Shown: positions 1-38,878 of the stretch, in pieces
Layout of the letters: every line of letters starts with the position of its first letter
Numbering within the stretch: position 1 is the first letter of the stretch
Notes under the pieces: generated by a model
Database searches by the model: none
What the model was told of the DNA's origin: nothing
What the model saw: only the letters and a program-made list of their open reading frames with translations
Position numbers and translations under genes: made by a program
NCBI GenBank assembly: GCA_020846875.1
Contig: JADLDB010000143.1
Span: 1-38,878, forward strand
Length of the DNA: 38,878 bases
DNA from: Myxococcales bacterium
Lineage (GTDB): Bacteria; Myxococcota; Myxococcia; Myxococcales; Myxococcaceae
Reading direction: 5' to 3'

Positions 1-1
1 C

Positions 2-127
2 GTGCGACGGCGGGCGTCGTACCGACGCCGCGCGAGCATCGAGGTGAACGAGCTCGCCGAGCAACTCCTCCAGGCGGTGAAGGCCTGCCCCGGCGAGACG
101 ATGACGGTGCTGGCCGCGCGCGTCGGC
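2..127 (+). pseudogene. 3' truncated gene fragment cut by an IS3-type element
   Basis: A reading frame enters from the left edge and codes about 42 residues, Arg-rich at first and then a helical stretch (NELAEQLLQAVKACPGE) followed by MTVLAARVG. This resembles a small helix-turn-helix or C-terminal helical domain, but I cannot name the family. The plausible protein ends near 127, where a sequence typical of an IS3-family end begins. The frame stays open to 232 only by reading into the element. The gene therefore looks truncated at its 3' end by the insertion, and its 5' part lies outside the window. Function unknown. Confidence 0.35.
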
Positions 128-179
128 TGGGCTTGCCCCGGTTTCGTAGACACTTTTCGAAGCATGATGGGTGCCCAGC

Positions 180-494
180 ATGGAAACTGCAGAGCAGCGA
201 AAGAAGCGGCAGCGGCGAAACTTCACGGATGAATTCAAGGCCGGAGCGGTCCGGCTCGTGGTCAAGGAGGGGAAGAGCATCGCGGAAGTGTCACGCGACC
301 TCGAGCTCGTACCTTCGGCGCTCGGGAAATGGGTGAAGCAGGCGAAGGTGGACCGAGGAGACGGCCCGCCAGGCGCGCTGACGACGGAAGAGCGAGAGGA
401 GCTCGGCCGCCTCCGCAAGCAGGTCCGCAAGCTCGAGATTGAGCGAGAAATCCTAAAAAAAGCGGCGGCCTTCTTCGCGAAGGAGAGCGAGTGA
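180..494 (+). CDS. IS3-family transposase OrfA
   Basis: The 104-residue protein has the OrfA plan: a basic N-terminus, a helix-turn-helix (FTDEFKAGAVRLVVKEGKS, then IAEVSRDL) around residues 14-45, and a C-terminal leucine-zipper-like helix (LRKQVRKLEIEREILKKAA) around residues 75-95. OrfA binds the IS ends and is normally fused to OrfB by -1 frameshifting; the A7G run at 455-462 lies where that happens in IS3 elements. I start at the ATG at 180; an in-frame GTG at 171 is an alternative. The stop overlaps the GTG of the orfB remnant. OrfA looks intact, but without OrfB it has no catalytic partner here. Confidence 0.85.
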   Translation: METAEQRKKRQRRNFTDEFKAGAVRLVVKEGKSIAEVSRDLELVPSALGKWVKQAKVDRGDGPPGALTTEEREELGRLRKQVRKLEIEREILKKAAAFFAKESE

Positions 495-553
495 AGTTCT
501 CGTTCATCGCGGAGAAGGCCGGCGAGTTCAGCATCGTCGAGCTGTGCGGGGTG
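491..553 (+). pseudogene. IS3-family transposase OrfB, 5' remnant
   Basis: A GTG at 491, in the -1 frame relative to orfA and overlapping its stop, begins a protein reading VKFSFIAEKAGEF then SIVELCGV. This is the characteristic N-terminus of IS3-group OrfB proteins. After residue 21 the match ends abruptly; the frame continues for about 70 codons with unrelated sequence. The rve/DDE integrase core is absent. From 554 to 653 I recognise nothing. Confidence 0.7.
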
Positions 554-653
554 AAGATGTCGTACGCGTCGCGGAACAGCGCGTACGGAGCGGAGAACCT
601 CGAAGAAGGTGAACGAGCTGCTGGTGAAGAAGCTGGGGGGGCTGAGGCCCGCC

Positions 654-1274
654 TCAGTTGCTCACGTTCGACATCTGGAACGTCTTCCCGAGGGTCCATT
701 GCCCGTCGCCATCGGCGTCGGTCCACTTACTCACCAGGTACGTCAGTCGATCGCCGTCTCGCTGGATGACCTCCTGGGTGGTGAGCTCGTTGAAGCGGCC
801 ACCCGCGCGCGTGCTGCGCCAGCTGACCTCCAGCCAGTCGCTGACGCGGGTCTCCCGGACTGAGTCCCGCAGCCCGTCGAGGTTCTCGTCGGCCTGCTCG
901 ATGCTGCGCTCGCCCTTCAAGTCCAGCGAGGCGATGTACGGACGCTTCGCGACCTTGTGCAGGCTGACGGTGTACCGGCTGCCGTCGGAGAAGGTGGTGC
1001 GGGTCGTGTCGGGAATCGTCCCCGCCTCGAGGCCCGGCAGAACGTCCTCGTCCCTCACGGGCCCGACGGACACCACCTCGACGTGGCGCAGGCGCACCAC
1101 CATCCCCACGACGTCCACGGCGAAGAAGTCGACGTCCCACTCGGGCGTCGGCTTCGACTGGGCGGGCACGCGCTGCGAGGCCGCGACGCCGGCGTCGAGG
1201 CCGGGCGGAGGCGCGGCCAGCTTCGCGGGGCACGCCGCGAGCCACAGCCCCAGGAGCGGCATGGCTCGCCTCAC
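654..1274 (-). CDS. Small secreted lipoprotein with DxDGDG loop
   Basis: A predicted lipoprotein of 206 residues. I chose the GTG at 1274 because it overlaps the upstream stop (GTGA) and supplies Arg residues before the hydrophobic stretch; an ATG lies four codons later at 1262. The signal is VRRAMPLLGLWLAAC with the lipid Cys at residue 15. The rest is rich in polar beta-type sequence and ends with DADGDGQWTLGK, an EF-hand/calcium-loop-like motif. A stretch reading ENLDGLRDSVRETR resembles DFNNKYDFRSTATR in the protein encoded just upstream, so the two may share a domain. It is last in a three-gene overlapping operon. No family recognised; probably surface-attached and working with its neighbours. 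Confidence 0.7.
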   Translation of the reverse strand: MRRAMPLLGLWLAACPAKLAAPPPGLDAGVAASQRVPAQSKPTPEWDVDFFAVDVVGMVVRLRHVEVVSVGPVRDEDVLPGLEAGTIPDTTRTTFSDGSRYTVSLHKVAKRPYIASLDLKGERSIEQADENLDGLRDSVRETRVSDWLEVSWRSTRAGGRFNELTTQEVIQRDGDRLTYLVSKWTDADGDGQWTLGKTFQMSNVSN

Positions 1275-2674
1275 GGGCACTCCGGCGGGGGCTGGTTGCA
1301 CGAGTCGCGCAGCGTCGGAGACGAGGTGCAGGGCTTGTCGTTTGCGCGATCCGCCGGCGCCGCGCACGTCGCGCAGCAGTAGAACTCGGGCGCGTCCGAC
1401 AGCTTCGAGTCCATGCAGTCGTAGTACCAGAGGCCCTGGCACGTGGAGCACGCCGCGTTCACCCCGATGCCGCCGTGGCAGAGGTTGTACGTGGGGCAGG
1501 TGATGTCCGCGAGCTTCTGCTTCCAGCCGCAGCGCACGCGCTCCTCCTCGGTGCCGGCGCAGACGACGCAGTCCTCCATCGAGCTGCGCGGAGGCTGCAG
1601 CGGGCCTTCGTGCGTGCAGCCTCCACAGTAGTGCCCGCAGGCGTAGATCTGGTCCGAGCCGTCGTCGTGGTTGGCCTCGTCGTGTGGCGCGCCGGCCCAG
1701 TGGAGCATTTCGTGCAGCGCCGTCGAGCAGAGATCCTGGTCCGACAGGCGATCGAGTTCCGCCGGGTTCCACGCCATGCGCGAGCGCGCGTCCTTGTCGG
1801 GCACTTGGTTGGTGGCGGCGATCGCTCCGGCGCAGTCGTTGCCGCAGCCGACGAGGATCTTCCGCGTCGTGACGGTCGCCCACGCGAGGGTCGCGAGCTC
1901 GCGGTTGGCGAGGTCGAGGCAGCCGAGGCGGTCGAGCGCACACGCGAACGCGCGCATCAGCTTGTCGCGGTGCGCCTGCGTGCAGGCCAGCGACGTCGAG
2001 TCGTCATGCGGGCCAGAGGGCACGCCGGCGAAGCCGATGGTCGTCTGGCCGATGGTGTGCGTGTTCGCCAGCTCGGGCGCCACCACCCAGTTCCGGAAGC
2101 CGTTGCACTTCGCGCCCTGCCACGCGACGTCGTCCATGCGGAAGCGACGCGTCTCGGTCCACGCGCCCGTCTCGGTGGCATCGACCTCTTCGACCACGTC
2201 CCAGCCATCGTTGGAGGCGGTGCGGGTGGCGGTGCTGCGGAAGTCGTACTTGTTGTTGAAGTCGCGGTCCTTCATCACCAGGCGCCGGCCGTCGGGGAAC
2301 TCGTCGATCACCACGTCCCAGAAGGTGCGCTCGTCGAGGTCCATCGACAGGCGTTCGTGGCCGTCGGGCAGCCGCTCGAGGATCCACCCCGGGCGTCCGT
2401 TCGCGCTCGGCTCGTAGCGGTACGTCAGCGCGCCGTCGGCGTCGCGCAGCGCGAGCAGGTCGACCTTGCCATCTCCATCGAGATCCGCCGACTGCCCGGC
2501 CCACGCGCGGCCCAGTTGCTCGAGCAGCCCCGTCGCCTGCTCGCTCACCACGCCGTTCCACGCGCTCACGTCGATGCGCGCCACGCCCGGCAGCGACGCA
2601 TCGGGGACGTCGGCGGGCGGCGTCGAGGAACAGCCGGCCAGCAGCACCACGCACGTCGCGAGCAGCGTTCTCAT
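1271..2674 (-). CDS. Metzincin-like zinc metalloprotease lipoprotein
   Basis: Predicted lipoprotein of 467 residues, signal MRTLLATCVVLLAGC with the lipidated Cys at 15. Residues near 65-80 hold a calcium-loop-like DLDGDGKVD. Residues 321-332 read HEMLHWAGAPHD, which fits HExxHxxGxxH/D: three zinc ligands and the catalytic Glu322 of the metzincin clan. SSM at 364-366 could be the Met-turn. The C-terminal third is Cys-rich (CGHYCGGC, CCATC), so an extracytoplasmic, disulfide-bonded enzyme is likely. The ATG at 2674 overlaps the upstream VWA gene's stop (ATGA) and its own stop overlaps the next gene's GTG, so the three are probably co-translated. Proteolytic activity is inferred from the motif; I cannot name the family. 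Confidence 0.75.
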   Translation of the reverse strand: MRTLLATCVVLLAGCSSTPPADVPDASLPGVARIDVSAWNGVVSEQATGLLEQLGRAWAGQSADLDGDGKVDLLALRDADGALTYRYEPSANGRPGWILERLPDGHERLSMDLDERTFWDVVIDEFPDGRRLVMKDRDFNNKYDFRSTATRTASNDGWDVVEEVDATETGAWTETRRFRMDDVAWQGAKCNGFRNWVVAPELANTHTIGQTTIGFAGVPSGPHDDSTSLACTQAHRDKLMRAFACALDRLGCLDLANRELATLAWATVTTRKILVGCGNDCAGAIAATNQVPDKDARSRMAWNPAELDRLSDQDLCSTALHEMLHWAGAPHDEANHDDGSDQIYACGHYCGGCTHEGPLQPPRSSMEDCVVCAGTEEERVRCGWKQKLADITCPTYNLCHGGIGVNAACSTCQGLWYYDCMDSKLSDAPEFYCCATCAAPADRANDKPCTSSPTLRDSCNQPPPECP

Positions 2675-3672
2675 GGCGCCACCTCGAAGGTGAAGGACAC
2701 CGGCTCTCCGCCGAGGCTCACGTTCCCCGAGACCGCCTCGGCGCCGTCCGGCACGCGGCAGGTCCGCGTGGCGTAGCCGCCGGCGTAGGCGCGCGCGAGG
2801 CGATCGAAGAGCGCGGGCAGCGACTGCGTCGGCACGAAGGTCACGATGCCCCCGGTGGCCTCGCCGATGCGCCGCAGGTCGCGGAAGGCCCTCGACGCCA
2901 GCACCAGCGTGCCACCGTCGGCCTGTCCGTACGCCACCGCGTCGACCGTGACGCCCAGCGACGTGGCCCGCGTCAGCACGTCCTCCAGCTTCGTCACCGA
3001 GTGGGTGTCTTCGCCGTCGGTGACCAGCAGCACGCGCGCGGGGACGGGGCCGGCGTCGAGGGCCGCGCGCTCGCCCGACACGCCGGGCAGCACGTCGTCC
3101 AGCGAGTCGTAGATCCACGTGGAGGCACCCGGGTACAGCAGGTCGGCGCCGGCGACGAGGTCCTCCGGGTACGACGTGTACCCCGCCAGGAGGCGCGCCG
3201 CCTTGAAGCCTCCGTTGGCGCGCACGCCGAAGTCGAACAGCGCCACCCGCCAGGTCGGCGCCCGCGCGAAGAGCGTCTGCGCGAGGGTCTTCACGGCCTC
3301 CACCCGCGTGTCGTCGGGATCGGTGGGGCAGCCGGTGCAGGTGCTGGGCGAGGCGGAGTTGGAGCCCGAGTCGTCGACGATGATCGCCAGCACGCCGGTC
3401 GTCGCGCCTGGGAAGGTGTCGGCGCCGCTGCAGGGACACGGGGCGCCCGAGCAGGAGATGGCCAGGCGCTCGGGGCTCGGCGCGGTCGCGCCGCCATTGG
3501 TGGTCCGCTCGAAGGCGAAGACGCGGAAGGTGTCGGGGCTCGCGCCGCCGTCAGGCACCGCGGGCCCCGGCTCCACGCCGAGCACCTCGACGACTCCGGA
3601 CCCGCCGCCGCCGCCGCTGCCGCAGCCCGACCAGCACGCCAGGATCACCACGAGTGCGCCGCGCTTCGTCAT
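2671..3672 (-). CDS. VWA-domain secreted lipoprotein
   Basis: A 333-residue exported protein with an N-terminal hydrophobic segment (ALVVILACWSGC; lipidated Cys 13 or 17) and a Gly/Ser linker. From about residue 95 it carries a von Willebrand factor A domain: LAIIVDDSGSNS supplies the DxSxS of the MIDAS metal site, a Thr follows in GASTWIYDSL, and LLVTDGEDTH supplies the distal Asp. Such domains bind protein ligands through a divalent metal. Start ATG at 3672 is supported by GAGGAGG six bases upstream. It is the first gene of the operon with the metzincin-like protein and small lipoprotein, suggesting a surface complex. Many Cys residues (CSGAPCPCSG, CTGCPTD) suggest disulfides. Confidence 0.85.
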   Translation of the reverse strand: MTKRGALVVILACWSGCGSGGGGGSGVVEVLGVEPGPAVPDGGASPDTFRVFAFERTTNGGATAPSPERLAISCSGAPCPCSGADTFPGATTGVLAIIVDDSGSNSASPSTCTGCPTDPDDTRVEAVKTLAQTLFARAPTWRVALFDFGVRANGGFKAARLLAGYTSYPEDLVAGADLLYPGASTWIYDSLDDVLPGVSGERAALDAGPVPARVLLVTDGEDTHSVTKLEDVLTRATSLGVTVDAVAYGQADGGTLVLASRAFRDLRRIGEATGGIVTFVPTQSLPALFDRLARAYAGGYATRTCRVPDGAEAVSGNVSLGGEPVSFTFEVAP

Positions 3673-4109
3673 GGCACGCCTCCTCGACGGAAAGTATGCC
3701 AATCGCGGGGCCCAGCGTCTGCCTGTCACCAGTCGCCGCGGCGATCCTGCTTCTTCGCCGACTGGTGGCCGGGGCAGTGGAGGTGCAGTACGTGATGTCC
3801 GCCGCCAGCACGCCGGAGAAGCCCCCGCCGTTCACCCGCTCGTCGCGCAGGACGCGGTAGCCGGCCAGCAGCGCAAGGCGCAGGGTGACACCCCGGTCCG
3901 CGTCGTCGCGCCGGGTTGCTCCGCGTACCAGGCGCACTTCCGGATGAGGTGGGCCGCGCCCGCCGCGGGCTTCGGCTTGTCGCGCAGCGCCACCTGTTGT
4001 TGACCGCGCTGGTTCGTGATCAACGTATGCGTTCAGCGGAGGCCGTTGCCGGTTGAGTCGGCCGCCACGTCCGTCGAGTAGAATGCCGCGCGCATGCGCG
4101 GCGGCCGGA
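3673..4109. other. Gene-poor stretch with unrecognised short frames
   Basis: Upstream of the VWA operon there is no intact gene. On the minus strand two overlapping frames (about 4023-3832 and 3937-3700) read as short, partly natural-looking protein pieces (QQQVALRDKPKPAAG; LAGYRVLRDERVNGGGFSG) that would need a frameshift to join, which suggests a decayed gene I cannot identify. The promoter of the minus-strand operon should lie in the right-to-left approach to 3672, but I see no convincing promoter boxes. Confidence 0.3.
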
Positions 4110-4190
4110 AGTTACGGCGAAGCGGGCGACCTCATCCTCAAGGAGGCGGACGCCTGCACGACGCCCGGCGAGCAGGGCGCGCTGTTGCGC
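4110..4190 (+). pseudogene. Transposase OrfA-type fragment (IS3-like)
   Basis: About 27 codons read YGEAGDLILKEADACTTPGE followed by QGALLR. This is close to the pattern '..ILxEADACxxPGExGALLRREGLYSS' of OrfA-type helix-turn-helix transposase subunits. The match ends exactly where an IS91-type fragment begins in another frame at 4191. No start codon or upstream helix is evident. It is a short relic of a second element, different from the OrfA at 180-494. The assignment rests on one motif from memory. Confidence 0.5.
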
Positions 4191-4323
4191 TGGCCTGCAG
4201 CACCTGCCACGACGCCCGCCTCGTCGCCTTCTCTTGCAAGGGCCGCGGCTTCTGCCCTTCCTGCACCACCCGGCGCGCCCTGGACACGGGCGCCCACCTC
4301 GAGTCCGTCTTGCCTCTCAGTCA
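4191..4323 (+). pseudogene. IS91-family transposase zinc-ribbon fragment
   Basis: The frame reads ACSTCHDARLVAFSCKGRGF then CPSCTTRRALDTGAHLESVLPL. Two CxxC pairs around an 'LVAFSCKxRGFCPSC' core and a following 'AHLxxxVLP' are the hallmark of the N-terminal zinc-binding region of IS91-type (HUH, Y2) transposases. The catalytic HUH and Tyr region is missing, and the frame stops at 4336 after running into unrelated sequence. It is a truncated relic joined on the left to an OrfA-type fragment and on the right to an RHS fragment. Confidence 0.7.
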
Positions 4324-4479
4324 GACACCCTGGTGAGGCAGGTCTGGGACAACGCGACCATCGGGTGTGCTGGGTACTCGGGCGGATGGAAGCAGGGTGG
4401 CCGGCTCGCGAAGAGGACGGATGCCACCGGCGACACCTACTACGCGTACAACGAGCTCGGGAAGTTGATGGCCGAGAAC
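4324..4479 (+). pseudogene. RHS/YD-repeat protein fragment
   Basis: Roughly 52 codons read DTLVRQVWDNATIGCAGYSG, then GRLAKRTDATGDTYYAYNEL and GKLMAEN. The 'GRLxxRTDATGxTxYAYxELGxL' pattern is the YD repeat of RHS proteins, which form shells around toxins in contact-dependent competition or make wall-associated glycan-binding repeats. Only about one and a half repeats remain, without start, signal or core. The open frame runs on to 4776 (see next entry). Confidence 0.65.
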
Positions 4480-4776
4480 GTCGTGCTCCCGGGCTCTTCC
4501 TCATGCGACCCCCAACACCAGCGGGAGTTCTGGCAGGCGATGGCCAACGGGTGCCTCGGTCGCGCGGACTGGGAGAGCGTTCTTAATGAGGACTTCTGGT
4601 CAGCTCCCCAGAAGTCGCCTTGTTGGACGTTTCTGGCGGTGGCTCGAGAGCAGCCCGAGTTGGTTCTTCGACTGTCCGGTCCGGAATTGGCTGCAGACCG
4701 TGAACTCGATGAATTCTGTGCCGGCGAATTATCTCAGGACGAGTCAGCGGCTCTCCTGTCAGGTCATGTCCCGTGA
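4480..4776 (+). other. Unrecognised frame downstream of the RHS fragment
   Basis: In frame with the RHS piece, about 98 codons follow and end at a TGA at 4776. From an internal ATG at 4540 the 78-residue product would read MANGCLGRADWESVLNEDFW and so on: an acidic, Trp-containing small protein with natural-looking composition. The G+C content falls to about 58% over 4561-4800 (my count), well below the neighbours. It could be the 3' end of a rearranged RHS tip, a small immunity-type protein, or another relic. I recognise no family. Confidence 0.35.
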
Positions 4777-4917
4777 GCATGCTTTTCGAATACCTCTCGC
4801 CGAGTTCGCGCAGCGCGGACCCTCGCGAGCAACTCTCTGTCCATTGGATCAGCCTGTGGAGGAATCCAAGGGCGCTCCCGCTCGCCCACGTTGCGTTAGG
4901 CTCAACCGCCGAGCCCC

Positions 4918-7044
4918 ATGTCGCTCTCCATCCCCGAAGACCAGCTGCCGGTCGAGCTGTCCCCGTTCGCCGCCGTCGAGGCCGCGTACCCCCAGGAGCT
5001 CGCCCGCGCCACCGACGCGCTCCGCCGCGGCCTCCCCGTGCTGGTGGAAGCCGAGAAGGAGCTCACGCCCTACGTCTACAAGTGCGTGCGCGATCGCCTG
5101 AAGAAGGAAGGCAAGTCCTTCCTCTACCTCGACGGCCGCCCCATCAACGAGCTGCCCCCGCTCCCCCCAGGCCTCGGCCTGGTCGCCACCATCGTCTTCT
5201 ACCTGCGCGAGGCCGTCCGCGGCGCGGTGGAGAACCGGGTGCTGGTGCTGCCTCACCTCGATCTCCTCACCACCTCCGTCGGCGGACTCACCAGCGAGGC
5301 GCGCGAGGTCATCCCGCTCCTCTACGAGAACCCCGAGATCTGCCTGCTCGCCTTCCGCGATCCCTCCTTCCCCCTGCCGAAGGTGATCGACAACGTCTTC
5401 CCCCGCCGCGAGGCGCTCCTCGGCGTGCCCCGCGAACGCCTGGGTCAGCTCGTCACCCAGCGCGAGTCCCGCAAGCTGTCCCACGAGCGCGCCCTCAAGC
5501 CCTACCAGCTCTACAAGTCCGTCTCCGGCGTCAACGCGGTGCGGCTGCGCCGCCTCCTCTCCACCCTCGTCGGCGAGGACTACCCGACCGATCCGAAGCC
5601 CGCCTACGCGCAGCTCCGCCAGGCCACGCTGGTGGGCCAGCTCACCCTGCCCGACGTGGACCTCCACAAGGACATCGGCGGCTACGCCCGGGTGAAGGAT
5701 CGGCTGGGCAAGGAAATCCTCGACGTGCTGGCCCTCAAGGACGCCAGCGCCGACGAGGCCACCATGAAGCGCATCGAGGGGCTCATCCCCCGCGGGATGA
5801 TCTTCTGGGGCCCGCCCGGCACCGGCAAGACGCTCTTCGCCAAGGCCATGGCCACCTCCCTGGGCGCGGCCGTCAGCATCGTCTCCGGCCCGGAGCTCAA
5901 GTCCAAGTGGGTGGGCGAGTCGGAAGAGAACCTGCGCCAGGTCTTCACCCGCGCCCGCCAGTCCGCCCCCGCCATCATCGTCTTCGACGAGCTCGACTCC
6001 TTCGCCACCGCGCGCGGCACCTACCAGGGCAGCGGCGTCGAGCACTCCATGGTGAACCAGTTGCTCACCGAGATGGACGGCTTCCGCAAGGACGAGCTCG
6101 TCTTCGTCGTCGGCACCACCAACTTCGTCGAGTCGCTCGACCCCGCGCTGCTGCGCCCCGGCCGCTTCGAGTTCCACCTCCACATCCCGTACCCCAACGC
6201 CGCCGATCGCCGCGCCATCCTGGCCATCTATGACGCGAAGCTGGGCCTCGAGCTCTCGCCCCGCGCGCTGGACTACGCGGTGAAGCGTTCCGGCGACCTG
6301 GTGGAAGGCCAGGGCACCCACTACTCCGGCGACCACCTCCAGGCGCTGTGCCGCGCGCTCGCCCGCATGCGCCTGCGCGAGCAACGCCAGGGTCCCCTCG
6401 AGCCCGACGACGTGGAGAAGGCCCTGTCGAGCTGGGCCGAGCGCCCCGTCCTCACGCCGCACGAGGAGAAGGTGGTGGCCACCCACGAGGCCGGCCACGC
6501 CGTCACCGCGCTCTTCTGCCCCGGCACCCCGCCCATCGAGCGGATCAGCATCCGCGGCGACCTCGTCGGCGCCCTGGGCTTCGTCAGCTACGCCGACCGC
6601 GCGCACCGGTACGTGGTGACCCGCGGGCAACTCGAGGCGCAGATCTGCACCCTCTTCGGCGGCCGCGAGGCCGAGCTGCTCTTCTTCGAGGATCTCTCCA
6701 TCGGCAGCGCCGGCGACCTCGACCGCGCCACCGAGATCGCCCGCGCCCTGGTGGAGCAGTTCGCCATGGCCGGCGAGGGCGCGGGCGTTCGCCGCATCGA
6801 CGCCCGGCAGCAGGAGCGCCACGCCGATCCGATCTCCGACTCGCTCAAGGCGCGCATGGAGGCCGAGGTGCAGCGGATCCTCGACGCCCAGCGGCAGCGC
6901 TCCCGGCAGCTCCTCTCCGAGAACAAGGAGCTGGTGCGCACCCTGCGAGACCTGCTGGTGGAGAAGAAGGTGCTCGATCGCGAGGCGCTCGCCACGCTGC
7001 TCCCGAAGACCCCCGGCCACGAGCCGCCGCCCGAGGAGACTTGA
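4918..7044 (+). CDS. Soluble FtsH-like AAA+ ATPase with M41 peptidase domain
   Basis: A 708-residue protein. The central AAA+ module has Walker A GPPGTGKT (298-305), Walker B IIVFDE (353-358) and the second region of homology around ALLRPGRFEF. The C-terminal M41-type zinc peptidase has HEAGH at 523-527 and a third-ligand candidate Asp600 in SAGDLDRAT, the FtsH arrangement. Unlike FtsH there is no N-terminal membrane segment; instead residues 1-250 hold a region with Walker-B-like RVLVLPHLDLL and sensor-like LLAFRDPSFPLP but no P-loop, perhaps a degenerate AAA module. It probably unfolds and degrades cytosolic targets. It leads a three-gene cluster with an 88-residue protein and an FHA protein. 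Start ATG at 4918; the ribosome site is weak. Confidence 0.9.
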   Translation: MSLSIPEDQLPVELSPFAAVEAAYPQELARATDALRRGLPVLVEAEKELTPYVYKCVRDRLKKEGKSFLYLDGRPINELPPLPPGLGLVATIVFYLREAVRGAVENRVLVLPHLDLLTTSVGGLTSEAREVIPLLYENPEICLLAFRDPSFPLPKVIDNVFPRREALLGVPRERLGQLVTQRESRKLSHERALKPYQLYKSVSGVNAVRLRRLLSTLVGEDYPTDPKPAYAQLRQATLVGQLTLPDVDLHKDIGGYARVKDRLGKEILDVLALKDASADEATMKRIEGLIPRGMIFWGPPGTGKTLFAKAMATSLGAAVSIVSGPELKSKWVGESEENLRQVFTRARQSAPAIIVFDELDSFATARGTYQGSGVEHSMVNQLLTEMDGFRKDELVFVVGTTNFVESLDPALLRPGRFEFHLHIPYPNAADRRAILAIYDAKLGLELSPRALDYAVKRSGDLVEGQGTHYSGDHLQALCRALARMRLREQRQGPLEPDDVEKALSSWAERPVLTPHEEKVVATHEAGHAVTALFCPGTPPIERISIRGDLVGALGFVSYADRAHRYVVTRGQLEAQICTLFGGREAELLFFEDLSIGSAGDLDRATEIARALVEQFAMAGEGAGVRRIDARQQERHADPISDSLKARMEAEVQRILDAQRQRSRQLLSENKELVRTLRDLLVEKKVLDREALATLLPKTPGHEPPPEET

Positions 7045-7046
7045 GA

Positions 7047-7313
7047 ATGGCCACGCTCACCCTGCGGCTGGAGATCGACCCCGTCACCCGGAAGAAGAAC
7101 GTCCTGGTGAAGCTGGACAGCGACGCCGACGCGCTCCCCATGGAGCACGAGGAGCAGCACAAGAAGCTGGTGGAAGCCCTGCTGGCCGGCGGGCACGTCA
7201 AGCCCGAGGAGCTGGGCACCATCACCATCGAGCGCGAGGGCCAGGGCCCGGCGCAGGGCGAGGCGAAGGGCGATCAGCCGGCCCAGCAGGAACCCGTGGC
7301 CAACAAGGGGTAG
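7047..7313 (+). CDS. 88-residue conserved-looking partner of the FtsH-like protein
   Basis: Starts two bases after the FtsH-like stop, so the two are surely co-transcribed. The protein opens with a beta-type stretch (MATLTLRLEIDPVTRKKNVL), then a charged helix (MEHEEQHKKLVEALLAGG), then TITIERE and a Gln/Gly/Glu-rich disordered tail. The 'IDPxTxKKxxLVKLDSDADALPxEHEEQHKKLVEAL' layout suggests a small alpha/beta adaptor. No catalytic residues are evident. Inference: it may deliver substrates to, or regulate, the AAA+/peptidase. Small accessory proteins beside FtsH-like proteins occur in ternary-type conflict systems, but I cannot confirm membership. Confidence 0.75.
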   Translation: MATLTLRLEIDPVTRKKNVLVKLDSDADALPMEHEEQHKKLVEALLAGGHVKPEELGTITIEREGQGPAQGEAKGDQPAQQEPVANKG

Positions 7314-7348
7314 TGTGCGGGCGGGTCTTTTCAGTGGGGAAGACGAAC

Positions 7349-7876
7349 GTGGGCGTGAGCTTGAAGACCATCGACGAGGTGCGCCGGATGACGGCGTTTC
7401 CAGCCGACGCGATGCTGCAGCAGGTGGGGCCGATCGCCCTCATCCAGCGCGGCGCCCAGGCGATCCCCGCAAACCCGCTGTCGATGAGCAGCGCGATGAC
7501 GCGCACCGTGGAGATCGAGGCGCCCCCGGTCGCGCGCCAGGCCCTGTCGCTGCTGCTCGACGTGGGCGACGGCGTGGTGGTGCCGCTCGGCGCCGACGCC
7601 CCCGACGGACAAGTCACCTTCGGCCGCGCCGACGACGTGGACGTGCGGCTGGAGGACCCTTCCGTGTCCGGCCACCACGCGTGCATCCGCTTCGACGCCT
7701 GGAAGCGCACCGCCTGGGTGAAGGACCTGGGGTCGACCAACGGCACCCTGGTCAACGGCCGCGCCGTGAAGGGCGAGACGGAGCTGGCCGAAGGCAACGT
7801 GGTGACCCTGGGCGACGCCTCGGCCTTCCTCTTCCTGCGCACCGAGACGCTGTACGCCCTGCTCAAGCAGAAGTGA
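7349..7876 (+). CDS. FHA-domain phosphothreonine-binding protein
   Basis: A 175-residue protein whose C-terminal half is a forkhead-associated domain: FGRADDVDVRLEDPSVSGHH with the GR pair at 92-93, then LGSTNGT at 127-133. These residues bind phosphothreonine in partner proteins. The N-terminal 50 residues (SLKTIDEVRRMTAFPAD, LQQVGPIALIQRG) form a conserved-looking helical region. The start is uncertain: GTG 7349 has GGGGAAG six bases upstream, ATG 7388 has GAGGTG, and a GTG at 7313 overlaps the previous stop. It follows the 88-residue gene closely and may link the AAA+ peptidase to Ser/Thr-kinase signalling, which is abundant in myxobacteria; no kinase lies in this window. Confidence 0.88.
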   Translation: MGVSLKTIDEVRRMTAFPADAMLQQVGPIALIQRGAQAIPANPLSMSSAMTRTVEIEAPPVARQALSLLLDVGDGVVVPLGADAPDGQVTFGRADDVDVRLEDPSVSGHHACIRFDAWKRTAWVKDLGSTNGTLVNGRAVKGETELAEGNVVTLGDASAFLFLRTETLYALLKQK

Positions 7877-8024
7877 CGTCTCGCGCCCGCACGGTGCGCT
7901 CTCCTCGCGCACGCCCCTACACCTCGAAGCTGGACTGGCTGGCGCGGGGCCGCGGCGCTATGAAGCGTCGAGCGCGAGGCGACCTGGCCGAAGGGTGCGT
8001 CTCCTCACTCCTGGAGCAGACAGC

Positions 8025-11000
8025 ATGAGAACCACCACCCCGAGACTCCTCGGCCTCGTCTTCCTCACCACCCTCGCGGCCTGCGGCGGCAGTCCCACTC
8101 CTCCGCCTGGCTGCGGTGACGGCACCACGGGTAGCGGGGAGGCCTGCGACGACGGCAACACCACCGCCGGTGACGGCTGCGGTTCCACCTGCGCGCTCGA
8201 GACGGGCTTCACCTGCAGCGGCACGCCCAGCGCCTGCGCCACCACCTGCGGCGACGGCGTCACGGCGGGGGCCGAGGCCTGCGACGACGGCAACACCACG
8301 GCCGGCGACGGCTGCAGCACCTCCTGCGCGGTGGAGGCCGGCTTCACCTGCACCGGCGCGCCCAGCGCCTGCGCGCCCACCTGCGGCGACGGCACCCTGG
8401 CCGGCGCCGAGGCCTGCGACGACGGCGACACCACGGCCGGAGACGGGTGCAGCGCCTCCTGCGCGGTGGAGAGCGGCTATGCCTGCACCGGCGAGCCCAG
8501 CACCTGCGCGCCCACCTGCGGCGACGGCGCGCTGGCCGGCGCCGAGGCCTGCGACGACAGCAACCCCACCTCCGGCGATGGGTGCAGCGCCTCCTGCGCG
8601 GTGGAGACCGGCTATACCTGCACGGGCGCGCCCAGCACCTGCACGCCGGCCTGTGGCGACGGCCTGCTGGCGGGGGCCGAGGGCTGCGACGACGCCAACA
8701 CCATGGCGGACGACGGCTGCGGCCCCTCCTGCACCTCCGAGGCCGGGTGGACCTGCACCGGCGCGCCCAGCGTGTGCATCGGGACTTGTGGCGACGGCCT
8801 GAAGGTAGGGACGGAGGGCTGCGACGACGACAACACCACCGCGGGTGACGGCTGCAGCGCCACCTGCGCCGTGGAGAGCGGCTTCACCTGCACCGGCACC
8901 CCCAGCGTCTGCGTCACGAGCTGCGGCGACGGCCTCATCGGTGGCGCGGAGGGCTGCGACGACGGCAACACCTCCCCAGGCGACGGGTGCAGCGCCACCT
9001 GCGCCGTAGAGAGCGGCTTCGCCTGCACCGGGACGCCCAGCGTCTGCGCCACCGCGTGTGGTGACGGCGTCCTCGCCGGGACCGAGGCGTGCGACGACGG
9101 CAATACCAGCGGTCTGGACGGGTGCAGCGCGCTGTGCGCGATCGAGACGGGCTGGAGCTGCACCGGCGCCCCCAGCACCTGCGCCACCACCTGCGGCGAC
9201 GGGCTGCGCGCGGGCGCCGAGTCCTGCGACGACGGCAACACCACCGGTGGCGACGGGTGCAGCGCCACCTGCGGCGGAGAGACGGGCTGGAGCTGCAGCG
9301 GCTCGCCCAGCGTGTGCAACACGATCTGCGGTGACGGCCTCCTCGTCGGCACCGAGGCCTGCGACGACAGCGACACCATGGGCAATGACGGCTGCAGCGC
9401 GACCTGCACCGTGGAGAATGGGTGGGCCTGCTCGGGTTCGCCCAGCACCTGCGTCCCGGTGTGCGGAGACACGGTCATCGTCGGGCCGGAGCAGTGCGAC
9501 GACGGCAACACCGTGCCTGACGACGGGTGCACCGCGAGCTGCCGCTACCCCACGGGTGAGTCGTGCAGCGAGCCGCTGGTGCTGTCCCGCGGCCAACCCC
9601 TGGGCCCGGGCACGCAGTGGATCATCCCCTCGGGCGGCGTGACGGTGGCGGACGGGGCGTTCGCCTGCGACACCAGCGGCTCCGGCCCGGACGTGGTCAT
9701 CAAGTACGTGAAGACGAGCGGCACGGTGGCCGGCGGAGGCTCGCTCCTCCACGTCCGCGCCACCCCCACCGTCGCCACCACCACCCCCTACTACCTCAAC
9801 GTGGAGGTGACGTCGGGCTCCTGCAGCCCTGCGGGCCGGGTGGAGAAGTGCGCCTGGTACAAGCACGACTGGGACGTCTGGCTCGACGTGCCGGCGGGCA
9901 CCTATTACGTGTGGGTCGCGAAGAACTCGGCGGCCACGCCCACGGTGCTCTTCCCCGAGACGGACGTGTTCATCGAGGAAGCGGCCGCCACCGCCGCGCT
10001 GGCCCAGGGCGAAGGCTGCTTCGCGCCCTTCACCACCTCGAGCGCCAACTACACGCCGCCCGCGATGGCCGGCGCGCCCCACACCTGGGCCCTTCCCGCC
10101 AACATCAACTCCTACGACCGGGGCATCTCCACGGGCGGGCCCGGCAGCATCTCCTGCGACGGCACCTCGCCAGCGCCCATCCACGGGGTGGACGCGGTCA
10201 TCGCGGTAGCCAAGGCGTCCGCGGCGACGGTGCTGCTGGTGCAGGCGCAGAACGTGGATCCCGTGCTGACGCAGAGTGACTTGAACGTCGAGCTCACCGC
10301 CACCTGCGACGCGCTGGCGCCGATGGCCTGGTCCCGCAACTGCCGGTGGAACCAGGACACGGTGGAGTTCACCGCGCCGGCGCCCGCCGGCACCTCGTAC
10401 GTGTGGGTCAGCACCGAGGCCACCAGCGAGGAGTTCAACGGCGCCACCGTGCAGGTGACCGAGCTGGCCGCGGGGGTGGGGGAGACGTGGGGCACCGCCG
10501 AGCTGCTCACCGGCTCGAGCTCCATCGTCCCCACCTCCACGCTGCGCTATGACGTGCCCTCCTGCCTGCCTGCCACCGGCAACGTGCACTGGTACCGCTT
10601 CGTGTCCACCCAGGACGTGGTGCGGGTGTCGGCCGTGGGCGCGGGCCCGGTGGGCGTCCTCGACGAGCACGGCCAGGAGATCTCCTGCGCGGCAGACGCC
10701 CAGGCCGTCCCGCAGGCAGCCTTCGTGCCGGCGGGCACCCCCGTGTACCTGGCGGTGCCGGTGGGCGGCGCGGTGACGGGACTCACCCTGCAGACGTTCG
10801 CCTACAGCGGCCTCCAGGGCAGCCCGGTGGATCTGCGCGTCACCTTCCCCACGTCCGCCACCAGCGAGTACGGCATGGCGGTGTCCGCCTCGACGCTCTA
10901 CATGGGCGACACCACCTCGGTGTTCGAGATCCCCAAGGCCGGCGGGGCGACCGCCGTCGAGCGCGGCACGGCCGAAGGCATCACCGCCACCCACCTCGGG

Positions 11001-11675
11001 TACGATCTCGTCTCGGTGGGCGGAAGGTTGTTCAGCGTGGACTCCACCACCACCACCACCGCCAGCCGGCTGTTCCGCATCTACGACGGCAGCGCCTGGG
11101 GGCCGACGGCGTGGGACGTGACGCCGGCCTACCCGGCGACCAGCGGCAGCTACGCCGTGGCCACCGACGGCAACCTGGTCTTCCTCGCCACGCGCAACAC
11201 CTCGACGACGACGGGGAACGTCACCTTCTACTCCTTCAGCCAGGCGATGCCCGGCGTGCCCGCGCTGCTGGGGACCAACACGTCGGTGCGCTACGCGGTG
11301 GGCCTGGCGGCGGACGCCAACTACTTCTACGTGGCGGGCGTCTCGATGGCGACCGCTCAAGAAGGCATCTTCCGGATCGCGCGCAGCAACCTCGCGGCGC
11401 CGGCGGTACAGTTGGCCGCGCTCAACACCAGCACCCTGCACAGCTCGGTGGTGGTGGACAGCCTGACGGCGCCCAACTACCTCTACGCGCGCGACGCGAC
11501 GGGGGACATTCACGTGGTCCAGGGCCCCGCCGGCGCGGCGCCGGCGCACCTGGGCGCGCGGTGGACGCTGGGCTCGGCGAGCGACTACTCGATGACCTTC
11601 GACCACGCGCAGCCGGCGCTGTACTTCTTCGAGACCGAGACGGACGCCGCCGGGGTCATTCGCCGCGTCCAGTAG
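8025..11675 (+). CDS. Large secreted lipoprotein with 11 Cys-rich (DUF4215-type) repeats
   Basis: A 1216-residue lipoprotein: signal MRTTTPRLLGLVFLTTLAAC with the lipid Cys at 20. Residues 30-514 are ten 45-residue repeats plus a shortened eleventh, with consensus CGDGxxxGxEACDDGNTT then xGDGCSATC and a CxGxPSxC end: six Cys per repeat, hence a disulfide-stapled rod. After this come beta-sandwich regions with HWYRFVSTQDVVRVSAVG (PPC-like) and, from about residue 940, sequence resembling a six-blade propeller (VSASTLYMGDTTSVFEIPK). The start is supported by GGAG nine bases upstream of ATG 8025. Such repeats occur on myxobacterial surface proteins; a role in adhesion or display is inferred. No enzyme motif seen. 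Confidence 0.9.
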   Translation: MRTTTPRLLGLVFLTTLAACGGSPTPPPGCGDGTTGSGEACDDGNTTAGDGCGSTCALETGFTCSGTPSACATTCGDGVTAGAEACDDGNTTAGDGCSTSCAVEAGFTCTGAPSACAPTCGDGTLAGAEACDDGDTTAGDGCSASCAVESGYACTGEPSTCAPTCGDGALAGAEACDDSNPTSGDGCSASCAVETGYTCTGAPSTCTPACGDGLLAGAEGCDDANTMADDGCGPSCTSEAGWTCTGAPSVCIGTCGDGLKVGTEGCDDDNTTAGDGCSATCAVESGFTCTGTPSVCVTSCGDGLIGGAEGCDDGNTSPGDGCSATCAVESGFACTGTPSVCATACGDGVLAGTEACDDGNTSGLDGCSALCAIETGWSCTGAPSTCATTCGDGLRAGAESCDDGNTTGGDGCSATCGGETGWSCSGSPSVCNTICGDGLLVGTEACDDSDTMGNDGCSATCTVENGWACSGSPSTCVPVCGDTVIVGPEQCDDGNTVPDDGCTASCRYPTGESCSEPLVLSRGQPLGPGTQWIIPSGGVTVADGAFACDTSGSGPDVVIKYVKTSGTVAGGGSLLHVRATPTVATTTPYYLNVEVTSGSCSPAGRVEKCAWYKHDWDVWLDVPAGTYYVWVAKNSAATPTVLFPETDVFIEEAAATAALAQGEGCFAPFTTSSANYTPPAMAGAPHTWALPANINSYDRGISTGGPGSISCDGTSPAPIHGVDAVIAVAKASAATVLLVQAQNVDPVLTQSDLNVELTATCDALAPMAWSRNCRWNQDTVEFTAPAPAGTSYVWVSTEATSEEFNGATVQVTELAAGVGETWGTAELLTGSSSIVPTSTLRYDVPSCLPATGNVHWYRFVSTQDVVRVSAVGAGPVGVLDEHGQEISCAADAQAVPQAAFVPAGTPVYLAVPVGGAVTGLTLQTFAYSGLQGSPVDLRVTFPTSATSEYGMAVSASTLYMGDTTSVFEIPKAGGATAVERGTAEGITATHLGYDLVSVGGRLFSVDSTTTTTASRLFRIYDGSAWGPTAWDVTPAYPATSGSYAVATDGNLVFLATRNTSTTTGNVTFYSFSQAMPGVPALLGTNTSVRYAVGLAADANYFYVAGVSMATAQEGIFRIARSNLAAPAVQLAALNTSTLHSSVVVDSLTAPNYLYARDATGDIHVVQGPAGAAPAHLGARWTLGSASDYSMTFDHAQPALYFFETETDAAGVIRRVQ
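8112..9566 (+). repeat. Tandem 135-bp coding repeats (10 full plus 1 partial)
   Basis: TGC codons beginning each CGDG unit occur every 135 bp from 8112 to 9462 with no length change, giving ten full units and a partial eleventh that ends near 9566. Units are similar at DNA level as well as protein level (for example the shared core around GACGACGGCAACACCACC), so slippage or recombination could change copy number. The units fill the Cys-rich half of the lipoprotein gene. Confidence 0.92.
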
Positions 11676-11926
11676 CGGCCCTCACGAGGTGGTGACGTGG
11701 CGGACCGCTAAGGGCGATCTGCTCCGGCACCTCTTCCTGGAGGAAGTGGCGCAGGCGGAACACCACGTCGCTCACCAGCGGCAGCCGCGCGGAGCGGTGG
11801 AAGGCCGTGTTCGAAGTGCCGACGCGACCATCCCAACCACTCGGGATGACTGAGGTTGTCAGGTGTGGAGGCGGAAAGAGCCCAGCGCCTCCGCAACTTC
11901 TCGGGCCCAGGTGGGTTCGGCCCTCC
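11676..11926. other. Intergenic gap with a possible minus-strand gene relic
   Basis: No intact gene. On the minus strand 11811-11704 reads NTAFHRSARLPLVSDVVFRL then RHFLQEEVPEQIALSG, which has the feel of the C-terminal tail of a LysR-type regulator (Ser-Arg-x-Leu-Pro ... phe-Leu). There is no start, DNA-binding domain or remaining effector domain. The promoter for the downstream hydrolase gene should lie here, but I see no clear boxes. Confidence 0.25.
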
Positions 11927-13042
11927 ATGCGCGAAGCCGTCTATGTGGGTGGGCTGCTGTCGATGCTGTGGCTGGTGGCGTGCGGTGGAGGTGGCCCCTC
12001 TGCTACCGGTGGTGGGACTGGCGTGACTGGAGGTGGAGCAGGGGGCGGGGTGGGGAGCGACGCAGGCACGGGCGGCGGTGGAGAAGCGGTGGACGCCGGA
12101 GAAACGCCGCCTGTGGTGGCCTTCATGACGTCGCCGGTGCCGGGCCTGCCTGTGGGCGCCAGGTATGCGCTGGTGTCGTACGGCGCTGACCCGGCGCAGG
12201 TGATGGATGTATTTCTTCCTGACGCGGACTCGGCGACGGCGGCCATCATCTTCTTCCACGGCGGAGGCTTCACCCGCGGCAGCCGTACGGCTGGGTACGA
12301 CGGCGTGGTGCGGAGCCTGAGCGCGGGCGTCGCGTTCTTCGCGGTCGACTACCGGTTGCTGCGCACCGACGGCACCGAGGACGAAGGCGTCACCAAGCCG
12401 CTCACTGACTCCCGTACCGCGGTGCAGTTCATCCGCCGGTGGGCGTCACTCTTCAACGTCGATGGCGCACGGCTGGGGGCGTATGGTGGCTCGGCGGGCG
12501 CCGGCACCAGCTTGTGGCTCGCCTACCACCCTGACATGGCGAACCCGGACGCGGGTACGTTGCTGGAGCGCCAGTCGACGCGGCTCCAGGCGGTGGCGGC
12601 GCTGTCGACGCAGGCGACCTACGACGTGGTGCGGTGGTCCAGCGTCGTCTACGGAGCCGAGTACCCTCTGCACACCAACGACGTGCTGCTCCAGGCGGGA
12701 GAGCTGCGCGACGCGATGGTGCGCTTCTACGGGCTGGACTCGTCGCTGGCCGCCGACGCGGGGGCGATCCTCGAGGTGCTGGCTCAGCCGAAGTACGTGG
12801 CGTACCGCGCCGAGGTCGACATGCTGCAGTGGATGAGCGCCGATGATCCGCCGACGTACGTGGAGAACCTGAACCCCGACGTCGACCCGCTGCAGAACCT
12901 CCTGCACCACCCGCTGCACGGCATGACGGTGCTGAGTCACGCGCTCGACGCGGGCATCGAGGTCACCGCCAAGATCCCCGCGTACAACGTGCACACCAGC
13001 GACGCGGGCGCGGCGGTAGAGTTCCTCCTCGGGGCTCTGTAG
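11927..13042 (+). CDS. Secreted alpha/beta-hydrolase (HSL/carboxylesterase-like) lipoprotein
   Basis: A 371-residue lipoprotein: MREAVYVGGLLSMLWLVAC, then a long Gly/Thr/Ala linker. The catalytic domain has the oxyanion-hole motif HGGGF (111-115) of hormone-sensitive-lipase-type esterases, the nucleophile elbow GGSAG with Ser189, and a likely catalytic His356 in NVHTSDAG near the end. The acid residue is not certain. It should hydrolyse esters outside the inner membrane. A long insert between the nucleophile and the His (LLERQSTRLQ ... HHPLHGMTV) is expected cap region. ATG 11927 fits the signal peptide best. It sits between two other exported lipoproteins transcribed the same way but with separate spacing. 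Confidence 0.8.
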   Translation: MREAVYVGGLLSMLWLVACGGGGPSATGGGTGVTGGGAGGGVGSDAGTGGGGEAVDAGETPPVVAFMTSPVPGLPVGARYALVSYGADPAQVMDVFLPDADSATAAIIFFHGGGFTRGSRTAGYDGVVRSLSAGVAFFAVDYRLLRTDGTEDEGVTKPLTDSRTAVQFIRRWASLFNVDGARLGAYGGSAGAGTSLWLAYHPDMANPDAGTLLERQSTRLQAVAALSTQATYDVVRWSSVVYGAEYPLHTNDVLLQAGELRDAMVRFYGLDSSLAADAGAILEVLAQPKYVAYRAEVDMLQWMSADDPPTYVENLNPDVDPLQNLLHHPLHGMTVLSHALDAGIEVTAKIPAYNVHTSDAGAAVEFLLGAL

Positions 13043-13100
13043 GCAGCGCCCGGCAGAGGCAAAGGAGCTGGAGGCACTCACTACAGTCGAGGCCAGGACC

Positions 13101-14198
13101 ATGCACCGAGAACACCACGAGATGAATGTGATGCCCGCCTCCAGACGATCGCGGGGGTGCGCGTGTCGACGCGTGTTCATCGCGAGCGCGTTCCTGCTCC
13201 TGGGCGCCTGCGCGAGCCCCGAAGGGGGAGGTGCCAACGACGCGGGAGGAGGCTTTGGCGGTGGTGGAGGCGCACCAGACGCTGGGGGAGGCGGGGGAGG
13301 CGGGGGAGGAGCGGCGAGGGTGGTCCAGCTTGGCTTCAACGCCAAAGGTACGCTCGATACGGACGCGCAGGTCGCCTATGCCCGCGCGATGCTCGACGCC
13401 ATGTCACCGGCCGCGCGGAGCCGCCTCCACGTCCGGGTGACCGGCGGGACGCGCTCGCAGACCGAGATCTCGCGCCACTGGCAAGACCCGCAGCTCGACG
13501 CGTGGATCGGCCTACAGGATGACTACGGGATCGGGTTGGTGTTCGTCGTCAACGGCAACGATCCTCCGGCAGCTCAAGCCCAGTTCGTCCAGCGCTGGAT
13601 CGATCAAGGCGCCACGTTCTCTTTCCTCGAGATGATGAACGAGTACTACCTGCCAAGGTACCGCAACGGCGACACGTCCTTCGATGATGTGACGAAGCAG
13701 GTCACGGCGGAAAGCTACACGACCGAGATCCTGCCAGCCTACATGGCCGAACTCTCGAGGTTCGGCCTGCCGATGTTCGTCATCGCGGCGCCAGAAAAAG
13801 GCAGCCCTGAGCTGGCCGCGTGGAACGACACCATCGTCAGCGCCTTCGCCGCGCACGCCGACTGGGCAGGTGTGACCGTTCACCTCTACGAGACAGGGGC
13901 GACGTTCGACTACGCGCAGATCGACGCGCTGCGGGCTCGGCTGCCTCCCGGGACGCCCATCGCGATCACCGAGTGCGGAGTCACTGACGAGTCAATCACC
14001 TCGTACGCGCAAGCCGCGGATCGTTTCGCTGCTCATGAGAGGACGGTCCTCTCCTTCCTCGAGCCTGGTGACTACTTGTTCGACCAGGTGCTGTACCTGA
14101 ATGACGCAGACAAGTACTTCACCGCGACGCTGCACCCGAGCTCCGGGGGACTGACGGAGAAGGGCGCTGCGATCGTCGAGCTGTTCGAGTCGCCATAG
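13101..14198 (+). CDS. Secreted glycoside-hydrolase-like TIM-barrel lipoprotein
   Basis: A 365-residue protein with basic N-terminus, hydrophobic FIASAFLLLGAC lipobox and a Gly-rich spacer (about residues 40-72), then a domain resembling clan GH-A hydrolases. The acid/base pair would be Asn180-Glu181 in EMMNEYYLP and the nucleophile Glu291 in AITECGV, 110 residues apart as usual for that clan. VTVHLYETG lies between them as an expected barrel strand. The substrate is unknown; its secretion suits attack on environmental or prey polysaccharide. ATG 13101 is used; in-frame ATGs at 13122 and 13131 are also possible and keep the signal peptide. The gene family number cannot be given from motifs alone. 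Confidence 0.65.
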   Translation: MHREHHEMNVMPASRRSRGCACRRVFIASAFLLLGACASPEGGGANDAGGGFGGGGGAPDAGGGGGGGGGAARVVQLGFNAKGTLDTDAQVAYARAMLDAMSPAARSRLHVRVTGGTRSQTEISRHWQDPQLDAWIGLQDDYGIGLVFVVNGNDPPAAQAQFVQRWIDQGATFSFLEMMNEYYLPRYRNGDTSFDDVTKQVTAESYTTEILPAYMAELSRFGLPMFVIAAPEKGSPELAAWNDTIVSAFAAHADWAGVTVHLYETGATFDYAQIDALRARLPPGTPIAITECGVTDESITSYAQAADRFAAHERTVLSFLEPGDYLFDQVLYLNDADKYFTATLHPSSGGLTEKGAAIVELFESP

Positions 14199-14350
14199 TC
14201 CGACAGGCCGCGCGTCCACTGCGAGCTGCTCTCGCGCGCAGGTAGAAAGGGCTTGCCACCAGCGCCTCTCTCCCGGCTTGCCCGGCACTGACGAGTCGGG
14301 CGGATCCCCGCGCTCGCCGCCACCGGGGCGACTAAGGTCTGGCTCCTCCC

Positions 14351-17300
14351 ATGGAGGCCTTCGTCTTCCCCAGCCAGGAGGCGCTACAGGTGGCGCTGCG
14401 GACCGGGCTCGTCCCTGCCGCGGTGCACCGGGCGCCTGCGCGCGTCGGCGTGACGGGGGACGGCGAGCTGGAGGTTGCCCCGTCGGTGGCCATCCCCGGC
14501 CCGGCCCGCAAGCTGCTCGAGACCGCCGGCGTCCGCCTGCGCCATCCCTCCAGCGCGATGAAAGACGTGTCCTGCTGGGCCGAGGCGCTCCCGCCCCGCC
14601 GCGTCGGAGAGCCCGAGGGCGCGCTGGGCACCGTGCTGCTGTCGCTGGACGACCACGCCACGCTGCTCGAGGTGTGCGGGGAGCTCTTGCGCCTGGGCTG
14701 CGATCGCCAGGAGCTGTGCCTGGGCAGCGGACCGGTGCAGGCGCTCCTGCGGGTCGTCGAGCCGCCCTGGTACGTGCTGTCGCGCGCGCTCGATCACCTC
14801 GACGGCCTGCGCGCCTTCGTCCCCACGCCCCCCGGCCAGGACGCGGTGTGGGTCGAGCTCGGCTTCACCCATCCGCTGGACGACGCCTTGGAGTCGCCCG
14901 GTGAAGGGCTGCTCCTCGTCACCGGTGAAGGCCACTGGTGGCGCCTGCCCGCCGGCCAGTGGCTGGACGTCGACCAGCTCGTCGTCCCTTCCAGCCTGCC
15001 GGTGGCGGAGCGCCTCGCCCCGAGGGCCGACGCGCCGCGGGTGGAGGTGAAGCTGCAGTTGGCCCGCGCCGCCCGCGCCGAGACGCCCACGCTCTTCGTC
15101 GTGCCCGACGGCCGCGCGAAGGTGGAGGCGCTGGTGCGCTCCACGCCCGAGGCCCAACTGGACAACGTGCTCTTCGTGGTCGCCGGGGACACCGTGGTGC
15201 TGCGCGCCCGCCCGGGCCGGGAGGCCAACACCGGCGCGCTCCCAGGAGACCCCTACGCGCGGGTGGCGGAGATGCCCAACCTCTTCGCGCCCGCGGGGAT
15301 GACTGTCGAGCCGCCGCTGCGGCGCGATCGCCTCCGCGCCTGGCTGGCGCCGGATCCCGACGTCGTCTCCTGGCTCACGCCCAGCGAGAAGGGCTTCCGC
15401 CGCGCCAGCGTGGCCGACGCTGCCTTCCGTCCCCTCTCCGACTGGGTGGAGTACGTGATGGACGGCGACGCCACGACGCTGGAGGCGTGGGTCCGTGGCG
15501 CCACCTTCGACTTCGAGCCCTTCGTCGCGCTGGAGGACGCGCGGCCCGCCCCCAGGCCCGAGCGAGAGGACGCGGAGCCCGAGGACGCCCGTCGCGTCCG
15601 CGCCAGGCGCACCACCCGCGAGCGCTCCACGAGCGCCCCCCGGGAGCCGGTCGACGCCCCGCGCTCCGCCAACACCCCGGCCCTCGCGCTGGAGGTCCCG
15701 CGCTCGCCGTCCGAAGCCGAGGCGCTGATGACCCGCGAGGAGGCGGCCTTCCTGGAGTTGGACGCGCCCGCCGATTCCCCGGAGCGCCGCGCCGCCTGGG
15801 TCCGCCTCTCGGAGATGTACTCGCGGCTGCAGCGCCAGCGCGACGCCGGCATGGCCTGGGCCCACGCGGTGTGGGAGGCCGCGGGAGAAGAGGAGGCGCG
15901 CATCGCCCGGCGCTGGGCGGACACCTCCGGCGTGCGCTTCGACGGCCTCCTCTCGCAGGCCACGCCCAACGTCGAGCAGACGCGCGGCGCGGTGGCGCAC
16001 CTGCTGGCGTCGGCGCTGGAAGGCCAGGCCTCGGTGGCCTCGCGCGCGGCGGAGTGGGCGGCCTTCCTCGAGCGCTTCGGCGACGACCTGGACGTGCGCA
16101 GCTTCTGGCTGTCCCGCGTGGCGCTCTCCCGCCTCACCGGCGGCGACGCCCTGGGGCTGGCCCGAGCGAGAGATCGCCTCCTGGCCCGGCTCCAGGGCGG
16201 GCTGTCCCTCGATCGCGACGTGCCGCGGCTGCTGCGGGTGACGGGGCAGGGCACGGCGGCCGGGGCAGGCAGCGAGCGCGCGCAGCGGGTGGCGGCCCAA
16301 CTGGAGGCGCTGCTCAAGGCCTTCGACGAGACGCCCCGCAAGCGCAGCGCGGTGGAGGCGCCGCCCACCCTCACCCGCGCCTACGTGCACCTGGTGTTCG
16401 CCTGGGGCTTCGCCCGCCTGGCCCGCGCCGAGCGCGCCCGGCAACTGCGCGACGGGGCCCTGGCCGTCCTCGACAAGAATGACGCCGTGCACCAGTTCGC
16501 CACCCGCGCCTACGCCGCGCGCATCGAGCAGGCGCTGGAAGGCGTGGCGCCCGACACGCCGCTGCCTCCGGAGGTGAACGTGCTGCTCACCGGGCTGGAC
16601 GCCACCAACCGCTACAAGGTGGACCGCCTGCGCCACTTCAGCCAGGTGCTGGAGTCCCAGGAGCGGGTGGACGCCTTCGGCGGCTACTACCGCACCCTCA
16701 TCCCCAACGCGCGCGGCGAGGAGCTGGCGGCGCTGCGCGGGCTGGCCGATCCCGCGGAGCTGCTCCAGGCGATCGAGGCGCGCATGGCCGTGGCCACCGA
16801 CGGCAACCTCGCGGTGGAGGAGCGGCTCCGCCTCATCGACGGGCTGATGGACTTCCTGCCCCAGTTGCCCGAGTCGCAGGCCCTGCCGCTGTTGCAGCGC
16901 TTCCTCACCATGGCTGACGCGCTGGCGGCGAAGCACCGCGCGGTGGTGCTGGAGGACGCGCTGAAGATCGCCGGCCACTTCGGCCGCACCACCCTGGTGA
17001 AGCAGTTGGTGGCGCAGATCGGCAGCGCCATCAAGGAGCTCGGAGCCGAAGGGGTGACAGAGATCGGCCAGATGCTGGTGGCCGGCGTGCGCAGCCTGCG
17101 GCGGGTGGGCCTGCGCGACGAGGCGGGAGAGCTGCTCTCTCGCGCCTCCACGGTGCTCAAGGGCGAGGACACGAAGACGCTGGAGGCGCGCCTGGGCCTG
17201 GCGTCGGGCTTCGCCTACCTGGGGGCCTTCGCGCAGGCGCAGCCGATCGTCGACGAGGTGTTGACGCGCCTGGGCCGCGAGTCGGGCTTGAATCCCAGCG

Positions 17301-17584
17301 ATCGGATGAAGCTGTCGCGGGCGGCGGCGCGGGCCATGTCGCACGCCTCGACGGACGTGGCGCTGGCGGGCCTGTTGCGCCTGGCCGGGCAGTTGCCCTT
17401 CACCACCGACAGCTTCAACACCAACAGCCACTTCAGCCTGTCGATGGTGGACCTCGCCGACGCGCTGGTGCTGGGCCACGTGGGAGACGACTTGACCTTG
17501 AACGAGACGACCCGCCGCTTCCTGGATGAAGATGAGTACCTGGTGCGGCGGCGGGTGCACCGGGACGTGGGAGGCGAGGCATGA
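14351..17584 (+). CDS. 1077-residue MoxR-associated protein, unknown function
   Basis: Starts at ATG 14351 and its stop overlaps the MoxR start (ATGA), so the two are translationally coupled. There is no signal peptide or membrane segment: a cytosolic protein. Residues 1-395 look like an alpha/beta domain set with many Trp/Cys landmarks (DVSCWAEALPP, EPPWYVLSRAL, GHWWRLPAGQW). Residues 397-455 are a charged, Pro/Arg/Glu-rich linker. Residues 456-1077 are almost all helix with paired-helix periodicity, resembling an alpha-solenoid or TPR-like scaffold. No catalytic motif seen. Large non-enzymatic partners beside MoxR ATPases are typical of MoxR-vWA chaperone systems; the closest families I can think of are the accessory domains of ternary-type conflict systems, unconfirmed. 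Confidence 0.75.
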   Translation: MEAFVFPSQEALQVALRTGLVPAAVHRAPARVGVTGDGELEVAPSVAIPGPARKLLETAGVRLRHPSSAMKDVSCWAEALPPRRVGEPEGALGTVLLSLDDHATLLEVCGELLRLGCDRQELCLGSGPVQALLRVVEPPWYVLSRALDHLDGLRAFVPTPPGQDAVWVELGFTHPLDDALESPGEGLLLVTGEGHWWRLPAGQWLDVDQLVVPSSLPVAERLAPRADAPRVEVKLQLARAARAETPTLFVVPDGRAKVEALVRSTPEAQLDNVLFVVAGDTVVLRARPGREANTGALPGDPYARVAEMPNLFAPAGMTVEPPLRRDRLRAWLAPDPDVVSWLTPSEKGFRRASVADAAFRPLSDWVEYVMDGDATTLEAWVRGATFDFEPFVALEDARPAPRPEREDAEPEDARRVRARRTTRERSTSAPREPVDAPRSANTPALALEVPRSPSEAEALMTREEAAFLELDAPADSPERRAAWVRLSEMYSRLQRQRDAGMAWAHAVWEAAGEEEARIARRWADTSGVRFDGLLSQATPNVEQTRGAVAHLLASALEGQASVASRAAEWAAFLERFGDDLDVRSFWLSRVALSRLTGGDALGLARARDRLLARLQGGLSLDRDVPRLLRVTGQGTAAGAGSERAQRVAAQLEALLKAFDETPRKRSAVEAPPTLTRAYVHLVFAWGFARLARAERARQLRDGALAVLDKNDAVHQFATRAYAARIEQALEGVAPDTPLPPEVNVLLTGLDATNRYKVDRLRHFSQVLESQERVDAFGGYYRTLIPNARGEELAALRGLADPAELLQAIEARMAVATDGNLAVEERLRLIDGLMDFLPQLPESQALPLLQRFLTMADALAAKHRAVVLEDALKIAGHFGRTTLVKQLVAQIGSAIKELGAEGVTEIGQMLVAGVRSLRRVGLRDEAGELLSRASTVLKGEDTKTLEARLGLASGFAYLGAFAQAQPIVDEVLTRLGRESGLNPSDRMKLSRAAARAMSHASTDVALAGLLRLAGQLPFTTDSFNTNSHFSLSMVDLADALVLGHVGDDLTLNETTRRFLDEDEYLVRRRVHRDVGGEA

Positions 17585-18603
17585 CGCAGGCTCCAAAGAC
17601 GCGCGATCCCCTGGACGCGGTGGCCGACCTGCGGCTCGAGCAGCTCCAGGCCGAGGCCCAGGGCCTGCGCGAGCGGCTCAACCGCTTCCGCCTGGCGCTC
17701 GGCCGGCACTTCGTGGACAAGCAGCCGCTCATCGATCTGATGACGGTGGCCGCGGTGGCCCAGGAGCCGCTCTTGCTCGTCGGCCCGCCCGGCACCGCCA
17801 AGTCAGACCTGGTGGTGAAGTTCAAGGACGCGCTGGCCATCGAGGGCACGGACTACTTCGAGTACCTGCTCACCCGCTTCACCGAGCCGTCCGAGGTGCT
17901 GGGGCCCATCGACATCAACGAGCTGCGCGGCGGGCGCTACGTGCGGCGCGAGCGGGGCAAGCTGCCCACCGCCCGGCTGGTCTTCCTCGATGAGATCTTC
18001 AAGGCGAGCTCCGCGATCCTCAACGCGCTGCTCACCGTGATCAACGAGCGCAAGTTCTACCAGGACGGCGTGCCGGTGCCGGTGCGGCTCAAGATCCTCT
18101 TCGCCGCCACCAACGAGATCCCCGAGCACAGTGAGCTGGGTGCGCTCAAGGATCGCTTCATCCTCAAGGCGGCCTGCCGCAGCGTGCAGGACACGCACTT
18201 CGTGGAGCTGATCGACTCCGGCCTCGAGTCGCAGACGCACCGCGACCTGAACCAGAAGCCGTGGGCCGAGGGGCACACCTCGCTGGAGGACCTGCTCAAG
18301 GCGCACCGTTACCTGACGCTGCTCATGTCCCGGAAGGAGCCGAAGGATCGCGACCTCTTCTTCCGCGACGAGGTGATGCGCGAGTACCGGCGCGTCATCC
18401 GCACCCTGGTCCGTGAGGACGAGGTGTTCGTCTCGGACCGCAAGCTGATCAAGCTGTACCGGCTGCTGCGCACCCGCGCGTGGATCGTCCACGGCGGCTC
18501 GGTGGAGCGGGAAGATCTGCAGCTCCTCTCCTACCTGGGCGAGTCGCGGGAAGAGATCGACCTGCTCGAGGAAAAGGTACCCCGGCTGCTGGGCATCACC
18601 TGA
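17581..18603 (+). CDS. MoxR-family AAA+ ATPase
   Basis: A 340-residue ATPase with Walker A GPPGTAKS (68-75), Walker B LVFLDEIFKAS (Asp137-Glu138) and sensor-1 Asn178 in FAATNE. The sequence SEVLGPIDINELRGGRY and NALLTVINERKF are hallmarks of the MoxR/RavA group, which remodel or activate protein complexes, usually with a VWA-domain partner. The C-terminal third (from about 235) is a helical lid with DEVMREYRRVIRTL. Its ATG overlaps the stop of the 1077-residue gene. No cytosolic VWA gene follows within the window; an ABC exporter begins 66 bp downstream. Intact by length and motifs. Confidence 0.93.
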   Translation: MTQAPKTRDPLDAVADLRLEQLQAEAQGLRERLNRFRLALGRHFVDKQPLIDLMTVAAVAQEPLLLVGPPGTAKSDLVVKFKDALAIEGTDYFEYLLTRFTEPSEVLGPIDINELRGGRYVRRERGKLPTARLVFLDEIFKASSAILNALLTVINERKFYQDGVPVPVRLKILFAATNEIPEHSELGALKDRFILKAACRSVQDTHFVELIDSGLESQTHRDLNQKPWAEGHTSLEDLLKAHRYLTLLMSRKEPKDRDLFFRDEVMREYRRVIRTLVREDEVFVSDRKLIKLYRLLRTRAWIVHGGSVEREDLQLLSYLGESREEIDLLEEKVPRLLGIT

Positions 18604-18669
18604 CCCTCGCCCCAGCGTGCGAAAGGCGCGCCATCGGAGTTCCGTGATGGACGGAGCCATCGGCAAGAG

Positions 18670-19413
18670 ATGAACACTCCGACCAGGACGACGCGCGAGC
18701 CGATCGCCGTGCTGGAAGAGGCGGGGCGCTCCTTCGGCCGCCGGGCCGTCCTCTCCGGGTTGAACCTGACCGTCCGCGCCGGGGAGATGGTGGGGGTGGT
18801 GGGCCCCAACGGGGGCGGGAAGAGCACGCTCCTCCTGCTCATGGCCGGCCTGCTGCGCCCCACCACCGGGCGCGTGCTGGTCTGCGGCGTCGACGCGTGG
18901 AAGCTGTCCCTCACCGCCGCCGGGCAGGTCGGCCTGGTGACGGCGCGGCCCGGCCTGTACCCGCTGCTCACCGGGCGGGAGAACCTGCACCACTTCGGCG
19001 GCCTCTTCGGGATCGCCGCCCGCCAGGTGGACGAGAAGGCCGAGCCGTTGGCCCGGGCGCTCGAGCTGACCCGGCTCGACGATCGCGTCGCACAGCTCTC
19101 CACCGGCATGCAGCAGAAGCTGTCGCTCATCCGCGCCTTGCTGCTCTCCCCGAAGCTGCTCCTCTTCGACGAGCCGACCGCCAACCTCGATCCCTTCGCC
19201 GCGCGCGCGCTGCACGCAGAGGTGCGCTCGCGGGCGGATGAAGGGCTGGCCTGCGTGCTGGTGACGCACGATCTCCCTGCCGTCGAGGCCGGGTGCGATC
19301 GCGTGCTGCTGGTGGACGGCTCCATCAAGAAGCAGCTCACCTTCACCAGCCGAAGGGCGCCCCTCACCGGCCCGCTGCTCACCGCGTGGCAGGAAGCGCT
19401 GGGTGGCCGATGA
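18670..19413 (+). CDS. ABC transporter ATP-binding protein (ABC-2 exporter type)
   Basis: A 247-residue ATPase: Walker A GPNGGGKST (45-53), a signature LSTGMQQK (143-150; STGMQ in place of SGGQ, common in the CcmA/drug-exporter branch), Walker B LLLFDE (Asp167-Glu168) and switch His in VTHDLPA. It powers the membrane protein encoded by the next gene, whose ATG overlaps this stop (ATGA). Substrate unknown; the branch includes exporters of lipids, antibiotics and Nos/Cu-type maturation substrates. An AAGAG precedes the ATG at 18670 almost directly, so initiation may depend on other features. Confidence 0.9.
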   Translation: MNTPTRTTREPIAVLEEAGRSFGRRAVLSGLNLTVRAGEMVGVVGPNGGGKSTLLLLMAGLLRPTTGRVLVCGVDAWKLSLTAAGQVGLVTARPGLYPLLTGRENLHHFGGLFGIAARQVDEKAEPLARALELTRLDDRVAQLSTGMQQKLSLIRALLLSPKLLLFDEPTANLDPFAARALHAEVRSRADEGLACVLVTHDLPAVEAGCDRVLLVDGSIKKQLTFTSRRAPLTGPLLTAWQEALGGR

Positions 19414-20180
19414 GGCGCCTGTGGCGGATCGCCCGCACCGAGGTGTTGGAGCACCGGCGGCAGCCGTGGATGCTCTTCATCCTGGCGGCGAACTACGTGC
19501 TGTGGGCTGCCCTCTTCGGGGTCCTCTTCGTGGGCCTCGACCGGGTGGTGGGGAGCCCCGAGGCCGCCGCCTCGCTCGAGGCGCAGCTGAATGGCCTCGG
19601 CGTGCAGCTCGACCCGGTCCTCCAGGTGACGACGTCCACCTTCGGCTCGCTGATGTTCACCAACCTGCCGCTCTACGTGGCGATCATGTCCGGCACCTCG
19701 GTGCTGCACGATCGCGAGTGCGGCACCATGCCCTTCCTGATGCTGGCCCCGGTGACCCGGCTCCAGTTGCTGTTGGGCAAGCTGGCGGGCGCCATGGCCA
19801 TTCCCCTCGCGCTGCACGTCGTCTTCGTGGGGGTGAGCAGCCTGGCGCTGGGGCGGCTGTCGTTGCTCGCGCCCTTCGCGCACAAGCTCGGCGCGTCGTC
19901 GGCGTGGTGGTGGGCGTTCCTCATCGGCGCTCCCGCGGCGGCGGCGTTCGTCGGCGCGCTGGGGACCGTCATCTCCGCGCTGTCCCGCGACATCCGGACC
20001 TCCATGCAGTTCACGTCGTTCTTCATCGGGCTGCTCAGCCTCGGCATCGGCGCGGTGCTGGTGGACGGCATCACCAGGGGCCTCGAGCTCCAGGTCGCCT
20101 TCGCGGTGGGCTGCGCCGTCGCCGCCGCGGTGACCCTGGGCATCGGGGCCAGGCTGATCAGCTCCGACGTGCTGCAGTGA
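19410..20180 (+). CDS. ABC-2 type permease
   Basis: A 256-residue integral membrane protein with about six hydrophobic segments (starting WMLFILAANYVLWAALFGVL; later AIPLALHVVFVGVSSLAL, AAAAFVGALGTVISAL, FIGLLSLGIGAVLV, VAFAVGCAVAAAVTLGI). A conserved-type coupling stretch, DRECGTMPFLMLAPVTRLQL, precedes the second half, as in ABC-2 permeases where 'E..GT...L..P..' contacts the ATPase. Starts in the ATGA overlap with the ATPase gene. The single permease gene suggests a homodimer. Substrate cannot be inferred. Confidence 0.88.
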   Translation: MRRLWRIARTEVLEHRRQPWMLFILAANYVLWAALFGVLFVGLDRVVGSPEAAASLEAQLNGLGVQLDPVLQVTTSTFGSLMFTNLPLYVAIMSGTSVLHDRECGTMPFLMLAPVTRLQLLLGKLAGAMAIPLALHVVFVGVSSLALGRLSLLAPFAHKLGASSAWWWAFLIGAPAAAAFVGALGTVISALSRDIRTSMQFTSFFIGLLSLGIGAVLVDGITRGLELQVAFAVGCAVAAAVTLGIGARLISSDVLQ

Positions 20181-20627
20181 GCTCGCCGTCGAAGACCCCC
20201 GTGGTGTCGCGCCCCGGAAAGGTCTTCACCTGCCAGACGGCCAGCCTCGCCCGCACCATCGGCACCAGCGCGTCGACGACCTTCAACGCCAACCTGCGCA
20301 CCTTCGCGCAGACGCGCGACTGCCTCGGCCGGTACCGGGTGCTGCTCGACTTCGCGGACCTCGAGGCCCACAGCCCGTCGGGTGCGCCCTGCGTCGACTG
20401 CCGCGACGGCGCGTGCTAGTGCCGCACGCCGCCCAGCAGCGGCTGCGAGGACTACACGATGGAGGGCCAGGCCTGTAGCTGGGACGACGGAGTGCAGCAC
20501 CCGGCGATCTGTCGGCCCTACACGACGGAGTTGACCCGACGGCCGCCTGGTGATGGGGACCATCAAGGTGCGGATCGCCAAGGCGTATTGGATCCTCCTG
20601 GCGCAGTTGGCCGGCTGGCAGCCCTGA
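20177..20627 (+). pseudogene. Decayed Cys-rich gene with in-frame stop
   Basis: A GTG at 20177 overlaps the permease stop and opens a frame reading TCQTASLARTIGTSASTTF, DCLGRYRVLLDFADLEAHS and CVDCRDGAC, then a TAG at 20417-20419. The same frame immediately continues with CRTPPSSGCEDYTMEGQACS and WDDGVQHPAICR, equally Cys-rich, so the TAG looks like a nonsense mutation (TGG to TAG would suffice). After about 20530 the natural sequence moves to another frame and ends as GTIKVRIAKAYWILLAQLAG with TGA at 20625-20627. No signal peptide remains. It appears to be remains of one or two secreted Cys-rich proteins. Confidence 0.45.
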
Positions 20628-20645
20628 GGCGCGAAGGTTCTCGAG

Positions 20646-21320
20646 ATGTCACTGCGCAGCCTGGCCGGTGAGATCACCTCGTGCCGCGCGTGCGGGCGAC
20701 TCGTCCGGTGCCGGGAGCACGCCGCGCAGCATCCTCCGCGGCGCTTCGCGGGGCAGAGGTATTGGGCGAGGCCCATCACCGGCTTCGGCGATCCGCGCGC
20801 GAGGCTGCTCGTGGTGGGCCTGGCGCCGGCTGCGCACGGGGGCAACCGGACGGGGCGGATCTTCACCGGCGATCGCTCAGGAGACTGGCTGTACGCCGCG
20901 CTCCACCGGGCCGGGTTGGCCAACCAGCCCCACTCTACCCACGTGGGAGATGGCCTGAAGCTGTCGGACGCGTACGTGTCGTGCATCGTCCGGTGCGCGC
21001 CGCCGGGCAACAAACCCAGCCCCGCCGAGCGCGATCGCTGCGTGCCCTTCTTCGTGCGCGAGCTGGAGCTGTTGGGCCAGGTGCAGGCCATCGTCGCGCT
21101 CGGCGGCTTCGGGTGGGACGGGGTGCTGCGCGCGGCCCGGCACCTGGGACACACGACGCCGAGCCCTCGCCCGAAGTTCGGGCACGGCGCACAGGCGGAG
21201 CTCGGACCGTGGCGGTTGTTCGGCAGCTACCACGTGAGCCAGCAGAACACCTTCACCGGGCGCCTCACCGAGGCGATGCTGGACGAGGTCTTCCGCGCGG
21301 CGCGCGCCAGCCTGCGTTGA
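20646..21320 (+). CDS. Family 5 uracil-DNA glycosylase (UdgB-type)
   Basis: A 224-residue protein with motif 1 GLAPAAHGGNRTGR (58-71) followed by FTGDRSG, and the late motif HVSQQNTFTGRLT. These are the signatures of family 5 uracil-DNA glycosylases, which remove uracil and other deaminated purines from DNA during base-excision repair. Cys13, Cys16, CIVRC and ERDRC provide the candidates for the 4Fe-4S cluster ligands of this family. Family 5 enzymes lack the catalytic Asp of families 1 and 4 in motif 1, as here. GAAGG lies eight bases before ATG 20646. It is convergent with the LysM gene, six bases apart. Confidence 0.93.
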   Translation: MSLRSLAGEITSCRACGRLVRCREHAAQHPPRRFAGQRYWARPITGFGDPRARLLVVGLAPAAHGGNRTGRIFTGDRSGDWLYAALHRAGLANQPHSTHVGDGLKLSDAYVSCIVRCAPPGNKPSPAERDRCVPFFVRELELLGQVQAIVALGGFGWDGVLRAARHLGHTTPSPRPKFGHGAQAELGPWRLFGSYHVSQQNTFTGRLTEAMLDEVFRAARASLR

Positions 21321-21326
21321 GCGCCG

Positions 21327-21932
21327 TCAGATGGGCATGAAGATCTTGAGGCCCGTGCGGCTGGCGTTGCCGGCCAGGGTGTTGTTCTCGATGAAGTCCG
21401 ACGCCGAGCTGTGCCCGTCGCCCAGGGTGATGGCGGTGTGCCCGTAGATGCTGCCCAGCCGGGTGGACGTCTTCTCCCAGGTGAGGACCAGGCCGGGGAT
21501 CTTCAGGGCCTCCGAGAGGGGGATGTCGATCTGCCGGAACTTGTCCCTGGGGAGGTTGTTGTCGATCTGGTTCCCGTTGCCCCACACCTTGAAGCCCATC
21601 GCGTTCTGGATGGCGCGGCTCACGCCGGTGGCGCACAGGCCCTGGGAGTTGTAGCCGCCCATGCCCATCGCCGCCGCCCGCGCCGCCTGGGCCAGCCGGG
21701 ACGAGCCGTTGACGCCCTTCACCGAGGTGGAGACGGGCGAGGACTGCGACGGCCGGCTGGGCTCGAAGGAGCTCACCCCGCTGTGCCCCGGCACCCGCAG
21801 CGAGCGGCCGGCGTAGATGAGGTTGGGGTTCTTGATGCCGTTGAGCTGCGCGAAGGCCGACACCGTGGTGCCGTACTTCCGGGCCAGGGCCCACAAGGTG
21901 TCGCCGCGCTGAATGGTGATGAGTTTGCTCAC
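21327..21932 (-). CDS. LysM protein with Cys/His hydrolase-like domain
   Basis: A 201-residue protein starting at GTG 21932, preceded by AGGGAGG six bases upstream. Residues 3-48 are a LysM peptidoglycan-binding module (ITIQRGDTLWALARKYG ... LNGIKNPNLIYAG). A Ser/Pro linker follows. The C-terminal domain has Cys100 in GLCATGVSRAIQNAMG and a His in IYGHTAITLGDG, the arrangement of NlpC/P60-CHAP-type cysteine hydrolases of the cell wall. There is no signal peptide, so export by another route or contact-dependent delivery is possible. Peptidoglycan hydrolysis is inferred. It could also be an inactive wall-binding protein. Confidence 0.75.
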   Translation of the reverse strand: MSKLITIQRGDTLWALARKYGTTVSAFAQLNGIKNPNLIYAGRSLRVPGHSGVSSFEPSRPSQSSPVSTSVKGVNGSSRLAQAARAAAMGMGGYNSQGLCATGVSRAIQNAMGFKVWGNGNQIDNNLPRDKFRQIDIPLSEALKIPGLVLTWEKTSTRLGSIYGHTAITLGDGHSSASDFIENNTLAGNASRTGLKIFMPI

Positions 21933-22042
21933 GTGCTGCCTCCCTGTGAGCTGATTGTCGACAGAGGGCCCGCGCTCGCTGCGTGAGACGTGTGTAAGGC
22001 CGCTTGGCCTTTTCGGAGCATTTCCGGGTGGAATTCTGCAGC

Positions 22043-22071
22043 GGCCCGGGGGGCGACGTGACCCCCCGGCC
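22043..22071 (-). terminator. GC-rich hairpin after the Cys-rich lipoprotein gene
   Basis: GGCC(C)GGGGGG pairs with CCCCCCGGCC across an eight-base loop, with one bulged C. It begins 10 bases beyond the stop of the minus-strand gene ending at 22081. There is no U tract, so it may be a weak or Rho-assisted terminator or an RNA-stabilising hairpin. Confidence 0.4.
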
Positions 22072-22080
22072 CGCGCGTCC

Positions 22081-23004
22081 TCACATGCCCGCGTCGAACG
22101 GCATCACGTAGCCGCCGTCGAGGCTGGGGAAGTACTCGAGGTCGAAGGACCAGGCCGCCACGTCGATGCAGGTCGGGTTGGCGACTGGCTCATCGGTCAC
22201 CACCTCCATGCGCATCGAGTCGTACTCCCAGTTCCACTCCACCAGGCGGATGGTGGAGGCGCTGCCCGCCATGCGCCCGGAGGTGCCCGCGCCGACCACC
22301 GTCCAGGTGGACGTGCCGCCCTGGCTGAGGAAGAGCTGCGAGCAGACGCCGGTGGCGTCGCACTGCCCCAGCGCCATCGCGGTGCCGGTGCCGAGCGACT
22401 CGAGCCACGTCAGCGGGCCGCCGTCGGGCAGCGTGCCGAGGTTGTGGTTGAGCGGAGGCATGTCCACCTGCGGGTCGAAGTAGAGGTGCTGGTAGACGTA
22501 GATGCCGGCGTCGACGTCGGCGTCGAAGCGCACCCGGTTCTCCACCGTGCCGTCGGTGAAGCGCCGCCGGCGCACCGAAGACACCTGGTTCGGCGTGAAG
22601 GTGCCGAAGGTCACCACCTGGGAGCAGGTCACCATGGCGCCGCCACCGCCCGTGCCGCCACCCGGGGCCCCGCCGCCGGTGCCGCCGCCCGTGGCCCCGC
22701 CGCCGGCGCCGCCGCCCGTGGCGCCGCCGCCCGTGCCGCCGCCGCCGCCCGCGCCGCCCCCGGTGGCCGAAGGACACGAGTGGTTGTTGCACAGCGATCC
22801 CGCCGCGCACACGGTGCAGGCCGCGCCGCCCATGCCGCAGGCCGCAGGCGTCGTCCCCGCGGCGCACTGGCCGGCCGCGGTGCAGCAGCCCGCCGGGCAG
22901 GTCGTCGCGTCACACTTCGGCGTCGACGTTCCACCACAGTCAGCCAGCGACACGCCAAGGCCCACGAGGAACCCGGCGAACAGGATCAAGCGAGTCGTCT
23001 TCAT
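22081..23004 (-). CDS. Cys-rich lipoprotein with Gly-rich linker
   Basis: A 307-residue exported protein beginning MKTTRLILFAGFLVGLGVSL then ADCGG. GGGAGGTG lies nine bases before ATG 23004. Residues 31-78 form a Cys-rich module (CDATTCPAGCC, CGMGGAACTVC, CNNHSC) of the type seen in many myxobacterial surface proteins. A pure Gly/Ala/Thr linker spans about residues 80-125. The C-terminal 180 residues are a beta-rich domain (RVRFDADVDAGIYVYQHLYF, GTSTWTVVGAG). No catalytic motif is visible. Probably a surface or periplasmic binding protein; function unknown. Confidence 0.8.
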   Translation of the reverse strand: MKTTRLILFAGFLVGLGVSLADCGGTSTPKCDATTCPAGCCTAAGQCAAGTTPAACGMGGAACTVCAAGSLCNNHSCPSATGGGAGGGGGTGGGATGGGAGGGATGGGTGGGAPGGGTGGGGAMVTCSQVVTFGTFTPNQVSSVRRRRFTDGTVENRVRFDADVDAGIYVYQHLYFDPQVDMPPLNHNLGTLPDGGPLTWLESLGTGTAMALGQCDATGVCSQLFLSQGGTSTWTVVGAGTSGRMAGSASTIRLVEWNWEYDSMRMEVVTDEPVANPTCIDVAAWSFDLEYFPSLDGGYVMPFDAGM

Positions 23005-23138
23005 CAGTGCGCACCTCCCGGAGCGAGGCGCAGCCCTTACACGAAGCCGTGGCAATGATCAGCCCCCACGCTGCGAAGAAACCACGGGGCTCAGGGGCCC
23101 AGGGTGAAGACGTTGAGCGAGGTGATGGCGGCGGCGCG

Positions 23139-24239
23139 CTACCTCAAGGGTGCACTCCCGAGCCGTCGGAGGCGTCTTCCGAGTACCTTCCCCAGGGTGC
23201 TGCCGAGCTGGAGCTGCTTCACCAGCGCCTGCACCTCGCGAGCGGCGCGGCGAACGGCCCCCTCGTCGTCTGGCCGGAGCCGTCCCAGCCGCTGGAGCGC
23301 GAACAGCGCTTCCCGCAGGCCCCGCGGCGACGCGCCGAGCGCGGCCACGTCGTACCGCCCGTCTACTGACAGCGCGGCGGGGACGAGCGCCTCCACCAGA
23401 AAGCGCCGGGCGAGGAGGAGGGCTTCGTCGGTTTCTCCAGCGGCGCGGCGGGCCAGCAGCTCGCGAGGCAATTGGAGGCCGTGCACGTCCACGCTGCGGC
23501 TCGCGAGCCATTTCCGGGCCCGGGCGGTCACCTGGGGCAGCGAGTCCAGCGCCGCGCGGGCGCGAGCTCCCACCGGCAGCGCGAGGAGCCGCTCCAGCCT
23601 GCGCCGCGCCGCCGCCGGCAGCCGGCTCCTCAGCAGGCGGTAGCGCGGGACCCGCCAGCCGGTCCGCAGGTACAGCCACACCATGGCCAGCCGCAGCCCG
23701 GCCTGGCGGAGGAAGAGGAGCCTGGTCCACGAGGAGCCCTGGCCTGCGAGGTGGAGTTCCCGGGACAGGTCGTCGCGGGTGGCCTCCAGCACGTCGCGGT
23801 GGAGGCGAGCGCGGCGGCGGTTGAAGGTGCGCTGCACCTCGAGGAAGTGGCCGCGTGGATCGGCCAGCACCAGCAGGTCATCCACCTCCCAGTAGGACAG
23901 GGTGTCGAGCGACAGGGCCTGGCGCGGGGTGTGGGTGAGCAGGGTGACGTCGACGCCGGAGGCGCGGAGGTGGCGGCGGGACTCCGGCGGGCCCAGCACC
24001 CAGAGGTCGAGATCGCTGCCCGCGCCGGCGGTGCCGCGCGCGGCCGAGCCGGAGAGGGCCACGCCCAGCGCCCCTTGCCGCATCAAGCGCGCGGCGAGGC
24101 GCCCGGCCAGCGCGCGCAATTCGAGGCTCCACGGCGTCGGGTCGACGTGGGGCAGGCGCCTCGCCGGTGGAAGCGCGTGAGGGCCAGGCGCGCGCGACGT
24201 TCGCCTCCGCGGAGGCCGTCCGGCGGGCCGCCCAGTCAT
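23139..24239 (-). CDS. Nucleotidyltransferase (Pol-beta superfamily)
   Basis: A 366-residue protein with the minimal nucleotidyltransferase signature LSGSAARGTAGAGSDLDLWV: Gly64-Ser65 and the metal-binding Asp76 and Asp78, with a third acidic residue in GVDVTLL. Such enzymes transfer a nucleoside monophosphate to protein, small molecules or RNA. The remaining 250 residues are helical and Arg/Leu-rich, ending with a KQLQLGSTLGKVLGRRLRRL helix, and may supply the substrate site or a HEPN-like helical bundle, although I see no R-x4-6-H motif. The start is uncertain: the first 35 residues from ATG 24239 are Pro/Arg-rich and could be untranslated. No antitoxin-like neighbour is present. Confidence 0.72.
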   Translation of the reverse strand: MTGRPAGRPPRRRTSRAPGPHALPPARRLPHVDPTPWSLELRALAGRLAARLMRQGALGVALSGSAARGTAGAGSDLDLWVLGPPESRRHLRASGVDVTLLTHTPRQALSLDTLSYWEVDDLLVLADPRGHFLEVQRTFNRRRARLHRDVLEATRDDLSRELHLAGQGSSWTRLLFLRQAGLRLAMVWLYLRTGWRVPRYRLLRSRLPAAARRRLERLLALPVGARARAALDSLPQVTARARKWLASRSVDVHGLQLPRELLARRAAGETDEALLLARRFLVEALVPAALSVDGRYDVAALGASPRGLREALFALQRLGRLRPDDEGAVRRAAREVQALVKQLQLGSTLGKVLGRRLRRLGSAPLR

Positions 24240-24330
24240 GTCCGAGCCACTTCCGGAGGGCGAGCCGTGGCCAGCGCGCGGCTCTCGACTCCCTTCGAGC
24301 TGCCCCGCGCGCCCATACCTCTTGCAGCGA

Positions 24331-26775
24331 CTACCGGCGGGACGCGCGGCGGCGGACGAAGAGGAGCAGCGCGGGCAACAGCACCAGCGGCGGGATGCTG
24401 GTGCAGCCGCACCCCGACACGGGCGGGCCCAGCAGGTCGCTCACTCCGGAGAGCTGCACCGGCTCCGGGGTCGGCGGCGGCGGCATGCCGGCGTCGGGCT
24501 CCTCCGGCGGCGGGCAGCTGTCGGCCACCTCGTAGGTGAAGGCCAGGTCGTACAGCACCCGGTCGCGGCTGCTGGTGTTGCCCACCGCGAAGTACAGCTC
24601 GCCGCCGCACGGCACGTCGAGGTTCACCGTGGCCGTCATCACCTGGTTGGTCACCGTGGGCACCACCGTCACCTGCGCGTCGTTCTGGATGATCTGCCCG
24701 CTGCGCACGAAGGCGATCGGGTCGCCCGCGCGGGCCAGCAGCTGCAGGCGCACCGTCGGGTTGTTGCCGAACGTCTGGTACAGGCCGGTCATCGTCAGGC
24801 TCTTCGCGCCGGCCGGCACGCGGAACTTGAACTGGTATGGCCCGGGCACCACCGAGCCCTGGGCCAGGCCCGCGAAGCTGGCGCCGGCGAGGTTGAAGTA
24901 CTCCCGGGGACGGGGATCCTCGGTGACGTCCAGCACCTTGGAGCAGCTGGTGAGGCCGTGCTCGTCGAACACCGACTGCAGCTTCATCCGCGCGTCGGTC
25001 ACCTGCGGGAAGGCGAGCTCCACCTGGGCGGTGATGATCGCCGCCGCCTTCTCGAAGTTCACGTCGGGGGGGAAGGACACCATGGCCGCGTAGAAGGCCG
25101 CGTCGAAGGTCTTCCCGTCGTCCAGGCCCTGGAAGTAGCGGGTCCGCGCGTCCCACACCGCGGAAGAGAAGACGGTGGAGTCCTGGTGCGACTCGCCCCA
25201 CAGCGCGTCCGGGCACTTCTTGAACTGGCCGATGTCGCGAATGGCGTTGGCGGCGGCGTCGAGGCGCGGGCCGACGTAGGCGCCCACCACTGCGTCGTTC
25301 CCCACCATCGCGGCGATCACGTCCGAGACGCCTTCGTGCAGCGCGGAGGACTCGTTGTTGGCGGAGCGCGAGTCGAAGGACACCACCGTGTCCCAGTCGG
25401 CCGTGCTGTGGATGGCCCCGTGGCCGAACTCGTGCCACAGCACTGGGCCGTCGTAGGCGAAGTCGGCGGTGTTGCCCTGGTAGATGAGCAGCGCGTCCGA
25501 GTCCAACTCGAACTCCGGCAGGCTGAGCGCGGCCATGTTCTCGCGCGCGACGAACATCGCGTTGTCGGTGCGGGACAGGGTGTCGCTGACGTACACGCCC
25601 TGGGGATTCTGGGTGGCGTTCTGGAAGTCCGGGTCGCTGGCGTTGACCCACACCGCCGGCTTGTCCGCCCCCACCATGCGCAGCGCGAAGGGGGACAGCC
25701 CGCCGTCCGCCGCGAGCGGCCCCGCTGACAGCGCCACCAGCGCGTCGTAGGCCTTGTTCACGTGGAAGTAGGCGTTGACCTCGGCGAACTCGTCGAAGTC
25801 GGCCGGCGAGGTGATGGAGGGTGTGGCGGTGGTGGGGGGATCGACCGGGGCGTACACGAAGTCGCCGGACGGGTGCATGGCCGGATCGTTGGTGGCGCGC
25901 TGCAGGCGATCGCAGATGGCCACGTCGTAGGGGACGACGCCGCCGAAGGTCTGCAGCATGCCGGTGGCGCGGCGCGGGCCGGCCGATGGATCGCACACCT
26001 CGGTGGGGCAGCAGTTGAGCGCGCGGATCTTCTCGCCCGTGAGGAAGTGCTCGCCGGCGGGGAGGTGCGGCAGCGCCGCGTCCACCACCGGGGTGCGGCC
26101 CACGCCCGCGCTCAGCCCGCCGGGGCTGGAGGCGTACACCTTCGCGTCGTTGGCCGCGGTGTGCACCCGGTTGTCCACCCACAGCACCGCGCCGGTGACG
26201 GCGTCGACGGCCACGTGGAAGCTCTCGCTGTGCTTCAGGGTAGGGACGTAGGTGAGGAAGCCGGTGTGCGCGTCGGGGCCCACCAGGAAGACGAGCGGCT
26301 TCCACCCGCCGTAGGGGGTGCCGTCATTCTTGAGCAGCGCGCCGTCGACGGCCTGGCTGGCCACGCGCAGGGCCTCGGCGCCGGACAGCCGTGGCGCGAG
26401 GAGCGCCTGGCCGAGGGGCTTCAAGCTGCTCGACACGCGCACCACGCGGCGCAGGGTGTCGAAGGTGACCACCACGCGCGCGCCGTGCACGTCCACCCCA
26501 CCGAGCTGCTGCTTGAGGTGCACCGTGCCGCCGAAGCGGGTGGACAACTGCGGGCCGACGGCCAGGGTGGAGCGCTCGTCGAGGCCCAGGGCGGCGCGCT
26601 GCGAGGAGGCGTAGAGGAGGGCCGCGTCGGCGGGCGCGCCGGCCAAGGGAGGCGTCAGCACCCCGTGCTGGAAGACGATCCGCCCGTCCGGGGAGCGCTG
26701 CGTCTGTGGGGCCAGCGGGAGGGGGAGGGTGGTGGAGAGCTGGGAGGCCAGGGCGGCGACGAGGAGACCGAGCAT
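24331..26775 (-). CDS. M36-like secreted metalloprotease with MYXO-CTERM tail
   Basis: An 814-residue protein: signal peptide (MLGLLVAALASQLSTTLPLP), FTP/PepSY-type propeptide (GGVDVHGARVVVTFDTLRRV; VDAVTGAVLWVDN) to about residue 210, then the catalytic domain with HEFGH (448-452) and third ligand Glu481 in LHEGVSD. This pattern fits fungalysin/thermolysin-like zinc peptidases. A beta domain follows (PGPYQFKFRVPAGAKSL), then a Pro-rich linker, and GCGCTSIPPLVLLPALLLF with a RRRASRR end: the MYXO-CTERM signal that sorts proteins to the cell surface. It is secreted as a zymogen and probably digests external or prey protein. Divergent from the Ig-like lipoprotein gene. Confidence 0.9.
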   Translation of the reverse strand: MLGLLVAALASQLSTTLPLPLAPQTQRSPDGRIVFQHGVLTPPLAGAPADAALLYASSQRAALGLDERSTLAVGPQLSTRFGGTVHLKQQLGGVDVHGARVVVTFDTLRRVVRVSSSLKPLGQALLAPRLSGAEALRVASQAVDGALLKNDGTPYGGWKPLVFLVGPDAHTGFLTYVPTLKHSESFHVAVDAVTGAVLWVDNRVHTAANDAKVYASSPGGLSAGVGRTPVVDAALPHLPAGEHFLTGEKIRALNCCPTEVCDPSAGPRRATGMLQTFGGVVPYDVAICDRLQRATNDPAMHPSGDFVYAPVDPPTTATPSITSPADFDEFAEVNAYFHVNKAYDALVALSAGPLAADGGLSPFALRMVGADKPAVWVNASDPDFQNATQNPQGVYVSDTLSRTDNAMFVARENMAALSLPEFELDSDALLIYQGNTADFAYDGPVLWHEFGHGAIHSTADWDTVVSFDSRSANNESSALHEGVSDVIAAMVGNDAVVGAYVGPRLDAAANAIRDIGQFKKCPDALWGESHQDSTVFSSAVWDARTRYFQGLDDGKTFDAAFYAAMVSFPPDVNFEKAAAIITAQVELAFPQVTDARMKLQSVFDEHGLTSCSKVLDVTEDPRPREYFNLAGASFAGLAQGSVVPGPYQFKFRVPAGAKSLTMTGLYQTFGNNPTVRLQLLARAGDPIAFVRSGQIIQNDAQVTVVPTVTNQVMTATVNLDVPCGGELYFAVGNTSSRDRVLYDLAFTYEVADSCPPPEEPDAGMPPPPTPEPVQLSGVSDLLGPPVSGCGCTSIPPLVLLPALLLFVRRRASRR

Positions 26776-26896
26776 GGCGGGCCTCTACCCCCAGCCCAGC
26801 CCGCGATCAAACCCCCCTGTGCACGGGGCGCAGGTGCGCTAAACGGGGCCTTCCACGGTGTTGCGGCGCCTTCGGGCGTCTTTGGGGAGGCGCACG
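26776..26896. promoter_or_regulatory. Divergent promoter region (protease / Ig-like lipoprotein)
   Basis: The 121 bp between the divergent starts must hold both promoters. GGGAGG at 26885-26890 is the ribosome site for the plus-strand gene, and AGAGG in the minus direction serves the protease gene. I see no clear sigma-factor boxes; ATCAAACCCC around 26805 is the least GC-rich part. Confidence 0.35.
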
Positions 26897-28870
26897 ATGT
26901 CGACGACTTGGAAGTGTGCGGTGGCGGCGCTCACGCTGTTGGCGGGCTGCGACGGCGGGGGCACCACCGATGGGGGCACGGGTGGTGGGATGGGCGGCGG
27001 CAGCGGAGGAGGAGGCGGCGGGGTCCAGGTGGCCACCGTCGAGGTGACGCCGGCCACCGTCTCGTTGACCGCGGGGCAGACGCAGCAGCTCACCGCGGTG
27101 GCGAAGGACTCCACCGGCGCCACCCTGTCCGGGCGGACGTTCACCTGGGCCTCGTCGGCCACGGGGGTCGCCACCGTGGACGCCACCGGCCTGGTCAGCG
27201 CGGTCGCCGGCGGCATGGCCAACCTCACCGCGTCGACGGGCGGCGTCACCAGCGCGCCCGTGGCCGTCACCGTCACCTCCGGGGGCAACACCGTCGGGCC
27301 CGCGGGCGGCACGCTGTCCTTCCTGGGCGGCGCAGTCGTCATGACGTTCCCCGCCGGGGCGCTGGCCAGCGAGACGGCCATCACGGTGACGGTCTCCACC
27401 GGCACCACGCCCAGCTACCCGAAGTTCGTCCCCAACACCCACTACGACTTCGGGCCCGACGGCCTCACCTTCGCCCAGCCGGTGACGGTGGCGGTGCGGT
27501 ACGACCCGGTGGACGTGCCGGCGGACGTGAGGAGCGAGTGGCTGCAGCTCTCGAAGCTGGTCGGGCCTAACTGGTACCCCGAGACGTCCACTGTCGACAC
27601 CACCGCGCACACCGTCACCGCGCAGGTCCGCGGCTTCAGCCCCTGGGCCGTCACCACCTTCCCGGGGCAGCTCAAGCTCATCCGCTTCCCGGACAACGGG
27701 GCCAAGGGCAACTTCATCGACTTCTTCGTCACCTCCATGGATACCGACGGACAGGGGAACGTCGTCATCGCCGGCAGCACCCGCGTTACGTTGGACGGGG
27801 TGACGGCGGTGCAGGGGTCCTACGATGTGATGGTGTCGAAGTACGGGACGGCCTTCGCCCCTCTCTGGGTCAAGCAGTTGGGCACGGAGGGTTCTGATGA
27901 CGCTCGCGCGGTGGGCATCACCGGCACCGGGAACATCGGCGTGGCGGGGCGGACGACGGGCGCCTTTGCGGGCACAGCGCCCACCCTCGGTAGCGCCACC
28001 TTCATCACCAGCCTGACGCCCGCCGGGCAGACGCGCGCCGGGTGGCCCGTGCAGGAAGACATCTTCCCCTCGTTGGATGACAAAGTCGTAGAGCTGGCCG
28101 GCACCGCGACCGATTCCTTCGTGCTGATGGGCGGGATGAGCGGCAGCCAGGCTGTGCGCGCCTACCTCGCCAGCTACGACAGCGGCGGCAATCGGCTCGG
28201 GCGCAGCCCCATCGACGTCGGCGCGCCCGCCAACATCGTCAACTTCTGCGCGGGCATAGCCCTCAACCCCCTGGGCGTCTACGCGCTGGTCCAGACCGAC
28301 ATCATCTCCACGCCCAACCCCGAATGGACCGGCTGGGGGCTGACCGCGCTCGACAGCTCGGGCATGACGCGGTCCGGCTACCCGATGCACCAGGGAGACA
28401 CGGTCACCGGCCGGCCCTGGGCTGTCGCCGCGGACGTGCTGGGCAACGTGTACGTGGCGTCCAACGCCAGCGTCACCTTCTCCAGCCGCGGCCAGATGCG
28501 CATCTCCAGCTTCACGCCCGACGGCATGCCGCGGACCGGCTGGCCGGTGGAGTTCGACGTGGGCCAGAAGGGGGAGATCCGCTCCATGGCCGTGGACGTC
28601 ACCGGCAACCTCTACGTGGCGGGGCTGACCGACCTCGCGCTCGCCGGCACCAACGCGGGCCAGACCGACGTCTTCGTCACCAGCTACACCAACTCCGGCC
28701 AACTGCGCGCCAACTGGCCGGTGCAGTTCGGCACGCCGGGAGAAGAGCAGGTGCTGCGCATGGTCGTCGATCCGACAGGCGCGGTCGTCCTGGCCGGCCG
28801 TCTCGATGTGCGAATGTCCCAGATCTCCGAGGGGAACGACTGGTTCATCGCCCGCCTCCGGGCGCGCTGA
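26897..28870 (+). CDS. Lipoprotein with Ig-like (Big_2) domain and beta-propeller repeats
   Basis: A 657-residue lipoprotein: MSTTWKCAVAALTLLAGC, then a Gly-rich linker. Residues about 43-130 form a Big_2-type domain (VEVTPATVSLTAGQTQQLTA, ATVDATGLVSAVAGG). Next is a ZU5-like stretch (VGPAGGTLSFLGGAVVMTFP). The C-terminal 400 residues contain repeated blades of the SBBP/Beta-propeller type (DTDGQGNVVIAGSTRV, DVTGNLYVAGLTDLALAGT, DPTGAVVLAGRL). Such proteins are displayed on the surface and bind partners or glycans. GGGAGG seven bases before ATG 26897 decides the start; an upstream ATG at 26858 would weaken the signal peptide. Confidence 0.85.
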   Translation: MSTTWKCAVAALTLLAGCDGGGTTDGGTGGGMGGGSGGGGGGVQVATVEVTPATVSLTAGQTQQLTAVAKDSTGATLSGRTFTWASSATGVATVDATGLVSAVAGGMANLTASTGGVTSAPVAVTVTSGGNTVGPAGGTLSFLGGAVVMTFPAGALASETAITVTVSTGTTPSYPKFVPNTHYDFGPDGLTFAQPVTVAVRYDPVDVPADVRSEWLQLSKLVGPNWYPETSTVDTTAHTVTAQVRGFSPWAVTTFPGQLKLIRFPDNGAKGNFIDFFVTSMDTDGQGNVVIAGSTRVTLDGVTAVQGSYDVMVSKYGTAFAPLWVKQLGTEGSDDARAVGITGTGNIGVAGRTTGAFAGTAPTLGSATFITSLTPAGQTRAGWPVQEDIFPSLDDKVVELAGTATDSFVLMGGMSGSQAVRAYLASYDSGGNRLGRSPIDVGAPANIVNFCAGIALNPLGVYALVQTDIISTPNPEWTGWGLTALDSSGMTRSGYPMHQGDTVTGRPWAVAADVLGNVYVASNASVTFSSRGQMRISSFTPDGMPRTGWPVEFDVGQKGEIRSMAVDVTGNLYVAGLTDLALAGTNAGQTDVFVTSYTNSGQLRANWPVQFGTPGEEQVLRMVVDPTGAVVLAGRLDVRMSQISEGNDWFIARLRAR

Positions 28871-28882
28871 CCGCAGTCCTCC

Positions 28883-30394
28883 GTGCGCGCCGCCGCCCTG
28901 CTGGTCGCCGTCCTCCTCGCCGGTCCGGCCGTGGCCGACGAGGAGTCTTTCCGCTGGGGGGCCGACGCGCAGGGCGGCGCGCCGTACGTCTTTCAGGACC
29001 CGATGGACCCCAACCACCTCATCGGCTTCGAGGTGGACCTGGCCGACCTCCTGGCGAAGAAGCTGGGCCAGAAGGCGCACCCGGTGCACGGGCCGTGGGA
29101 CAAGCTGCTGGAGCTGCTCGCGCGCGGCGACTTCGACGTGGCCTTGAACGGCATCGAGGTGGCCGTGGAGAAGAAGCGGGTGGTGGCCCTGTCCCGGCCG
29201 TACTTCGCCGCCGCCCTCGTCCTCACCGTGCGCAAGGCAGACGCCGCCGCCCCGCGCGCGCTGGAGGCGCTCGAGGGCCGGAAGGTGGGCACGCTGCCGG
29301 GCTCGATGGCCGAGCGGATCGCCACCCGCGCCGGCGCCGAGGTCCACACCTACGAGGGCGGGCAGGACGAGATCTACGACGACTTGAAGCTGGGCCGCAC
29401 CGACGCGGTGCTGCTGGACGAGCCGGTGGCCCGCTACTACGGCGACATCGAGGACGCGCTGGAGACGGTCCGCGGCGACTTCGGCGTGGTGCAGTACGCG
29501 GTGGCGGTGCGCCTGGACGACGCCGCGCGCCTGGCGGAGGTGAACGCCGCGCTGGACGCGCTCGAGAAGGAAGGGGCGCTGCGGCCGCTGTACGAGAAGT
29601 GGGGCCTGTGGAGCCCCGAGACGGCGGCGCTGCTGGGCGAGAAGGACCCCGCGCCCCGGGCCCCGGCCATCGAGTACGAGCGCTGGCGCGCCGCGGTGGG
29701 CAAGCTGCCGCCCTTCACCGAGCGCCTCACCCGCCGCTACCCGGGCCTCTTGCCGTTGTTCCTCAAGGGCGCGGGCCTGACGCTGCTCGTCTCGCTCTGC
29801 GCGATGGCCCTGGCGGTGGTGCTGGGCGTCGGCCTGGCCATGGGCCGGCGCTACGGGCCCAGGGCGCTCAGCTTCCTCTGCGTGGCGTACATCGAGTTCT
29901 TCCGGGGTACGCCCCTGCTCATCCAGCTGACGATGATCTACTTCGGCCTGCCCGAGCTGGGGCTCAAGCTCGACCCCTTCCTCGCGGGGGTGGTGGCGCT
30001 GGGACTCAACTACGCCGCGGCGGAGGCGGAGAACTACCGCGCGGGCCTCGAGTCCGTGCCCCGCGGCCAGGTGGAGGCCGCCCAGGTGCTGGGCCTGTCC
30101 ACCCTGCAGACGCTGCGGCACGTGGTGGGCCCGCAGGCGGTGCGGATCTCCATTCCCCCGATGACCAACGACTTCATCGCGCTGCTCAAGGACAGCTCGC
30201 TCGTCTCCGTCGTCACCCTGACCGAGCTGACCAAGACGTACACCAACCTCGCCAACTCCACGCGCGATCACCTGGGCCTGGGGCTCCTGGTGGCCAGCTG
30301 TTACCTCCTGCTGGGGCTGCCCTTCGCGCGCCTGGCCAGGGCGGCCGAGCGCTACTTCGGCAAGCACCTCACCCGGCCCGAGGCCCAGGCGTGA
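28883..30394 (+). CDS. Amino-acid ABC importer: fused binding protein and permease
   Basis: A 503-residue fusion. After a signal peptide (MRAAALLVAVLLAGPAVA) residues 24-250 are a family 3 solute-binding domain (GFEVDLADLLAKKLG, GDFDVALNGIEVAVEKKRVV, LKLGRTDAVLLDEPVARYYG). Residues about 285-495 are a HisM/GlnP-type permease with EFFRGTPLLIQLTMIYFGLP and the EAA loop (AENYRAGLESVPRGQVEAAQ then VLGL), which docks the ATPase. The layout matches GlnPQ-type importers where the binding domain is tethered to the permease; probably a homodimer. The ligand is likely a polar amino acid, unproven. GTG start at 28883; stop overlaps the ATPase GTG. Confidence 0.92.
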   Translation: MRAAALLVAVLLAGPAVADEESFRWGADAQGGAPYVFQDPMDPNHLIGFEVDLADLLAKKLGQKAHPVHGPWDKLLELLARGDFDVALNGIEVAVEKKRVVALSRPYFAAALVLTVRKADAAAPRALEALEGRKVGTLPGSMAERIATRAGAEVHTYEGGQDEIYDDLKLGRTDAVLLDEPVARYYGDIEDALETVRGDFGVVQYAVAVRLDDAARLAEVNAALDALEKEGALRPLYEKWGLWSPETAALLGEKDPAPRAPAIEYERWRAAVGKLPPFTERLTRRYPGLLPLFLKGAGLTLLVSLCAMALAVVLGVGLAMGRRYGPRALSFLCVAYIEFFRGTPLLIQLTMIYFGLPELGLKLDPFLAGVVALGLNYAAAEAENYRAGLESVPRGQVEAAQVLGLSTLQTLRHVVGPQAVRISIPPMTNDFIALLKDSSLVSVVTLTELTKTYTNLANSTRDHLGLGLLVASCYLLLGLPFARLARAAERYFGKHLTRPEAQA

Positions 30395-31158
30395 CGCTCA
30401 AAGTCACCGGCCTGGTGCGGCACCACGCGGGCAACCCGCAGCCCACCCTGCGCGGGCTGTCCTTCGAGCTCCCCGCGGGCACGCTGACGGCGCTCCTGGG
30501 GCGCAGCGGCGCCGGCAAGTCCACCATGCTCCGCTGCGTGATGGGGCTGGAGAGCTTCGAGGAAGGCGCCATCGACGTCGACGGGGTGGTGGTGAAGGGC
30601 ACGCGGCAGTCCACGCCCGCCGAGCGGAAGGCGGCCATCGCCGCCTCGCGCGAGCGGCTGGGCCTCGTCTTCCAGACCTGGGAGCTCTTCCCCCACCTCA
30701 CCGCCCTCGACAACTGCACCCTGGCGCCGGTGAAGGTGAAGCAGGCGCCGAGGGAAAAGGCCCGCGCGCGCGCTCGGGAGCTGCTGGTGGGGCTGGGCCT
30801 TGAGGCGCGCCTCGACGCCTACCCGGAGCAACTGTCCGGCGGGCAGCGGCAGCGGGTGGCGATCGCCCGGGCCCTGGCGATGGAGCCGCGGGTGCTGCTC
30901 TACGACGAGCCCACCAGCGCGCTCGACCCCTCGATGAAGCACGAGGTGCTGCAGACCTTGAAGCGCGTGGACGCCAGCGGGGTGACGCAGGTGGTGGTGA
31001 CGCACGACCTGCAGTTGGCTCTTGGCGTGGAACACGTCTGCGTGATCGATCACGGCACCGTCATCGAGAGCGGCCCGCCGGAGCAGGTCCTGAAGAGCCC
31101 CGTCCACGAAAGCACCCGCGCGCTGCTCGCCACCTGGCTGGCCGCCGACCGCGGTTGA
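30391..31158 (+). CDS. Amino-acid ABC importer ATP-binding protein
   Basis: A 255-residue ATPase of the GlnQ/HisP branch: Walker A GRSGAGKST (37-45), LGLVFQTWELFPHLTALDN Q-loop, signature LSGGQRQR (148-155), Walker B LLYDEP (Asp172-Glu173), switch His in VTHDLQLA. It energises the fused binding-protein/permease encoded just upstream, with which it shares a GTGA overlap (start GTG 30391). The Q-loop segment and 'ALAMEPRVLLYDEPTSALDP' are close to the polar amino-acid uptake consensus. Followed by a hairpin terminator. Confidence 0.93.
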   Translation: MTLKVTGLVRHHAGNPQPTLRGLSFELPAGTLTALLGRSGAGKSTMLRCVMGLESFEEGAIDVDGVVVKGTRQSTPAERKAAIAASRERLGLVFQTWELFPHLTALDNCTLAPVKVKQAPREKARARARELLVGLGLEARLDAYPEQLSGGQRQRVAIARALAMEPRVLLYDEPTSALDPSMKHEVLQTLKRVDASGVTQVVVTHDLQLALGVEHVCVIDHGTVIESGPPEQVLKSPVHESTRALLATWLAADRG

Positions 31159-31168
31159 TTGTGCTCAG

Positions 31169-31201
31169 GCGGCGCTTTTTCCGTTCCGCTGGGAGCGCCG
31201 C
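31169..31201 (+). terminator. Hairpin terminator after the importer operon
   Basis: GCGGCGCT (31169-31176) pairs perfectly with AGCGCCGC (31194-31201) across a 17-base loop that itself starts with TTTT; GAATTTTTC follows 9-17 bases later. It sits 10 bp after the ATPase stop and before the lipoprotein run, and probably separates the two transcripts. Confidence 0.5.
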
Positions 31202-31261
31202 TCTGATTGAATTTTTCGCAAGTCGGCGCAATGGCCGGCGATTTCGGGAGGGAGTTCACAC

Positions 31262-31504
31262 ATGAATTGGAAGAGAGGTTTCATCGGCCTCCTCGCCGCT
31301 GGTGCGTTCGCATCGAGCTGTGCGGGGCCGAGGATCGTGAGCAGCATGGGCACGACCCGCGACGGGAAGTTCCGGCTGCTGTACGGGCGGAACCTGGGCA
31401 TGGGCGCCGGCACCGAGCAGGGCATCATCGACTGCCAGGCGCAGGCGGACGGCAGCATCACCAATTGCCAGCCGGTCAAGCTGGTGTTCGAGGAGGGCAA
31501 GTGA
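31262..31504 (+). CDS. Tiny lipoprotein A of a four-gene run
   Basis: An 80-residue lipoprotein: MNWKRGFIGLLAAGAFASSC, lipid Cys at 20. The mature part is about 60 residues with beta-type FRLLYGRNLGMGAG and a Cys pair in DCQAQADGSITNCQ (C-x10-C), likely one disulfide. Preceded by GGGAGG about ten bases before the ATG and by a relatively AT-rich leader (about 53% G+C over 31201-31260). Its stop overlaps the start of lipoprotein B. Four tandem genes share size, export signal and the Cys-pair hairpin, so it is probably a paralogue of the others. No family recognised. Confidence 0.75.
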   Translation: MNWKRGFIGLLAAGAFASSCAGPRIVSSMGTTRDGKFRLLYGRNLGMGAGTEQGIIDCQAQADGSITNCQPVKLVFEEGK

Positions 31505-31815
31505 GGCGCGCGCTCAAGGAGGCGTTGATGGTGGCGGCGCTCGCGGCCTTCGCGGCGTCGGCGTCGGGCTGTCTGTCGAGCCGGCTCATCCGCTCGGTGG
31601 CGCAGTCGGGGGACAAGAACGTGACGCTGGTGGAGACGTACGACCGGTACACGTACATCCCCGGGCTGTGGTTCGCCGGCAAGCACCAGTTCTGGAAGTG
31701 CACCGAGGTGCCGGGGACCATGACCTGCCAGAAGGTGTGCGAGGCCAAGGACTCGGATCTCGCCTGCCCGGGCATCGGCGCCTTCGCCGTGGCCGGCGAC
31801 AACGCGGTCAAGTGA
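31501..31815 (+). CDS. Tiny lipoprotein B of a four-gene run
   Basis: A 104-residue lipoprotein starting at GTG 31501 in a GTGA overlap with lipoprotein A. The signal VRRALKEALMVAALAAFAAS then ASGC places the lipid Cys at 24. The mature domain has VTLVETYDRYTYIPGLWF, then KCTEVPGTMTC (C-x8-C), the hairpin also seen in its neighbours, and two extra Cys (KVCEAKDSDLAC) that could make a second disulfide. Unknown family. It seems the most elaborated of the four. Confidence 0.72.
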   Translation: MRRALKEALMVAALAAFAASASGCLSSRLIRSVAQSGDKNVTLVETYDRYTYIPGLWFAGKHQFWKCTEVPGTMTCQKVCEAKDSDLACPGIGAFAVAGDNAVK

Positions 31816-31828
31816 GGAGACAACGCCC

Positions 31829-32089
31829 ATGAACTGGAAACTCGTCATCCTCGCCGCGCTCACCGCGCTCGCGCTGTCCGCCTGCGGCCGCCCGCAGTAC
31901 CTGGTGGAGAACCAGATGGTGTCCGGCCGGAACGTCAAGGGCATTCTCGCCACCGGCGCGACCGGCGGAGAGAAGGGGCAGCTGTACGATCTGTCCGTGC
32001 GCATCTGTGACGTCGACGCCAGCGGCGCCGAGTCCAACTGTCAAACCTCACTCGTGCTGACCAACGTTCAGCCCGCGTCCATCTACTAA
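31829..32089 (+). CDS. Tiny lipoprotein C of a four-gene run
   Basis: An 86-residue lipoprotein: MNWKLVILAALTALALSAC with lipid Cys at 19. It opens with the same MNWK as lipoprotein A, 13 bp after the stop of B. GAGGAG lies about ten bases before the ATG. The mature part has GRNVKGILATGATGGEKGQL and VRICDVDASGAESNCQ, a C-x10-C hairpin nearly matching that of A (both end in N-C-Q). No known domain. Confidence 0.75.
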   Translation: MNWKLVILAALTALALSACGRPQYLVENQMVSGRNVKGILATGATGGEKGQLYDLSVRICDVDASGAESNCQTSLVLTNVQPASIY

Positions 32090-32106
32090 GGAAGGGAGAG
32101 ACCACC

Positions 32107-32379
32107 GTGAAGAGACTCTTGCTCGCCGCGGGGGCGCTGCTCGCCCTGTCCGGCTGCGTCAACGCCAAGTTCGTCACCGCCCGCACCTGGGTGGGGGGCG
32201 ACACGCTGTACGTCGCGTACACCGACTGGAACAAGGGCGTGTTCTCCAGCACGTACGACGCGAAGGTGCTGCGCTGCAACCGGCAGCCCAACAACGCGCT
32301 CACCTGCACCGACGAGGCGCAGTTGAACGCGATGCTCAACGAAGGCAACACCGACGCCTCGGCGCCGGCGGCGAAGTAG
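32107..32379 (+). CDS. Tiny lipoprotein D of a four-gene run
   Basis: A 90-residue lipoprotein starting at GTG 32107 after AGGGAG, 17 bp behind lipoprotein C. Signal VKRLLLAAGALLALSGC, lipid Cys 17. The mature part contains WVGGDTLYVAYTDWNKGVF and KVLRCNRQPNNALTC (C-x9-C), then an acidic helix ending in Ala/Pro. It shares size, aromatic-rich strand and Cys hairpin with the other three. No enzyme motif; probably a structural or binding lipoprotein of the envelope. Confidence 0.75.
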   Translation: MKRLLLAAGALLALSGCVNAKFVTARTWVGGDTLYVAYTDWNKGVFSSTYDAKVLRCNRQPNNALTCTDEAQLNAMLNEGNTDASAPAAK

Positions 32380-32422
32380 CCACCCGCGTCGAAGCTCCGG
32401 GACAAGTCGCCGCCTCGCTGGC

Positions 32423-32444
32423 CACCGCCGCCGGCGGGGCGGTG
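32423..32444 (+). terminator. Hairpin after the lipoprotein run
   Basis: CACCGCC (32423-32429) pairs with GGCGGTG (32438-32444) across eight bases, 44 bp after the stop of lipoprotein D. There is no T tract, so it could be a Rho-assisted terminator or chance in this GC-rich sequence. Confidence 0.3.
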
Positions 32445-32508
32445 CCGTCTGGGCGCCGGACTGCTTCTGCACGGCGGGCAACCCTTGCCCATGGTGTAGA
32501 AGTGGTTC

Positions 32509-33321
32509 GTGGCGCCGCTCTTCTGGAAGTACCCCCGTCCCCTCGTCGAAGGCCGCCTGGTGCGCCGCTACGAGCGCTTCATCGCCGAGGTGCGCGTCGG
32601 CCGGCAGGTGGTGCGCGCCCACTGCGTCAACCCGGGGCGTATGGAAGGCCTGGTGGTGCCCGGGGCGCGGGTGTGGCTGAGCGAGGCGCGCCACGAGCGG
32701 GCGCTCAAGTACACGTGGGAGCTCATCGAGCTGGAGGGTGTCCTCATCGGCGCGAACACGTCGCTGCCCAACGCGCTGGTGCGGCGCGTGCTGGAGGAGC
32801 GCCTCCTGCCCGGCTTCGACGACGTGACGGCTCTGGCGGCGGAGCGCGCCTTCGGCCGGGGCCACCGGGTGGACTTCCTGCTCGACACGCCGCGCGGCGA
32901 GCACCTGGTGGAGGTGAAGAACTGCCACCTCGTCTACCCCGACGGCCTGGGCTACTTCCCCGACTCGCACAGCGAGCGCGCGGTGGCGCACGTGGACGCG
33001 CTGGCCCGGCAGGTGAAGCGGGGGAAGCGGGCCACGGTGCTCTTCACTCTCCAGCGGGAAGACGGCAACGGCCTGCGGCCCAGCGCCCGGCACGCGCCCG
33101 AGTTCGCCACCGCGGCGCGCCGCGCGGTGAAGGTGGGCGTGGCGATGCGCGCAGTGCGCCTGCTGCCGTCGCTGGAGGGCTTTCGCTTCGGCGGGGAGGT
33201 GCCTGTGGACGTGAGCGTCTACGACGCGCAGGCGGTGGCGCCCTGGGCCCGGGCGCTGGAGGCCACCTCCGGCTGGCTGCGCAAGGACGGCGCCATGGCG
33301 GGCAGGCGCTTGGGCGGCTGA
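32509..33321 (+). CDS. sfsA: SfsA family DNA/RNA nuclease-fold protein
   Basis: A 270-residue protein with the SfsA N-terminal OB-like region (RYERFIAEVRVGRQVVRAHC then VNPGRMEGLVVPGARVWLS) and the C-terminal PD-(D/E)xK-type fold: HRVDFLL supplies the Asp and HLVEVKNC the Glu-x-Lys. Named from E. coli sugar fermentation stimulation protein A; the family is reported to bind DNA, and nuclease activity is inferred from the fold. GTG start at 32509. About 25-30 residues longer at the C-terminus than typical members. A single gene, convergent with the GST gene through a shared hairpin terminator. Confidence 0.92.
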   Translation: MAPLFWKYPRPLVEGRLVRRYERFIAEVRVGRQVVRAHCVNPGRMEGLVVPGARVWLSEARHERALKYTWELIELEGVLIGANTSLPNALVRRVLEERLLPGFDDVTALAAERAFGRGHRVDFLLDTPRGEHLVEVKNCHLVYPDGLGYFPDSHSERAVAHVDALARQVKRGKRATVLFTLQREDGNGLRPSARHAPEFATAARRAVKVGVAMRAVRLLPSLEGFRFGGEVPVDVSVYDAQAVAPWARALEATSGWLRKDGAMAGRRLGG

Positions 33322-33464
33322 AAAGCGCAGACCTCCGGCCGGCGCGCCCGCTGGGACCTGCCGCCGCGCGTGCGCGACAGCGGTGGTGGTGGTGGCGGCG
33401 CCTGCCAGCCTCCGCCGCTGCCCGAGCCGTCGCCCAGCCCGCCGCTCCAGCCGTGACCAAGAGA

Positions 33465-33495
33465 CTTCCTCTCCCCCATCGTGGGTGAGGGGAAG
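33465..33495. terminator. Bidirectional hairpin terminator between convergent genes
   Basis: CTTCCTCTCCCCCA (33465-33478) pairs with TGGGTGAGGGGAAG (33482-33495) through a three-base loop: a 14-bp stem with one mismatch and one G-T pair. It lies between the ends of sfsA (33321) and the GST gene (33501) and can serve both strands. Flanking A/T bases are few. Confidence 0.65.
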
Positions 33496-33500
33496 AAACC

Positions 33501-34208
33501 TTAGGCCGCGGACACCCCGACTCCTGCAGCCCTCATCACATCCTCCACGAGCGCCTTGAGCCGCTTCCGCTCGTCCAGCCGCGCGGCCCACCACGGCGCG
33601 ACGCGCGGGTGAAGCTGGGCCAGCATGGCCGAGACGCCCACGTCTGCGGCGGTGAGCGCGTCGCCGGTGAGGAAGCGCCGGCCGTCGAGCCGCTGCTCCA
33701 GGGCGTCGAGGTGCCGCTCGAACTCTGCCTTCACCAGCGCCGGCGCGCGGGTGGTGAGGCCGTGGGCCTTCAGCTTGGCGCGCGTCTGCCGGCGGCCGAC
33801 GGTGGGCCCCAGCAGGCGCAGCGGGGCGGGGAACATGCGCCGGAAGTGGGGGGCGAGCCGCTGCCAGCCCTCGGGGTCCTCGAACTTCGCGTACACGCCG
33901 AACCAGTAGAGCGACTCGTCGGCCCAGTCTTCGAGCAGCTCGACGTCGCCGCCGCCGGGAAACAGCTTCGGCCCGTCGCGCACCTTCGCGTCCAGCACCC
34001 GCAGGATGTGGGACGAGTCCTCGTGGCCTTCACCGTCCAGCACCAGGTACGGCAGCTTGCCGCGCGGGTTGACCGTCTTCGCGAACAGCGTGTCGCGGGT
34101 GGTGAAGGCCATGCCCTTGAGCCGCAGCGCCACGTGCACCTTGAGACAGAAGGGCGAGAGCGAGGGGAGGAAGTCGTACGGCGGTAGTTGATGGAGGACG
34201 GTCGGCAC
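33501..34208 (-). CDS. Glutathione S-transferase family, metaxin/FAXC-like
   Basis: A 235-residue protein with a thioredoxin-fold N-terminus: FLPSLSPFCLKVHVALRLKG, then NPRGKLPYLVLDG (cis-Pro) and EDSSHIL, the glutathione gamma-Glu contact. The helical C-terminus includes LDGRRFLTGDALTAADVGVS, the GST_C landmark with its N-cap Asp. The 'LSPFCLKV' active-site segment and the ADESLYWFGVY helix resemble metaxin/FAXC-type GSTs rather than classic detoxifying ones. GTG start at 34208. Substrate unknown. Confidence 0.88.
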   Translation of the reverse strand: MPTVLHQLPPYDFLPSLSPFCLKVHVALRLKGMAFTTRDTLFAKTVNPRGKLPYLVLDGEGHEDSSHILRVLDAKVRDGPKLFPGGGDVELLEDWADESLYWFGVYAKFEDPEGWQRLAPHFRRMFPAPLRLLGPTVGRRQTRAKLKAHGLTTRAPALVKAEFERHLDALEQRLDGRRFLTGDALTAADVGVSAMLAQLHPRVAPWWAARLDERKRLKALVEDVMRAAGVGVSAA

Positions 34209-34229
34209 CCGCCCACTCTACGACGCGCT

Positions 34230-34620
34230 TCAGTGCAGGGTGGCCGGCTCGAGGTAGCTGTCGGTTAAACCCCAACAGCGCGGTGACGTCGCGCACGTTG
34301 GAGACGATCCCCAGCGCGGCGCGCACCGCGCCGGTCGTCTTGCCCTGAATGAGGCGGACGAAGTCCTGGTAGCTGAGCCGCTCCTTGTCCTTGAAGCACT
34401 CCACCAGCTCGTCCTCGGTGAAGCCCAGGGCCATCTCGCGCGCGCCGGGGTTGCAGTGGCAGCCGGGGTAGTCGAGGTACACCTGGTGGGTGGCGTCGAG
34501 CCGCCAGTACTCGGAGGCGCGCAAGGCGTCGCAGACGCGCGTCTGCCCGTACTCCGGGTACGTGGCCAGCACGTCCCGCTCTTCGGCGCTGAGCGCAGTG
34601 TCGTCGTCGCGCAGGTCCAT
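34230..34620 (-). pseudogene. Class V aminotransferase, internally deleted
   Basis: ATG 34620, preceded by GGAGG, starts a natural N-terminus (ERDVLATYPEYGQTRVCDAL, then WRLDATHQVYLDYPG) of a PLP-dependent NifS/MoCo-sulfurase-like aminotransferase. Directly after 'YLDYPG' comes CHCNPGAREMALGFTEDELV, then GKTTGAVRAALGIVSN, which is the C-terminal catalytic-Cys loop and tail of the same family. The PLP-lysine and about 250-300 central residues are missing, with the junction near 34462-34470. A +1 frameshift around 34272-34276 (GGGGTTTAACC) separates the frame from the natural ending GLTDSYLEPATLH. Clearly non-functional as an enzyme. Confidence 0.75.
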
Positions 34621-34702
34621 GGCCCCTCCGCCCGGTGGCTGCACCGGCCTCGGAAGTAACCGCGGACGCGCCGAGCCGCTGGAGTTTCCTCCCGGGTGGG
34701 AG

Positions 34703-36460
34703 TCAGGGCAGCGGCGAGCGCGGCGCCGCCTGCGAGAAGCGCCGCCCGAAGCGCACCTCTTCCGGGTACGGCAGGGTGTGGATGACCCGGCCTTCCTCCA
34801 GCTGTCGCTTCACCTTCCGCCACCACGCCGCCTGGAAGAGATCCGGGTGGTGCCGCGAGAGCGCCGCCGCCACCCGCGGCGAGGTCTCGAGGAAGTGGCG
34901 CCACTCCTCGGGGAAGACGTCGTGCGGGCCCACCGAGAACCAGGCCTCCCCGCGCGTCTCGTCTTCGTCGTGCGTGGCCGTTGGCAGCTCGCGGAAGCTC
35001 ACCTTCGTCACCGGCTCCAGCTCGTCGTAGTCGTAGAAGACGACGCGCCCCAGGCGGGTGACGCCGAAGTTCTTGTACAGCAGATCGCCCGCGAAGATGT
35101 TCGCCGCCGCCAGCTCCTTGAGGCACCGGCCGTAGTCGTTGATGGCCTGGTCCGCCTCCTCGTCGCTGCAGGACAGCAGGTAGAGGTCCAGCGGCCTCAG
35201 CCGCCGCTCGATGTAGACGTGCTTCACGAACACCGTGTCCTCCGTCACGTCGAGCAGCGAGGGCACGCTCTTCTGGAGCTCCTCGAGCAGCTCGGGGGAG
35301 AAGCGTGCCTTCGGGAAGGCCACGTCCGAGTACTCCAGCATGTCGGCCATGCGCCCGGCGCGATCGGTGCGCTTGACGTGCTGGTAGCGGTCCACCACCG
35401 CCTGGCGATCGACGTCCTTGGGCGGCAGCGCCTTGTCGCGGATGACCTTGAAGACGTAGGGGAAGCTCGGCAGCGTGAAGACGCCCATCACCAGGCCCTT
35501 CGTGCCCGGCGCGAGGACGAACGGATCCGTCGAGTGCCGCAGGTGGTGCAGGAAGTCCCGGTAGAAGAGCGCCTTGGACATCTTCCCCAGGCCCAGCATG
35601 CCGTACAGCTCCCAGGACGGCTTGGTGGGCAGCATGCGCTGTAGGAAGGTGACGTAGGTGGCGGGCACGTCGGCGTCGACGAGGAAGTCGGCGCGCGTGG
35701 ACGAGAAGAGGATCGTCAACTGCTTCGGGTCCAGGATGACCGCGTCCAGCACCAGGCGGCCCGCGCCGTCGTGGAGGATGGGCACCACGAAGGGCCAGCG
35801 CTCGATGCCGTTGAGCGCGCGGCCCACGATGTAGGCGACGTTCCCGCGGAAGAAGAGCGACTCCAGCACCTGGAGCTGGTGGTTGGGCTCCACCTTCAAG
35901 GGGCGGGGCAGCGCCAGCCGCAGCGCCCGCACCACCTGGCCCACGTCGCGCTTCACGTCGGCGAAGGACCTCGAGAGGCGGAAGTCGGCCACCACCTTCT
36001 CCAGCGTGGAGCGCAGCCCGCTCCTGCCCGGGTAGTAGCAGCGGTACGACGGCTCCTCGAGGTCCAGGTACTCGGTGGAGACGCTCGGCCGCACGAAGAT
36101 GAACTGGTTCAAGAAGTACGTGCGGTGGAGGATCCGGCAGGACACCGAGTTGAAGAAGACCTCGGCCAGCTCGGGCTGCCGGTGGCTGAGCAAGAGCGCG
36201 ATGTACTCCAGCTTCACCTGGCCCCAGTGGCGCTCGTCCAGCACCTCGGCGGGGAAGTCGCGCCGCAACAGCTCGACGCACTCGGTGACGCGGGCGTCGT
36301 AGTAGTCGACGCGCTCGCCCAGCACCCGCTGAATGGTGCGCCACTCGCCGTTCTCGAACAGCAGCCGGGCGGAGTGCCCGACGTGGCGCATCAGCGCGTA
36401 GTGCTTCTCGAAGCCGTCGAGCATGGCCCGGGCGATGCGGGCCTCGACGTGCGGGCTCAT
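34703..36460 (-). CDS. aceK: Isocitrate dehydrogenase kinase/phosphatase
   Basis: A 585-residue protein, close to the 578 of E. coli AceK. N-terminal regulatory half: GFEKHYALMRHVGHSARLLF, RTYFLNQFIFVRPSVSTEYL. The kinase half has the ATP-binding segment PGTKGLVMGVFTLPSFPYVF then KVIRDK and the catalytic core GDLLYKNFGVTRLGRVVFYD then YDELEP. AceK phosphorylates isocitrate dehydrogenase, sending isocitrate to the glyoxylate shunt, and also reverses it. Start ATG at 36460; a TTG at 36481 in frame is less likely. No aceA or aceB lies in the window, so it is separated from the usual operon partners. It follows the 336-residue gene by 31 bp and may share its transcript. Confidence 0.95.
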   Translation of the reverse strand: MSPHVEARIARAMLDGFEKHYALMRHVGHSARLLFENGEWRTIQRVLGERVDYYDARVTECVELLRRDFPAEVLDERHWGQVKLEYIALLLSHRQPELAEVFFNSVSCRILHRTYFLNQFIFVRPSVSTEYLDLEEPSYRCYYPGRSGLRSTLEKVVADFRLSRSFADVKRDVGQVVRALRLALPRPLKVEPNHQLQVLESLFFRGNVAYIVGRALNGIERWPFVVPILHDGAGRLVLDAVILDPKQLTILFSSTRADFLVDADVPATYVTFLQRMLPTKPSWELYGMLGLGKMSKALFYRDFLHHLRHSTDPFVLAPGTKGLVMGVFTLPSFPYVFKVIRDKALPPKDVDRQAVVDRYQHVKRTDRAGRMADMLEYSDVAFPKARFSPELLEELQKSVPSLLDVTEDTVFVKHVYIERRLRPLDLYLLSCSDEEADQAINDYGRCLKELAAANIFAGDLLYKNFGVTRLGRVVFYDYDELEPVTKVSFRELPTATHDEDETRGEAWFSVGPHDVFPEEWRHFLETSPRVAAALSRHHPDLFQAAWWRKVKRQLEEGRVIHTLPYPEEVRFGRRFSQAAPRSPLP

Positions 36461-36491
36461 GTCCCTGGCAAGAGGAGGCAAGCCTCTCTCG

Positions 36492-37502
36492 CTACTCCTG
36501 CGTCACCGTGAGGCCCGGCGTCACCTGGAAGCCCCACGCCTTCAGGATGGCGACGGGGTCGACGAACTTCGCCCCGTCCTCCTTCAGCTTGCCCAGGCGG
36601 CCGGACATGCCGACGTAGTTCACCACGCCGTTCTCCATGTGGAGGTGGCCGTTGAAGAGCATCTGCTTGCCGCGGCCCAGCGAGGCGGTGGTGAGGATGA
36701 GGCCTGGATCGCCCTTGCTGCGGCGCGAGGCGGGCACGGCGTGCACCGAGCCGTCCGCGAGAATGGCGAAGTTCGACGCGTACTTCTGGCCGCCGGGGCC
36801 GCGGGCCAGGGTGTCCGGCCAGTGGGCCTCGTCGTATAGCTCGGTGATGCGGCCGTTGCCCTTGATGGTGACCTTCTCGAACTCGGCCACCGCGTCCTGC
36901 CTCGAGCCCTTGTAGCCCTTGAGCACGTTCAGCGTCTGGGGCGTGTTCATGTCGTCGGCGATCTTCTTCGGCGTCAGCTCGGTGTGGCTGAAGGCCAGGC
37001 TGTCGGTGGCCTTGGACTGCTGCGAGTAGGGGTTGAACTTCCCTTCCACCGTCATCTCGGGCTCGCCGTGAGACGTGTCGTAGACGGGGTCGGGCTTGAG
37101 CTCGCGCACGTCGTAGGCGATGGCGCCGCCCTTGAGCGCGTCGGTGACGACCTGCTTCACCGCTTCGGGGATCTCCGAGCCCCCGAAGGACTTCGTGGCC
37201 ACGCCCGGCGCCAGCAGCTTCTCGGCCTCGCCAGACAGCCTGGAGGCGCTCACCTGCACGCGGCGGTTCTGCTGGGCCGCCCAGGCCCGCAGGTCGTCGA
37301 CCTCACCCAGCTTGCTCTGCAGCTTCCGCTTGGCGGCGGGGTCCATCATCCCGGCGAACTTGTCCGCCTCCTGCTTGATGGCCGCCTGCTCCTCCTTCGA
37401 GATGGACCCGGCGGAGGTGAGGATGGTGTCGACGTCCCTGGAGTCGATCCTCCTATCCATCGTCACCTGCGAAAACGCGTTCTTCACGTCGCGGACGGAC
37501 AT
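36492..37502 (-). CDS. Unknown 336-residue protein
   Basis: Starts at ATG 37502 with GGGAG six bases upstream. No signal peptide or membrane segment. The first 85 residues are helical (DVKNAFSQVTMDRRIDSRDV, KEEQAAIKQEADKFAGMMDP). The rest is mixed alpha/beta with AFSHTELTPKKIADDMNTP, GSVHAVPASRRSKGDPG and a conserved-looking block MLFNGHLHMENGVVNYVGMS. His residues in HLHM could be catalytic or metal ligands, but nothing else supports this. The helical N-terminus of EF-hand-like length and the absence of a signal recall delivered effectors or scaffold proteins in myxobacteria; speculative. I do not recognise the family. Confidence 0.7.
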   Translation of the reverse strand: MSVRDVKNAFSQVTMDRRIDSRDVDTILTSAGSISKEEQAAIKQEADKFAGMMDPAAKRKLQSKLGEVDDLRAWAAQQNRRVQVSASRLSGEAEKLLAPGVATKSFGGSEIPEAVKQVVTDALKGGAIAYDVRELKPDPVYDTSHGEPEMTVEGKFNPYSQQSKATDSLAFSHTELTPKKIADDMNTPQTLNVLKGYKGSRQDAVAEFEKVTIKGNGRITELYDEAHWPDTLARGPGGQKYASNFAILADGSVHAVPASRRSKGDPGLILTTASLGRGKQMLFNGHLHMENGVVNYVGMSGRLGKLKEDGAKFVDPVAILKAWGFQVTPGLTVTQE

Positions 37503-37605
37503 GGGGGCTCCCGAAGTGCTGCGGTGAAGTGGGGGAGCGTGCCCCACGGTGCCGGAGTTGTCACGAAGGCCCCGTCACGGCGGCGTTTCAGGAGACGGCG
37601 CAGCC

Positions 37606-38145
37606 TCAGCCGATGTGAATCGCCGAGCCCCCGCCGCTCTTCCACGACTCGGGGACGAAGCGGTGCCACCAGGGGGGCGGGGGGAGATCGCCCGCGGCGT
37701 GTACGGCCATGTGGACGGTGACACGCCACCGGGAGCCGGGCTCGAGGCCGGGGCGCTTCACCGGAGGCGTGCGCTCGAGGGCCTGGGCGAAGCAGGGGAG
37801 GAGCAGCGCCGGGAGGTCGCCGCGGGGCACCTCGCGCGCGAAGACGAGCTGCATGCCGTCGGGGTGGTGCTCGAAGAGGAGGTCGAAGACGACCACGTCG
37901 CCCTGCGCGCCGCCGTAATGCTCGACGTTGCAGTGCACGAGGTCCTCGTTCGCCACGCGGAAGACTTCCTGCACCACGGCCCGCTTGAGGGGATCGACGC
38001 CCCACTCCTTCTCGGGCGACTCGGGCAGCGACGCCCACGGCGTGTCGAAGCCGGGCGGGCGCGCGCGCGGGGGCCGCTGGAACACCAACAGTCCAAGGGC
38101 GCCGAGGGCGAGCACCACGAGGGCGGCGAGGACCACGCGCTTCAC
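37606..38145 (-). CDS. Single-pass membrane protein, unknown
   Basis: From GTG 38145 the 179-residue protein has one membrane segment (VVLAALVVLALGALGLLVFQ) then Arg-Pro-rich RPPRARPPG. The soluble domain of about 150 residues includes DPLKRAVVQEVFRVANEDLV, VVVFDLLFEHHPDGMQLVFA and RWRVTVHMAVHAAG. It has one pair of close Cys only (HCNVEH ... LLPCFAQAL). It could be a periplasmic domain anchored at the N-terminus. No family recognised. The GTG is chosen because it begins just before the hydrophobic stretch; an ATG at 38205 would add 20 residues. Confidence 0.65.
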   Translation of the reverse strand: MKRVVLAALVVLALGALGLLVFQRPPRARPPGFDTPWASLPESPEKEWGVDPLKRAVVQEVFRVANEDLVHCNVEHYGGAQGDVVVFDLLFEHHPDGMQLVFAREVPRGDLPALLLPCFAQALERTPPVKRPGLEPGSRWRVTVHMAVHAAGDLPPPPWWHRFVPESWKSGGGSAIHIG

Positions 38146-38261
38146 GCCGCGAAGTGTAGACGGGGCTTCCAGACGAGTGAAACGACTGATGAAGTCCGCT
38201 CCCACGGTCGGGCGGTGTCTTCCTCTTCAGCGGGCGCACATGAGAGTGGGCGCGGCGCAGC

Positions 38262-38675
38262 CTACTCGCCCAGCACCTTGACGATCACCCGCTTGCGCCG
38301 CTGCCCGTCGAACTCCGCGTAGAAGATCTGCTGCCAGGGCCCCAGGTCCAGCTTCCCCTTCGTGATGGGGACGATCACCTGGTGGTGGATCAGCAGGGAT
38401 TTCAGGTGCGCGTCCCCGTTGTCCTCGCCGGTGCGGTGGTGGCGGTAGCCCTCCTTGAAGGGGGCCAGCCCTTCGAGCCACTCCCAGAGGTCCTCCCACA
38501 GGCCGGGCTCGTCGTCGTTGACGAACACGCCCGCGGTGATGTGCATCGCCGAGACGAGCACCATGCCTTCCTGCACGCCGGACTGGTGCACCAGCTTCGC
38601 CACGGTGTCGGTGACCCGCACCAGCTCGCGGCGCTGCTTCGTCTCGTACCAGAGGTACTCCGTCAGGCTCTTCAT
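38262..38675 (-). CDS. YjbQ/UPF0047 family protein
   Basis: A 137-residue protein of the usual family length (E. coli YjbQ 138). Signature stretches are [39 protein letters not shown] and [20 protein letters not shown]. The family is often annotated as secondary thiamine-phosphate synthase because members can complement thiamine auxotrophs; the physiological role is unsettled. Conserved His and Asp/Glu residues form the presumed active site. ATG 38675 gives the family N-terminus ([18 protein letters not shown]); upstream in-frame sequence is not family-like. Confidence 0.92.
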
Positions 38676-38774
38676 GCCCCGGCTGATAGCGCGAGCGGGG
38701 AGGGGAGGAAACCGACCGAGAAATTCCGTGCTTACAGCCCCGGTGGTACGTTGACGCACCTGCTGTAGCACTCC

Positions 38775-38878
38775 ATGGCCGAGAAGAAGGACACGACCGC
38801 AAAAGCGCGCGCGCCCGGGCCCGAACTGCGCCTGGTCGATCGTCGTGCCTTCGTGGGCTTCCCGGAGCTGGAGCTCGC
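38775..38878 (+). CDS. 5' end of a gene running off the window
   Basis: From ATG 38775 a frame stays open to the edge, reading [20 protein letters not shown] and [15 protein letters not shown]. It is a charged, probably disordered N-terminus followed by the start of a beta-like region; too short to assign. There is no clear Shine-Dalgarno sequence. The gene is divergent from the YjbQ-family gene, with about 100 bp between their starts. Confidence 0.5.

Follow-up and report, generated by a model that had tools for sequence, protein, structure and literature searches.

Four tandem genes encoding very small lipoproteins (A, B, C and D) in a myxobacterial genome constitute, as judged by comparison of loci, a patchily kept, conserved operon rather than a product of local chance, and this operon is absent from the libraries searched. 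The four products may form an outer-membrane-anchored, disulfide-stapled heteromeric set on a larger envelope machine, with the Tad/Flp pilus as the best candidate, a reading to which we assign a probability of about 0.45.

Organization and distribution of the lipoprotein genes

The window (the whole 38,878-nucleotide stretch of DNA that was analysed) comes from a genome of 7.06 Mb in 200 contigs, which shares its family with Archangium violaceum and Myxococcaceae MAGs. Genes A, B, C and D (80, 104, 86 and 90 codons, respectively) lie in tandem on the plus strand at 31262-32379 (Table 1), and all four open reading frames were found where the earlier note had described tandem genes of 80-104 codons. 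The A-B, B-C and C-D gaps are -4, 13 and 17 bases, and Shine-Dalgarno-like GGAGG/GGAG runs precede most starts. This layout is operon-like and most likely reflects one ancient transcription unit; as far as sequence goes, it supports the proposal of joint expression at the envelope. The operon is flanked by an amino-acid ABC transporter (28883-31158; SBP_bac_3, BPD_transp_1 and ABC_tran) upstream and by sfsA (32509-33321) downstream. Two terminator-like stem-loops might isolate it from the upstream neighbour, a weak indication with two stem-loops found against 1.0 ± 1.1 expected in shuffles. A sigma-70 promoter scan, which says little in this bacterial group, found no promoters. A 290-aa reverse-strand open reading frame over 31165-32037 was taken as a shadow frame of G+C-rich DNA.

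Table 1. Features of the four-gene lipoprotein locus in the window
Feature	Position	Strand	Remarks
Terminator-like stem-loops (two)	31161..31204	+	Between ABC transporter gene and A; weak
Lipoprotein A gene	31262..31504	+	80 aa, ATG start; mature from C20
A conserved features			CAGPR N-terminus and EQG-[IVL]-x-[DK]-C; orthologs in 5 other genomes and decayed copy
A hairpin C58-x10-C69	31433..31468	+	From translation; invariant in ortholog alignment
Lipoprotein B gene	31501..31815	+	104 aa, GTG start; 4-base overlap with A stop
B conserved features			H-[QE]-F-[WY]-x-C motif and second cysteine pair; ortholog alignment
B hairpin C67-x8-C76	31699..31728	+	C67 invariant; C76 in all intact orthologs
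Lipoprotein C gene	31829..32089	+	86 aa, ATG start; closest paralog of A
C hairpin C60-x10-C71	32006..32041	+	Both Cys invariant
Lipoprotein D gene	32107..32379	+	90 aa, GTG start; four strands and helix predicted
D hairpin C57-x9-C67	32275..32307	+	Both Cys invariant

Two other regions of the window were recorded. A 1226-aa lipoprotein-like protein with approximately ten DUF4215 cysteine-rich repeats is encoded at 7995-11675, with a long shadow open reading frame on the opposite strand. A short frame at 4234-4776 reads TDATGDTYYAYNELGKLMAE and by eye resembles what is left of an RHS/YD-repeat gene, with unrelated sequence next to it.

Searches of 195 Myxococcota genomes, using each single protein and then profiles, located A-B-C-D with conserved order, strand and tight spacing in five other genomes. 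Two of the carriers, G093 (MAG JALHOS010000001) and G117 (Archangium violaceum Cb vi76), are Myxococcaceae, and three (G165, G166 and G167) come from two families outside the class. The gaps range from -4 to 18 bases across the six full loci and never exceed 18. Incomplete forms were also observed. G115 contains a decayed remnant (L039 4769-5240) in which A carries an in-frame TAG, B is truncated and C and D are missing from that site. G159 contains two adjacent tiny lipoprotein genes on the minus strand (L096 374-592 and 599-814), one of A/C-type and one of B-type. The genes thus occur together, and the one lone member, a D-like lipoprotein with a spaced cysteine pair in G182 (L105 1462-1770; no other members in the stretch read), falls short of the pattern that would have counted against a joint family, namely homologues of a single gene found alone everywhere. 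Two weak matches were dropped, one to a CxxCH cytochrome-like protein (G072) and one that overlaps other large genes (G190); a search with G159 gene 2 alone returned itself and two weak matches only.

Some form of the set is present in about 8 of the 195 genomes, a minimum figure, since scoring was limited to the best candidates in each genome and the proteins are very small. Draft or metagenome-derived assemblies account for several of the carriers. In genus g17, only one of the six listed genomes carries the set. A presence of about 8 in 195 shows that most Myxococcota can do without it. Ortholog identity within Myxococcaceae is 39-65%. The dN/dS values between the window and G093 are 0.14 (A), 0.59 (B), 0.47 (C) and 0.69 (D), and that of B between G166 and G167 is 0.08, where dS of the other genes is saturated. 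These values are rough, with dS near saturation in several comparisons; being below 1 in every computable comparison, they roughly agree with purifying selection.

Lipoprotein features, kinship and predicted structure

In each of the four proteins, a basic N-terminus is followed by a hydrophobic stretch and a cysteine of lipobox type; the lipoboxes of A and B are weak, with alanine at position -3. A signal peptide ending in a lipobox was read in all 24 intact proteins, for which lipidation is predicted. The LPAM_1 profile scores above its cut-off for D of G093 and just below it for D of the window (17.6 vs 20). In M. xanthus lipoproteins, lysine at +2 is associated with the inner membrane and alanine at +7 with the matrix (PMC3222651). 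Neither residue occurs at these positions in the mature N-termini read from the intact proteins (0 of 24), which makes outer-membrane anchoring the default reading, and we infer this location for A-D.

The mature domains of A-D had no match in Pfam, NCBIfam, PHROGs or PDB, in line with the earlier description of an unrecognised family. Sequence searches returned no convincing relative of solved structure (best E 0.075), and the PHROG matches were weak and mostly started in the signal peptide. A reading of C as LptM was rejected, since the match is limited to residues 3-21 (signal peptide and lipobox) and lies below the cut-offs (Pfam PF13627, 13.9 vs 27.3; NCBIfam NF047847, 20.1 vs 27.7, E 5e-4). 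No literature on tandem small lipoproteins in Myxococcota or in association with Tad was found with the terms tried.

Kinship among the four proteins was assessed by profile comparison against 100 column-shuffled controls, using mature domains alone because signal peptides inflate lipoprotein similarity. The A and C profiles match at E 8e-6 with a score of 30.6 (9.6 ± 2.0 shuffled; 0/100), which demonstrates common descent at the level of sequence profiles. The combined A+C profile scores 16.3 against D (8.4 ± 1.8 shuffled; 0/100). It also ranked a D protein first (E 7e-4) among 58 lipoprotein-like frames, a small background made up largely of shadow frames, and placed three D proteins and one G159 protein as the top four. 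The D profile, signal peptide included, finds C of G093 at E 3e-4. Common descent of D with A and C is supported by these comparisons. The A+C profile scores only 8.4 against B, and 61 of 100 cysteine-keeping shuffles score as high; a comparison of A, C, D and G159 gene 1 with B and G159 gene 2 gives 11.2, a score reached by 6 of 100 shuffles. Kinship of B with A, C and D is therefore not detectable by sequence. G159 gene 1 is A/C-like (17.1 vs 8.8 ± 1.7 shuffled; 0/100) and gene 2 is B-like (25.9 vs 9.7 ± 2.8 shuffled; 0/100), and the pairing of the two types even in this reduced form speaks for their cooperation.

These results modify the idea of local duplication and divergence of one family. 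Duplication and divergence hold for A and C and probably for D, and are undetectable for B. The word 'local' was wrong, in that the loci compared indicate four genes already distinct and so ordered in the ancestor of all six loci, or in the ancestor of the operon if it has moved between lineages. The MNWK start shared by A and C, which had been read as a sign of kinship, is replaced in orthologs by MKRL, MTKK and others and so provides no evidence of it. Of the NCQ ending common to the A and C hairpins, the 'NC' is conserved in the majority of A and C orthologs.

The C-x(8-10)-C hairpins are as previously quoted, with 10, 8, 10 and 9 residues between the cysteines of A, B, C and D, respectively. 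All intact orthologs in the phylum have the pair (24 of 24 proteins), and the hairpin resemblance is thus not due to chance. The mature part of B contains two further cysteines, giving four besides the lipobox cysteine, a feature absent from the earlier note. A structure prediction had been proposed as a check for a shared fold, and AlphaFold2 models were built for B and D alone. The D model (pLDDT 66) consists of four strands (residues 3-12, 17-26, 31-43 and 49-51) and a helix (54-63), and the B model (pLDDT 65) consists of four strands (2-12, 18-28, 35-47 and 50-57). In both models, the first hairpin cysteine (mature residue 41 in D and 44 in B) falls in the latter half of strand 3, and the other one (mature residue 51 in D and 53 in B) falls in strand 4. 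The predicted strand order and cysteine placement are the same, and the models would agree, with modest confidence, with a shared four-strand β-meander but cannot prove it, as they are weak (pLDDT 65-66, from three sequences) and the β-meander is a common arrangement. Foldseek and VIA-align searches with the two models gave uniformly low and mixed rows (best Z 6.0 for B and 4.2 for D) and named no known fold.

Gene neighbourhoods and candidate functions

The flanks of the operon differ from genome to genome within Myxococcaceae. In G117, a prfC-like gene, another lipoprotein gene and a LuxR-type regulator gene were identified by eye; a cysteine-rich lipoprotein gene without a Pfam match (L038 3574-3993) is located approximately 90 bases upstream of A on the same strand. 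In G093, a TSP3-repeat protein is encoded upstream of the operon, and a phage-type integrase gene, tRNA-Glu and tRNA-Gly (L037 1643-3305) are positioned directly downstream of D, as at an island boundary.

In two lineages distant from each other, the operon has Tad genes as neighbours. In G165, the genes downstream of D run convergently and encode a prepilin peptidase (PF01478) and an Flp pilin (PF04964). The genes upstream of A in G167, all on the strand of the operon, comprise TadE (PF07811), a gene for a TadE/G-like protein (sub-threshold, E 0.005), genes for two further proteins and a small pilin-like open reading frame, none of these last three with a Pfam match. The G165 Flp gene and the G167 TadE gene are the only members of their family found in their own genomes, and matches to the other type occur elsewhere (Flp-type in G167 and TadE in G165). 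No Tad genes were found near the operon in the window, the TadE matches of its genome being on a different contig, or on the contigs that carry the operon in G093, G117 and G166; with the decayed G115 copy counted, Tad neighbours are absent at five of seven loci. Each of the eight genomes that carry the set in some form has TadE, a co-occurrence that is uninformative because TadE was checked in these eight genomes only. The two independent Tad neighbourhoods, picked after seeing the data among many possible neighbours, are suggestive of a Tad accessory role, which is the leading guess and unproven.

In the proposed mechanism, A-D would be made from one message and exported by Sec. The lipobox cysteine of each product would be lipidated, and the proteins, which carry no known retention or release signal, would stay in the outer membrane. 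The mature parts, of 61-81 residues, are each envisaged as a small four-strand β-meander in which a disulfide staples strands 3 and 4, with a second cysteine pair in B. Four non-interchangeable versions in fixed order, apparently lost together, make a heteromeric complex the most likely arrangement; each subunit would have one role, and the complex would be attached to a larger envelope machine. The candidate machine, offered as a guess, would be the Tad/Flp pilus.

Alternatively, the products may have diversified into surface lipoproteins that act largely independently, as decoys, antigens or modules for prey/sibling recognition, their genes being adjacent only through tandem duplication. The paralogy of A, C and D, the moderate ortholog identity, the patchy distribution and the integrase and tRNA genes adjoining the G093 operon would suit such proteins. 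Number and order usually vary in freely diversifying gene arrays, however, whereas both are fixed here in six genomes across the phylum, and B shows no kinship with A, C and D by sequence; we regard this alternative as unlikely. The integrase and tRNA genes, together with the patchy presence, the differing Myxococcaceae flanks and the decay in G115, would also fit selfish or neutral mobile-element cargo without a stable host function. Cargo of this type is quite unlikely, as dN/dS is below 1 wherever computable and the cysteines are invariant over phylum-scale divergence. A phage or plasmid origin was also rejected in tblastn searches, in which one protein tried against each collection gave no match.

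The invariant cysteine pair of all four families and the second pair of B could instead serve a redox function, the set acting as a thiol buffer of the envelope or as a relay for disulfide exchange and not as a structural complex. This role is very unlikely because A, C and D lack a conserved CxxC pair and the predicted position across a β-hairpin better fits a structural staple. A narrower form of the main explanation takes the set as an outer-membrane accessory of the Tad/Flp pilus specifically, such as secretin pilotin-like or pilus-associated cofactors. The G165 and G167 neighbourhoods and the TadE of all eight genomes point in this direction, but the Myxococcaceae loci and G166 are unlinked to Tad genes and TadD, the known pilotin of Tad, is by description a different lipoprotein (PMC10499894); this narrower form is unlikely. 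The boldest version of the preferred reading is also unlikely. It would be an undescribed, obligately four-part outer-membrane lipoprotein complex, combining one duplicated disulfide-hairpin module with the look-alike B, that environmental and predatory Myxococcota use as an accessory dedicated to the Tad pilus or to some other envelope machine.

Significance and comparison with known systems

Tiny lipoproteins are usually skipped by annotation. An ordered four kept together across the phylum, while most relatives lack them, points strongly, on genetic grounds, to a multi-subunit envelope structure, and the operon is easy to test as a unit (1.1 kb, a single deletion). If the Tad link is true, the set would add a new class to the accessory proteins of Tad, in bacteria whose predation makes use of Tad-like machines.

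The Staphylococcus lpl clusters also consist of paralogous lipoprotein genes in tandem, and their copy number varies among strains. The genes described here differ from lpl in their hosts and in forming a fixed ordered four, and their mature domains reach no Pfam family cut-off. LptM (PF13627/NF047847) is a small outer-membrane lipoprotein, but C resembles it only in the signal peptide and lipobox, and its mature domain is unmatched. The Kil (Tad-like) system of M. xanthus includes two predicted outer-membrane lipoproteins of unknown function (PMC8460266). By description only, the set resembles TadD and the Kil lipoproteins in consisting of predicted outer-membrane lipoproteins linked to Tad genes (here in G165 and G167) in a myxobacterial setting; unlike them, the set in the window genome has no Tad linkage.
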